NCBI GenBank assembly: GCA_951804985.1
Contig: OX638133.1
Coordinates: 11,800,501-11,864,500, forward strand
DNA length: 64,000 bases
Direction of reading: 5' to 3'
Source of the DNA: Dryomyza anilis
Taxonomy: Eukaryota; Arthropoda; Insecta; Diptera; Dryomyzidae
Shown in pieces: positions 1 to 64,000 of the stretch (its first letter is position 1; every line of letters starts with the position of its first letter). Below the pieces are notes generated by a model. The model searched no databases. It was not told where the DNA came from and worked only from the letters and a program-made list of their open reading frames with translations. Made by a program: the position numbers and the translations under genes.

Positions 1-1500
1 CATCTTTATTTACGAGCAAAATATAATTGTTTTTTTTATCGACATTTTTCATCGTTTTTACGTGCAAAATGATCGAAATTTATGATTATTTTGAATCGTC
101 AAATGATCGTAATTTACGATAATCATAAAAAATTGTAGGTGCCGACTGGGATGGCAATAGCACACAGAAAAAATATTGTACCTATATATAACAATTGATA
201 TAAATATATAAAACAAATACGTATTCCAATTCAAAATATTATTTAATTGTATTCACACATTTTTGTATTAAAAATATTAATAGAAATAAATTTAAAATCA
301 CGTGAATAGAATTAAATGATCAATTGTATTTAAAACTATTGTCAGTTGTTTTTGATTTATGTATTTTTTTTAAATACAACTTTGGGATGTGTGCTATTTT
401 CTGGTGTTTTTTTCATTTAGCTTTGTGTTTATATTTTCGCAACGCCAGGTGATGTATTTATTGTCCGTATCAATGAATGCATCTATAGCCGATGAATTCA
501 ATATCGGATTCTACATCGGATTCTCGAGAACCAATATCGACGCAGGAGATTCTAAACAAATGGCCTGAATATTTTTAATCCAATTCAAAATAATGTCAAT
601 GTAAAACCAATTTGGTTATTAGTGATTGTTACTGGGTGACAACGAATCTAAAAATAATAGCATTATTTTGATTATATGTATGTTTGGCATAACGATATCA
701 CAATTAAATAAGAACGCTGTTTTCTTTTAGCACTCAGTAATACTCACATTAATACTTTTCATATAGTTCAAAAGTTCCTTTTGGTGGATGAATTTGTTTA
801 AGTACCGCCAATTACTGTTAATACCAGATAGTGGCTGCTTGTGAAATATCCAATTTATCCGTAATTCACTGAACTCAAAATAGGAACAATAGATGGAAAT
901 AATTAAGTATAAATAAAATATGTGTAATAAAAAAAAATAAAAGTTTAAGTATATAATTAAATAATATAAATAATAAAAATGTAATTTAAAAAAATGGAAA
1001 AAACGAATATTGTGTAAAGAAGATATTAGCACTATTTACACATTAAAATATGTTTACATTTACTTACATTTACTATTTTTACATTACGATGAAATGTAAA
1101 CATATATATGTTTACGTGTAAATAAAATGTTTTTCACATTCAAGCATATATATGTTTGCAAGATCTGTTTGGCTGTTATTATAATAATGTTTGAAAATGA
1201 AATAAAACTTCTGTTTACATAAAGCTCCAAAGATATATGAAATGCCTGCAAAATTATGTTTGGGAGAGCCCTTTTTTTTGCAGCGTGTACTAATTAATTG
1301 TGTAATTAATTAATGATAAATTAATTCGTAATAAAACATTTAAAATATATAACAACTTTAATATCAATATAACAAAAGAAGTTGTTAAATTTTCTTAAAT
1401 TAACGACTTCTCATTATTACGAATATTAAACTAAATAAAATTAAAAATATATAAAAATTAAAATATTAAAAAAATATATGTGGAATATATTCTAATTCAG
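1..1500. other. AT-rich spacer upstream of Znf598
   Basis: No coding region is recognisable on either strand. The sequence is strongly AT-rich with short runs of A and T. The only long open frame (727-1032, minus) is a low-complexity F/Y/L/I-rich translation of AT-rich DNA with no family resemblance. The Znf598 promoter probably lies in the last few hundred bases, but I see no clear TATA box or initiator to fix it. Confidence 0.6.
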
Positions 1501-1873
1501 CAAACAGCAACAGTTGTCAGTTTATAACCTTCAACTGTGACAGTTCAAATTCAGCACATTGTGAATGTCAATCCACGCTGTCAAAATTTTTGCAGCAGAG
1601 CCCAACACTGTGGAAAATCGTGCGAGTTTCGAGTGGATTAATTGCCAACCAAACAGTGGAATTCCCTTTAAAAAATTTCGAATTAAATTCATAAAACCCC
1701 ACTTAACTTATTGGCTCACATTATACAGCAGTATTTGTGAAACTAGCAACTTTTAGCAACGCAAAAATGTAAGTTTTCAAAGCAGCAACCAGCTATGTGT
1801 GAATTGAAAGTCTGCAGCAAGAGTATCTTTTCCAACAGTGTCCTTGTTGATTGCTATTAAAACAGCAGCTAAT

Positions 1874-4800
1874 ATGAGTGATAACAAAGCAGCCAATAAT
1901 AAAAGAAGTTCAGGAAATAATGCGGCCGAGACTGCAACTGCCGCTGCTGCGGCTGCTGACAGCTTAAACTCCTCGGAAGACAATACATGCGTTGTCTGCT
2001 TCAAGAATGTGGACATCTATTCCATTGGCGAATGTGACCATCCGGTGTGCTACGAGTGCTCGACGCGCATGCGTGTATTGTGCCAGCAAAACGAGTGTCC
2101 CATCTGCAGACAGGTGCTGTCGAAGGTATGATGACTATTCGTAACATGGCGGCTGCCCGACCTTTACTTTCACTTGATTTTTCGATTTGCTTTTGTGTTT
2201 TTTTTTCAAAGGTCATATTCACCTGCGAAAAGCAGTCGTACCGTGAGCTGGAAGCCAAAAATCGCTCCGAGTATTATAGCAAAAAATACAAAATCTGTTT
2301 CTACACGAACAAAATACAGCAGGCCTTCTTTGATCTGCTCGACCATCAGTGCCCCAAGTGCAATGCGCAACCCTATCGTACCTTCAACGGGCTCAAGGGT
2401 CATGTGAGTCGCGAACATAATCTGCACTATTGCGATCTCTGTACCGAGCATCTGAAAATATTCACCTTTGAGCGACGCTGCTACACGCAGACCGAATTGG
2501 GGCTGCATCGTGTCAAAGGTGATGTGGACAACAAGTCGCATCGGGGGCATCCGTTGTGCGAGTATTGCAACTGTCGGTACTTGGATCGCGATGAACTGTT
2601 TCGGCATTTGCGGCGCGATCATTACTTTTGTCATTTTTGCGATGCGGATGGTTACAATGATTTCTACAAGTGCGTAAATTGATTTTAAAATAAATTAAAT
2701 ATGTTAATATTTTGTTTTGCAGAGATTATGACGCTTTGGCTGAGCATTTTCGACAGGATCACTACCTATGCGAGGAGGGCAAATGCGCCACAGAGCAGTT
2801 TACAGGCGCTTTTCGCACAGAGATCGACTACAAGGCGCACGTGGCCAATGTGCATGGCAAATCGCTGAACAAGCAGCAGGTCAAGCAGGCACGCACGCTG
2901 CAGCTGGAAATAACGCTGGGCAGACGAGGACGCACCGGACAACCGGAGCAGGGCATTGCTAATGTGCGCGGTGGACGCGGGTAATTTTCTGAGTTTTTTT
3001 GTTTCTTTTCTTTTTGTTTATCTTAATATTCAAAATCCATTTTTATGTGCAGCAATGAAAACCACTACGAAGAACCCGACGAGATGATGTACATGGAGGC
3101 GCAACAGAATCATCATCGCACAATCGATGCACAAAACGAGCAGGACTTTCCATCACTGGCAGGAGCCGGTGGACCTGCTATGTCGCTTGCTAGACCAGCG
3201 CTGATTTCAATGCGCAATCGTAACGGTACAGCTGGACTTGCGCGCACCAAAGAAAACTTTCCCGCTTTAGGTGGAGGTGGCGCTGGTTTTGTTGCTGCTG
3301 CTAATGGTGGTAAGCGAACTACTTATATAAATTTGAGTAATTTTATGGTGTATCAAAACTCATGAAATCGTCACATAAAATAGAGTGTCATAAGTATAAA
3401 TGTTTTGGAGTATTGAATATGAAGATTTGAACTGCATACTCAGTATTTTTTGTTGCTACATAATGGTTTTAAGAAAATTGCAATAGAAATTTTAAGCCAT
3501 TTTCAACCACTAAAAAAGACTGTACAAAATATAATATCCAAAAAGATTTTAACCGCAAATTTTTCTTAGTTGTCAGGTCTAATTTTAATATATAAATTAA
3601 TGCCAATAATTTGATTAGTTTTCAAGATATGGGGATCTAAACATGGAAAATTTAGTTTTACTACGGCGCAACTGGATATTTTTAAACAAAATATGTAGTT
3701 ACTAATTTAGAATTTTTGTTTTTGCTTTTGTTATTTTAATTTTATTTTTGTTCATTCTATAAATGTTGTTTTTTTTTGTTTTTGGATTTTTTAAAGTTTT
3801 TATTTTGCCTTTTAATTGGTTTTTTGAGTTTTTTTTTTTTGTGTTATAGATTTTTGTTTTACGTATTTTTCTTTTAATTATGCCTTAGTTTTTGTGTTTT
3901 TTCTTCTAATTTATTGTTATTATTATACCTTTTTGTTTTTTTTTTTAGTTTTGGATTGTTTTCGTGTTGTTTTTATTTCGTGTTTGCGTTTTTATTTTTT
4001 CATTTGATTCTGAGTTTAATTTTTGATTTTGTGTTTTGTTAGTGTTTATAATTTTCTTTTGATTTTGCATTTTTAATTTATGGGTTTTTTCTAGTAGTAC
4101 TTTTGCGTTTGTTTTTTTTTTTGGCTCTAACTTTGACTTTTTATTTTTTTTCTTATTGCTTTTGATTATTTTTTTAATTTTGTTTGTGCTTTTATTTTTG
4201 ATATTATTTTGTTCTGTTAATTTTGTTTTTCTGGTTTTGTTTTGGTTTGACTTTTTGTTTTGCTTTTGTTTCTGCGTTTGCATTTGGCTTTGAAATTGTG
4301 TTTTATTTTTAATTGTTTTACTTTTATTATAGTGTTTATTGTTATTTTTTTTATTTGTAATTTTTATATGTGCTTTACTTTTGACTTTTTGTTTTTACTT
4401 CTTTTCTGTTGATTTTATGTTAATTTCTTCTTTTTTTGTTATTTGTTTTTTTTTTTCTTATAATATGGGTTTATTTGTTTTTTGTTTGTGTTTATTTTTA
4501 CTATTGTTTTGGTTTTGATTTGGTGTTTTTACTACAATATTTTTGGTTTGGTTTTGTATTTTTGATTTTGTTTTTTTTTTTTGATTTTGTTTTTTTTTTT
4601 TTCCATTTCACATTTTTGTTTTGGGTTTTTGTTTTTTGTGTTCGTTTTACTTTTTGCTTTTGTGCTTTTTCTATTGTAATTATACTTTTGATTTGTTTAC
4701 TGCTTTTGTTTGTTTTTTTTTGCTTTTGTTTCTGCGTTTGACTTTGAAATTGTGTCTTGTTTTTCTTTTATTTTCGTCTTTGTTTTTAATTTTCTTTATA

Positions 4801-5453
4801 TATCTATATATTGTGCTTTTTATATGTGCGTTTAACTTTGATTTTGTGTTTTTGTTTTTACTTTTTTTTACTTTTGTTTTGGTTTAGTGTTTTTTCTATT
4901 GTATTTTTGTTTTAATTTTGTTTTTTTGCTTTTGATTTTGTTTTTCTTTTTTTTACTTTTTTTTCTTATAATTTGGGTTTATTTTATTTTTGTTTGTGTT
5001 TATTTTTACTATTGTTTTTGTTTTGATTTGGTGTTTTTTCTATTGTCTTTTGATTTTGTATTTTTGATTTTGTTTTTCTTTTTTTACATTTTACATTTTT
5101 GTTTTTGGTTTTTTGTATTTGTTTTAATTATGTTTTTGCTTTTGTGTTTTTTCTATTGTAATTATGATTTTGATTTGTTTACTGCTTTTGTTTGTTATTT
5201 TTTTGCTTTTGTTATGTGTTTGACTTTGTGCTTTGTTTTTCTTTTATTTTCGTTTTTGTTTTTAATTTTTTTTATATATCTATATTTTGTGCTTTTTATA
5301 CCCTACACTAAGAGTGAAAGGGTATATTCAGTTTGGTACGCCGTTTGTAACACCCAGAAGGAAGCATCTCCGGTATGGAAAAGTATATATATTCTTGATC
5401 AGCATGACCTCCCGAGTCGATTTAGCGATGTCCGTCTGTCCGTCTGTCTGTCC

Positions 5454-5535
<82 letters not shown>

Positions 5536-8500
5536 CCGTCTTAACTTATAACTTAGATTACTAATATACCTACGCTGTATGTGCGAAAATTGGCGAGATC
5601 GGTCCATTGTGACCTATGATCCGACCACTTATGTTCAAATACCTCATATAAAATGTACATATAAAGATCAATTTTTATGTATACGTGCTTAGGTAAACTT
5701 TTTTGGTCAAATATATATTGATATCATGCNNNNNNNNNNNNNNNNNNNNNNNNNNNNNNNNNNNNNNNNNNNNNNNNNNNNNNNNNNNNNNNNNNNNNNN
5801 NNNNNNNNNNNNNNNNNNNNNNNNNNNNNNNNNNNNNNNNNNNNNNNNNNNNNNNNNNNNNNNNNNNNNNNNNNNNNNNNNNNNNNNNNNNNNNNNNNNN
5901 NNNNNNNNNNNNNNNNNNNNNNNNNNNNNAGCGCCTGTGCTGCGTCCACCGCCTGGTTTTGGTATCAGCAACAGCAGCACCATGAAACCGCCACCTGGCT
6001 TTCAATCTAATATCATTGTCAATTCCGTGGCCAAGCCAGCAAACAATTTAACCTTTACCAGTTCGCTGGGCGAAACGTATAGCATAATGCCGACGCACGC
6101 GTATATGCAGCCACCAGAGTCTATAACCCGCAATCAGGTAACAAGAACAATAAAAATTAGCAGTGACGTGATGAGTTTATGTAACGCTTATTCAATTCTA
6201 GAAACTGGTCTCACACTTTAAAGAGAGTCTGAGCACGCCCGAGGCTTTGGACGAATTCCGTCAGATATCGACAAAATTCCGCGAGGGTGTCTACAAGGCA
6301 CAGGCCTACTATGAGCATTGCAGGCGGCTTTGAAGGATAAATTCGATCCAATATTTCCAGAGCTGTTGGCGCTTTTACCAGATATTAGCAAGCAACAAGT
6401 AAGTAAATTAAACTACACAACAAATGACATCATTTCATATCCGACATCATTTCGAAACGCCTTTTACAAAATTCAACACGTTACAAATTTTTATATGAAA
6501 ATGTTTATAGAAATATTTTAAACGTGTTAGTTTTTGTAAGGAGCTTCGATATGTGGTACAAAAACAAATAGAAATTGTTTTTTTTTTATAAAGTTTTGAC
6601 GTCGGACAACAACACAAATTCAAGGGTGTTGTTCTACAACAAGAATTTTTGTTAGGGTTGGGATATCTAGTAAAAAGTACAGACTAATTATAGAATATTG
6701 AAAACGGATGCATATTCTTGATTTTTCGGGTTTAAAATTTAAACAAAAAAAACGTTCAATCAAGATGTTAAAAATGGGTCGACTCTTTCTTTTTTTCATA
6801 TTGACCAACGCTCAGGGGATGCTCCCTATTCATGCAATGCACAGTGTTGATCGAATGAAAGGATTGTAGGTTATTGGGAGGCAGGAAAGATGGAGTAGTA
6901 TCGGTGGATGTTTGTTTTGAACTTGCCAATATCAAAGATGTCGGGAAAAACAAACGCAGGGAGATTGTTCCACAAACGTATCGTGCGACTGAAGAACAAA
7001 ATCTCTCTGTAATGCGTTGTTCTGTTCTGTTGAGAGCCGAGTGCACTACGAAGGGGTGGGCTTGGTTCGATGCCCGAGTAGAACGAGAAAACACACGACC
7101 TGGTGGAATCAAGCCATGAATTTCCCTCGAATACTTTCCGTTGTAATACATATAGAACAGACTGACACACCCAACGGTCCTGCAGTGCTCAAGAGAACCA
7201 ATAGTCGATGAAATATTTTCGTCTCCTATTAAATATATCGCACGTTGTTGTATTCTGCCGAGGAACTCCAAGGAGGATTTTGAAGCCTCTGCCCAAATGT
7301 GGAAATTGTATTCCATCGTTGGCCGAATATAGGTAGTGTAGACATGGCGCAAGTCAGCAGGAGGGAGGTATGTCTTACAACTTTTAAGAAAACCGAGGCA
7401 CTTGGCCGATTCGTTCGACACATCAAATATGTGATCATTCCATCGGAGGTCACATTGAATTGATATACCAGAACGTCAAGAGCAGCTGACTTAAAATATC
7501 CACAAAGCCCATATTGATGGGAGGAAGGGGTGAATCCATTCTTTTCTGAGATAGCAGATCAACTCTATTTGCAAGTTCCCACTCGGAGATTGTTTTAAGG
7601 TCATTATTGAGTGTGTCATTCTTAGTGCGTATTTTACTCTCAATTTCCAAAAAGTTTGGGAGCTTGTTGAATGAATATGAATGACAAATGTTACTGTCAT
7701 CTGCAAAACAATGAATTGGGTTCTGGGTCAATGACAAAAGGTCATTGATAAATACCAGAAATAGGAACGGGGATAGGACGGAACCCTGCGGAACTCCAGA
7801 ATTGATGGAATGTTGTTCTGAGAAAACACCATCCATCGCAACTCGTATTGAACGACCCTGAAGAAAACTCGATATCCATCGAGTGAATGAATTACCGACA
7901 CCACATGCAATTAGTTTTGATACGAGGGCCTCATGCCACACTCGATCAAACGCCTTGGAAATATCTAGAGCAACAACCTTGCTCTCTCTAAAAAGGTGAA
8001 TACAATTATTCCACTTTTCTGAGAGAACCGCCTTTGGATCCATATTCAATCCAGATAGCTTCAAAAGACTTGTCGTTTTTCCGACGTGGAATTGAAATGT
8101 TTCCAGGGAAAGGTAGTGGCGATGGACAATACTTTTACGAAGACGTTTTTTTTTCCTTTTTTTTCTTAACAACCAGATATTGTATCTCGATGTGAGTGAC
8201 AGCTTGCGTTCAAACTGCACTCACATCGTCAAGTTCTTACGTTGATTTTGGTGGCCTTACATTTATGAATCTGCTATAAAAGTAGAACCTTGTTACCAGC
8301 TAACAAATTTGAGTTAATAAAATTCAAAATTTATTTAAAACCTTTTTAATTTGGCAATATTTATTATAGCGTGGTTTGTGTTTTTGATAAATATTTTGGT
8401 TCAAGGATTCGGAATTCGAAAAACAATAAACAGCTGCTCTGAAAAAGATGACAATTACCGTATTCACTGTTCATCGTATTTTAGTATGGTATTCGTACCA

Positions 8501-9483
8501 TGTAGTATATATACGATAAAATAACACAGAAACGTCAATTTGTTGTTGCATCCCTTATAAAAGAGAAATACCACAATTGTTGTATTTAAGAGCAGGCCTG
8601 AGGCATGTTTTTGGTGTCGTGTTATGTGAAATGAAAAAATATTGTGAAATTGAAGACAAATAATGCACATAAAATGTTAATTTATTTGTTTTTCTTTTAA
8701 AATCGAGGAATATTTATGATAATTTCAAAAAAATCCTAATTTTATAAGAATCAGCTGCATTTATTTGACGAAATATTATATAAAAGTGGTGCTCACAGTT
8801 CAATTGCCATACTGTCGTATTCGTACAATGTCGTTCCAATACCATGAAACTGTGAATACGCTAAAAATGTGTTTGTGTGATTTTGATCATTTTTGTAATT
8901 ATTTCTAATGTGCACTTTAATATATTTATTTTGTTTATGAAAATTACGTCTTAGGTGCAATTGGTGCTTTGTTTCGTAAAAATTTTGAGTGAACGGAGCC
9001 AAAAAGCTGCCGTCGAATTTGGCACAATATTCGAACGGTTTCAAAAAATTCAAAAAATCTGTCACACGGGCGTGTCGTCTATTATCGATACTATTATCTG
9101 TTATCTATTATCTGACTAAGAAATATGTTTTATAATGCAGTTCTCAATTGAGATTTTAAATTAAACTCAAAGTAGATACATCTTGACATTTGATATTGAA
9201 TAGTTTTCATAAATGTTTTTTTTTTTATTTTTTCTTTATATTATCATATATATTCCATAATTTATTTATTTCAAAGGCACTCTACTTGGTGCATTCGCAA
9301 CGCATACTAAACTTGCCTACCGATCAACGCAAATCGTTGCCAAACTTGGAAGTCTGTTCGACGTGCAAACAAGTGCTGCTCGCTCATGATTTGGAGAATC
9401 ATAAAAAATTGCATAACATCAAAGATAATTTCCCGTCACTGGGTGCGGGTAATGGAAAAGCTGCCGTCGGAAATCGCAAGTAA
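1874..9483 (+). CDS. Znf598: ZNF598/Hel2-type RING E3 ubiquitin ligase (interrupted by assembly gap and one frameshift)
   Basis: This is the E3 ligase that senses collided ribosomes and ubiquitinates small-subunit proteins in ribosome quality control. Visible exons are 1874-2125, 2212-2669, 2723-2980, 3053-3309, (gap)-6137, 6202-6398 and 9277-9483, all with GT-AG borders and consistent phases. A poly-Ala stretch precedes an N-terminal RING finger (from C39: CVVC, then CDHPVCYEC, then CPIC). After it come the C2H2-like zinc fingers typical of ZNF598 (CPKC, CDLC, CEYCNC, CHFCDADGYNDFY, then DYDALAEHF and CEEGKC). Further on are two EFPSL/NFPAL-like motifs, PPPGF motifs and a C-terminal LALLPDI..QQ segment followed by a CSTC finger. 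The ATG at 1874 is preferred; an in-frame ATG at 1838 would add 12 residues. The exon just before the 200-N gap ends in phase 1, and the next visible exon starts inside the gap, so some coding sequence is missing. The frame shifts by one base near 6321. The last intron carries a LINE remnant and a MITE. Confidence 0.93.
3310..5297. repeat. Intronic T/G-rich low-complexity tract
   Basis: This intron of Znf598 turns, from about 3715 to 5295, into sequence made almost only of T with G and few A or C on the plus strand. Within it, longer phrases recur at spacings of about 0.46-0.51 kb: a TTTGGGTTTATT-type phrase near 4465 and 4975, a TTTACTGCTTTTGTTTG phrase near 4697 and 5178, and a TTTCTGCGTTTG phrase near 4270 and 4730. 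It therefore looks like a decayed tandem duplication rather than simple poly-T. Open frames here on both strands are compositional artefacts. Confidence 0.8.
5298..5729 (+). mobile_element. mini-me-type dipteran repeat, cut by the gap
   Basis: The copy begins with ACCCTACACTAAGAGTGAAA. It then has the conserved GAAGGAAGCATCTCCGG and a TA-run leading to the core TTCTTGATCAGCATGACC, followed by a long GTCY (GTCC/GTCT) microsatellite at about 5428-5540. A TA run, a conserved core and a GTCY run are the published hallmarks of mini-me elements in Diptera, now usually grouped with DINE-1/Helentron-like Helitrons. The last bases before the Ns (GATATCATGC) match, reversed, the same element at 27.6 kb, so the gap opens inside this repeat. 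Confidence 0.8.
5730..5929. other. Assembly gap of 200 Ns
   Basis: Exactly 200 N bases, a conventional placeholder of arbitrary length. It lies within an intron/exon junction of Znf598: the left edge is in a mini-me repeat and the right edge is inside coding sequence (frame reading APVLRPPPGFG). At least the 5' part of one exon is therefore unresolved. Confidence 0.98.
6768..8223 (-). mobile_element. Degenerate non-LTR retrotransposon (LINE) reverse transcriptase remnant
   Basis: Antisense to Znf598, inside its last intron. The minus strand encodes reverse-transcriptase motifs in order: LDISKAFDRVWHEAL (motif A), NSGVPQGSVLSPFLFL (motif B) and CFADDSNI (motif C, with F in place of the usual Y). 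A post-RT region with YTTYIRPTMEYNFHIW and RIQQRAIYLIGD follows. The frame breaks near 7450 and again near 7000, so it cannot make a full protein, and the 5' end (ORF1 and endonuclease) is absent, as expected for 5'-truncated LINE copies. The motifs point to the jockey/CR1-like group; I cannot place the family more exactly. Confidence 0.85.
8456..8863. mobile_element. MITE, family 1 (TA target, CGTATTCAC termini)
   Basis: About 400 bp, starting TA-CCGTATTCACTGTTC and ending AACTGTGAATACGC-TA, so it has short terminal inverted repeats inside a TA duplication, like Tc1/mariner-derived MITEs. A second copy of the same family occupies 13571-17179 and is split there by an LTR element. Shared internal phrases include GTCAATTTGTTGTTGCATCC and GTGGTGCTCACAGTT. 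It has no coding capacity. It sits in the last intron of Znf598. Confidence 0.8.
8955..9085. repeat. Dispersed repeat shared with 45.53-45.72 kb
   Basis: This stretch contains GTGAACGGAGCCAAAAAGCTG and CACACGGGCGTGT. The same blocks appear in reverse complement, in the same relative order, at about 45535-45716 upstream of the coilin gene. It is moderately diverged and non-coding, and its family is unknown to me. Confidence 0.6.
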
Positions 9484-10250
9484 TGCGCTTTTGAATATAA
9501 ACACATTTTTCAGGAAATTACTATATTTTTATCCACGATCATTATTTGCATGATCTTCCTTCTTTTATTTTTTTGTAATAGAAAATTTACTGTATGTAAA
9601 TTATATTTGAACAAAGTGTTTTTAAATGTTACATTTAGACCTATATGTTTCCATTTAATTACGACAGTAATTTTAATTTATTTCTTTGAAGAAAATAAAA
9701 GATACCTAACAAAAACTTACATTATTAAAGAATACTAACAAATCTATATTAAAGTTAGAGCACTATGAATTATTATTTCTGTAAATAACATTACAAAAAA
9801 AAAAATGTATTCAATACAGTAAAGGTAACAAACAGCTTTTGAAATGTTTAAATAAAATAACAAAATTATTAAAAAATACATGTGTAATAGTCTTAAATAT
9901 ATATGTACGTACACTACAAACTACAAAACATGGACACAATTATTATTAATTAAATGTATAGTGATATTGAACGTGTTAGCGCGTTCGTTCGTTGGCTAGT
10001 TGGCTTTTGAATGCTATATATATATAGAATATATCATATATGTGATTAGTAAGTAGCTGATATCTTAAATCAAATACCAACAGAATCTTTAATAAATATA
10101 TAAACAATACTTTGTACGAAAGATGCTTTTAATAAATATTTGTTTTATTAAACGTATTCTTTAAGAGACATATTTTAATTTTTGATCGAAATCGTATTTT
10201 AGTTTTAATTTGATTCAATTTATTTCAATCCGAAAGTTTTGTATTTTTAA
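9484..10250. other. Znf598 3' UTR and AT-rich spacer
   Basis: AT-rich sequence following the Znf598 stop codon, with several AATAAA-like motifs (for example near 9694), any of which could serve polyadenylation. No further gene is visible. Confidence 0.5.
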
Positions 10251-10251
10251 C

Positions 10252-10600
10252 CAGGGACGGCAAAAAACCGCAATCGGAACCGTTTTCAATTTTGGAACTG
10301 TAATCGGAACCGTTATTAAATATGTAGAATCGGAACCCATACATTTTTTTTTTGTTATAATCGAAACCGGAACCGCTATTTTAAAAATCTTGGAACCGGA
10401 TCTGATATTCCAAGGGTTTTAGTCCCTGATAGAAACCGAAAGGAACCAGTATCGGGACTGTTATTAAAAACTGTGTAGAACCGGAATCGGAACCGATATA
10501 ATTTTTCGGTTGAAATCGGAACCGGAAGCGCTATGTTAAAAATCTTGGAACCAGAACCGGAACCGATATTCCAAAGGCTTTCGACCCTGTTTATAACAGT
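10252..10600. repeat. Two tandem copies of a GGAACCG-rich repeat
   Basis: Two diverged units of about 170 bp lie in tandem (about 10252-10425 and 10426-10597). Each is dominated by GGAACCG/AATCGGAACCG motifs and each contains an AAAATCTTGGAACC phrase followed by GATATTCCAA. It is unrelated to coding sequence and resembles the CCGAAACCG-rich repeats at 26.5, 30.1 and 35.4 kb in composition only. Confidence 0.65.
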
Positions 10601-11597
10601 GTACGAATTGCTATTATACATATCCCTGGTAAAAATCAGTAGACCTATTTTTGCTATAAATTTATTAATTAAGAAATATATGAAAATATCAATATAATCT
10701 ATTTTTTTCCATGTATTTATTTCCATTTCTGTCGTATGTCACGCCATCTGCATTCAAGTGTTGCCAACTTTACGACAAACTCTCGCGCCAGTGGGAACAT
10801 TTTCGAAGTTGGGCAGTTTCAAATAATATCCAGAGTTGTAAAAATTGACGCCTCTAGTCGTCAAATTCTGAACTAATTTTAGACTATATTAACCAGCTTC
10901 GTACAAAGGTCACTGTACAAAATTCCATATAGATCTGATCTGCTGTTACATAGATATGGATTTATGTGATTTTTGGCGGTAAAATTTAGTCGGGTTTTTG
11001 ACAAATCTTCCATACATTTTCAAGTCAAAAATCTTATGTTGTCGAATAGTATCTTAAGTTGGGCATTATTTGTTGATTATTGATAACGCTGATAGTCATA
11101 TCCTTCAGACTTTGAGGCAGGGCCAAATATGAAGAATATTAGATCAATCGTTTAGACTGCAAATCGGAATAAACGGACAAATATGATTAATATATTAATT
11201 GAATACAGAAAAAGAATGCATCAATAAATTATGTATTTCTTTGGATCATTCATTTAAGTTTCTGACGTTTATCGCGCCATCTGCATTCAAGTGTCGCAAA
11301 ATTTACGATAAACTCACCCAAGCCATGATATCCACCATCTTGTAATGATGAAAAAACTCATAACGTAGACAAACCAGACATTCTTGCATAGTCAACATTT
11401 TTTAGCAAAGGCACAACGTTCATTATCGACAGCTGCAAAAGTGTAAACAATTTTATTAAAAACAAAAAAAAAAAACCTTTAACAATATTAAAGTTTTAAT
11501 AATTTAAGTTGCAGCAGCAACACAAAGTTAATCCAAAATATAAAAACCTAATAAGGAAAATCAATATTTGTTATTGAGCAACAACAAAACAAAGAAA

Positions 11598-11774
11598 ATG
11601 TCACTAAAACAAGAGAAAGATGTGACACTGCAAATGGAGCTGAAGCAAAAGCAAATCTGTCGTTTCTGTCTGTCCCAGCAAGTGGACAATCTGGGCAACA
11701 TTTTTGCAAGGGATGCACGTTTTAAGACTTCAGCACCGCTGCCGGTCCAAGTGATGGCAATCGCTTCCATTGAG
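11598..11774 (+). CDS. Duplicated first exon of the ZAD zinc-finger gene (alternative or orphan exon)
   Basis: Encodes 59 residues nearly identical to the first exon at 17525-17701, including the first zinc-binding half of a ZAD domain (CRFCLSQQVDNLGN) and the segment FKTSAPLPVQVMAIASIE. It ends in the same phase 0 at a good donor (GAG|GTAAGT). Differences lie mostly in the first 17 codons, outside the ZAD core. Upstream sequence is duplicated as well, with the block CGCCATCTGCATTCAAGTG near 11275 and at 17246 (diverged), and a partial third copy near 10743. Without splicing it would run into a stop after 12 more residues (SGHCICSSAGM region). It could splice to the exon at 18821 as an alternative first exon, or be a non-functional duplicate. 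Confidence 0.7.
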
Positions 11775-12690
11775 GTAAGTGGTCATTGCATCTGCAGCAG
11801 CGCTGGCATGTAGCAGCGCTGCTCTGCCTGGTTAAGCTTTGGCCTTTGGCTAAGCGCGCGTCGTCGTGAGTTGCCGAGATGTGGTGGTTCGTCTCTAAAT
11901 ATATTGACGAAGTGATAGTAGACGTCTTGGTCTACGTTGGTGTTTTAGTCAATGCACAAAATATAATCAGCTTTATTTATTTATGCGTAATCTCTGTCTA
12001 TGGTTGTTAAATGCACTAAAAACTAAATTTAATATTTATTTATTTACATTTTTTTTTAGTTTTAAAATGATCTGTCCTTAATACAAAAATAATAAAAATG
12101 TTACAAAATCAACGTACTTAATTTTTCAAGGTGTACATAATTTTTCAATTACAATTTTTAGTGTAAAAAAATTTGGGAATAAAACTAGAATTTATACACG
12201 ATTTATCAGTTTTGAGTAATGATTTATTTCTGATTTTTGTACAGTTTCGATTAAAAAAAAAAAAGAAAACTGCGTTATTCGTTTAAAACTGTTTTCTGGT
12301 TTTAGAGCTGTGTGATTAATAAAAATCTTGATTAAACAGAAACCTGATTAGTCAGAACTCTGGTTAATCAGGATTCAATCCGAATCTCAAACTGGTGGAC
12401 GAGAAATACAACGCTCTAAGTTCATTGTTGTACAACGATTTAGAATAAAAACGAGTGGGAAAGTTAAGTCACATGGGCGGAACTTAAAGTCGGTCGGGCC
12501 CGACTATGTAATACCCTATACCCTACGCCTTGCTGGGGATATTAATGTGAGATAATTTATTATATTCCTTAATTTTAAAATTCTAAAATATACTGAATAC
12601 CCCCACCATCAGAATATTATTCGCATATCAGAATTTTAAGTCTATATGTCCCCAAAAACCAAAAAATTATTATAAAAAGTATAAAAAAAA
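11775..12690. other. Non-coding region with a GTCGG-palindrome repeat
   Basis: The first ~220 bases (to about 11990) continue the duplication shared with 17702-17910. Beyond that lies AT-rich non-coding DNA. Near 12490 is AAGTCGGTCGGGCCCGACT followed by AATACCCTA; a similar palindromic phrase (AGTCGGTCTAAGCCGACT) occurs at about 28220, next to mini-me copies, so it is probably another repeat end. Confidence 0.5.
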
Positions 12691-12693
12691 GGA

Positions 12694-13156
12694 AATGCAG
12701 CAAAACAAAGCAAATATACAGATTTGTAAGACTAATATTTCATGGATTTGTTTTCATTATCCACTATAAAAAAACCGGAAATAATGTCAAAAAACATGGG
12801 CGGATACTGTGTCCGATTTGGCTGATTTCGAAGTCTGACCCATTTTTGGCTAAGACATACTGAAACAAAATTTCGATTTTCGATTTGTTTGTACTTTATT
12901 AATAAACGAGCCTTTCAAAGGCCATATATGAATGCAGCAAAACAAAGCAAATATACAGATTTGTAAGACTAATATTTCATGGATTTGTTTTCATTATCCA
13001 CTATAAAAAAACCGGAAATAATGTCAAAAAACATGGGCGGATACTGTGTCCGATTTGGCTGATTTCGAAGTCTGACCCATTTTTGGCTAAGACATACTGA
13101 AACAAAATTTCGATTTTCGATTTGTTTGTACTTTATTAATAAACGAGCCTTTCAAA
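12694..13156. repeat. Two identical 226-bp direct repeats
   Basis: Copy 1 spans 12694-12919 and copy 2 spans 12931-13156, separated by 11 bp. They read alike throughout as far as I can compare, beginning AATGCAGCAAAACAAAGC and ending AACGAGCCTTTCAAA. This is a very recent tandem duplication or an assembly duplication. No coding content is seen. Confidence 0.85.
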
Positions 13157-13607
13157 CATGGTTATATATCGAGTAGACTAACCTAATAATAAAAATAAGT
13201 ATAATAAAAAAAAACAAGAGGAAAAAACTTATATTGCAAGCCCTAACAATTTTCAAAAAATAATTAAAAAAAAAAATAGTTTATTATTAGTGAATTATTT
13301 CATCGCATTCTGACCAGTACTTCTCAGTTTTCGTGTAGACTTAAGTGTTCGTGATTAGTTTGAAGAAAAGACAACACTTAAGTATTCACTGTGAAACCAG
13401 TCCTTGATGTGTATATACTTCAACCATACTTCGAACTATACCGTCAATTTTTAAGAAAGCTAAGTCGATTTTCATACGAACATTTAAATTTGATTTTATA
13501 AATGTGTCAAGTATAGCCAGTTAGAAGGACTTATTATATGAAGACCACTATTATTGAATAAAAAAATAATTAGCGTATTCACCGTTCGACGTATTTTAGT
13601 ATGGTAT

Positions 13608-13778
13608 TGTTAAAAATGTACTTTTGGTTTTATAACTTGTTATATATATTTTACTTTTAACATAACAATCAATGAAATTTGTATTTGATTGTTATGTCAA
13701 TATTTTTCACTTAATTGAATTTCACATATTGAAATAAATACATTCGTTCTTTTTACATAAAAGTGAGTTTAAATAAAA
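13608..13778 (+). repeat. 5' LTR of the copia-type element
   Basis: 171 bp, starting TGTTAAAAATG and ending TTTAAATAAAA. It is identical to the 3' LTR except for one T/C difference in CTTAAT(T/C)GAATT. It lacks the usual terminal CA, but both LTR ends are defined by the target duplication, the primer site and the polypurine tract. Confidence 0.92.
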
Positions 13779-13791
13779 GGTTATGGGCACC
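13779..13791 (+). promoter_or_regulatory. Primer binding site
   Basis: GGTTATGGGCACC follows the 5' LTR directly. It resembles the internal (half-tRNA) initiator-Met primer site described for copia elements of flies. The start codon of the large ORF (13783) lies inside this site. Confidence 0.7.
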
Positions 13792-16608
13792 AACGAAAAA
13801 TCTTCGGGAATTGCACAGTTTGCAGGAGCAAACTTTGAAAATTGGAAATTTCGTGTGGAGAAGCATCTGGCTTCAGCGGGTTGTCTGGAAGCTGTAAAGC
13901 AGTCAGCTCCAGGAACAGCATCAGGAAGCAGCGTGTCTACGACGGTACCGGACGATTTTCAGAGGAAGGATGCGAAGGCGCAGGACATCATAACCAGCTT
14001 AGTCCACGATGATTACCTGGAATACATAAGGGACAAATCAACCGCAAAAGAGATGTGGAATGCATTGGTCGCTACATTCGCACGTAAATCACCACAATGC
14101 CAAACAATTGTGCGAAAAGAGCTGGCAAATCTTCGACTGAGAGATGGAGAAGATTTAAGTGCACATCTACTTAAATTCGATTCTCTAATACGGCAGCTAA
14201 AGACGGCGGGTGCAAAACCAGAAGAGGCTGATTTAGTGTCGCAGCTCTTTTTGACCCTGCCTGAATCATATGATGCAGTAGTGACCGCTTTGGAAAATAT
14301 GAATGAAGAGGAATTAACATTGGCAGCGGTGAAGCCACGCCTCTTAGCAGAGGAGTCCAAAAAGAAGAACCGTTATGTAGAAGAAGCTGCAGAAAAGGTT
14401 ACTGCTTTTACATCGCAGCGAAATGGAGATCGGTTCAACAATACACACTCAGTTCCAAACAATCGCTTCAATGGAAACTGCCATAAGTGCGGAAAATATG
14501 GGCACATGAAGAAGGATTGTCGGTCTAAGGATGCTAGGTATTCGGCAGAAAGTAAACCTGCTGTAAGTTTCATGGCTGACAATGGCAATCAGCAAAAATC
14601 CATTGCAACGAAAAATGAAGTTGCGTTTGCATTGGATTCTGGAGCAACGGATCATTTTGTAAATGATGATAAATTGTTTTACAAACTGCAATATTTGTCA
14701 AGTCCGCGTTATATCAACGTAGCAAAAGCAGATGCGAGTATTGAAGTATCTGCAGTTGGAGAGATCCGTGGATTAAGCGATACTGGAACCGAATTGCTAT
14801 TAAAGAATGTCTTATACAGCCCACAACTTCGTGAAAACCTGCTTTCAGTTAGCAAGATGGTGAAGGCTGGTATCAACGTGCAGTTCAAGAAAAGCAATGT
14901 AACGTTGGAGAAAGATGGTCAAGTTATCGCAACTGCAAGGCGCAGTGGAAATTTATTCGAGATTAAAATGCGAGCAATCTATTCTGTAGCCAACTTAACT
15001 ACATCAAAAGAAAGCGCCTTGTGGCACACGAGAATCGGACACAATGATGATGTGCAGGAAGAGACCGAAATCAAAATCATACACCGAAATGATCAAGAGG
15101 GGGAGGAAGATATTGATATTTCGAACAATTATAATAGCGAGCCAGATATCGTCGTGGGACCTCTAGATCAAGATAACGTCGTGGGAATTCAAAAACCTGA
15201 TACCGTCGAGGGACGGGGCTGCAAGAAGCGCGCCATCGAGAAATGTATGCAGTGTCGCGGTAATGATGACGAGAGACGCGTTCAGAACATTGGTCCCGGC
15301 GTCGTGCAGCAGATAGGACAGGTGTGTCGCAAATGTATGGGCAGTTGTGAGATGATTTCGGAGAAGACTGGTTGCAAGCAATGCAGCGGTCGCAAGACAG
15401 TGCGCATACGTAAATTACTCGAGGTGCACAAGCGTGACGGACAGACGATTATATTCACGGGCGAATGTGATCATGAGCCTGAATCACAACCGGGCGATAT
15501 TATTATATTGTTGGACGAGAAGGAACATGTGTCGCATGTACATGTGGGTCCCGATTTAAAGATGAAGATTCCGGTGCAGTTGATCGAGGCTTTGTGCGAT
15601 TTTCAGCGAGTGATCCAAACGCTGGATGATCGTGATTTGGTTATTTCATCAGAGCCGGATGAGGTGATAAAGCACGAGCTGACCAAGTGTGTTATGGAGG
15701 AGGGCATGCCGTTGTACAAGAAACCAATCGAGAATTTGGCGAATAGTGTGGCAACAGGCGCACGTGGCGCAGTTGAGGCTGCTGGAGAAAATGCCAAGAA
15801 GATGGCTACAGGAGTTCGTGACGCAGTAGATGCCATGAGTGTAAATGCCATGCGTGTGGCAGCCGGTTCCGGGCATGCAGTGGGTGTACAAGCAAAAAAG
15901 GCCTCTACAGATGCAGTTGATGCAATGGGCGCCATGGTCAACAGGGAAAAAGATGCAGCGAATAATGCAGAACATGCAATGTGCAATGTTTTCACAAAGG
16001 CAGCGAACAACATCAGAAACGCCATGGACTCGATGACGTACAAAGTGTCGGACGAAATGCAAGAAACAATTAAAAATATTTTGGCGTTGCTGTACAAAAA
16101 GAGTGCAACGTCCAGTGAGGCACATGATGTCACAGATGAGGAAGCATCAACATCAGACGATGAACACACAGATGATGAGCACACTACAGAGTCAGTCATT
16201 TCAAAACATACCTCATGTGGTGGAATAAGAGCAAAAGGAAACAGAGGAAAAACTTTTGAAATCGACCGTGATAATCCAATCGAAAGTGATGACTACACTT
16301 TTAATGCGGGAAATCTATTCGAAAAGGAACAAGACAGTGCAGCGCCAGCCTATAACAGCGGCGAGCATTTGACACTGGCGGAAGAGAAGAACAGTCAAGT
16401 GCAACAGGTCCTCAGTGATATGAAGACAAAGAGCAAATACATCTCTTGTCGCAGTGAAAAGACGAAAAGAATTGATGATGGACCACCTCGATGTACGCTG
16501 GTGGATCGAGAGCCGCCTCCGTCGCCAAAACTTCAAACACATGGAAGTACCAACAAAGCAAGGAATATTTACAAAATCATTAGAAATAACAAGTTTAAGA
16601 ACAATTAG
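13783..16608 (+). CDS. Chimeric copia Gag-protease / DnaJ (Hsp40) fusion ORF of an LTR retrotransposon
   Basis: One uninterrupted ORF of 941 codons. Residues 1-230 are a copia-type Gag (NFENWKFRVEKHL near the start). A CCHC knuckle (CHKCGKYGHMKKDC, about 233-246), an aspartic-protease active site (DSGATDHFVND, about 285-295) and the start of the pre-integrase domain (LWHTRIGHN, about 413-421) follow. Integrase, reverse transcriptase and RNase H are absent. From about residue 470 to 650 the protein instead matches a DNAJA-type Hsp40: VEGRG, CMQCRGND, IGPGVVQQIGQVCRKC, CKQCSGRKTVR, EPESQPGDIIILLDEKEH, LIEALCDFQRVIQTLDDR and KCVMEEGMPLYKKP. The J domain is missing and the first zinc motif has lost its cysteines (PDTVEGRG), but the zinc pair made by motifs 2 and 3 remains. 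Residues about 655-765 form Ala-rich helical repeats of 15-18 residues; the rest is an acidic and basic low-complexity tail. The start is fixed because conserved Gag begins by residue 18 and no other Met precedes it. Confidence 0.9.
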   Translation: MGTNEKSSGIAQFAGANFENWKFRVEKHLASAGCLEAVKQSAPGTASGSSVSTTVPDDFQRKDAKAQDIITSLVHDDYLEYIRDKSTAKEMWNALVATFARKSPQCQTIVRKELANLRLRDGEDLSAHLLKFDSLIRQLKTAGAKPEEADLVSQLFLTLPESYDAVVTALENMNEEELTLAAVKPRLLAEESKKKNRYVEEAAEKVTAFTSQRNGDRFNNTHSVPNNRFNGNCHKCGKYGHMKKDCRSKDARYSAESKPAVSFMADNGNQQKSIATKNEVAFALDSGATDHFVNDDKLFYKLQYLSSPRYINVAKADASIEVSAVGEIRGLSDTGTELLLKNVLYSPQLRENLLSVSKMVKAGINVQFKKSNVTLEKDGQVIATARRSGNLFEIKMRAIYSVANLTTSKESALWHTRIGHNDDVQEETEIKIIHRNDQEGEEDIDISNNYNSEPDIVVGPLDQDNVVGIQKPDTVEGRGCKKRAIEKCMQCRGNDDERRVQNIGPGVVQQIGQVCRKCMGSCEMISEKTGCKQCSGRKTVRIRKLLEVHKRDGQTIIFTGECDHEPESQPGDIIILLDEKEHVSHVHVGPDLKMKIPVQLIEALCDFQRVIQTLDDRDLVISSEPDEVIKHELTKCVMEEGMPLYKKPIENLANSVATGARGAVEAAGENAKKMATGVRDAVDAMSVNAMRVAAGSGHAVGVQAKKASTDAVDAMGAMVNREKDAANNAEHAMCNVFTKAANNIRNAMDSMTYKVSDEMQETIKNILALLYKKSATSSEAHDVTDEEASTSDDEHTDDEHTTESVISKHTSCGGIRAKGNRGKTFEIDRDNPIESDDYTFNAGNLFEKEQDSAAPAYNSGEHLTLAEEKNSQVQQVLSDMKTKSKYISCRSEKTKRIDDGPPRCTLVDREPPPSPKLQTHGSTNKARNIYKIIRNNKFKNN

Positions 16609-16630
16609 AAATTCTTTGAATTTTATAATT

Positions 16631-16639
16631 GAGAGGGGG
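16631..16639 (+). promoter_or_regulatory. Polypurine tract
   Basis: GAGAGGGGG lies immediately before the 3' LTR start (TGTTAAAA), where a plus-strand primer is expected in an LTR retrotransposon. Confidence 0.85.
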
Positions 16640-16810
16640 TGTTAAAAATGTACTTTTGGTTTTATAACTTGTTATATATATTTTACTTTTAACATAACAA
16701 TCAATGAAATTTGTATTTGATTGTTATGTCAATATTTTTCACTTAATCGAATTTCACATATTGAAATAAATACATTCGTTCTTTTTACATAAAAGTGAGT
16801 TTAAATAAAA
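16640..16810 (+). repeat. 3' LTR of the copia-type element
   Basis: 171 bp, matching the 5' LTR at 170 of 171 positions by my reading. It is followed at once by the GGTAT target duplication and the rest of the MITE. Confidence 0.92.
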
Positions 16811-17524
16811 GGTATTCATACCATGTAGCATATATACGACACAATAACGTCAATTTGTTGTTGCATCCCTTATAAAAGTGAAATATTTACCACAAGTGTT
16901 GTATTTAAGAGGCATGTTTTTTGGTGTCATATTTTGTGAAATGAAGATAAATTGTGAAATTGAAGATGAATAGTACGCTTTAAATGTTAATTTATTTGTT
17001 TTTATATTTAACTCGAGGCATATTTATGATCATTTAAAAAAATCCTAAATTTATAAAAATCAACAGCATTTATTTGACGAAACATTTGAGCAAGCAGAAA
17101 AGTGGTGCTCACAGTTTAATTGCCGTACCATCGTATTCAGACAATGTCGTATCAATACCATGAAATTGTGAATACGCTAAATGTATTCAATTTGATCTAA
17201 GTATTTCTTTCCATGTATTCATTTCACTTTCTGTCGTTTGTCGCGCCATCTGCATTTAATTGTTGCCAACTTTACGATATACTACTCACCCAAGCCATGA
17301 TCCCGTAAAAACCCATAACGTAAAGAAAATTCTTCCAAGTTGTTGAAATAAAATTTTCTAGCGAAGGCAACGTTCATTTATTTTCGACTGCTGCAAAAGT
17401 GTAAACAATTCTTTTAACAAATAAACTATTTACAAAGTTTTAATAATAAAAGTTGCAACAGCAACGTGAGTTCAACTGAAAAACGATTAAACAATATTAG
17501 TTATTCAGCGCAACAACAAACAAA

Positions 17525-20500
17525 ATGTCGCTAAAACAAGCGAAAGATGAGACTCGACAAATGGAGCTGAAGCGAAAGCAAATCTGTCGCTTCTGTCTGT
17601 CCCAGCAAGTGGACAATCTGGGCAACATTTTTGCAAGGGATACACGTTTTAAGACTTCAGCACCGCTGCCGGTCCAAGTGATGGCAATCGCTTCCATTGA
17701 GGTAAGTGGTCATTGCATCTGCAGTAGCGCAGTTACTGGTTACTGCGCTGCCTGGTTGAGCCTTGACTAAGCAGGCGTCGTCGTTAGTGGTTCGTCTCTA
17801 AATATATTGACGAAGATAAACTCTTGGTCTACGTTGGTGTTTTAGTCAATACACAAAATATAAACAGCTTTATTTAAATATGCGTAATCTCTGTCTGTGG
17901 TTGTTAAATATACTAAAAAGAAAAATGTAATAATTTTTTATTTGTTTACAATTAAAAAAAAATTAAAAATCATATTAAAAAAAAAAATCGAATTATTTGA
18001 ATGTGCAACTGGAGGAGACAGCGACGACAGAATTTGACTCTGTATGTCCGCAAAAAAAATAATTCTACCCGGTGAAACCTTTTTTGATCCCCCTTACCAA
18101 ATTAGAAAACAGACTGGATAACAACTAGTTTTTGGATTATAACAAAGTTGTAAATTGTCACGGGATGTGTAAAGTAGACCTAAAAATTACAAAAAGTGAC
18201 CTCAAGTCACGTAGTACCCCCTAAAAATCGTTGCCTTTGATTCTGTGTATGTGAAGGATTTTTATTTATCTTTTACTCCTAATTTTAGAAAATAAAAATT
18301 TTAAAAATAGAGGTTTAGGCTTGGCAATTCCTTTTTTGTTTATACCGCCTAAACATTGATTATGACCTTGGTCGGTTTTCGATTTATGTCTGTAGTTTTT
18401 CGTTCTCATTCGGAGGAGTTACTTTTTTTGTATTATATATAAAGTAACCTTATAAAATTTTAGGTGTTTTAATACGATAAAATAACGAAAATTCAATCAT
18501 AATTTACTATTTTAATTACAATACATGATACTTTCTTTATCGCAAAGTATTCTTAATTTATATTAACCGGTAGCAATAGATTTCTGAGTGCAATTTGAAT
18601 ATGTCATAATAAACATCTTACAGCTTTCGATCAAAATCAACTATAAACTTTAATTCAATCGAATATACTACCAAATATATATAAAAATGTAATCACTCTT
18701 TGGACACTCACGTCGGTAGTAATATTGAATATTTTTCATTTTTTAATATATTTTCGAGTTCTTTGACGTATTATCGATTGAATAATCTCTAAACTTACAA
18801 CACTTTTTTCTCATTTAAAGGTCTTCTCCAGCGATGGCATGCCCTACATGGTCTGCAATGATTGTCGGCTGCTCTTCGAACACGCCTACCGCTTCAAGCA
18901 GATGTGCAATCGCGCCGATACCATGTTGCGTCAGTTTCCACTTACTGGCGAGTGGCCAAAACCACTGGCCAGACCGAAATGTCCACCACAAGTAAAGGTG
19001 CCAGTTTCAACTTCACCGTCACAACAAACATCAGCTGTAGATCAATCACAAAATAAGGCCGTCAAAAAATCGTCTGTTGATGTGACTTCCGTTGTCACTG
19101 TCGTCTCTCCAACTACCGCAGTCACCAAGAAAGAGAAACCAAAAACAAGAGTTTTTGGAATTCCCAAAAAACTGCTCAACTCCAGTCCGGCCGACTCGCC
19201 GGAGCCGCCTGTACCAATGCGCATGAAGCGCGAGCAACTAGATGAGTCGACTACCAACTTTCTCGATAAGATGGAAAATGACGAAGAACTGTCTATGGAT
19301 GATGTGCAACGCTTAATTGCAGCCACAAATGATGAAGACGATGACAATTATGAGTTTGTTGATCCAAATCTGGGAGCAACAGTGCAGAAAGCATCTATTA
19401 CAATAGCAACAGCGCCACCAAAATCAAAGCCAAAACTCTTGAACAAATCGTCGATGCGCATATTGAACAAAGATGCTGAAGTCGTGCTTGAACCACGCTT
19501 GAGTGCACCACAGCTATTGCGCGATGTAGACGGCAATGTGGCCATGGTCACCGAAATCATAGATCCCAGCAAGTATCCAGCCGAAACGGAAGCTCCGCAG
19601 GATCCCGCTCTCGTCGAGTCTGTTGTCTTTCCTTGTACGCACTGTGAGCGCACGTTTCCGTTGCGTCAACTGCGCGATATACACATGGTCAACCATACGC
19701 GCAGCCGCACTTTTAAGTGTCCCGAATGTGAAAAGTCCTTTTTCTCCAAATACGATCTGGCCAAACATAGCCTCATACATACGGGTGATCGCCCCTTCAC
19801 TTGCAGTGTCTGTCATAAGGGCTTCACACGTGCCAATCTGTTGCATCGACACGAGAAATCACACACCGATATTCCGAAATACATTTGCGTCTACTGCGAA
19901 AAGCCTTTCATATCGAAGGAGGAAATGGAAAAGCATGCTCTACGCCATCAGAAGAATCGTCCGTTTCAGTGCAACGTCTGCGAAAAATCGTTCGCATTCA
20001 AGCAAGGCTTGGAGCGGCACGAGGTGGTGCACTCTCGCGAGCAGCCCTATCCGTGTCAATACTGTGATCAGAGTTTCTCGACGCCCAGCAAGTTGGCGCG
20101 TCATCTGACGGCACATGCCGGCAAACGCCCGTATCCGTGCAAATTCTGTACGAAATCCTATTTGCTGTCTCATCATTTGACACGTCACATGCGTTCACAC
20201 AAAAACGGTGGTGGTGAAACTGTTGCCTTTATGTGCGCCAACTGCGACAAGGTTTATCGTACACGCGACGAGCTAATCTATCATTCGGCGGTGCATGCCA
20301 CCGAGACGTTGGTCTGTCCACTGTGCAAGGACACATTCCATGATATTGCAGCCGTGACTGCACACATTAAAGAACACGCCGAGGGCGAGGCGTACGCTTG
20401 TGAATTTTGCGATTTGATATACATGACATCGGAAAGGTTGCAAGAGCACACGGATAGCGAGCATGCCGGTGATATGGTTGCCTATCATGAACACGACAAG

Positions 20501-21745
20501 AACAAGCCACAGACATCGGAGACACAAGAAACTAAGATAAAGATTGTGCAAGATTACACAGACAACGACAATATGAGCAACATAGATGAGACCATAGAGG
20601 AGTTTCTGGTCGATGAACTGTCGGAGGATGCGCTTCAAGCAAGTGACAAGGAACATATAATGGGGCAGAATATCAAGGAGGAACGTGAATGTTGTAAGTT
20701 GTTGTACCAGTCCGAGTGCCACATATTATTAAAACATTTTCTTGTTTAGTTTAGTAGTGCTATCGAGCAATTTTACCAAAGAATTTTTTAACAATTAAAA
20801 TATTTTATAACAATTAATTTCAATACAAAATGTCGCTTTATAATTACAGACACGCCAAGAGACCAACCGAAAATCTTAAACCAAATCGTTTTGAATTCGA
20901 ACAGCAACATCGAGGAGGATGAGGATGAAAACTTTTATTTGCTAGACGAAAATAGCATTGTTGTGGCCAATGAAGTATTACAGGACACTGTGGAAATATC
21001 CACAACCAGACAACCGCCCGCAAAAATGCGTAAAGTGGCCGTCGCTTCGTCCAGTAAGCAATATATCAAAACGACCGAACGACCAACAAAATCACAAACA
21101 ACTACAATGCCACAGCCGGCGCCGCTACGTCGCAAAATTGCTATAACACAAGGTATTAAAATCGAGAATGCCGATGACACGATGGCAGCACCAAAGACAA
21201 AACCGCAAGTCAATGCTACGAAAGGTGTTTTGCAAATTTTACCCAAAGGAGTCTCAGTGCGTCGCAACATGCCACAGAATGAAACTAATACCAATATAAT
21301 AAACGCCTCACCAACAGCAGCAACAACAAAGTCTGCCGCGCAAACATTAATGCGAAAATCTGGCGAAGCTGTGGGCACTGCACAAAAATCACCTGGCAAC
21401 AGTTCTATTTTATTAAACACTAAACAACGTTTATCTGCTGGCAAGAACGTCGCAGCACCAACTTCATCATCTCCTTCCTCTACTAATCAGAACGGCCAAC
21501 GCAGATCCAATGAATTAGCTGCATCTGTCAGCAAAAATACAACACCATCAAGCAGCAACAAATTGTCACCGACACAAAGTACGAGCGGTGCCGCTCCCAA
21601 AACTATGAAAATGTTTTTGGGCGACAAGAAGGTGCGAGTGCAAAAAATCACAGTCACCAAAGCGGAGGCTGCGGCCATGGCGAAGGATGGACGTATACAC
21701 ATGAAGGACGGCAACATGGTTCTGACCAAAGCCATTAAGAAATAA
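17525..21745 (+). CDS. ZAD-C2H2 zinc-finger protein (predicted transcription factor)
   Basis: Exons 17525-17701, 18821-20693 and 20850-21745, all GT-AG and phase-consistent, give 981 residues. The N-terminal ZAD (zinc-finger-associated) domain is split by intron 1: CRFC in exon 1 and CNDC (VFSSDGMPYMVCNDCRLLFEHAYRF) in exon 2. A Ser/Thr/Pro-rich linker with an acidic patch (NDEDDDNYEF) follows. Then come about ten C2H2 fingers, starting FPCTHCERTFPLRQLRDIH, with TGDRPF- and AGKRPY-type linkers. The last exon encodes a basic, Ser/Thr/Ala-rich disordered tail. ZAD proteins are an insect-expanded class of nuclear DNA-binding factors in which ZAD drives homodimerisation. I cannot name the Drosophila orthologue. 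An AATAAA at 21884 is the likely polyadenylation signal. A second copy of exon 1 lies 5.9 kb upstream, so the true transcription start may be at 11.5 kb, placing the copia element in intron 1. Confidence 0.92.
18000..18800. other. Intron 1 of the ZAD gene, no further feature
   Basis: AT-rich intronic sequence with long A and T runs. It contains no recognisable transposon end or coding segment. The acceptor TTTAAAG lies at 18814-18820. Confidence 0.5.
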
Positions 21746-21883
21746 ACAGAGCGGAGGCGACATTTTAACATATTTCACGTTTATTTCAGCGCTGGATTCT
21801 ATTATTTAATTTGTTCTAAAGTATTTTTAGGTTTTTTGATTTTATTGTAATTGAATATTACAATTTTATATATGCATTGTTTT

Positions 21884-21889
21884 AATAAA
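21884..21889 (+). terminator. Polyadenylation signal of the ZAD gene
   Basis: AATAAA (continuing AATAAATAA) lies about 140 bases after the stop codon, the first canonical hexamer in the 3' UTR. Confidence 0.6.
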
Positions 21890-22058
21890 TAAATAATTAT
21901 TTATACAATAATGTGGTGTAGTTTTATTTAGGGGGAGATGAGACGTACGAAACTTTTTATTTTCGAATAAAAATATATTCGAGAAAAAATATTTTAAAAC
22001 TGAAAAATCAATAAAATATCCTACCTCGTTCAAAGGTTATGAAGGATTGATGAAAAAC

Positions 22059-23600
22059 TAAGGCCCGGTTTCACAGTGCGCACTTAAGTAAAATTTCCCA
22101 GCAGATTTTATCGCAAGTTGTTCAAAAAGAACGACTTCTAGAACTACATTTATTTGGAATGCAAAGATAAAAAGTCGTTCCACGTTCGCTTCTAGTGATA
22201 TGTTTTAGGAATCACTTTATATTCGAGAGTTCTAAAGAGTACACAATTTATCGGTTGAATATGGAAATATGAGAAATAATCGAACAATGTTCTGTATCTC
22301 CATCCAATTCAACAGCAATCTGTTCTAGAATAACTTCTCACCTGGTACTGACGGCACAGCAACGAGAACAACTTAACATTGGGTTCCGATAAAAAGTCAT
22401 TCTACGTTCGCTTCTAGCGGAACGTATACGAGAAGCGAATACAGTTTTTGAGCATCTAATGAGAGCGTAAAAGCAAACGGGGATAAAAATCGCTCCACGT
22501 TCGTTTCTTTTAGAATGTAATTGAGAATATACAAAATGTTTCAAACCTCTTTGAAATATTTTATTAAAAAAAAATAAAGTTAGCTGCGTGTTCTAAATCA
22601 ACTGTTCAATTAAAAACATGTGTGTCATAGCCCAACTAGAACAAAATACGAAATGTTATCTTTGCGACTAACGTTTTTCAGGTGACTTAAAGGTTCTTAC
22701 AAAAGTTATCTGATATATCTAATATCAGAAAGGTAACTTTTTAAAGTAAACAAATCGGGATAATACCCACATAGTGGCACCTCTGAACTTCAAAGTTGGC
22801 ATTCGTATTTGCACAAAATCGGGGCTATGAAATTGAAAATGTTCGTGGGCAGTTACTTACTGCAGGCGTCATTCTACCGTACGAGGAGGTGTCTCAATGA
22901 CTGTGGCAGTGACAAACAGTGCAAATAAAAATGCATTTAAATTTAAAACATAGCTTTTGGTTTTTCATTATTATTGTCTATTTTTATATTTATTTGATAT
23001 GTATTAGTTTGTCATTTGATTATTTCCATCAATTTTTGGAAAAAAAATAATCGAATGACAACCTAATACATTGATTGTTGTCATATTTTACATGTGTATT
23101 TGTAGTTAAAAGGGTTAACTAAAAGCTCTATTTAAGCTATCTTATCGGCTGTCTATAGGACGACTTTCTGATGATGCCTTTTAATAGTTGACTTAAACAT
23201 AACTTTTTAGTTATCTTTTCGAGAGCTAAAAGTCAACAAAGAGGCGGACATACGTAAGTCTTTCCGATATCTGTTTGATCACTTTTACGACAACATTCGG
23301 ATATCGTTAACTTTTTAAAGTTAGCATAAAATTAGGTTTTGGGCATCGTTTGTCTGGTTGGGTAGTGTCGATGGCTCTGATGGTTGGTGAGCAGGAAGTC
23401 CATATAATGGCTGGAGAATATCAACCTCAAAAATATAATAAGTTCAGGAGCAAAAATGTCCATGAAAATATTTATTTTTTTAATATACATTAAAGTTTAA
23501 ATATTCCTGATTTGTACTGTGAAACGATTTTTCACACTTAAGTAAAAAAATCGAATCGGAAAAATCGACACTTAAGTGTGCACTGTGATACCGGGCCTAA
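22059..23600. mobile_element. Non-autonomous DNA transposon with long terminal inverted repeats
   Basis: The left end CTAAGGCCCGGTTTCACAGT and the right end, read in reverse complement (CTTAGGCCCGGTATCACAGT), match over about 30 bases, continuing into GC(G/A)CACTTAAGT. The element is about 1.54 kb. Inside, a phrase ending CACGTTCGCTTCTAG or a near form recurs three times between 22150 and 22510. No transposase ORF is present. The family is not identified. Confidence 0.8.
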
Positions 23601-24007
23601 GTTCTATGTCTGATTTCTATATAAACACTGTAGCAAATGAAATGATGTTTGGAATAAATAGTTGACTTTGAAATCATTATAAAATGTGGCAAAGGAAATG
23701 TCCCCTTTGGAAATTTAGGAACAGCAAAAATAAATTTTATCGAATTATTATTTCAATACGATTTTGACGGAAAATTATATAATGCCGTATAGTTTAAAGT
23801 TTTAACGTAATACAATTAGAAAATGTCATTTGATTTACTTGTGAACCTGAATTTAAAATGAAGCCGGGGTATTCCTATTCAAAAAAAAACATAACGATAA
23901 AAATGTCGTCTATGATAAAATATAAATTAAAATTTTCGGAATGAAAATTACTACAATACTATCTAAAAGCGATTTTTAAAATTTTCAATATTAGGAACAT
24001 GACCGAG

Positions 24008-24216
24008 TTCCGGCTTTCGATCGAATTTCATATAAATTGTACGCAACAATTTCAATTCGATGTCATAAAACAAAAAATTAATTTTCATACAAATTCAAAT
24101 GGTTCAAGTCAAAGTAAACGAATTGAATTCATTTGAAAACAAATTTTTGTACTGAAACATCGAATTCAAAACCGTTTGTTTACTAGTTTTATATGAAATT
24201 TGATCGAAATACGGAA
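24008..24216. mobile_element. Short MITE with about 29-bp inverted ends
   Basis: It begins TTCCGGCTTTCGATCGAATT and ends, in reverse complement, TTCCGTATTTCGATCAAATT; both arms continue TCATATAAA. It is about 209 bp and has no coding content. Confidence 0.7.
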
Positions 24217-24867
24217 TATGATCGTTTGCTGCAAGGTGTATTAATACACCTTCGTTGCTGTAATAAATCAATATTTTTTAGTGTTTCAAATAAATATTTT
24301 TCGTTTATATGCTGAATTTTTACAGTTTAATGGAAACTTAAAAAAAGTCATAATTAAATATAAGCTCCATGTTAATTTTGACTATAGTTACGAACCCATG
24401 CACAATATCATTCCTTTTCATTCATTTTATGTTTTGAGAGAGGGATTCTTGCTTCCTTTTACCTTCTCATTGTATCATGTTACGAACCAATATAATAGGG
24501 ATGCACTTTAAATAGTTATTTTAATATTTTATGAAATAGAAATGTTTCAGTATTTCTGAGACCTTATTTAATTGCCAAACACTAATACGAGGTAGAATAA
24601 TTTCGGAATTTTTAGTATTGATTTTTCAGGATTCGAAGCGTTACCAGAACATGAAAAACTAAAAACATACAAAACATAATTCCGATTATTTGAATGTTTT
24701 TATTATGGTTGTGTAACAATCGACAGTATATCAATATATATTAAGTCCGGAATATTGCTATATTCCGTATCTCCTACTAAATGTTCTGCTCTCCAATTAA
24801 ATACACTCCTGCTGCTGCAACATCATCTTCAACATCAACTCACTTTGAACGTGTGATGCTGCTGTCA

Positions 24868-25357
24868 CTAATGTTCATAGCCCTCGGGAAGTGCGTTGGT
24901 GTGTGGGTTATGGAACAGACTCTTGGTGCCATCGCCCCATGGGAAACGCTTCTCGCGTCTACGCAAGTATTCGTACTTGATGAACTCTGCGCGTGGTTTA
25001 TCGTGTTCCTCCTGATGCTTCAGATAGGCATTCAACATGCAGAGGCCGACAGCGGGTACGGCAACCAGGAAGCTCAAGCGTTTCCATACTTTGTAGCCAC
25101 CTGCAAGTAATGAAAAATGTATTTAATAAATTTGTATTTCTGCATTATTGTGAAGTGAATTTATTCCTGCACTTGCGGAGACATTACATAACCTCCTTAA
25201 CCTTACAAATTGATTTTTTGATTAGTTTCATTTAAAATATTTGCAATTTTTATTTACCAGAGTGTTCGCCAGCGGTTGCAGCAGTTCCTGGCGAGGAGTT
25301 CTTAACGGAGGCAGTCGCCAATTGGCGACGAATTGCATGCGACAGTGCAGCAGACAT
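24868..25357 (-). CDS. levy: Cytochrome c oxidase subunit 6A (COX6A)
   Basis: Nuclear-encoded structural subunit of respiratory complex IV in the mitochondrial inner membrane. Exon 1 is 25357-25258 and exon 2 is 25100-24868 on the minus strand (phase 1 junction, GT-AG), giving 110 residues, the normal size. The N terminus is a mitochondrial presequence ([20 protein letters not shown]). Then comes [20 protein letters not shown] with the single membrane helix, and the family C terminus [49 protein letters not shown]. The product is known in Drosophila as levy. Nothing in the sequence is unusual. Confidence 0.95.
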
Positions 25358-26400
25358 TTTTCACTAGGATTTCCTGATGAGAAATGAAAATTTTTCTTTC
25401 TACAAATATTTGATGCTATAACTTGGTTTGACGTTTAGCCAGTTTTGACAGTTTGCTATAATTGAAATTTTTAGCGATTGTAGCGCTAAAAATTGTATCA
25501 GCGGTGAGTTTTGGAAAAGTGTTGTGATTTTTATTTACTTCTCATGTTTTTGTTATAATCGTGTATTTAGCAAATACTCACACACTGTTTTTTGTCAAAG
25601 CAAATACACGAACCTAAAAACGATAAATTTAAACACAGCCCTTAATTCTTTATTCTATGCAGCCCTGTAACAATTTGCAGCGCGTGGCACGACGCTGGCA
25701 GCGCGAGGCACGGGCGAGTTTTTTTTTGTTTGAAAAAAAAAAATTGTTTTAAGTGTCAAGTGTCCAATTTGTACGCAGAAATAAATAAAAATGTAAAAAA
25801 TGTTGGTGCGGAGGATTTTTCATTTTGTTTTTCTAAATAATTTTGAATTTCAGATTAACAACTAAACTAATAATTAACATCTTCATCTTTTACATTTAAA
25901 AATTAATTAAATCCATAAAATTTTAAACATTTCCAATATAGAAGATCTACGCAAGAATTCTAAAAATTCTGCTCTATGAATATACTAGGATCCGCGATAT
26001 AAATCGTTCCTTCCAGGTTCCAGGAGACACAATATCGGCTGCCGACAGCGTGTTCAAGTAAACAACTATGCTACGCAAGATATGGCCAAGGATTTGTTTA
26101 AATAGTTTTTGTTGGACATTGGAATGCATGTGGAGTTGCAAAACTAGGTACTTTTATTGACAATTGACAAATTTCGTATTAACTTGTTAAAAATATGTAA
26201 AAAAAAATTCAAATGATTCACAAAAAAATTATAGTTTTTATGAATTTATTAAATATTTAATTTATTTATCCATAAAGTACTAAAGAACGCTTTTATAAAT
26301 TTATGTATGGCAATGAATGAATTCATAACATTGATGAATTTATAAAATTATTTATTTATAATATAAAATAGTATAAAGATTCCAAATTCCAAAGATACTG
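25358..26400. other. levy upstream region and spacer
   Basis: Contains the levy 5' region. At 25635-25680 is a phrase (ACACAGCCCTTAA ... ATGCAGCCCTGTAACAATTT) repeated at 36678-36730 just upstream of Nup50. The rest is AT-rich without genes. Confidence 0.5.
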
Positions 26401-26402
26401 CC

Positions 26403-26477
26403 GCGGTATAGAAAAATGTTTCATTGAAAAGATGTTGTTAGCTTGAACCGAGGACCTTTCGGCTCGCAGTACAACGT
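26403..26477 (-). mobile_element. Truncated SINE copy
   Basis: Matches part of the tRNA-derived SINE at 38728-39000: GCGGTATAGAAAAATGTTTC, AAAGATGTTGTTAGC, then CTTGAACCGAGGACCTTTCG. A short segment (CCCAGTCCATG in the longer copy) is missing and both ends are lost. Confidence 0.65.
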
Positions 26478-26499
26478 TAATGGGATAATTACAAAATTG

Positions 26500-26640
26500 C
26501 AAGGATTGAAACCTAAACGAATAACGGTTTCGATTTCGGTTTCGGTTTTTTCCGCGTTTCGGTTACGGTTTAAAGTTTTTATAACGAAACGGTTTCGGTA
26601 TACCGGTTCCAAGTTACGGTTTCGGTTTTTGTATAAAATT
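26500..26640. repeat. CGGTTTCGGTTT-rich dispersed repeat, partial copy
   Basis: Dense GGTTTCGGTTT motifs starting from GGATTGAAACC. The same composition and start are seen at 30040-30200 (opposite orientation) and 35336-35500. Confidence 0.6.
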
Positions 26641-27242
26641 TATTTTTTTCCCTATTTTTCTAATAATTTAACATTGTTTATATGGTGCTACGTTATGTTC
26701 AAATTTTGATATTGGAGTAAAGTGGGAAACGTAATTTAAACAAAGTTTGTTTTATTTTAGTAAAAAAATTGTGTTATATGAATTATTAAATTGATTTCGC
26801 CAAGAAAAAAAAAAGTAAATTTCGTGACCAAAAAAAATTTTAATTAATTTATTTATGTCAATTAATTGACATGTTTTGACAGAAAATCTATTACAATATC
26901 AGTGCAACCGAAAGTTAAATAATTTGTGTTGGTGAAAACGAAAATATTTAACGGAAACTTTATTCTGAAAGTGAACAAACGTGAACAAACGTACAGATAA
27001 ATTTTAACGTAACCGAACATTGTGAAAACGGCCCTAATTGTATTTAAGTAACTTATTTTCCATATTTTCAATTTCTTCAACAAAAAATAAATTATTTTAT
27101 TAACAAAAGAAAAAAAAATAAATAAAATCCAATAACATAAAAATGTGAATTATATTTTAACAAGAATTGACTAATAAAAAATAATTGTATAAATGAAGTG
27201 ATGTTGACGAGGCAATTCAAAATCTCAAGGCCATAATAAAAT

Positions 27243-27460
27243 AAACGAAAAGTCACCAAATACATTTTCAAAATGCTAAATATTTTTTACAAACATCTTT
27301 ATGTATCTGTCAATTTTTAATCGATGATCTCCATTTTTTTTACCACATGATAAAAAAATGTAAATCTATCAATCGATATTTCAACTTTAAAAATGCATCA
27401 ATTACTTTTTATAATATTAATCAATCAACAATTTCGAAAATTAAGTTTTTCATAAAAATG
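27243..27460. mobile_element. MITE-like repeat, shared with 55.87-56.09 kb
   Basis: It begins near TCACCAAATACATTTTC and ends near GTTTTTCATAAAAATG. The reverse complement of nearly the whole segment (including ATGTATCTGTCAATTTT and AAAATGCATCAATTACTTTT) occurs in an intron of the SMYD4-like gene. It is non-coding. Confidence 0.7.
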
Positions 27461-27466
27461 TGTGTG

Positions 27467-28086
27467 GTTACCATTCAAAGTGATATATAGGTCACCAGGG
27501 TATACGAATCCTGAAAATAACTACAAACATTCAATCGCTGAAGAATTTCCATTCATTTGATACCCATATTTACAAATGGGTAGGTGTACCGAATTTCGAT
27601 TTTTTTTTTAATGAACCACAGGTCTTTTCGACGGAAAACATTATTATCACGTACTTGAGCATGATGTCAATATATATTTGACCAAAAAAGTTTACCTAAG
27701 CACGTATACATAAAAATTGATCTTTATATGTACATTTTATATGAGGTATTTGAACATAAGTGGTCGGATCATAGGTCACAATGAACCGATCTCGCCAATT
27801 TTTTCGCACATACAGCGTAGGTATATTAGTAATCAAAGTTATAAGTTTCATTTATCTAGCTCTTCAATTTTAAAAGTAGTAGGGATTTCAACAGACAGAC
27901 AGACGGACAGACAGACGGACAGACAGACAGACAGACAGACGGACAGACGGACATCGCTAAATCGACTCAGGAGGTCATGCTGATCAAGAATATATATACT
28001 TTTCCATACCGGAGATGCTTCCTTCTGGGTGTTACAAACGGCGTACCAAACTGAATATACCCTTTCACTCTTAGTGTAGGGTATAA
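27467..28086 (-). mobile_element. mini-me-type repeat, copy B
   Basis: Opposite orientation to the copy at 5.3 kb. It has GACAGACAGACGG (the GTCY run reversed), then GACATCGCTAAATCGACTCA, the TTGATCAAGAATATATA core and CACTCTTAGTGTAGGGTATA at the end. It is almost identical to copy C, 790 bp downstream, so the two arose by tandem duplication. Confidence 0.8.
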
Positions 28087-28256
28087 TAATAATGTGCATA
28101 TGCAAAATCGATGTACGAACTTACGTAGCGAAGAAAAGAGAAACCAGTTGGGAAGGTTAGATCACATGGGAAATTTTAAAGTAGGTGTAATTATGATAGT
28201 TAGGATTATCAAAATTATAGTCGGTCTAAGCCGACTATAAATACCCTACACATATG

Positions 28257-28872
28257 TGTGGTTACCATTCAAAGTGATATATAGGTCACCAGGGTATACG
28301 AATCCTGAAAATAACTACAAACATTCAATCGCTGAAGAATTTCGATTCATTTGATACCCATATTTACAAATGGGTAGGTGTACCGAATTTCGATTTTTTT
28401 TTTAATGAACCACAGGTCTTTTCGACGGAAAACATTATTATCACGTACTTGAGCATGATGTCAATATATATTTGACCGAAAAAGTTTACCTAAGCACGTA
28501 TACATAAAAATTGATCTTTATATGTACATTTTATATGAGGTATTTGAACATAAGTGGTCGGATCATAGGTCACAATGAACCGATCTCGCCAATTTTTTCG
28601 CACATACAGCGTAGGTATATTAGTAATCAAAGTTATAAGTTTCATTTATCTAGCTCTTCAATTTTAAAAGTAGTAGGGATTTCAACAGACAGACAGACGG
28701 ACAGACAGACGGACAGACAGACAGACGGACAGACGGACATCGCTAAATCGACTCAGGAGGTCATGCTGATCAAGAATATATATACTTTTCCATACCGGAG
28801 ATGCTTCCTTCTGGGTGTTACAAACGGCGTACCAAACTGAATATACCCTTTCACTCTTAGTGTAGGGTATAA
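28257..28872 (-). mobile_element. mini-me-type repeat, copy C
   Basis: Tandem duplicate of copy B (offset 790 bp), starting at GTGTGGTTACCATTCAAAGT and ending at TAGTGTAGGGTATA. Differences are few, apart from a shorter GACAGACGG array. A palindromic AGTCGGTCTAAGCCGACT precedes it at about 28220. Confidence 0.8.
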
Positions 28873-29225
28873 AAACATTGTTTTGTCTATTTTATCTTTT
28901 TGAAGCGACTTTTGAAGCACTTTTAAAGCTATTTACCGCTTCAAAAGTGCTTCACAGGCCTTATTTTTAAGATGCTTATATTCTTTAGAATTGACAAAAA
29001 AACAAAAAAAAAACACATCTTCATTAATGTTCACGTCATAAATATTTTGAACGCTTTCCATTGTTACTTGTTGTTCAATATTTAGTAATATCATGAATTC
29101 TTTTGTATATCATTATTACCTTAAAAACATAATAAATACATTAAAATCATAAAAAACGCAAGTCTTCCTTTTCTTGCAGTCTTAGTCTTGCACTTGCTAT
29201 TGTTATTTTTCTTGCAAAATCTCGA

Positions 29226-29290
29226 TCTTGTTCTCGCTTTTGTTCTTGCAAAAAAAAAATGCAAGAACAAGATGCCAGAACAAGAAATTT
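29226..29290. repeat. Small inverted repeat (hairpin)
   Basis: TCTTGTTCTCGCTTTTGTTC / TTGCA, then a run of A, then TGCAAGAACAAGATGCCAGA / ACAAGA. The arms are imperfectly complementary over about 25 bases. No gene association is visible. Confidence 0.6.
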
Positions 29291-29648
29291 TCAATCATCA
29301 CTAATGTAAACAAATATCTGCCTTATACTTGAAATGTTTAAACTTGTCGAATTTGTACTTCATTTTTCGTATTTCCTTACATAGTTACTGAGATGTTAAT
29401 AATTTGAAATTTTTTTTTTAATTTTTTCTTGCATTACCATTGTTTTATTTATGTCCGAAATTGAGTTGTTTTGAAAAATCACTCAAAAATCAATTAAAAG
29501 ACTTATAAATGGTATTTTATTGAATAGATCCTTTAAAAGAATTTTAAAAATATTCAATGAACTTTTCAAAACTTTTCCCACTTTACCTCAAGGTCCCCTA
29601 TATATTTTACTAATAAAATAAAAACAAACAATATCAGCTGTGTTTTTT

Positions 29649-29782
29649 TCATAATTTAAATTTGAGCCGGAACAAATTTTTTACGCAAAACAAAAACAAT
29701 TTGTGCTCGATAAATCTATCTAGCTCAAATTTGTTTTTGTTTTGCGTATAAAATTTGTTCCGGCTCAAATTTAAATTATGAA
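29649..29782. repeat. Near-perfect palindrome with about 57-bp arms
   Basis: Left arm starts TCATAATTTAAATTTGAGCC and the right arm ends GGCTCAAATTTAAATTATGA. Both contain GGAACAAATTTT and ACGCAAAACAAAAACAA. The loop is about 20 bp. It abuts the 29780-30200 repeat copy and may be its terminal structure. Confidence 0.8.
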
Positions 29783-30215
29783 GAAAACGCAGCTATTATT
29801 AAAATTTGAATCATTTTTTAACATAAAAATTGAGCTTGGAGTTGCTGGTGTTTTGTTGTTAATTCGATTAATGAAACGAAAAACAAATTTTAGACCAAAT
29901 ACGGTTGTTTTGGAAATATCGTTCTCAAAAAAACAACATGTGAATTTTTGTACAACCATAAATGTTTATTTTCTCAAAATTTTATTAAATGACATTTTAC
30001 TTAAAATCTATATAAAATAAAACATGTTTTTCTGTTTCTTTTTATTCTTTTTTAAAAACCGTTTTAAACCGGTATAAAACCGAAACCGTTTATATCAGTT
30101 TTGGATATCGGTTTATTTCTGATTTTCGAATAAAGGTTACGGTTTCGGTTTTAAAAATGAAACGGTTTTAAACGGATATCGGTTACGGTTTCAATCCTTG
30201 CAAAATTGTTAGCAT
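29783..30215. repeat. CCGAAACCG dispersed repeat, copy 1
   Basis: The ORF-like stretch 29783-30000 followed by the ACCG-rich end (30050-30200, up to GGTTTCAATCCTTG) is repeated in reverse orientation at 35336-35715. This includes ATGTGAATTNTTGTAC-type and CAAATACGGTTGTTTTGGAA-type segments. The translated frames have no family resemblance. Confidence 0.7.
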
Positions 30216-30511
30216 TTTGATTTCAGTTTCGAACACGATTTTATGATTTTTATAATAATTTCGGTTTTAAAGGTAAACAATTCCGAACACATGTCGATTT
30301 ATGTTTCAATCCCTGCTCGAGATTAAGATGAATGAAAAATTAGTTATATTAAAAATAAAAGTTTTACATACACATGGATATGAATGTCGACGATGAGTGT
30401 GAGTGAGCATTTGGCTGTTCTAATAAACATTTTAAAAATTTGACATAACGTTGAGAACATTGCTAGTGGCAACAACTACTATTCGGACAGGTTTTAAAAT
30501 TTGTTTTTATT

Positions 30512-30645
30512 ATACCCTACACTAAGAGTGAAAGGGTATATTCAGTTTGGTACGCCGTTTGTAACACCCTGAAGAAAGCATCTCCGGTATGGAAATGTAT
30601 ATATATTCTTGATCAGCATGACCTTCCTGAGTCGATTTATCAAAA
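30512..30645 (+). mobile_element. mini-me-type repeat, truncated copy D
   Basis: It starts TATACCCTACACTAAGAGTG and runs through CATCTCCGGTATGGAAATG and the core TTCTTGATCAGCATGACC to GAGTCGATTTA, then stops before the GTCY array. Confidence 0.75.
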
Positions 30646-30649
30646 CTTG

Positions 30650-31290
30650 TAGAATTTAATCATAAATTTTTGATATTCTTTGAAAAATTTGTACATTCAT
30701 TAATATTATGGCATAATTCTGTTTATGAAAATCACAGGCAGACATCCTTGCATTTTTTGACTTTTTGCAGTGTTGCCAAATTAAGTTTTTGTATAAATTA
30801 ACGCACACATTGAAAGTTTTGCGTAAATTGCACCTATACATTAAAATAAATTGACAACTGCTTTGCACGTATTTAAAATTGTTCGACACAATCAAAGTTT
30901 CACAACACATTCAAACTTTGACTTTTAGCAATATATAGAAAATATCTGTTTTCTTGATTTTAAGCAAAATTCTTATATTTGGAATTCACATGATTTTTAA
31001 GTAATGCATGTGCCATGATAATTTAATGTTTTGAATTATGAAAACTATCTTTTAAATAAATTCCAAAAAAACTTTAAATTCAATTTCAAAGTTTTAATAT
31101 TTCAAAGTTTTAATATTTATTTAAATTAAAAACAAAATATTCAAAACATAATATTATTTTATAATATTCTAAATATTTATAAATATCGTTAAAAATTAAA
31201 TCGAAATTAAAAATTAATTTTCAAAAATACAAATATATATATTTTTTTGTAAATAGCCCGTTTTTATTTTTGTTTTTGTATTTTTAAACG
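30650..31290. other. AT-rich spacer
   Basis: Very AT-rich sequence without recognisable genes or transposon ends. The minus-strand frame at 30656-30910 shows no domain. Confidence 0.5.
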
Positions 31291-31299
31291 AAAAGTTGT

Positions 31300-31520
31300 C
31301 TTTTTTTTGGTCCGGAAAAGACACATTTTATTTATAATTTTAATTTTCCTGAAAAGAAACAAAATTATTTTTTAAGTATATTTTTATAATTATAATTTTC
31401 CTGAAAAGAAAAGAAGTTATTTTGTATGTGTATTTATGTGTATCTCTTTTTATATATATATTTTGGTCCTGAAAAGAACCATTTTTATAATTTTAATTTT
31501 CCTGAAAAGAAAATAAGTTT
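31300..31520. repeat. Short degenerate tandem repeat (CCTGAAAAGAAA units)
   Basis: A TTATAATTTTAATTTTCCTGAAAAGAAA-like unit (split here: TTATAATTTTAATTTT then CCTGAAAAGAAA) recurs at about 60-bp spacing, with variant TCCGGAAAAG and TCCTGAAAAG boxes. There are about four or five units. Confidence 0.6.
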
Positions 31521-31743
31521 TTCGCATTTCCGCACCACACATGAGGTATGCGAATTGGTGCGTTACCGATTTGCTTTTGGTGTTCGGTTTCCCCAGGAGG
31601 CCTATTTTCACCATTAGTCTAAAAAAAAGTAAAGTTAATAATTCATATTTAAGTATTTAAAAATCCAAAAAAATGTAAAAATATAATATATAAAAGGTGA
31701 AACAAGAAGATGAAATGAACCAAATATAATGTAAAATACAAAA

Positions 31744-33171
31744 TTAATGTTTTACAGTTAAAATAATTGAATTTATTTCATTTAAAAATTCTATAACTAA
31801 ACGGTCGTTTGGTAAAGAGAAAATTCTATTAAGTAAATAATTTTTGTCCGACTCTTCTATAGTGCCTAATAAATGTAATTGCACGGTTCGGGAGCGACCA
31901 AACAATCTTTGAGCTACTATTACTTTTTCTATAATTTGAAGGTGTAAATTTTTGCCCAGCTTATCTTCTTGTTTCTCTAAGTATTCTACAATATTTTCAA
32001 TTAATTTAACCGCATAATCGGCTTGATTTGTATTGAACATATTCTTTTCAGTAGTATACCCAACTGGTTTAGTACTGCAGCCAGCAGTACACTTCTTTGG
32101 TGTACTGCTGGCAGCTGGTACCATCGATCGCAAGTCATCATCTTCTTTCTGATGCGATTCGGACACCGGCAACTTCACTTCAACATCTTCAGTCGTTGAG
32201 GAACTTGCTGAAGAAGACGTAGTATATCCATTCTGTGAAGAATCGGAACTTGATTCCATTTCCACATGTGAAGGATTATCAATTATCTTTGCAACAGTGT
32301 CAATTTTCTCAACTGACATTTTTGTTGAAGCATCTGGAGCCGCTGACGACGATTGCGCAACGTACGGAAGGATTTCGTGCGATCGCGGTTCCTCGTACAC
32401 AAACACGTCTTTCTTTTTTGGATCTTCCGTCTTGTGTTCTTCCCTCTGACATTCCTCCTTCTTCTGGTCGTCCTCATTTAGAGCGCCTAAATAAATGTCC
32501 ATCGCTGCGATTGCACCTCCCTTCTTCATCTTTGACCTCCTTGTCGGTCATTTTTTTCTTAAGGGAGGTGACCTGAAAAAGACCGGAATCGACGCTCCGC
32601 TTCGTTGGTTTTCTTAGGTTTAAAAACGCAAGCAACGGAGCAGAGAAAACCTGGTGAATTTTTTTTAGCAATATACTCAGCTTTTAATTTCTCGAACTGT
32701 GAGGTAGCCGCTAGTGGGGTGACGTTTAACAACCTGGCTACTTCCAAAAACAAACACCAACACCAAAAGTAGAAATTTTAAAATATCTATTCTGTGTGCA
32801 AAGCAGTCATGGGAAATAGAAAACCATCGAGGAGTACTTTTAATGCACTCCTCGAGGACACGGGTTCGAATATTTTGTAATTCTGGATTTTTATTAAAGA
32901 CCATTGCAACAAATATGCATATGTCGCAAAGAAATTTTGAAAAAGTAATCAGAAGGATTCTGTAAACAAAGTCTAGATTCGGAAAAATTTTAATTCTAAT
33001 TAAATTTTCTGAACTTAAAGAGAGATTCTGACCTTCTTTAATCATGTATGTGTTACAATTTTGGCAATCTATTTTGCGGAATATTGTTTTCAATATAGCA
33101 TAACCTAAGACATATCTTTGTACGTTGATGGTCACATCTACCTGGTCCGTACTGTCAACCATAGGATGCAA
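31744..33171 (-). pseudogene. Decayed ORF cluster, possible DNA-transposon-derived gene
   Basis: Three minus-strand frames follow one another. (a) 33171-32677 has VLGYAILKTIFRKIDCQNC and, later, a helical segment with SHDCFAHRIDILKFLL. That layout (GY..xK..CxxC, then a C-terminal EH/HR helix) resembles the end of P-element/THAP9-like transposases. (b) About 32753-32662 reads VARLLNVTPLAATSQFEKLKAEYIAKK, like the end of a MADF or trihelix Myb-type DNA-binding domain, with a possible GT donor after SPG. (c) 32529-31744 (261 codons) is Ser/Glu/Asp/Lys-rich and ends in an amphipathic helical region (NQADYAVKLIENIVEYLEKQ). Frames b and c cannot be joined without a frame change, so I treat the locus as broken. 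The function is unknown, and I am unsure the parts belong to one gene. Confidence 0.4.
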
Positions 33172-33388
33172 TTGTCATACCATAAGACAATTTAAAAAAA
33201 ACAAAAAAAAAAAACATAAAATGTGCTGTTTGTAATACTTTTTTTAAAATTTAATTTATCCTCTATCATAAATGATTACATTTTAATGATGTCTATAGTT
33301 TTAACCATAATATAAAATTAAATGAAAATATTCCTTAACTATTTCACAAAAGTAATATTTATTTCATATCATTGTCTATTTATTTATA

Positions 33389-33606
33389 CACCCAGAAAAA
33401 ATACTATACAAATAATGGTTTTTTACTATTAAAAATAGTCAATAGGATACATTTTTTTTTAATCGGAAAATACCATTAAGTACTAGAAAATACTATGACA
33501 TTGCCATTGAGTTTATATGAATAGATTTATTTTTTGTATACTATTAAATCAATAATTGTCATATTGATCAATTTTAATGGGATTTGAGGGAATATTTTTC
33601 TGGGTG
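33389..33606. mobile_element. MITE family 2 (CACCCAG ends), copy 1
   Basis: 218 bp bounded by CACCCAGAAAAAAT and TTTTTCTGGGTG, directly inside a TA duplication (33387-33388 and 33607-33608). The internal sequence (ACTATTAAAAATAGT, TAGAAAATACTATGACATTG) is shared in reverse with the copy at 34.85 kb. Confidence 0.85.
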
Positions 33607-34104
33607 TATCACAAAAAAAATGTATTTTAAAAATTTTGTTTGAAAATGAAATTTTAATTTTGATTATCAATTTTTCAAAGTAATTATATTATGTTAAGCT
33701 TCACAATAATTATAATGTTTTGGATTTTTTGTTTTAAATTCAAAAAAAAATATTAAAACTTTAAATGTAAATATTGTATATTAAGTTTTTTTTAAATCAT
33801 TTTTTTTTTTATTATTCAAAACATTGAAATTATTACCATGACATAAATATTAAAATCATATAATTAAAAATCATATAAATGCGAAAAATACGTATTTTGC
33901 CAAAGATCAAGAAATCAGAGATTTTATATTTTTTGCTGAAAGTCAAAGTTTGCATGTGTTGCGAATATTTGAATGTGTTCAACTATTTTAAATATGTGCA
34001 ATGAAATTGACAATATTTATGAATGTATGGGTGCACTTTACACCAATATCTACATGTGTTAGTAAATTTCTACTTGTCAAAAAGGACAAAAGAAAAAAGC
34101 ATGG

Positions 34105-34576
34105 ATGTCTGTCTGTGAAAAACAGAAACAGAATTTACATGTACTAATGATCAAATGAATAATTTTTCAGAGAATATCAGAAATTGAAGATCAAAATTCT
34201 ACAAGTTCTGATATTTTCATAAAAAATATTCCATGCTTTAATGTTTTAGCAAAAATAATAGAAACATTGAAGAAATTCGTTCATTTGTTGTTGCTGTTAT
34301 TAGTGCAGCCACACAAACAAAGAGTGAAAGGTAAGAACAAGTTACGATCTTGTTGCACCTTTCTTTAGAAGAAACGTCAAAACTGACAAAACAACAAAAT
34401 GCGTAGATGTCCGTCTGTGAAAAACAGAAACGGACTTTACATATACAAATGGTAAAATGAATAATCTATCAAAGAATATCAAAAATTGAAGATTAAAATT
34501 CTACAAGTTCTGATATTTTCATAAAAAATAAAGCTTGCTTTAATGTTTCAGCAAAAATACTAGAAACATTAAAGAA
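34105..34576. repeat. Two diverged direct repeats of about 170 bp
   Basis: Units near 34105-34275 and 34402-34576 share CTGTGAAAAACAGAAAC, ATTCTACAAGTTCTGATATT and AGCAAAAATA. The sequence between them differs. Non-coding. Confidence 0.65.
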
Positions 34577-34844
34577 TTCTATGACATATTTTGTTGTTGT
34601 GCTGTCACTTCAGTTCTCCCGTTCTCGCGGATAAAAATTACACCCAATTATCCAATACCCGAAATGTGACAATTTTGATGGCACCCAAAAACTACACCGG
34701 CACCCAAAGTTTCTACCTTAGTATATATAAAGTCTTTGGACAGACCGACAGTTTTGCAAGAAAGCGGACCTTGAACTGATTTTAAAATAACAATAATGCA
34801 ATGAATAATAAGTCAAATGAATAACATTTCTCTTGAATTTTATG

Positions 34845-35064
34845 CACCCAGACAAAAATTCCCTCAAATCCCATTAAAATTGGTCAATTGGACAATTATT
34901 GATTTAATAGTATACAAAAAAAAAACTTTTCATATAAACTCAATGGCAATGTCATGGTATTTTCTAGTATTTAATAGTATTTACGGATTAAAATAATAAT
35001 TTATCCTATTAACTATTTTTAATAGTAAAAAAACTGTTATTTATATAGTATTTTTTTCTGGGTG
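34845..35064. mobile_element. MITE family 2, copy 2 (inverted)
   Basis: 220 bp bounded by CACCCAGACAAAAATT and TTTTTTCTGGGTG. Its reverse complement aligns with the 33389-33606 copy along its length, with scattered differences. Confidence 0.85.
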
Positions 35065-35335
35065 TGGTTACAAAAATGTTTTCTAATTTACTATATGCTA
35101 TAAAATATAAAAAGATAAAAATATTTTTATATGAATATTGCACTATATGAGTTTGCTGATTTTGACTGCATACTCAGTTTTTTTTCTAACACTAACATTT
35201 TTCAGAAAATCGCGTTTATAATTTGAGACAGTCACTTTTTACAATCAATAAATTATAGAAATTTATTTGAGTGATTTTACAAAACACTTTGAACGTAATT
35301 TTTTTTAGTAAATGTCGTTGTATATTTTAATCAAG

Positions 35336-35870
35336 GATTGAAACCGTAACCGAAACGGATATCCGTTTAAAACCGTTTCATTTTTAAAACCGAAACCGTA
35401 ACCGAAACCGTTATTTGAAAATCAGGAATAAACCGATATCCAAAACCGATATAAAAGGTTTCGGTTTTATACCGGTTTAAAACGGTTTTTAAAAATTATA
35501 AAAAGAAACAGAAAAACATATTTTATTTTATATAGAAGATCTTAAGTAAAATGTCATTTTATAAAATTTGGAATTCTCAAAATAAACATTTTTGGTTGTA
35601 CAATAATTCACATGTTGTTTTTTGAGAAACGATATTTCCAAAACAACCGTCGGTCTTTGGTCTAAAATTTGTTTTTTGTTCCATTAATCGAATTAACAAC
35701 AAAACACCAGCAACTCAAAACATCAGCAAGGCTATAAAATATAAGCATCTTAAAACTAAGGTCTGTGAAGCACTTTTGCAGCGGTAAAAAGCTTCAAAAG
35801 TGCTTCATCTCTTCGCTACGCAAGTTCGTACATCGATTGTGCATATGCATTGAGCACATTATTATTTTTG
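35336..35870. repeat. CCGAAACCG dispersed repeat, copy 2, with adjoining repeat
   Basis: Starts AAGGATTGAAACCGTAACCG and continues as the inverted counterpart of 29783-30200 to about 35715. From about 35740 to 35870 the reverse complement matches pieces found at 28900-28985 (GCTTCAAAAGTGCTTCA) and at 28085-28135 (ATCGATGTACGAACTT), so several repeat fragments are joined in the same order in two places. Confidence 0.65.
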
Positions 35871-36186
35871 TTTTACTTTTATACATAGTTTTTTTGGTAA
35901 TTGTAAAATCATGAAGTTTTTCACAAGTTAAGTTCTTTGCGCATTATTTCATTTAACTTATAAAAACAAAACAAAAAAAAAATAATATATGAACATTTTC
36001 ACAATGTACTGATTTAGCTAATATTGCTTTTTGTTTTTCTTTTCACAAATCCGCTGATTCGTTTGAAAGTGCAACAACAACAAAAAAATGCGAATAAAGC
36101 AGCATTCAAGCTTTTGATAGAATTTTTGGCGGGACAGTTTTTGTACCACAAAGAAAACTCGTTGTTGTTGCCTAATATCCTATAGC

Positions 36187-36440
36187 AATCAGTGGTTGAA
36201 GTAAGTTTTTCTATAAACCTTCATAACTTTTAAACGGAATGTGCTAGAGGTGCCAAAGTCGGCAGATTTTACGGTTATTTCTAAAATTTCAAAATAATGA
36301 CAATCAAATCAGCCGTTGAAGTAAGTTTTTCTTTAAACCTTAAAAAACGGAGCGTATTACAGGGGTCAAAGTCGGCACAACTTACAGTAAAAATCAATTA
36401 ATTCGATCCAGTGGTTGAAGTAAGTTTTTCTTTAAATCTT
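36187..36440. repeat. Three diverged tandem units of about 115 bp
   Basis: GTTGAAGTAAGTTTTTCT recurs near 36197, 36316 and 36414, each time followed by AAACCTT- or AAATCTT-like sequence, and in the first two units by CAAAGTCGGCA. Confidence 0.7.
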
Positions 36441-36802
36441 CATGGAACAAGTTTCCAATATTTATTGGCAGACAACCGTAAAATTTCAAATAAACGGTTC
36501 AAATAGATAACCTTTTGTCGAAAAACGCACGGTTTAACGTGGAATGGCTAATAATGTATAGTTTCCCAATATAAGTAATTGAATTTAAACCATTTTAAAA
36601 GTAAAAAATTAAAAAATGTACATAAAATAAATGAAAATTATTTTGACATATGAAAAACTCTATTTGACATTTAAACACAGCAATAATAAACACAGCCCTT
36701 AAATTTTTTATATGCAGCCCTGTAACAATTTACTTTAAAATTTTATGTTGCAAAATTGAAAAACCACACCGCGCCAGCTGAAGCACTCTTGAAGAATCGA
36801 CG

Positions 36803-38389
36803 ATGTCAGGAAAGCGTCAAGCCACAACCGATCTGAACCACGACAACTGGAACCAGGAAGAAGAGCCTGAAGAACGCGGCACATTTCGCACTGCATCAGA
36901 CAATGAGCTAAAAAATCGTGTGATTAAAAAGGCGCGTCGTAAAATTACCGCCGGAGCAACATCAGATGCGGCAGACGGTGGTGGCGGCGGCGGTGCTAGT
37001 AAAAGTGTATTCAGTAGTTTTGCAGGTTTGTTATTTTATTGGAAAAAAACATGAATAAAAAGTTAATCTAAAGTTTTGCGCTAGGTTTTGGAAAGTCGAC
37101 GGCTGCAAGTGGCAGCGGAGGCAGCACTTCAGCCGCTTCACCATTCTCTTTTCTCTCAAAATTGCCAACAGCGACAACAAGTAGTAGTGGCACCAGCGCT
37201 GATACCAATACAGACAAAAAACCAACCTTTTCATTTGGCGGTGCAGCTACAACCAGCAGTGTTAAATCGCCACCAGATGTTAAAAAATCAGAGGCAATAA
37301 AGCCAATTGTCGCCGATGCGGACACAGGAAACAAAACAGCGGAGAAGTCTGCAAATTATTATGCAAAATTAAAGGGGCTCAATCAAACGGTCAGCGAATG
37401 GATCAAGACGCACGTCGACAAGAATCCGCTATGCGTATTAACGCCAATTTTCTTGGACTATGAAAAATATTGGGATGAAATTCAAAAGGAAGAGGAAAGC
37501 GGCAAGGCAGGCGGCACTAGCAGCAGCAAACCATTGGAAACTTTCAAGTTTTCTTCCAGTGCTACAGCCGCCACAAAAACATCGACTTCATCGCCTACAA
37601 AAGCTGGATTTTCCTTCGGTAGCGCCGCTACGTCTACTGCCGCTGAAAAAACAGAGACTTCGACAACGTCTAGCAGCATTTTTAGTAGTGCCAACAAAGC
37701 GTCCACCAGCAGCGAATCGCCAAAAACAAACGGTTTTAGTTTTGGTCTTAAAACGCAGGACAAAAGCAGTGCTGCTGCACCAACAACTACTTTCAGCTTT
37801 GGTAGCAGCAGCGTAGATGGCGCTGGCGATAAAAAACCAGCTGCGCCCACAGGTTTTAGTTTCACACCAGGCGCTGCGCCATTCTCTTTTGGCAACATAC
37901 AGCCGCCTGCAGCTATGCCTTCGACTAGCGCCGCCGCTGCTGAGGAAGAAGACGAGGAGGATCAGCCGCCCAAAGTGGAATTTAAACAGGTATTAATTGT
38001 CTTCACATCCCTGAAGCAGTTTTTATATAGTTAAGAATTACAATTTGTAGGTGGTCGAGGACGATGCAGTCTTCTCGAAGAAGTGCAAGGTATTCGTTAA
38101 GAAAGATGGCAACTTTGCTGATCGCGGCGTTGGCACGTTGTACTTGAAGCCCGTCAAGGATTCATCAAAAACACAGCTGCTGGTGCGTGCCGATACCAAT
38201 CTTGGCAACATTCTGGTTAATTTGCTGTTGAGCGAAGCCATACCGGCGCAACGCATGGGCAAAAACAATGTAATGCTTGTTTGTTTGCCGACGCCCGATG
38301 TGGAGAAGCCAACACCTATGTTGCTGCGTGTCAAGACGGGCGATGAAGCCGACGAATTGTTGGAAACAATTGAGAAGTACAAGAAATAA
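36803..38389 (+). CDS. Nup50: Nucleoporin Nup50 (FG nucleoporin with Ran-binding domain)
   Basis: Nuclear-basket nucleoporin that binds importin-alpha and Ran and promotes cargo release during nuclear import. Exons 36803-37025, 37085-37989 and 38051-38389 (GT-AG, phases match) give 488 residues. The N terminus [28 protein letters not shown], with the following basic KKARRK, is the importin-alpha binding region of the family. At least five FSFG repeats follow in a Ser/Thr/Ala-rich linker, around a conserved segment ([20 protein letters not shown]). The last exon is a RanBD1-type domain ([35 protein letters not shown]). The length is a little below that of Drosophila. The start fits a normal first Met with the conserved MSGKR. 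An AATAAA lies at 38554. Confidence 0.95.
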
Positions 38390-38553
38390 ATATACGCAAA
38401 AAAGAGCAAACAAAAATATAAAAAAAACGGCAAAACAACTGTTGTATAAATTTAAGTGTTACATAAAAATGATAAAGAAACAACTGAAAGTAGTGGAAAT
38501 CTTTTTTTTTATTATACGTTTTTATTAAAAATCAATTTTTTAAAAATTCCAAG

Positions 38554-38559
38554 AATAAA
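38554..38559 (+). terminator. Polyadenylation signal of Nup50
   Basis: AATAAA, repeated as AATAAATAAA, lies 165 bases after the stop codon. Confidence 0.55.
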
Positions 38560-38727
38560 TAAAATTTTAGAAAAGCAATAAACACATTTTTGTTCTTTAT
38601 TGAACCTTGGGATGTACAACAACTAGGATAACAGAGCGGTCTATGTTCTTTAATGGGTCCTATTGTCTAAGCAGGAGACCCGATTTGCTTGGGACTTTTA
38701 TATGTATTGTATATAGCGGTGGAAAGT

Positions 38728-39000
38728 ATTAATAATAATAATAGTTTGGCACTACAGTCCTATAAGAAATTAGGCCGAGCTCTCTCCTCAGGGACCTACA
38801 GTTTATTGCCGAATCCGGACGGCGGGTGAGAGTTTTTCATAGGCAATGTTTTACTCTCGTAGGTTTGCCGTATACTGCCGTGAGGTAACGCGGTATAGAA
38901 AAATGTTTCTGTGAAAAGATGTTGTTAGCCCCAGTCCATGCTTGAACCGGGGACCTTTCGCCTCGCTGTCCAACGCACTAACCACTGAGCTAACGCGCCA
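38728..39000 (-). mobile_element. tRNA-derived SINE
   Basis: Read on the minus strand it starts GGCGCGTTAGCTCAGTGG, a classic pol III A box within a tRNA-like head, with a B box GGTTCAAGC about 40 bases later. A tRNA-unrelated body (with GCCGTCCGGATTCGGC and CTGTAGGTCCCTGAGG) follows, ending in an (ATT)n tail at 38728-38744. It is about 273 bp. A partial relative lies at 26403-26477. The head cannot fold into a complete tRNA because the 3' acceptor half is absent. Confidence 0.85.
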
Positions 39001-39039
39001 ACTGGAAAATTTCTTTTTGTATTTCGAAACGTAAATTTG

Positions 39040-39660
39040 ACGTCAAAATTTCGTAACACAAATTTTTATGTTGACATAGAACTCGGAAATGGTCCAATGC
39101 AATCTAAAATAGTCAAATTAAACTCCGAAATAGATAGTTTGATTTTGGAAAGAGTCAAATTGAATTCAGAAATGGATATATGTAGTTCGAAAACGATCAA
39201 AGTTATTTCAGAATAGTCAAATTGAACTTAAAAAACGTCATATGGAATTCATAATGGTGAAATTGAATTCAGAAGAGAACAGTTTGATTTTAGAAAAGGT
39301 CACATTAAATTTAGAAAACAATAAATAAAATTCAGACACGTTCAAATCAAATTAATCACATTCCAATTGGATTTCGAAAGCGACTGTTTGATTTCAGAAA
39401 GGCTAAACCAATTTTTGAAATATAAATGTTCAATATAAAACCAGAACCGGATACATTTATCTCTGAAACGGTCAAATAGATTTCAAAATAGTCAAATTGA
39501 ATTCCGAAACTGATAATTTGATTTTAGACTCTAATTGAATTAAAAAAATACAACTTAGAAACGGTCAAAATGATTTCAGGATAGTCGAACTGAAATTAGA
39601 AATGGTTCGAAGGAATTAAAAAAAAAAAATTAAATTCAGGGACAATTTATTTTTAGAAAG
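39040..39660. repeat. Degenerate short-period repeat (AATTGAATTCAGAAATGG-like units)
   Basis: Phrases such as GTCAAATTGAATTCAGAAA, GTTTGATTTTAGAAA and relatives recur every 25-40 bases with heavy divergence across about 600 bp. No gene. Confidence 0.6.
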
Positions 39661-39891
39661 TCCCCATTAAGCAATTTAGGAGCGCTCTGAAATTGGAATC
39701 ATAAAGGAGACCAATTTTTGAGTGTTTTATGAGCCCTCAGAAAAATGACTCTTAAAAGTATCTCATTTAAGACGGTTTTCAGAGCTCTCAAAAATATTAC
39801 TCATGAAAGATTCATATTTAGGAGTTATTTAGGAACCCTTATAAATTAGACTCCTAAAAGCATCAAAAATAAAATTGTTTCTGAGCACTCA

Positions 39892-39985
<94 letters not shown>

Positions 39986-40140
39986 TCATAAAAGTTATAT
40001 ATTTTAGAATGTTTTAGGTACGCTCCAAAATTTGACTCATAAAAGAGTCTCATTTAGGAGCCACCTCAAATCAAACTCATAAAACCATCAAATTTAAGAG
40101 TTTTTTAGAAACACTCAGAAAAGGGAGTCAGGCTTTAGGA
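39660..40140. repeat. Second degenerate repeat with a TA microsatellite
   Basis: Units of about 60-70 bp carry (A/G)GGAGC..TTTAGGA.. and ACTCATAAAA phrases (near 39680, 39750, 39800, 40030 and 40070). They are interrupted by an uninterrupted (TA)n run at about 39894-39981. Confidence 0.6.
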
Positions 40141-40769
40141 GCTTACTGTTTAAATAAAATTGATAAACTTGTATTCATTTTGAATTTGAAATCAAATGAA
40201 AAATAATAAAATATTAGTGTAAATTCAACAGACAAACATCATTAAATAAATGGATTTTTTGAAATGAATGCATTTTCTCACGGATGTCTGGACTAAGATA
40301 AACATGAAATTGTACTATGTTGGATTCATTTCAGACACATTCTATATTTCTGAAGAAAGAAAAACTCCAAAAATAAAGTAATTGTGTTACTTAAATGGCG
40401 ATGAATTTAGTCGAATTCGCACAAAACCTTAGAATTGTAAATTTAATTTCAGAATGGTTCAAATTAAATTTAAAAAATAAATAATTACTTATTTGGTCAG
40501 TACCACCACTGATACAATTATGCCGTGCCAGTCGCTTCTGCGTTGGCGCCAGTTTTGCACTCCAAGCACTGACTGGTTGTCCAGCACTTGGTCGATCCAG
40601 CGGTGATTCAAATACCTATGTGTACCGGAATGTTTGAAACATGAAATTAAAAATCATTTAATTTTGCGAAGCAGCGCGCAGAGAGCCGACATGAAGCAGT
40701 GCATTCAAAGATAAATAGCATAAATATACTTAAAATAACCTTAATATATATTGTCTTCCTAATTGCAGA

Positions 40770-41160
40770 CTAGCAAAGCCATTGATAATCGCATAAGAAA
40801 TCAATGCCTTCAATACAATCGAATCAATTAAAGGCTGCATCTACCTCGTTCAATTTCTCCCATGATTTTCTGGAGGCAGCCGTAATTGCGGTTTACAAAC
40901 TGTTTTTTTGGATACCGAAAAGGAGACGATTACCTACAAGTATTCGCACAAAATTAGCGTAGCCATTTATAAGCCACAAGGCAAGGTGGTGCTTAACATC
41001 AAGATTACTCATTAAGATCGCGAAGGATTTGAATGTATTGTTGCAGAAAGGTCGAGCCGGCAACCCTTCAATGGCAATAATTCGATCTTCAAGGCCCACA
41101 TTAAGAACCTCAGGTGGTCAGCCGAACATCCCGGTTAGTGTGATGGAAATTGCTACCCTG
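40770..41160 (+). pseudogene. Broken coding remnant of unknown identity
   Basis: After a plausible acceptor (TTCCTAATTGCAG), protein-like sequence runs on the plus strand. One frame reads GLQTVFLDTEKETITYKY then SHKISVAIYKPQGKVVLN then IKITH, a TAA stop, and continues in the same frame as DREGFECIVAERSSRQPFNG and NNSIFKAHIKNLRW. An upstream piece (LKAASTSFNFSHDF) is in another frame. The codon-like composition differs from the AT-rich flanks. With one stop and one frame change it is probably a pseudogene. I do not recognise the family. Confidence 0.4.
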
Positions 41161-41744
41161 TGAACCATCTTGATTTATGGATGAACTTAATAATATAATA
41201 CAATTTGTTAATAGTTAATTATTAAAATTTTCAATTAAAAATAACATACAAAAATATAATGTACTTGTTTTAATTTACAAATATAAATAATATTACAGTA
41301 AGCTTATATTTTTCGACCTAGTTTACAGCACGTTTATGGTACGTTTTGTTGTATTTCTCTTCGTTTTTCTTCTAAAATGACGGTACGATAATGGCACGTT
41401 TTCGGTGCGTTCTAATTGTACTAATAAAATTTGTACTCAGTTTAAAGTTCGATACAATGGTACGTTTTCGGCACGTCATAAGGAATTTTCAACTGATTCG
41501 AATACGTTTTCGATGTTCCTTAAAATCCGCTCTCCAATACGTTTCCGGATTCAGAAATCGGCACGATTCCGGAATATGATTCCGTTTTGCTGTACCGATA
41601 ACGGAATATAAGCGGAACGAATTGTTTCTTGGGTAGTCAATTGAATTTAAAAAGATATTTTACCTAGTATTTTACAAAATAAGTTAGCATTTATTTAGTT
41701 TAATATATTTTTATTGAACAAGTATGGAAAAGAACACATGAAAA

Positions 41745-44700
41745 TTAACTCATTGCCAAAAGTTTGGCTTCAACTAAGTCGCACATTTTTAATTGTAAAT
41801 AATGTTTATCATCGGTAATTGAATCATCGAATGATACAAAATGTTTACGTGCAATATTAGAGATTTCCTCATGACCATCTGCAATGAAATAATGTCTTTG
41901 TTTATTTCAACATCAAATTTAAAATATATTTAACCATACATACCAATAATCAGTAATTTCATTGTTTTGGTGCGTTTATTTGTGTACTCACACTTGCATG
42001 CAATGAATTCCGATAATGTTTTATTTTTACGCATCATCTGAAAACATAAAATTACAAAATTACAAGTACATCTCATATGTAAAAATGTTAGGTTACTTTA
42101 AATATAATGATATCGCCAAGTTCTGGTAATATTTCCAGCGTTGTGCTAAATGGTAGCAAATTCTTTACGGTCAAAGTTTCGTCATCATCATCCACATCTT
42201 TTGAAGTAGTTTTGTTGTAGCTTTTGTTCTGCTGTGTATCTAACAAACAAATGTTTCAAATATATATATTATACGCGTGCTCTAATGATCGTATTCGAAT
42301 TGAAAAATCGAATTTAAGAAACAAAAAAAAAAATCGATTTTTCAATGCCAAATTACATATTTAGGGTGTGTGCGAATTCGACTGAATGGTTGACTAAACT
42401 AAATTAAACGGCTTTTCATTCGATCTCCATTCGGTAGCCGGTAATTTCAAAAGTCCGTATTCTATCGATTATCATGTGTCTGTTTGCTGTCATCCAATTT
42501 AGTTCCATTTATTCTGCTCGAAAATTGCTAAATTGAAAAGTCAACACTGCATTGCCGACAAAATTTAGTTTAGTCAGCCATATAAATTGCTGACTAAACT
42601 AAATTGTACGAGTTTTAATTCGATCGCCATTCGTTAACCGGTAGTTGTTAAAGTCCGTAATAAATTGATTATCACATGTCCGTTTGCCGTCTTCCAATTT
42701 AGTTCAATTTAGTTTGCTCGAAAATTTGCTAAATTGAAAAGTTAACGCTGCATTACCGACAAAATTTAGTTTAGTCAGCAATTCAGTCGAACTCGCACAC
42801 ACTCTTAATACAATTCAAACCGCCCAAGTGCTGTGCAATAAGATTTTTGGTTTTAAATATTTCCATTTTGATTGAAATTGATTTTCTAAGCGTCATTATA
42901 GAAGTAAAACAACCAAATACCTTTATTTTTAATAAATCTTAGTAAGTCTGACAATTTTTAGTTCGACGCGGCTTTTATTGGTACTAAGGGTGTGTGCAAA
43001 TTCGATTAATTTGCTGACTAAACTAAATAGAACGGCTTTTCACTCGATCGCCATTCGGTAATCGGTAATTGTTAAAGCCCATAATCAATTGATTATCATA
43101 GGTCTGTTTGCTTTAATACAATTTAGTTCAGTTTAGTCTGCTCGAAAACTAGCTAAATTAAAAAGTCGAACACTGCATTACCAACAAAATTTAGTTTAGT
43201 CAGCAATTTAGTCGAATTCGCACACACCCTGAATAATAATATTCCAACTCTACACATTTCTCGATTTTAATTTTATATGTCAATGAAAAAACTAAAAACA
43301 AAAATTGTTTTGAAAAAAATATATTTGATAATTTTTCTATCTATAACAACGATTTATTAACTACATATTTTAAATATTTTTAAAAGTTATAAAAATAAAA
43401 AAAAAGTCAGTTTATGGCACAAGAGAACCGAATACCTTATATGCTATTTTCAAACTTGTGTCGCAAGCATTTATTTTTTTATATGAAATATAAATTCAAA
43501 TATGATTCCTAATTATGAAAAAACATAAATTTAAATACCTTCCTCCGTAAAATTTAAATCAATAACTTCTGCGCTATCTTTTTCACGTTCCTCTGCGTCA
43601 CTGTCATCGTCATCATCGCTGTCAATTGCAATTACACTGGAGTCATCGGCCGACATATCGATGTTATTGTCGTCGTCCTCATCCAAAACGCTATTGCCAT
43701 TCACCAGCAAGGTTTTATACACAGCCAGTACAATTTTATCTACAGCCTGTACAGTTTTATTATGCTCCAGTTTAGTTTTATTAACCTCCAGCTCAGTTTT
43801 ATTATGCTCCAATATAGTTTTATTTACTTCCGAATTAGTTTCATTGTTCACTAGTTTAGTTTTATCATGCTCCAGCTTCGTTTTATTAAGCTCCATTTCA
43901 GATTTATTCAACTCCATTTCAGTTTTTTCATCATCTCTTACTGTATCCTCTCGTTGGCTGCATTCATCGTTCACGCTCACCTCATTGTCCATGCGCTTAG
44001 TTCCTGTGGTTGTTGTAACAACCGATCGATCTACTGCATTTTTGACAGGCCTCGGTTTAAGCGCGAAAACGCGTGGTTTATCACGCGGCAAATCAGCCAC
44101 CGTACAACGGAATATTATTTTTGGTGGCGATTCCTTTGCAACAAAATTGCTAACATCTACTTCAGACGCGTTTGCTGTGTCTTCATCGTCTTCACCATCA
44201 TCATCACCAGCTAGTGAAGCAGCAGCTGCCTTGGACAAATTTAAGCTATTTGTTGTGCTGACCTTTTGACCTGATTCATTAAAATATACGTGACCCGTAG
44301 TAACAGCAACAGCCATCGCAGAAGATTTCTTTGCTGCTTTTGAGTGCTGACTCTGTCGCGGACTCTGATTAAACGTCGACGATGGTATATTTGTTGAGGG
44401 TCGCATAAAGTACATTTCTGTTGGGCGTTTTAACTCATTGTCCTCTGGCAATAACACCACCGCCTCCTCCACGAAAGTGCTATTTTTCTTTTTCTTATGT
44501 TTACGTTTTTTTTTTACTTCATCTGCTGCCATTGTAGCCTCATTATTATTAGTAACATGCACTGCATCTGTAGAAGGTGACTGTTCTACTTCCACCGTGT
44601 GCCGGTGGTGCGCAGTGCGATTCTTCTTGTGACCCAACTGTTCATTGGTGCTGCTGATTTCCTCAACTGTATTGTTGCTGTGTTTAGGCGGCAACATGCT

Positions 44701-45236
44701 CGTTGTTGCTGTTGTGGACTTGGAGCGTTTAGCATGATTGGGCGTAGAGCTAGTAAAGCCCATTTCCATCGATATAAATTTGCGTTTCTTTAGATCTTTG
44801 CTATGTTCAGCAGCTGATGTATGCATTGCTGCTGCAGCAGCCGGCGAGTGTTCTTGCTCATAGTTCGCGGTCGACGGCACTTCCAACAGTTCAGTTCTGT
44901 CGTGTTTTTTCTTTTTCTTCTTTGATTTGACCAATGTTTCGCTTGGCACAAATGCTCTGCAAAATAAGAAATACTTCAATTGTTTGCTGCACTTATTAAT
45001 ACTTGGAACACTTACTTGAGTACATCATTGGATTTTATCACCTCTATTGATTCTTGTGGCGGTACAAAAACACCTTCATCGGTTGTGAATCGCAAATTTG
45101 TCACATCAAATACTTGCTCCACACGTTCCTGCAGACATTCAACATTTGTCCAGCTGGGATCGACCAGAATGTATACGTTTTTTCGATAGTCATCGAAGAA
45201 CGTCGAAAGATCGACTTTAATGCGGAACTTTTGCAT
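41745..45236 (-). CDS. coil: Coilin (Cajal body scaffold protein)
   Basis: Nuclear scaffold of Cajal bodies, where spliceosomal snRNPs mature. Minus-strand exons are 45236-45016, 44956-43539, 42239-42097, 42037-41944 and 41878-41745, all GT-AG and phase-consistent, giving 669 residues. The N-terminal 74 residues (MQKFRIKVDLSTFFDDYRKN, LVDPSWTNVECLQERVEQVF, PPQESIEVIK) are the coilin self-association domain. The long second exon is disordered, with Lys tracts (KSKKKKKKHD, VKKKRKHKKKKN), acidic patches and a run of about ten 7-residue repeats of the ELNKTxL type. The last three exons encode the C-terminal Tudor-like domain (LPELGDIIIFK, MMRKNKTLSEFIACKCEYTN, LKMCDLVEAKLL). The third intron from the 3' end holds MITE copies. 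A TTTATT (AATAAA on this strand) lies about 30 bases past the stop. Confidence 0.92.
42364..42807. mobile_element. MITE family 3 (AGGGTGTGTGCGAATTCG ends), dimeric copy
   Basis: Bounded by AGGGTGTGTGCGAATTCGAC and TCGAACTCGCACACACTCT. Inside, the end sequence GCTGACTAAACTAAATT and the following ~180 bp occur twice, head to tail, so this copy is a dimer. It lies in the coilin intron. Confidence 0.8.
42987..43231. mobile_element. MITE family 3, single copy
   Basis: Bounded by AGGGTGTGTGCAAATTCGAT and TCGAATTCGCACACACCCT, 245 bp, with CTCGATCGCCATTCGGTAAT and ATTTAGTTTAGTCAGCAA shared with the dimer 180 bp away. Also in the coilin intron. Confidence 0.8.
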
Positions 45237-45299
45237 TTTGTTGAAATTAAATAGAAATGCTTTTCATTTACAAATTAAAAATAAACAAATAAAACAGCC

Positions 45300-46170
45300 A
45301 CAAACAGAACAAAATAACGAACAAATTTTAATTACAAGAAGAAGAATTTCTCCAATTTGCCATTCACAATGATTACCAACTGTCAAACGTCCACTTCGAA
45401 TTTTGAGACTTCAATAGTCTACTTCGAAAAGAAACCGGTTTTTGAGTAAAAATACTTTTAAAAATAAAATGTATTTAAGAATAGCAAAAATATATATACA
45501 GCCAGATATTGTAAGTCGATAATTGATGAAAGTAGTCACGCACGCCCGTGTGACTGACTTATTGAATTTTGTAAAGCGCAAAACGACTGACGTCACACGG
45601 TTTGCGCCGACGTAAAGAAATGATTTGTATTTCATAAAACTCAACCGCACGAATAATGTGTGAAATGAGACGCCAGCTTTTTTGGCTCCGTTCACTAAAA
45701 TGTTCACGAAAAAATGATGCAGAACAATTTAAAATATTTTTTAATACACTACACTTTTTTTTTCATCCAAAAAAATAAACCACATCTTTCTCAGTACAGC
45801 TGTTTCTTGTTTACCGAAAATCTATGTTCTATGTTTGTTTTTCTATTTTCCAAACCAAATCATCGCAAAATTATGAATGGTTTGCGTATTTGCTAAAATA
45901 AAGTGGGTTTTAGTACTGCCAGATTGAAAAATTTGGTAATTTTTACTAAATTTTGATTTTTTTTGTAACAAGTTTGGTTGTTGGTAACGCTTCATGTTTC
46001 GATGTTTACAACGATTTCATAGAACGGTAGAAAGAACAAACTCAACGTAAGAGCCAACGGGCGGAATGCGTGAAGATATAAAATACAACTTTTGAAACGA
46101 TGTGATATCACTCACATGTGAGAGCTCTCACTCACATCGATATACAATATCTGGCTGATAGAATTAAAAG
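45300..46170. other. coilin upstream region and spacer with a dispersed repeat
   Basis: No gene is seen. Positions 45535-45716 hold the reverse-complement relative of the repeat at 8955-9085. A GCCAGATATTGTA phrase near 45503 also occurs (reversed) near 46140 and near 8172. Confidence 0.5.
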
Positions 46171-46175
46171 TTATA

Positions 46176-47072
46176 TCTATATATCTATATATATATATAA
46201 AAATGAAATGTCCTGTGTGTGCCAGAGCATCACGGGAGAATGTACCGACGGATTTGCTTGATTCTTTTTGTATTTTGTTTGTGTAAATACAAGAGTGGTT
46301 TAGGAAAAAAGAAAAGTCTGAAAAACCCAAAGGAAAAGCCGGAAAATCGAAAATATCTAAATTTGACAATGAAATTTAGGCAGGGTGTTCGTTTTTCGAC
46401 GTAAATGTGCACTACGGTGCGATTTTTTGAAATTCGTCTCCTAAGGTATACAGATGGGCGTGGCAAAATTGAACTTTTAATTGAATGTATCGGTGTAGTT
46501 AAGATAATCACAGTCAAGAAATGTGGTTCAGTGACGTATATTGTTATTGTTTCATATTTTTACAAATGTGGGCGGAATTGGACAATGGGGCGTGTCCCTT
46601 TCCATATGACTAAAACTATAAAAATGTTGTAAATCCTGAATTCCGCGAGAATTCAGCACAACATAGAAATATACATGGGCAGAGAAGTCTGAACAAAATT
46701 ATATATATGTTTTTTTTAATACAATTTTGTGATATTTTTCACAGAGAAACCGATTACACGACAAGATTCAGCAACCTTTAAGGGTTAAGATGTGAAAATA
46801 TGGACAAGTTGGCAACTCTGGAAGTTCCTTTTTTGATCCGTTTTTCAAGGTGATAATTTTGGTGATAATTTTGTTATAATTTTGACAAATGAGTCACATA
46901 AAATGTAAGTGGGATTGGAAAAAGGGGCATGTCACTACTTTCAAGGTGGTCGGAAAAAATAACGAATGACTTACACTAAAAAGGGGAAAAGGAGCGTAAA
47001 CCTTTTATAAACGATATAGTTTTGCAATTACAAAAACTTAGCACGGGCGAAGCTGTGCACGGGTCCAGCTAG
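46176..47072 (+). mobile_element. Non-autonomous Helitron
   Basis: The 5' end starts TCTATATATCTATATATATA followed by AAAAATGAAATGTCC, a frequent Helitron opening. The 3' end has a hairpin GCACGGGCGAAGCTGTGC about a dozen bases before the terminal CTAG, followed by T. No terminal inverted repeats and an A/T insertion site fit rolling-circle transposons. About 0.9 kb, with no Rep/helicase ORF. Confidence 0.75.
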
Positions 47073-47079
47073 TTTTTCA

Positions 47080-48100
47080 ATAAAAACAATTTTACACCTT
47101 TCCTCCGTACAAATAAAACAATTAAAGTAGCAGTTAGTTTTCAACACTTTTATATTGTAAAATTGAACACAGTAGAAGCATTGCTTTCTAACAAATACTT
47201 TTTATTTGTGATGTTTGTTATAAATGATAAAATACAGCAGTGTATTATGCGCGACTATAATTCAATTTTTTTTAATAATAGTCAAAAAACGAAAGAGTAT
47301 TTTAATGCTTAGCACAATTTAGAAACGACTAATTAGGCTTACAAATAAAGAACATGACAAAACGAAAGAATATGTGTGTTTCTATTCAGAACAATCGAGT
47401 TATAATAAATATAAAGCATTAACATTTAAAATACACAAGTTTTAAACTTAAAGGTGTCATGTTTAAAATTTTGTAAATACATTGATAAATTGACTAATCT
47501 TAATAACAAATATATATTTATATAAATAGAATAACTATTTCTTAAATAGAATAATGAATTTGGTATAAAAATAGTAGCTACTAATAGAATAGTATTTTGT
47601 TTTTTTTCCTTTTCTGTATATAATAAACTCTTAACAATTTTTTAAAACTTTTTTTTTAACGTAAATAATACTAACAATTTGTGCGATTATCAATTTGATT
47701 TAGTTGTTGCTGTTAACATTCGTTGGGTAACTAATTTGATAAAGTGCTTGAATATTTTACTTTTACATTCGAATTAAACATATAGACATTTGGCTAATTG
47801 CTTTAGTATTATTCATAATTGAGCTGAGTACTGCATTTAAATGGTGCGTTAAACAGTTTTAATCTAGGCTGACTCTTTTTTTTTGTAGTTTTACTTTAAT
47901 AAAATATAATGCACAAGTTTAATGCAAGAAACTATAATAAATGATTAGATAATATTGTCAGTTATTAAAACGAATTTGCGTTCATTAACGACGAAAGATG
48001 AAATATCCAACACTTTGAGATTTCTGCAATGTTAAAGGGTACATCTCAGGTTCCTCAAATATAACCAGTAATTACTGTGAAGCTTAATACTATGTAGTAC
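47080..48100. other. AT-rich region, partly 3' UTR of the SOCS gene
   Basis: Lies downstream of the minus-strand SOCS gene. It is AT-rich with no other recognisable gene or repeat end. Confidence 0.5.
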
Positions 48101-48107
48101 AACTTGT

Positions 48108-49595
48108 TTAAAAAACCAATTCGCGTTTTTCGCTCAGATACTCATGCAGCTTAGGCGGTATTGGCAGTTTGGCGATTTCCACGTCCGACGTGTGACGCTG
48201 TATAACGCGTCTGCAGAGATCCTGCAGCGGCGGCATTTTTAAGTAACGACTCAGTGGATACTTTAGAATGACTGGAAACGGTGGTTGCATTTCGTTTGGC
48301 ACACGTACAAAACAGACAAAATTATCGTTGGTGCAGCGATACAGTATGTCCTCGATCATTTCAACAATCGACTCGTATTGCAGCTCTTCGAAGTGCCAAT
48401 AGTTTTCGCGATACTCGAGGCGATAGTGCAGCGTTACGTTGACAATGCGAAAGCTCAGCGTGAACTGGGAGCCGCTGGTCTCTGAGTCGCGTACAAGAAA
48501 GGAGCCGGTGGGTTTATCGGTCAGTTGGCGCTGTGCATCACGGCGGGAGATTTCGCCCCAGTACCATACCTGGCTGAAATGTCAAAAATAAATAGTTTTT
48601 AGTTTAAATTGTTTTGATTAAATTTTATATTTTAATAATTAATAATAATTTATTATTAATAATTAGAAAATGAAATGAATATATGATGATTAAATACATA
48701 AATGGTAAACATATAATAAAGACATTTTAAACAAGGTTTCAATTTAAGTTTTATAACGAAGACATTTTTGTTACATACACAAAAAATAAAAACCAACTAC
48801 TTGAAAATTAATGTGATATATATACGGATAATGGATACTGATATTTCTGATTTTTGTACAAAACAAATTTAAAAAAAAAATAATAATTATCCAAATGAAT
48901 ATTAACAATGCGCAAAAAAAGGAAACATTGTTTAAGACCCACCTCAACATTTCCGACGATGCCTTAAACATCACCCGATTTGGTGCATCATCGCGCTCCA
49001 ACCACTTCTTCGTTACGAAACGTTTAAAGTGCAATGTAAACGGCACCATCTCGGAATCCTCCATTGAATTGCCACCACACTGCAGCAAATGATGAGCGGC
49101 GGTGTTGCTCAGTGGTAGATGAACCTCGCGTGTCGGCGAGCGTGTTACAAATTCAGCAGATGCATCTGTAGTCGCACCATCCGAATCATGTCGTTTACGT
49201 GGACGCAACAAGGAAAAATGTAGACCCATTTTCTTTTTCAAACGTTGGAATACATTTTTCTCGTCTTTTCGTTTGCAATTATTAAGGACAGTGGCATCAC
49301 TACCTGCAGCTCCAGCGTCCGTCTGTCGATTGCTGCTGCTGTTATCATCAGCATCTGCTTCTTCGTTGTTGTTATTATTGTTTTGCGGCTCCGCCGATGT
49401 TGTTGTTGTTGTTGTTATCGCTGGCGCAGTTTCTTCCGAGCGTTTGGTCAGGGAATGAAACCAGTTGCGTTTGTCCATGCGCTCCTGTGAATTTGTTGAT
49501 GCCACGCAGGACGACGCAGTGCTGCTGGAAATAGATATATTATGTGCACTACTCTCGTCATTTGGTTCAGACACCACCACATTGTCGCTGATCAT
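48108..49595 (-). CDS. Socs44A: Suppressor of cytokine signalling (SH2 + SOCS box), SOCS6/7 type
   Basis: Adaptor that recruits phosphotyrosine targets to an Elongin BC/Cullin-5 ubiquitin ligase and modulates JAK/STAT and EGFR signalling. Minus-strand exons 49595-48943 and 48573-48108 join at a phase-2 GT-AG junction and give 372 residues. The N-terminal part is Ser/Thr/Asn/Asp-rich with a basic patch (NCKRKDEKNVFQRLKKKMGL). An SH2 domain follows (WYWGEISRRDAQRQL, PTGSFLVRDSET with the phosphotyrosine-binding Arg in FLVR, then FTLSFR and HYRLEY). The SOCS box closes the protein (YPLSRYLKMPPLQDLCRRVI, KLPIPPKLHEYL). Its size and the SOCS6/7-like box fit Drosophila Socs44A rather than the much longer Socs16D or Socs36E. 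The family call is firm; the exact orthologue is my inference. Confidence 0.92.
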
Positions 49596-50635
49596 TTTGT
49601 TGATTATTTAAACTGTGCGACGAACCAAAATCTATTTCACATAATTTGTAATGTGAAATATTACGATATAATTAATTAATCTTCACCATTTTATTTAATT
49701 TATTAATAAATTAAATATATTACTTATTAATTAGTATTTAAAAACTTTATTTAATTTTTGATTAATTTTGATGAAGAAATTGATGATGAAAGAAAATCCA
49801 CGATGACATTTTTAACGAAGAAGATGGTGGGTGGTTAATCTTTTTCAAACGAAGTCAACCGGGTGACTCTATATCTCAAGGCATATTCAACGAAGACAAC
49901 CGGGTGAATTATAAAATTTTGACGAAAAGAAAATGACGTCCAGTCTTGTCGTTGTCCTACTAACTCTGGGACTTTTTAACACTGAACATTCAGAGTCAGT
50001 AATACGTTAAAATTATCGAAGTCGCTTATACACTGGACTTGCTGTGCTCGATTTACCAGAGGTTCTTTTACTCAAATCTACTTCATTTAACTCTTTCTAC
50101 TCCCCAAAATTTTTAAGTTGGCGAAAAGTATGAACACTGAATATCGTTATCAAATATCCGATATCGCGATATAGTATTTCTTTTTTTGTATCGTATTTAT
50201 TTGTTATTTTTAGTGATTTTTGTTTGTTTGTCAAATCAATCATCAAATGAAAGTTTTAAAATTCATCGTCGTGAAGAGGAGGGGAGTTTTTCAGTACCTA
50301 ATACTTTACAATCGATATTTTTCATTTTTCGTATATTGTGTATCAATTGATAAAGACAGACGTCCAAAATATCGTAAATGATATCAAATATTCGTAAATA
50401 ACGACTAAAATAATTGTATACGAGAATCGTAAATTTGTATACGAGAGTTGTAAAAGTTTCGTTCTTAATTTGTTCACCATAACAAGCTATCATAAACGAA
50501 CTAATAAATATTGGATCGTTTATTTTTATAAAATACGATAATATACTCGTAATAAACGTCCTATTTTGTTCGTCAAAAAACTCGTTTTTAATATTTTGAC
50601 GATACTATTTTTATCGTAAATAAGAAACACTGATA
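49596..50635. other. Spacer upstream of the SOCS gene
   Basis: Includes the SOCS gene 5' region. AT-rich, with ACCGGGTGA phrases near 49858 and 49901. No gene is supported. Confidence 0.5.
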
Positions 50636-50648
50636 CGACATTTTTTTT

Positions 50649-51110
50649 TCATCGTATCACAGTTCATCGAACACAATTCATCGTATGCACAGTTCATCGT
50701 ATGCACAATTCATCGTATGCACAATTCATCGTATCACAATTCATCGTATGCACAATTCATCGTATGTACAATTTATCGTATGAACAATTCATCGAATGAA
50801 ATGAAATTTACTGAGGAGAGTTAAACATTTTTTTATTTGTTTAAAGAAAAAAGACATGTTTTTTCAAAAATCGCTCGATTTTTTTGAAAAATGTTCGCCT
50901 GTGGCTCTCTCTTGTTATCACTCCTTCTATAAATGTATTATATCAACTGTTGTGCTGATTAGATAAAAATTGTACATACGATGAATTGTGAAACGATGAA
51001 TTGTGCATACGATGAATTGTGATATTCATACGATAAAATATGCATATGATGAATTGTGTTTGATGAATTGTGTTCAATGAATTGTGATACGATGAATTAT
51101 TTAAGATGAA
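50649..51110. repeat. Fold-back element with tandem-repeat arms
   Basis: The left arm (about 50649-50800) is a tandem array of CACAATTCATCGTATG-type 16-mers. The right arm (about 50972-51110) is the same unit in reverse complement (CATACGATGAATTGTG). A unique loop of about 170 bp lies between. Inverted arms built of short direct repeats are the architecture of FB-type fold-back transposons. No ORF in the loop. Confidence 0.8.
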
Positions 51111-51322
51111 TTTTTCGGTTCCTGTTAATAACGATGCTTTACGTTATTACGATGCTTCCCTTGAATAATTTTACGATGAATTATGTTTGTAAACAATCGA
51201 TGAACTGTCAACAGTGAAACCTACAAAACAAAAAAAAAATTGTGTAATTTGTAATTCGCAATATTTAAATACAATTTCTTTTAAATATATTAAATAAAAA
51301 CGAATTCATATAAATTGCCGCA

Positions 51323-53316
51323 ATGGCAACGTACTCCAATCAGCACTGGCTGCTATCACATGTACGCAACTCTTTCATATCCACCGATGACACGGGAATG
51401 TGTGAGACCGTCATGGCAAGCGATGATCTGCCCAAGCATTTCATGCGTAAATTTCAAGATGCCACGCCCACCAACAGCCACTACAGTAACAACGCCCACA
51501 ATGAGCTACAGCAGCAGCAACAACGTCGCAAATCCAATTGCAATAGCAAAAATACACAACGACTTTCGTTGGATCTGCCGCTGCAGGAGGTAGATTTTGT
51601 CTGCTACCCAGGACTGGATCAGAGTGATGACGAGGACATGGATCAATCAACACAATCTTACGATATTCAAATGTATCCCGAGGTGGGTGCACATCGTTTT
51701 CGCTCGAATACAGCACAAAAGCTCGAGAAGATGGACATAGCACGACGCAAGGCGGCACGCACCAAGTGTGTCAACTATGATGAGGAGATTTTGGAACCGG
51801 AGCGCATTGATTTGTTCGTGCGTAAAAACTTAGTAAAGCCACAAACATTGCAAGTACAACATGTGGTTGATGCTGTAGGGGATGATGATGATGACGTCGA
51901 TGATGTGGATGCGCCTGGAAAAACGGATTTTATTAGAAGCAGACTAAGTATGCAATTGGCCAACAGCCCTAAGCAAACACAAAATAAATTTATGGAATAT
52001 GCGCGCTTTGATGGCACCTCACAGACGGGCATGCAAACGAAGCGCATCAATGTGTTTCTCAGTATGTTGCCGGAGAAGGAGCGCAATTATCCAATTAAGA
52101 TTTGCGTTGTGGCTAGTGCCAAGATATTGGAGGTAAGTAGAGGTAGAAAATATGAAGTGAGTTTCATTTAAAAACCGAATGGATTTTATTGGACTGTACA
52201 AAATATGTCAGAAATATGCAAAAACATAAAAAAAAAACATTTATAGTTCAACTTTTTTGTCCACAGGTCATTGGCTTCGTTTGCTACAAGGCCACCATAC
52301 AATTTCCGGAGATACCGCTCAAGTCCATACGTCACTATGCGCTCTACATGACCGAGGACAACGACGACATGGAAGACTTTCCACCGCTGGATAATCGCGA
52401 ACCCTGCTCCAAGTTTGGTTTTTCACATCTCACACTCGCCGAGCGACGTCCATTGGCGCCGGTGACGCGCATCGATTACCATCCGCAAAATTCAACCAGC
52501 AAATCGTTGACATCGGAAGAGGATAAAGCGCGCTTGGCTGCCGCAGCAGTGCGTGCGCTGCAGGGCATTGATTTAAATGGCAATGATGAGTCGAATAATG
52601 AGTTGACAACGGGTGCCAACTCGGCCGCCGCTGCCACTGCCACCGTTGGTGACGATAGCTCAATCAATTATGCCGATCGCATGGACATACACAATGACAT
52701 GTTAGAGGCGCCCATCTACCGTAGCTATCGTCTGCACATCATTGATAAACGTTTCTTCAAAACTGAAGTGACACTGGGCATCTCTGGTGAACGCATCGAA
52801 ATCGATCAGCACAAGAACGTCAAATTCTGGACCAAACAGAAGGCTGTTACCTATCCCATCGATTCGATTGCATTTTGTGAAATTGTCGAACGCCGCAATC
52901 AGAAGGCTATATTGAGAATTTGGCTAAAATCTTCTTCGTCCTCATCTACAGCGTCTGCTGCTGCAGCTGCCTTTGCTGCGAATAATTCTGCCAACATAGA
53001 CATCATTAAATCATCAACGCTCAGCGTTGGTGGCGCCGGCAGCAATGTGGCAACACCACATTCACCCACCAGTCCCGGTCACTATCCGTCGATGTCATCG
53101 CCATTCGCTATGTTTGCAGGCGCCACAGCAGGCAGCGGCCAACCGCATCTGCGTTTTAAGCACTACGACTTTGAGGCGAATCTGCACATGGCCGATCATA
53201 TACTGCACAAGTTGAACTGTATACTGGATGTGTGTTCCAGCGAGTTGCGTCGTGACTTTTTGCAAATGCGCGAACGCAAATCGGAGCGCGCCAAAAAGCA
53301 TTTGAAAATGTTTTAG
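51323..53316 (+). CDS. Sin1: Sin1/MAPKAP1, TORC2 subunit
   Basis: Essential subunit of TOR complex 2, where it presents Akt/SGK/PKC substrates and helps membrane targeting. Exons 51323-52132 and 52267-53316 (phase 0, GT-AG) give 619 residues. The N terminus has [20 protein letters not shown]. The CRIM substrate-binding domain covers about residues 232-350 ([51 protein letters not shown]) and is cut by the intron. A Ser/Ala/Asn-rich linker replaces the Ras-binding-like region. The C-terminal PH domain begins near 421 ([40 protein letters not shown]) and contains a low-complexity insert of about 70 residues (about 493-562) before [20 protein letters not shown]. The start Met is the first in frame, close to the conserved N terminus. 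Confidence 0.95.
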
Positions 53317-53539
53317 TTGTTGCATTTTGCAACGTCGTTTCGACGTTTTTTGGGTGTCTACTGTGGGATATCGTTGTCGCGCGATATGCTGGATTAGATG
53401 TGCTCAGTTGGCAAATATTTTAAACGTTTCGTGTCGTTAGCATAAAGAAATAAGTTTTGATTCCTTTGAAAGGCTTAACTTTAGAGTTTAATGTTTAATA
53501 ATAATATTTATAATAAACAATATCAATAATCGAAATTTA

Positions 53540-54130
53540 AAAATTTGAATTTTTAATACAATATTGAATTTAGAGTGAATAATTTAAATTTTAGTGAAAA
53601 ATTTAATTTTTAGTGAAAAATTAAATTTTTAGTGAAAATTGAATTTTTAGTAAAAAATGTAATTTCTAGTGAAAAATTGAATTTTTAGTGAAAAATTTAA
53701 TTTTAAGTGAAAAATTTTTAATGAAAAATTTAATTTCTAGTGAAAAATTGTATTTTTAGTGAAAAATTGAATTTTTAGTGAAAAATTGAATTTTTAGTGA
53801 AAAATTGAATTTTTAGTGAAAAATTGAATTTTTAGTGAAAAATTGAATTTTTAGTGAAAAATTGAATTTTTAGTGAAAAATTGAATTTTTAGTGAAAAAT
53901 TGAATTTTTAGTGAAAAATTGAATTTTTAGTGAAAAATTGAATTTTTAGTGAAAAATTGAATTTTTAGTGAAAAATTGAATTTTTAGTGAAAAATTGAAT
54001 TTTTAGTGAAAAATTGAATTTTTAGTGAAAAATTGAATTTTAAGTGAAAAATTGAATTTTTTAGTGAAAAATCAAATTTTAAGTGAAATTTTTAAATTTT
54101 TAGTGAAAAATTTAATTTTAGTGAAAAATA
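53540..54130. repeat. 19-bp tandem satellite
   Basis: Unit TTGAATTTTTAGTGAAAAA, nearly perfect from about 53752 to 54050 and more diverged on both sides. It follows the Sin1 3' end and precedes the SMYD4-like gene. Confidence 0.9.
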
Positions 54131-54458
54131 GAATTATGAGTATAAAATCATTGTACATCTGTTGAATTGTATATCTCAGAGATACATGGTACGAAAGAGC
54201 TGTAGGCGCATTATTGAAATTTTCACCCCATACTTACTCTCCGTAATTCTAAAAATACATGTTAAAAATATACACCACACGTTGAAAAATGAATTCAGAA
54301 TTTTCATTTTCATTTAGTTTTTCTGCAGTTTCCACGACAATAAGTTTGTTATTACACCCAACTATTTTGGGATTAAATAAAATTATATTTTTCATATATG
54401 AAAAATCATTTAAGATATTAGTGGTAACAAAAGAAAACCAAAGTGCAATTAATACGAA

Positions 54459-57400
54459 ATGGGTTTAACCGAGAAGAATGGATTTTTTCCCGATTACTAT
54501 TTGAATTTGAAGAATGCACAGTCGTCAAATGATTTCGAGAAGCAAATCGATGGAATCGCCGGGTGTTCCGACGATTTCGAGCGCATGGCATTCATTGAAC
54601 AGCTGACATTTGTACGTGATGCTGATAAAAATCTGGATGTACAACGCAGCTATTCCGGCAAGAGCGCCGAAACGGCGGCATTACTCAAGGAAAATGGCAA
54701 TCAGGCATTTAAGTCCATGAAGTGGCTGGATGCAATGATACTGTACACCAAGAGTTATGCGGCGTTGCCAAGTGACAAAGGTACTTTAGCAGTTTGCGGG
54801 GGGTTCTTATAATATATATTTAAAATATAATTTATTCGAGTAGTATCCGAGCAATCTATTATATTGGCCAACCGTTCGGCAACATTGTATCATATGGAAA
54901 AATACGATGAGACGTTGATAGATATTAAAAGATCACTGGACTTGGGTTATCCGAAGGAGCTGGTCTATAAGTTGTACGATCGGCAGGCGCGCTGTTATAT
55001 GGCGAAGAAGATCTATCCGAGTACTATAGAATGCTTTAAGTAAGTCAAAAATTTAACAGTATTTACAGAAAATGACGTTGGAAAATGAAGTTAGTTGTAA
55101 CAACCAACTTTAATGCTTTAAAACGAATTTGCTATATACTAATTGTTGATGCAAATTGTATATTCGGTTGTCATTTAAAATAATGTTATTTACACACGCC
55201 AAATTGTTCTAAAATTATTCTAAATTACTGTAGTCCAAACTATAACCCTTTTAGTATGTATAACAACCGAATTAACAGTTGATAGTACCGCAGCGCAACA
55301 AATTTCTAATTTAAAATACTTAAAAACTTGAAAATCTCTTTAGAAAATGCATCACTGCCATGGACGACGCCAAATTAGCTACGGATAGACGCGGTAAAAT
55401 GACGCTTGACGTCATGACCATGATGAAAATGTTGGAAAAAGATCCGCGCACCAAAAAACAAGCGGAAAAACTAAAGAAAAACGGTGAGGTTGAGCTAACA
55501 CTGGCCATACCCGAGGAAAAGGAGTTCATGAGCGCCGCCATACGCATTGATCAGAATCGTGAAGAGGGTCGATTTGCGCGTGCCGCCACCGATGTTAAAG
55601 TGGGCGAGGAGATACTTGTGGAGAAACCATTTGTGGCTGTGTTATTGGAAAAGTTTGCCAAGACACATTGTGAGAATTGTTTTGTGAGGTAATTATTATA
55701 TCCTAGATATAGGGCGCAGATAAACTTGATATCGAGTTCCGCATAAAAAAGAACCATAAGCTTAATTGAGAAAATGAAATTATCAGTTGATAGTCTACTC
55801 TTTAATAACACTACTCAATATAACGAGAAAAAATGTTTCCCCATGGACATATTGTCGTTGTAGCACGAAAAATCACCAAATATATTTTTATGAAAAACTT
55901 AAATTTCGAGTTTGTTGATTAATATTATAAAAAGTAATTGATGCATTTTTAAAGTTGAAATATCAATTGATAGATTTACATTTTCTTATTATGTGGTAAA
56001 AAAAATTGAGATTATTGATTCAAAATTGACAGATACATAAAGATTTTTGTAAATGTATATTTGGCATTTTGAAAATGTATTTAAGAAAATCGCTATTTAA
56101 TTTTTAGTTCCTTACACAACACGTTTTTCAACAAACTGTGAATGCAATTATAATATACCAATAAATGATAATATTCCAATACGGGTTTAAGATGTTTGAA
56201 TCTAAACTCTAATTATTTTGATTTTTTTAGAGTTATTTTGTATGCATTTTTAGCATTTCAGATCTAATGATAAGTAAGAAAATGATTTAAGGTTATGCAG
56301 AGCATAGTTGAAACTAACGATAAAAATTACTAACTAATGTTTCTCATTTTTTAAATATGCGCTACCCTCAGAAACTGTGTTGGTAAAATTATGTATGTAA
56401 AAGAGTACGAACATTTTTCTCACAGAGCATATTTAATAAAGAAGACCAATTAGAAAAATATTAGTAATTTTAATAGATAGTGTGGTCCATGCTCTGGATA
56501 ACCACAAATAAATTTCTTGTTTATCATCCAATCTTAAATACAAAAAAAGAAATGAAATCGTGTTTACAAGAAATAAAATGACATCGAATTGTATATTATA
56601 GATGTACGAGATATCCATGTCTAAATTCGTACTGAGTAGTGTAATTTGAATATAAAAATTTAAAAAAAATACTTTAAAAAAATCATCTATTTTACTTTTT
56701 CAGAACCGCCATTCCGGTAGTATGTCCCAATTGCGCTGATGTCGTATATTGCTCGGAGAAATGTTTCAAGAGCGCCGCCACCACATATCACAAATACGAG
56801 TGCGGCATACTGCCCACCATCTGGCGTTCGGGTGCCTCTATTAATTGTCATCTGGCGCTACGTATTGTGGCCACTAAATCGTTGGAGTATTTTCAAAAAA
56901 TACGTGGAGAATTGAATAAAGAATTGAGCATTGATGAGATTAAGAAGTAAGTATTAGTATTATAAACGATATTTTTAGTAAAATTACTAATTGTTCTAAT
57001 TTATAGATTACCTAAGGATGACTATAGACGTGTCTCACATTTGGTGCGTCATGAGACAACACGTTCTGCGTCGAATTTCTTTCAACATGCATTGATGGCA
57101 CGTTTTCTGACCAAATGTCTACAGCAAGCGGATTTCTTTGGCAGCTCCTCGGCACAGCTGCAGGACGACGTTCTGACCATACAAGGCTTTATACTGCGCA
57201 GTTTACAATTTATACAATTCAATACGCACGAAGTTTCCGAATTACATAAATCACCGACTGATGGTACAGAGAAGACGGTCTTTATTGGCGGTGCTCTCTA
57301 TCCAACTTTGGCGTTGTTTAATCATTCATGTGATCCGGGTGTTGTGAGGTATGTATTTTGTTCAATGGGAAATATTATAGATTTTTTAAAAAATTTCAAA

Positions 57401-58224
57401 ATAGAGATAAAGTTCAGTTGCCAGGGCGAAGAGGTTCTAGGGGTTTTGAATGTTTTTTTTTGCCCTCTCCTGCATGAAGTGCCTTTTTTAAATTTTTTGA
57501 TCATTCAGCTGTGAAATACACTTGAAAACCTCGCCGTGTTCTGCGTTTTTAAGTTTTTATAAATATTTCTTTTCTCAGTTGACCGTTAAACTACATATCT
57601 ACCAATAATTTCAATCTTTCACAGATATTTCCGCGGCACAACCATTCATGTCAACACCGTCAAACTTATTGAGGCTGGCCTGCAGATTTCCGAGAATTAC
57701 GGTCCCATGTTTACGCAAGAAACACGCGAGGAACGACATGCTAAACTAAAGGATTTATACTGGTTCGATTGTTCGTGCGATGCCTGCCTAGAGAATTGGC
57801 CCAAATTTGCAGATTTACCCACGGATCTAATACGCTTCCGTTGCGATGCGCCCAATAAGTGTTCGGCCATTATTGAGGTGCCCGCAAACTGTAATGATTT
57901 CATGGTCAAGTGTGCCACCTGCAGTGAATGCACCAACATCTTTAAGGGTTTAAAGGTTATGCAGGTCAGTTTCAGAAATACATAATAATTGTATAGTATA
58001 TATTTATAATAGAATTTCTAATTTTTAAGGATACCGAAATGATGACACGCACAGCAAAACGTTTCTATGAAGGCGGTGATTACTCGAAGGCTCTGAGCAA
58101 ATATATTGATCTGCTGAAAATAATGTCCGAGGTCTTGGCACCACCTTTTCCTGATTTCTGTCAGTGTCAGCAGCATTTGCGAGATTGTTTCTTGCATTTT
58201 GGCAACTTTTATAATTTGAATTAA
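54459..58224 (+). CDS. SMYD4-like protein lysine methyltransferase (TPR-SET-MYND)
   Basis: Predicted lysine methyltransferase of the SMYD4 class. Exons are 54459-54780, 54844-55039, 55344-55688, 56704-56946, 57007-57348, 57625-57964 and 58030-58224, all GT-AG with matching phases, giving 660 residues. TPR-like repeats occupy the N-terminal third (AALLKENGNQAFKSMKWLDA, ILANRSATLYHMEKYDETLI). The SET domain opens with ARAATDVKVGEEILVEKPFV and is split by a MYND zinc finger (CENCF, CPNC, YCSEKCFKSA, HKYECG). It continues with GGALYPTLALFNHSCDPGVV, YFRGTTI and ISENYGPMF, and then a post-SET Cys cluster (FDCSCDACLENWP). The usual NHSCxPN motif reads NHSCDPG here. A C-terminal TPR (AKRFYEGGDYSKALSKYIDL) closes it, shorter than in human SMYD4. 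Exon 2 could instead start three bases earlier (54841) without changing the frame. Drosophila has several such paralogues, so no symbol is given. An AATAAA lies at 58357. Confidence 0.93.
55865..56087. mobile_element. MITE-like repeat (inverse of 27.24-27.46 kb)
   Basis: Lies in an intron of the SMYD4-like gene, starting near TCACCAAATATATTTTTATG and ending near TTTTGAAAATGTATTT. It is colinear in reverse complement with the copy at 27243-27460. Confidence 0.7.
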
Positions 58225-60080
58225 AGTTAAATGCAAGATTTCTACTTTTTTTATTTATTTTTATTTAATCTTTTGCGTTTGTCTTATAATTAAAATATTA
58301 CATATTTGGTAATTATCAAAAAATAGTTGTTTTTTTTTCATTCAGTTTTGTATAAAATAAATTGATTCAGTACGAATTTATTGTATTGCAATAATGATTG
58401 TGAACCTTATAGCAGCCAGCAATGTTGGTGGAAGTATAGCGGCAGCAATGATAACATTCGATGGGTGTGTAGTATTTCAGATCTACGATAAAAATGTAAT
58501 TATTTGTTTGTGTTCAATTAATATGTGTGCTAATTCGATAATTCTTGTTTAAAAAAATCTTTAGTTAGAGAAAACTCATGAAATCTATGAATAGAAATAT
58601 TTAGGTACAACCAATTTTATCTTTTTTATCTTAAATTAGTTTTCCAAATAGTCCAATTTAATGTTGGAATCAAATAGACCTTGGCCATGTCTTTTTTGGT
58701 ATCAGAATCAAAAATTTCTCCAAATAAAACTTAAACCGAAATTATAGAATCAGTACTGATTGTTTTAAACCAATATATTAATAGATATAGATAAATATAT
58801 ATAGATATAGATAAATAAATATAGATATAGATGAAAATTATATCTATATTTTCTCTACATATTTTGATTATATCTGTGTAATTTATAAAAAAGCATTCGT
58901 GGTAACGATTTATAAAAATTGGTTTTGAAATTTAACAAAAGATTAAATTTTTTATTGGAAAAATTCTATTTAAATTATTGAGAAATGAGCAAAACTAAGA
59001 AAAAATGCAGAATACAGAGACAATGTCCAAAAAATAAATTAAATTAAAATATCTTGTTACATAAAGAATTTTTATTGCTTCAAATTTAAACTGCAACCGA
59101 TATTCGTAAAAACTCCAGTTTAAAAACCAATACCCCAACTGAATTCGTAATACAAAAATCAAAAGGAATCATAAATATCCAAAACCTAACTAAATAGTTT
59201 TGGTTTTATACCGGTTTGAAACGGGTTTTTTGTCAAAACATTAAAGACTGAAAAATGAGTATTTTATATCTCATTTGCAGTAAAGGACATCTGAAATAAA
59301 GGACACCCAATATTAAAATCATTTCGTGGGTTCCCAACCATCTTAACGATATTGAAACGATAAATTTTATAGGCTCTAATTGTCGCTGGTTTTGATAATC
59401 TTGCGACAATTCTTGTTTTGACGATTGTTTAGTAGACTAACAATGGATTTTCATGATTTGAAATTGATAAATGAAATTCACTAAAAATCAGAGTTCGTAG
59501 AATATTTGAAAAACATTCATTGTTCATAGAATATTCTCTCTAGGAATTTTTCTTTTCATTCATTTGTTTATTTTTGAAATATTTAAAAATTCTTTGAATT
59601 TCATTCACTCGCGAATTTATGAAATAATAAATTCATGTAGATTTAAAAAGAATATTCCGAATAATTCTTTTATTTTCCAATTTCATACATTTTATTGCAT
59701 CTTTGGCTTCAAAGGGATTTTCCGGAAACCACTTGCGATATTGGACATTTTTTTTGGACAGATTGGTTCCACGGGGATTTGGCCAGAACCCAACTGTCAT
59801 TGGACATTTTATTGGATAAATTGTTTCCATTGGGATTTCGCCAGAACTTTAAATAAAAGTGTTGATTTTCAATAAATGCGTTTTATGATTTTTATGAATC
59901 TATACCCAAAGTAACCACTTTGTGGCTACATAAGTGGTAGCCACACAGTTGCCATTAAAGTGTTTGTTCTAAATCATGCGAAATATACTTATTTGCCACC
60001 CAATTGCCTGTCAAAAAGCCCCGGGGCGAGGCTTAGTTGCCACAAATTTTGATCCATTTAAGTTTCGGTTTAACTTGAAC
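58225..60080. other. AT-rich spacer
   Basis: No gene is supported. Near 59755-59850 a phrase of the type TTGGACA..TT....GGGATTT(G/C)GCCAGAAC occurs twice in tandem. An ATAGATATAGATAAATA run lies around 58790-58830. Confidence 0.5.
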
Positions 60081-60081
60081 T

Positions 60082-60085
<4 letters not shown>

Positions 60086-60146
<61 letters not shown>
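60086..60146. repeat. TA dinucleotide microsatellite
   Basis: Uninterrupted (TA)n of about 60 bp. Confidence 0.9.
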
Positions 60147-60148
<2 letters not shown>

Positions 60149-60227
60149 TCAATTAGTTACAACACTAAATTACCATTTTTTTGTTAATTAACCCCTTTAT
60201 TTTGTAAAACGAACTGAGTTTAAACTA

Positions 60228-60975
60228 TCACGGAAAAACTGGTCTTAAGAGCTCATCATACTTACTGCCACATGACCATTTCATCTGTGGATAACCTTGT
60301 TGTGTTTTGTAGTAGCATCCATCGAATGAATAGATCGGATATGCGGGATACCGTGGATTCTGCGGACGTGATGGTATTCTTTGAGTGGTTGTGTATATGG
60401 GACGCCAAGGATACCAAGGTTGCGTAGGTTTTGGAGTAGTCAAAGTAGTTGTTGTTCGGATAGGAATGGGTGTAGTTGTTGTTGTTGTAGTGGCAATTGG
60501 TTTAGCAGTAGTGGTTGTTGTTGTTATGATACTTGGTTTAACCGTTGTTGTCGAAGTTGTTGTTGTAGTAGGCTCTTCCGTTGTTGTTGTAGTTGTTTTT
60601 CTTGGTGTTGTAGGTTCCTCAGTTGTTGTAGGTTCATCAGTTGTTGTTGTAGTTGATTTTTCCGTTGTAGTCGTGGAAGTTGTTGTAGTAAAAGGTGACT
60701 CAGTCGCAGGATCAGTCAACGGAATCTTTGTCGTTGTTACTGGTTGCATTGTTGTTGGAGCTTCTGTTGGTGGAACTTCTGTTGTGGTTGTTGTTGTAGT
60801 CGAAGTACTAGTTGTTGTCAGATCCGGAATAGGTTGTGGTTCAAAATCTTGCGCTACAGTAGCGCACACTAGACTCACAATAATAAAGGATAAATTCCGC
60901 CTCTAGAAAATATTAAAAATACAACACTTTAGTAATTCGAATTCTAAGTAATCCGAAAAATATCAACAGTACCAT
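60228..60975 (-). CDS. Secreted Thr-rich mucin-like protein
   Basis: Exon 1 contributes only the start codon (60975-60973), followed at once by a GT donor. A 70-bp intron ends at TTTCTAG and exon 2 runs 60902-60228, giving 225 residues. The N terminus RRNLSFIIVSLVCATVAQDF is a signal peptide. The body is dominated by Thr tracts broken by Pro/Glu/Lys (EPTTTEEPTTPRKT, TVKPSIITTTTTT), the pattern of heavily O-glycosylated mucin domains. The C-terminal ~60 residues are different: Pro/Tyr-rich (PWYPWRPIYTTTQRIPSRPQ) with two Cys (FDGCYY, KWSCGS). A role in a gut or cuticle lining or a glandular secretion is likely for the class. I do not recognise a specific orthologue. Placing the start in a separate exon is inferred from signal-peptide continuity and splice signals. 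Confidence 0.75.
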
Positions 60976-61321
60976 TTTAAAAAGGGTAACAGGTTTCACT
61001 TTAATAAATATTTGAATTTTATTTCTTAATTTATTGAAAAAAGCACTTGGTGTGCGCTCTTTATCGCCGACCGTTTTAAACTGAACTCATTCATATGGTT
61101 CAGCTTCAAATAGCCGATGTAAAACTTTGAAACCCTCATAACAATCGAGTGTTTTACTCAATGCTCAAGATGTGTTATACGTTTCTGGAATTGTTGTGCG
61201 GAGCATTATTGTTATTGTTGCTGTTTTAAAAGATAACCTGGCTGACACACGCATTGTCGATACAATAAACTTTTTCTAGAGGGGGATCGATGTGCAGTTG
61301 TAACGCCCTTTACTGGGTCTA
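60976..61321. other. Upstream region of the mucin-like gene
   Basis: Non-coding. It should contain the promoter on the minus strand. A TCAGTTTAAAAC phrase (minus strand, near 61080) is compatible with an insect initiator, but no TATA box is convincing. Confidence 0.4.
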
Positions 61322-62405
61322 GATTTTTATATTTCTATATTTTTATATTTCTATATTTTTATATTTTTATATTTTTATATTTTTATATTTTTATATTTTT
61401 ATATTTTTATATTTTTATATTTTTATATTTTTATATTTTTATATTTTTATATTTTTATATTTTTATATTTTTATATTTTTATATTTTTATATTTTTATAT
61501 TTTTATATTTTTATATTTTTATATTTTTATATTTTTATATTTTTATATTTTTATATTTTTATATTTTTATATTTTTATATTTTTATATTTTTATATTTTT
61601 ATATTTTTATATTTTTATATTTTTATATTTTTATATTTTTATATTTTTATATTTTTATATTTTTATATTTTTATATTTTTATATTTTTATATTTTTATAT
61701 TTTTATATTTTTATATTTTTATATTTTTATATTTTTATATTTTTATATTTTTATATTTTTATATTTTTATATTTTTATATTTTTATATTTTTATATTTTT
61801 ATATTTTTATATTTTTATATTTTTATATTTTTATATTTTTATATTTTTATATTTTTATATTTTTATATTTTTATATTTTTATATTTTTATATTTTTATAT
61901 TTTTATATTTTTATATTTTTATATTTTTATATTTTTATATTTTTATATTTTTATATTTTTATATTTTTATATTTTTATATTTTTATATTTTTATATTTTT
62001 ATATTTTTATATTTTTATATTTTTATATTTTTATATTTTTATATTTTTATATTTTTATATTTTTATATTTTTATATTTTTATATTTTTATATTTTTATAT
62101 TTTTATATTTTTATATTTTTATATTTTTATATTTTTATATTTTTATATAATTTTATATTTTTATATTTTTATATTTTTATATTTTTATATTTTTATAGTT
62201 TTATATTTTTATATTTTTATATTTTTATATTTTTATATTTTTATATTTTTATATTTTTATATTTTTATATTTTTATATTTTTAAATTTTTTTTATTTTTA
62301 TATTTTTATATTTTTATATTTTTATATTTTTATATTTTTATATTTTTATATTTTTATATTTTTATACTTTTATATTTTTATATTTTTATATTTTTATATT
62401 TTTAT
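61322..62405. repeat. 8-bp tandem array (TATTTTTA)n
   Basis: About 1.08 kb (roughly 135 units) of an 8-base repeat, with only a handful of variants (a few TATTTCTA units at the left edge, single changes near 62150, 62198, 62285 and 62367). Confidence 0.95.
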
Positions 62406-63421
62406 TAAAATATACTTGAATGGGGATGTGCCGGACCCTAATGGACCCTAATGTACCCTACCGGCCATAGAAGTCAGCAGAAATCAGATGAGTCGATGCT
62501 CAATATATACAAAATAATAAAAATATTCATTTCCTTTTGGTAACTATAGTGACTAATCTTAGACTTTAATACTTGTTGTAGAGATTCTGAGTGTAGTGAT
62601 TCTGATAGTAGTGATAGATTCTGATTAGTTTACGACATCGTCATTTTGCGATCGTTGTTTTCTAAATATTCTCAATTATCTGCACTCGAGGGCATTCGTT
62701 CGTTCATTTTCATGAGACGCCCCCATTTTTGCGCCTACTGAGAATGACGGGCTGATTGCCTGGTAGCCCATAAAAGTGAAATTTGTTATTGAGGCTGCCA
62801 TTTGGGTTTTTGCGAATAGTACATTTTTCTTATCTACATAATGCAATTTGTTTTAAATGTTTTTGTTTGAACAAATGTGTTACGAATATTAATTTTAAAA
62901 TTACATTTCAGTAGAAGATTATTTGAAAACATATCAAAAGTTTTGTGTCCCTGCTCAGCACCTTGAACTTGAGATTAAATCACAAATAATAAAATTTCCA
63001 AAAAACGTACAGTCTTTACATCATTTACGTCAAATAAAAGTACATTTTACTGTTTAAATAGTTAGTCATTGTTTGTTATCAAATAATGCAAAAATGTAGT
63101 ATACGCGGAAGATCAAATTCAAACAGTAGAAACTTTTTCAAAACACTTGGTTAATATTTGCTGAACTTTTTGTACGATTTTGATGACGTTAGTGAGCAAT
63201 ATTTTGTGACATGATTTTAGCACCTGGCGGTTCAGTGATGATTAATATGCATTTACTAATTAATTACCTAGAATTTATTATTCGTTTAAAATTATAATTG
63301 ATTACACATCGACTAAATACTCTAATTTATCAATTAAATAAAATTATAAAATTCAATTTCGAATACAAATTTCAATAATAAGATTTATAAATACAAACAA
63401 ATCTTCATTAAGAAGATGTTT
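62406..63421. other. Spacer between two opposed octamer arrays
   Basis: Holds a GGACCCTAATG doublet near 62433-62452 and GATTCTGA(G/T) phrases near 62583-62620. No gene recognised except the small exon that follows at 63422. Confidence 0.5.
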
Positions 63422-63534
63422 TTAACATACACAGGCATAATCCAGGCATTTTTGTCTATCCACTTTTTTGCATTCAACCTTTATAGAATTGTTACAGCAT
63501 TGATAACAGTTTACTATATTTGTAAAGTCTAGTT
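63422..63534 (-). CDS. Last exon of a small cysteine-rich, probably secreted peptide (partial)
   Basis: On the minus strand an acceptor (TATTTTTACAG) opens a frame of 37 residues plus stop. It reads LDFTNIVNCYQCCNNSIKVE then CKKVDRQKCLDYACVC, eight cysteines in 36 residues, a spacing typical of disulfide-rich secreted peptides. The preceding exon must end in phase 1 and lies beyond the window, past the octamer array that forms the intron. The family and function are unknown. The alternative is a chance frame, but such cysteine density in AT-rich DNA next to a good acceptor makes that less likely. Confidence 0.5.
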
Positions 63535-63540
63535 CTGTAA

Positions 63541-64000
63541 AAATATAAAAATATAAAAATATAAAAATATAAAAATATAAAAATATAAAAATATAAAAAT
63601 ATAAAAATATAAAAATATAAAAATATAAAAATATAAAAATATAAAAATATAAAAATATAAAAATATAAAAATATAAAAATATAAAAATATAAAAATATAA
63701 AAATATAAAAATATAAAAATATAAAAATATAAAAATATAAAAATATAAAAATATAAAAATATAAAAATATAAAAATATAAAAATATAAAAATATAAAAAT
63801 ATAAAAATATAAAAATATAAAAATATAAAAATATAAAAATATAAAAATATAAAAATATAAAAATATAAAAATATAAAAATATAAAAATATAAAAATATAA
63901 AAATATAAAAATATAAAAATATAAAAATATAAAAATATAAAAATATAAAAATATAAAAATATAAAAATATAAAAATATAAAAATATAAAAATATAAAAAT
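63541..64000. repeat. 8-bp tandem array (ATAAAAAT)n, running off the window
   Basis: Exact reverse complement of the unit at 61322-62405, perfect over at least 57 units and continuing past the window end. Confidence 0.95.

What the first reader, a model, noticed from the sequence alone, without database searches (positions are those of the whole stretch)
13608..16810. A young copia-type retrotransposon that has replaced its pol genes with a captured host DnaJ (Hsp40) segment
Seen: paired 171-bp LTRs with one difference, 5-bp target duplication GGTAT, primer site, polypurine tract, and one intact 941-codon ORF. The N-terminal ~420 residues are copia Gag, CCHC knuckle and protease. In the same frame, residues ~470-650 match the zinc-finger and client-binding region of DNAJA-type Hsp40s (IGPGVVQQIGQVC, EPESQPGD, LIEALCDFQR, KCVMEEGMPLYKKP). 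Integrase, reverse transcriptase and RNase H are gone. Known: capture of cellular genes by insect LTR elements is rare, and Gag can form RNA-carrying particles. Inference: a non-autonomous element that mobilises a chaperone-like domain, possibly as a Gag-Hsp40 fusion acting on capsid assembly or sequestering Hsp70 clients.
Basis: partly seen in the sequence, partly recalled or inferred. Interest (0 to 1): 0.93.

Follow-up and report, generated by a model that had tools for sequence, protein, structure and literature searches.

The report
Copia retrotransposon carrying two host genes
A fly jumping element has lost its own copying enzymes and carries pieces of two ordinary host genes, copied from messenger RNA and joined in frame to its shell protein; it has spread to many places in the genome, but the captured pieces look like drifting passengers rather than a working chaperone.

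Summary
The element is real. Window 13608-16810 has 171-bp LTRs (one difference), the 5-bp duplication GGTAT and one 941-codon frame: copia Gag-protease, then a fragment of a host DNAJA (Droj2-type Hsp40) gene. (1) It is a multi-copy family: 16 loci found carry the DnaJ piece, and 8 of 10 LTR-paired copies examined have their own exact 5-bp duplication. (2) Most of the rest of the frame is a SECOND captured host gene; its 63-nt GT-AG intron is cleanly absent, so that copy came from spliced mRNA. (3) Two junctions fall in 8-nt identities between the joined templates, as expected of template switching. (4) Both pieces have about the same synonymous divergence from their host genes (0.33, 0.32): probably captured together, long before this young insertion. 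(5) Of pol mainly the integrase-RT linker remains; intact-frame copia relatives exist in the genome. (6) Within the family Gag is constrained, but the captured parts change at the neutral rate, and the J domain and first zinc motif were not captured; the remaining zinc cysteines persist in most copies. So: a non-autonomous, gene-transducing copia family comparable to maize Bs1; a working Gag-Hsp40 is not supported.

The parts
13603..13607 (.). target-site duplication GGTAT, left copy
13608..13778 (+). 5' LTR, 171 bp, TGTTAAAA...AAATAAAA
   Evidence: 40 scored matches in the genome
13779..13795 (+). primer binding site GGTTATGGGC..., at the LTR edge; that copia elements prime with an initiator-tRNA-Met fragment is recalled, not from a call
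   Evidence: sequence
13783..16608 (+). single 941-codon ORF: Gag-protease / pol linker / DNAJA fragment / second host-gene fragment / out-of-frame pol end
13783..15042 (+). copia Gag, CCHC knuckle, protease and the first residues of the pre-integrase domain; 91.5% to the full-length relative L038
15041..15214 (+). pol remnant: stretch between the integrase SH3-like domain and RT, 82% to L038; 840 nt (280 codons) of pol missing just upstream, in frame
15207..15214 (+). CGAGGGAC, 8 nt identical in the pol linker and the host DNAJA exon: 5' capture junction
15207..15734 (+). captured fragment of the host DNAJA/Droj2-type gene (host residues ~144-323), 87% nt
15725..15734 (+). junction DNAJA to second gene; both host genes read ATGGAGAA here, the window ATCGAGAA, and the old copy L039 still ATGGAGAA
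15725..16542 (+). captured fragment of a second host gene (amphipathic, apolipoprotein-like repeats), 79% nt, in the host frame; exon junction at 16477/16478 without the 63-nt host intron
16551..16639 (+). 3' end of pol (read in another frame, giving the last ~20 codons), 3' UTR and polypurine tract GAGAGGGGG
16640..16810 (+). 3' LTR
16811..16815 (.). target-site duplication GGTAT, right copy

Best explanation
A non-autonomous, gene-transducing Ty1/copia family. Shown by sequence: a copia element in which 840 nt of pol (integrase) are lost in frame and RT/RNase H are replaced by two host-gene pieces in a row, one of them without its intron, joined at 8-nt identities; LTRs, primer site, purine tract, Gag and protease are kept and the chimera sits at many sites with its own target duplications. 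Inferred: the copia reverse transcriptase changed template between its own RNA and two host mRNAs, in one particle or in successive ones; the family is copied in trans by an autonomous copia, of which intact-frame relatives exist in this genome; Gag stays under selection because it builds particles for its own RNA; the captured stretches are carried along as filler, perhaps with some selection to stay open as reading frame, without a maintained chaperone function.
For: Order LTR, Gag, linker, DnaJ, tail, LTR in window and L031-L037 (L031, L035 and L036 with internal gaps). Of 10 LTR-paired chimeric copies examined, 8 have exact, distinct 5-bp TSDs; L039 and L040 do not. 16 of 16 DnaJ-bearing element loci also carry the tail. 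Full-length relative L038: rve, SH3_retrovirus and RVT_2 in one 1344-codon frame, identical LTRs; none of the 49 other element loci then held matches its IN, RT or RNase H pieces. Host DNAJA gene L051; second host gene L052 with intron GTAAGA...TAATAG, the spliced form present in the window and 11 of 15 other loci. Shared 8-mers CGAGGGAC and ATGGAGAA. dS of window to host 0.334 (DNAJA) and 0.320 (second gene). Variants shared by two or more copies: Gag 38 replacement:35 silent (0.39 of neutral), DnaJ 53:19 (0.92), tail 70:23 (1.02).
Against: Five of six length changes shared by copies in the captured part are multiples of three (6, 12, 27, 15, 9; the sixth is +1), and shared stops are somewhat fewer than expected (DnaJ 1 vs 3.2, tail 1 vs 3.0; P 0.16 and 0.20), so the frame may matter. 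The remaining zinc cysteines are mostly kept. Host-element dN/dS of 0.23 (DnaJ) and 0.53 (tail) taken alone look like constraint, though the host branch contributes. The closest full-length relative has LTRs only 86% identical; trans-mobilisation is inferred. The 3' junction back into pol shows no clear microidentity. The DNAJA piece lies inside one host exon, so it does not itself show an RNA origin.
Confidence: 0.88

Rival explanations
1. The Gag-Hsp40 fusion protein is functional: the DnaJ part binds clients or partners and helps or alters capsid assembly.
For: Frame open in window, L033, L034 and long in L036, L037; shared indels mostly multiples of three; the six cysteines of zinc motifs 2-4 are intact in window, L031-L036, L044 and L045, and Cys codons carry 0.25 distinct variants per codon against 0.59 overall (only 8 codons, and 2 changes where about 4.7 would be expected is not significant by my arithmetic).
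Against: J domain and first zinc pair not captured; replacement:silent ratios at the neutral value; C to Y in L037, C to S in L030 and two motifs lost to deletions in L039; glycines, of which DnaJ zinc motifs are made, vary more than average (0.85); 9 of 64 invariant DNAJA columns changed in the window copy.
Confidence: 0.09
2. DNA-level origin: the element recombined with genomic DNA or a processed pseudogene instead of switching template onto mRNA.
For: The DNAJA fragment lies within one host exon, so RNA origin is not shown for it.
Against: The second gene's 63-nt intron is exactly absent in 12 of 16 copies tested, window included; in the other 4 the site was not found. Both junctions fall in 8-nt identities; similar dS of both pieces.
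Confidence: 0.06
3. A host gene made from a domesticated Gag joined to DnaJ, not a mobile element.
For: Gag under constraint, long ORF.
Against: Near-identical LTRs, own TSDs at 8 loci on several contigs.
Confidence: 0.01
4. Assembly chimera.
For: None found; no raw reads were available.
Against: Same junctions at several independent loci on several contigs; no N within the element.
Confidence: 0.01

Closest known systems
Bs1 of maize (LTR retroelement with transduced segments of three host genes)
   Same: LTR element that took up segments of several host genes and gave a chimeric ORF (review passages in PMC13317346 and PMC5408686; that Bs1 lacks RT and joins Gag to the ATPase piece is recalled)
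   Different: Here a fly copia family, two genes, 16 loci found, several with identical LTRs, in-frame fusion with Gag-protease
LTR-mediated retroposition in metazoans (Tan et al. 2016, not held; described in PMC5408686, passages)
   Same: Template switching at microsimilarity between LTR-element RNA and host mRNA
   Different: Described there as a source of retrocopies; here the chimera became a multi-copy family
Pxyfem of Plutella xylostella (PMC9674220, outline with abstract and passages)
   Same: Host mRNA joined to LTR-retrotransposon gag sequence, by the authors' account through template switching, in an insect
   Different: Pxyfem is a W-linked tandem array without recognisable LTRs and acts through piRNAs; here LTR-flanked dispersed elements, no small-RNA data
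TR-GAG non-autonomous plant LTR elements (search listing only)
   Same: LTRs and gag kept, pol lost (definition recalled)
   Different: Carries captured host coding sequence, and is in a fly
LTR-captured genes of rice and sorghum (PMC3726574, abstract only)
   Same: Host genes inside LTR elements, many of the rice ones reported as pseudogenes under neutral selection
   Different: Plant-wide survey; here one animal family with donors and junctions resolved
Type I Hsp40 / DNAJA (Droj2)
   Same: Zinc-finger and C-terminal-domain segment, 84% aa to the host gene; zinc motifs 2-4 recognisable
   Different: No J domain, first zinc motif cut, C-terminus absent, neutral replacement rate

Membership tests
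Ty1/copia LTR retrotransposon | LTR pair, 5-bp target duplication, primer site, purine tract | tested here: met
Ty1/copia LTR retrotransposon | copia-type Gag, CCHC knuckle and protease region | tested here: met
   (knuckle below Pfam cut-off; DSGA motif read by eye, motif recalled)
Ty1/copia LTR retrotransposon | integrase before RT in pol | tested here: inconclusive
   absent in the chimera; met in the full-length relative L038
Gene-transducing LTR retroelement (Bs1-like) | host gene sequence between intact LTRs, fitting source gene elsewhere in the genome | tested here: met
Gene-transducing LTR retroelement (Bs1-like) | captured from spliced mRNA | tested here: met
   for the second gene: 63-nt intron absent; for the DNAJA part not testable, single exon
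Gene-transducing LTR retroelement (Bs1-like) | mobilised in trans | not testable with these tools
   candidate helpers exist
Type I J-domain protein (DNAJA) | J domain with HPD | tested here: not met
   no J-domain family
Type I J-domain protein (DNAJA) | four CXXCXGXG zinc motifs | tested here: not met
   first motif cut by the junction; cysteines of motifs 2-4 kept in the window and most copies
Type I J-domain protein (DNAJA) | purifying selection on the domain | tested here: not met
   neutral ratios within the family

The most novel reading that the evidence does not exclude
The family acts through RNA on its donors: antisense piRNAs made from its copies, which share exact runs of up to 34 nt (window) and 54 nt (other copies checked) with the host DNAJA sequence and up to 31 and 40 nt with the second gene, lower these host mRNAs in the germ line, a parasite-borne regulator like Pxyfem. 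No small-RNA data were available.
Probability: 0.07. Interest if true: 0.82.

Novelty: new member of a known kind. Interest (0 to 1): 0.55.

Why it matters
It is a clean animal case of an LTR retrotransposon that took up pieces of two host genes, with donors, junctions and an intron scar readable in one genome, and then multiplied. It shows what the element keeps under selection after capture (Gag) and what it lets drift (host cargo), and gives a natural record of template switching between an LTR-element RNA and cellular mRNA.

Tried and rejected
Functional Hsp40 reading: rejected on neutral ratios and missing parts. A claim in my notes that a zinc cysteine is lost in several lineages was a misreading; one search shows it kept in most copies, lost only in L037 and L030 with two motifs deleted in L039. 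For that reason the odds of the functional rival were raised from 0.07 to 0.09 and those of the best explanation lowered from 0.90 to 0.88. Integrase loss by splicing: left open. A GT...AG placement of the 840-nt gap exists at 54 of 66 matching bases against 55 for the best placement; one such hit among some 35 placements is weak evidence. Horizontal transfer of the chimera: dS 0.33 to host against about 0.15-0.17 within the family suggested it, but with fixed differences of 16 silent:5 replacement my own arithmetic puts about 14 silent changes on the host branch and 10 on the element side, not clearly different, so it was dropped. Tail as an unknown domain: Pfam gave nothing above cut-off and PDB one weak match at E 6.9e-4; solved by the host gene. 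Protein search with residues 440-941 gave no hit among 7992 scored candidates; as it also missed plain DnaJ relatives (length filter) it says nothing about absence. Five J-less database proteins (P0013, P0022, P0050, P0053, P0055) were read and are ordinary DNAJA pieces. A report of a DnaJ-carrying copia was not seen in the listings (open-licence library only). The Bs1 and Tan 2016 papers were not read (two look-ups not held).
Full report
Observation. Window 13608-16810 is a complete LTR element: two 171-bp LTRs with one difference, exact 5-bp duplication GGTAT, primer site at the LTR edge, purine tract, and one 941-codon ORF. Pfam and PDB comparisons place copia Gag and protease at the N-terminus and DNAJA zinc-finger plus C-terminal-domain sequence at residues 475-650. 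Relatives of the DnaJ part in the protein collection are insect DNAJA proteins, best 75% from an unnamed source, best named one Musca vetustissima at 71%; relatives of the Gag part are copia polyproteins, best 59%. The window lies in a 656.6-Mb assembly on contig C4. The species is not known to me; a higher fly is an inference.

Family. The LTR has 40 scored matches out of 53 candidates. Twenty stretches were fetched. By blastn the parts LTR, Gag-PR, linker, DnaJ, tail, LTR recur in L031-L037 (L031, L035 and L036 with gaps in DnaJ or tail) and, worn, in L039; fragments lie in L040, L041, L043, L044, L045, L048 and L030. L042, L047, L049 and L050 showed only an LTR, L046 an LTR and part of Gag. 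Of 10 LTR-paired chimeric copies examined (window, L031-L037, L039, L040), 8 have their own exact 5-bp duplication; L039 has none and L040 matches at four of five bases. LTR mismatches are 1, 0, 0, 0, 0, 3, 0, 1 for window and L031-L037, with gap columns in L034 and L036 from my LTR limits; L039 has 12, L040 1. L037 is a tandem. Of 24 DnaJ-protein matches in the genome, one is the host DNAJA gene and three are distant DNAJ-like matches (31-53%); the remaining 20 fall into 16 loci by my grouping, and 16 of these 16 also show tail matches. Both lists are lower bounds.

Parts of pol. L038 (C5:64.085 Mb), 4388 bp, has identical LTRs, its own duplication TAAAC and a 1344-codon frame; its pieces match rve, SH3_retrovirus and RVT_2. 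Against it the window body aligns at Gag-PR (91.5%), at the stretch between the integrase SH3-like domain and RT (82%) after an in-frame gap of 840 nt, and at the 3' end (86%). A GT...AG placement of that gap is possible but not better than others. None of the 49 other loci held besides the two host-gene loci matches the IN, RT or RNase H pieces of L038 (blastn E 1e-8, tblastn E 1e-6). An RT piece of L038 has 151 matches in the genome (150 of 1059 candidates scored): two at 98-100%, one partial at 91%, and among the rest six with 1310-codon open frames at 67-68%.

First captured gene. L051 (C3:96.66 Mb) holds a host DNAJA exon with J domain (HPD at residue 34) and the usual zinc region. Element 15207-15734 matches host residues about 144-323 at 87% nt. 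The junction with pol lies in CGAGGGAC, identical in L038 pol and in the host exon.

Second captured gene. Tail DNA has 28 matches. One, C5:57.032 Mb (L052), shows no LTR or DnaJ match and is a host gene with a 453-codon exon frame, amphipathic apolipoprotein-like repeats (PF01442, 26 bits, below cut-off) and a second exon ending in CSIL. Element 15725-16477 matches exon 1 (79%) and 16477-16542 exon 2; the 63-nt intron GTAAGA...TAATAG is cleanly absent. The intron is inferred from sequence; no RNA data were at hand. The spliced form is found in the window and 11 of 15 other loci; in L036, L048, L030 and L045 the pattern was not found (the site may be deleted, outside the stretch or diverged). 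The DNAJA-to-second-gene junction lies in ATGGAGAA, shared by both host genes and still read by L039. Both pieces are read in their host frame.

Age and selection. dS of the window to the host genes is 0.334 (DNAJA, 174 codons) and 0.320 (second gene, 264 codons); for other copies 0.32-0.41 (the six compared) and 0.32-0.42. That fits a single time of capture but does not prove it. A tree of 13 rows (L045 dropped for length) shows three element lineages and the host; 3 of 9 inner branches are well supported. Variants against the window, shared by two or more copies: Gag-PR 38 replacement, 35 silent, 0 stops; DnaJ 53, 19, 1; tail 70, 23, 1; relative to neutral 0.39, 0.92, 1.02 (L038 and host left out). 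Private variants: 0.62, 0.81, 0.99. Pairwise values are more mixed: DnaJ dN/dS between lineages 0.5-0.8 in most pairs and 1.0 to L030 and L039, tail 0.5-1.3. In DnaJ codons with all three lineages, differences fixed between host and element are 16 silent:5 replacement, within the element 30:94 (neutral 3.10 replacements per silent). So constraint shows on the host gene and on Gag, not clearly on the cargo. Counts include decayed copies, which lean toward neutrality. The window frame departs from 9 of 64 columns invariant among 20 DNAJA rows (one at the junction, one beside a small deletion), while the DNAJA rows themselves depart from 0-2 in 18 of 20 cases, 4 and 7 in the others. Against this reading, five of six shared length changes are multiples of three, and the cysteines of zinc motifs 2-4 are kept in most readable copies (C to Y in L037, C to S in L030, deletions in L039), so some selection on frame or fold is possible.

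Mechanism. Best account: copia RT switched templates between its own RNA and two host mRNAs at short identities, as described for LTR-mediated retroposition (PMC5408686, passages) and for Pxyfem (PMC9674220, passages). The chimera is then copied in trans (inferred). The closest known system is maize Bs1 (PMC13317346, passages). I did not see a DnaJ-carrying copia in the listings.

Verdict. New member of a known kind, with an unusually complete record.

Noticed in passing
window 12694-12919 and 12931-13156: Two 226-nt direct repeats, 100% identical, spaced 237 nt, about 0.45 kb upstream of the element: a very recent tandem duplication or an assembly duplication.
   Followed up: no
window 7450-8043, minus strand: Reverse transcriptase fragment of RVT_1 type, probably a non-LTR element remnant.
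   Followed up: no
window 51323-53316, plus strand: Sin1 gene: SIN1, CRIM and PH domains over two ORFs.
   Followed up: no
window 18839-20749, plus strand: C2H2 zinc-finger protein ORF downstream of the insertion; the element may lie in its upstream region or an intron.
   Followed up: no
L052 (C5:57031400-57034000): Second donor gene: apolipoprotein-like amphipathic repeats and a CSIL ending that looks like a prenylation box (recalled motif); the host DNAJA second-exon frame ends in CASS. Function unknown.
   Followed up: partly
L040, 2982-4142: 1161-bp derivative with LTRs, the first 78 nt of gag and part of the tail only: a further shrunken copy.
   Followed up: partly
linker and DnaJ parts of L034, L037, L044: Linker like L031/L036 but DnaJ part like the window: suggests recombination between subfamilies.
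   Followed up: partly
G000:C7:21725370-21775864: Nine copia RT matches, most at steps of about 4.5 kb: a tandem-looking array of copia copies.
   Followed up: no
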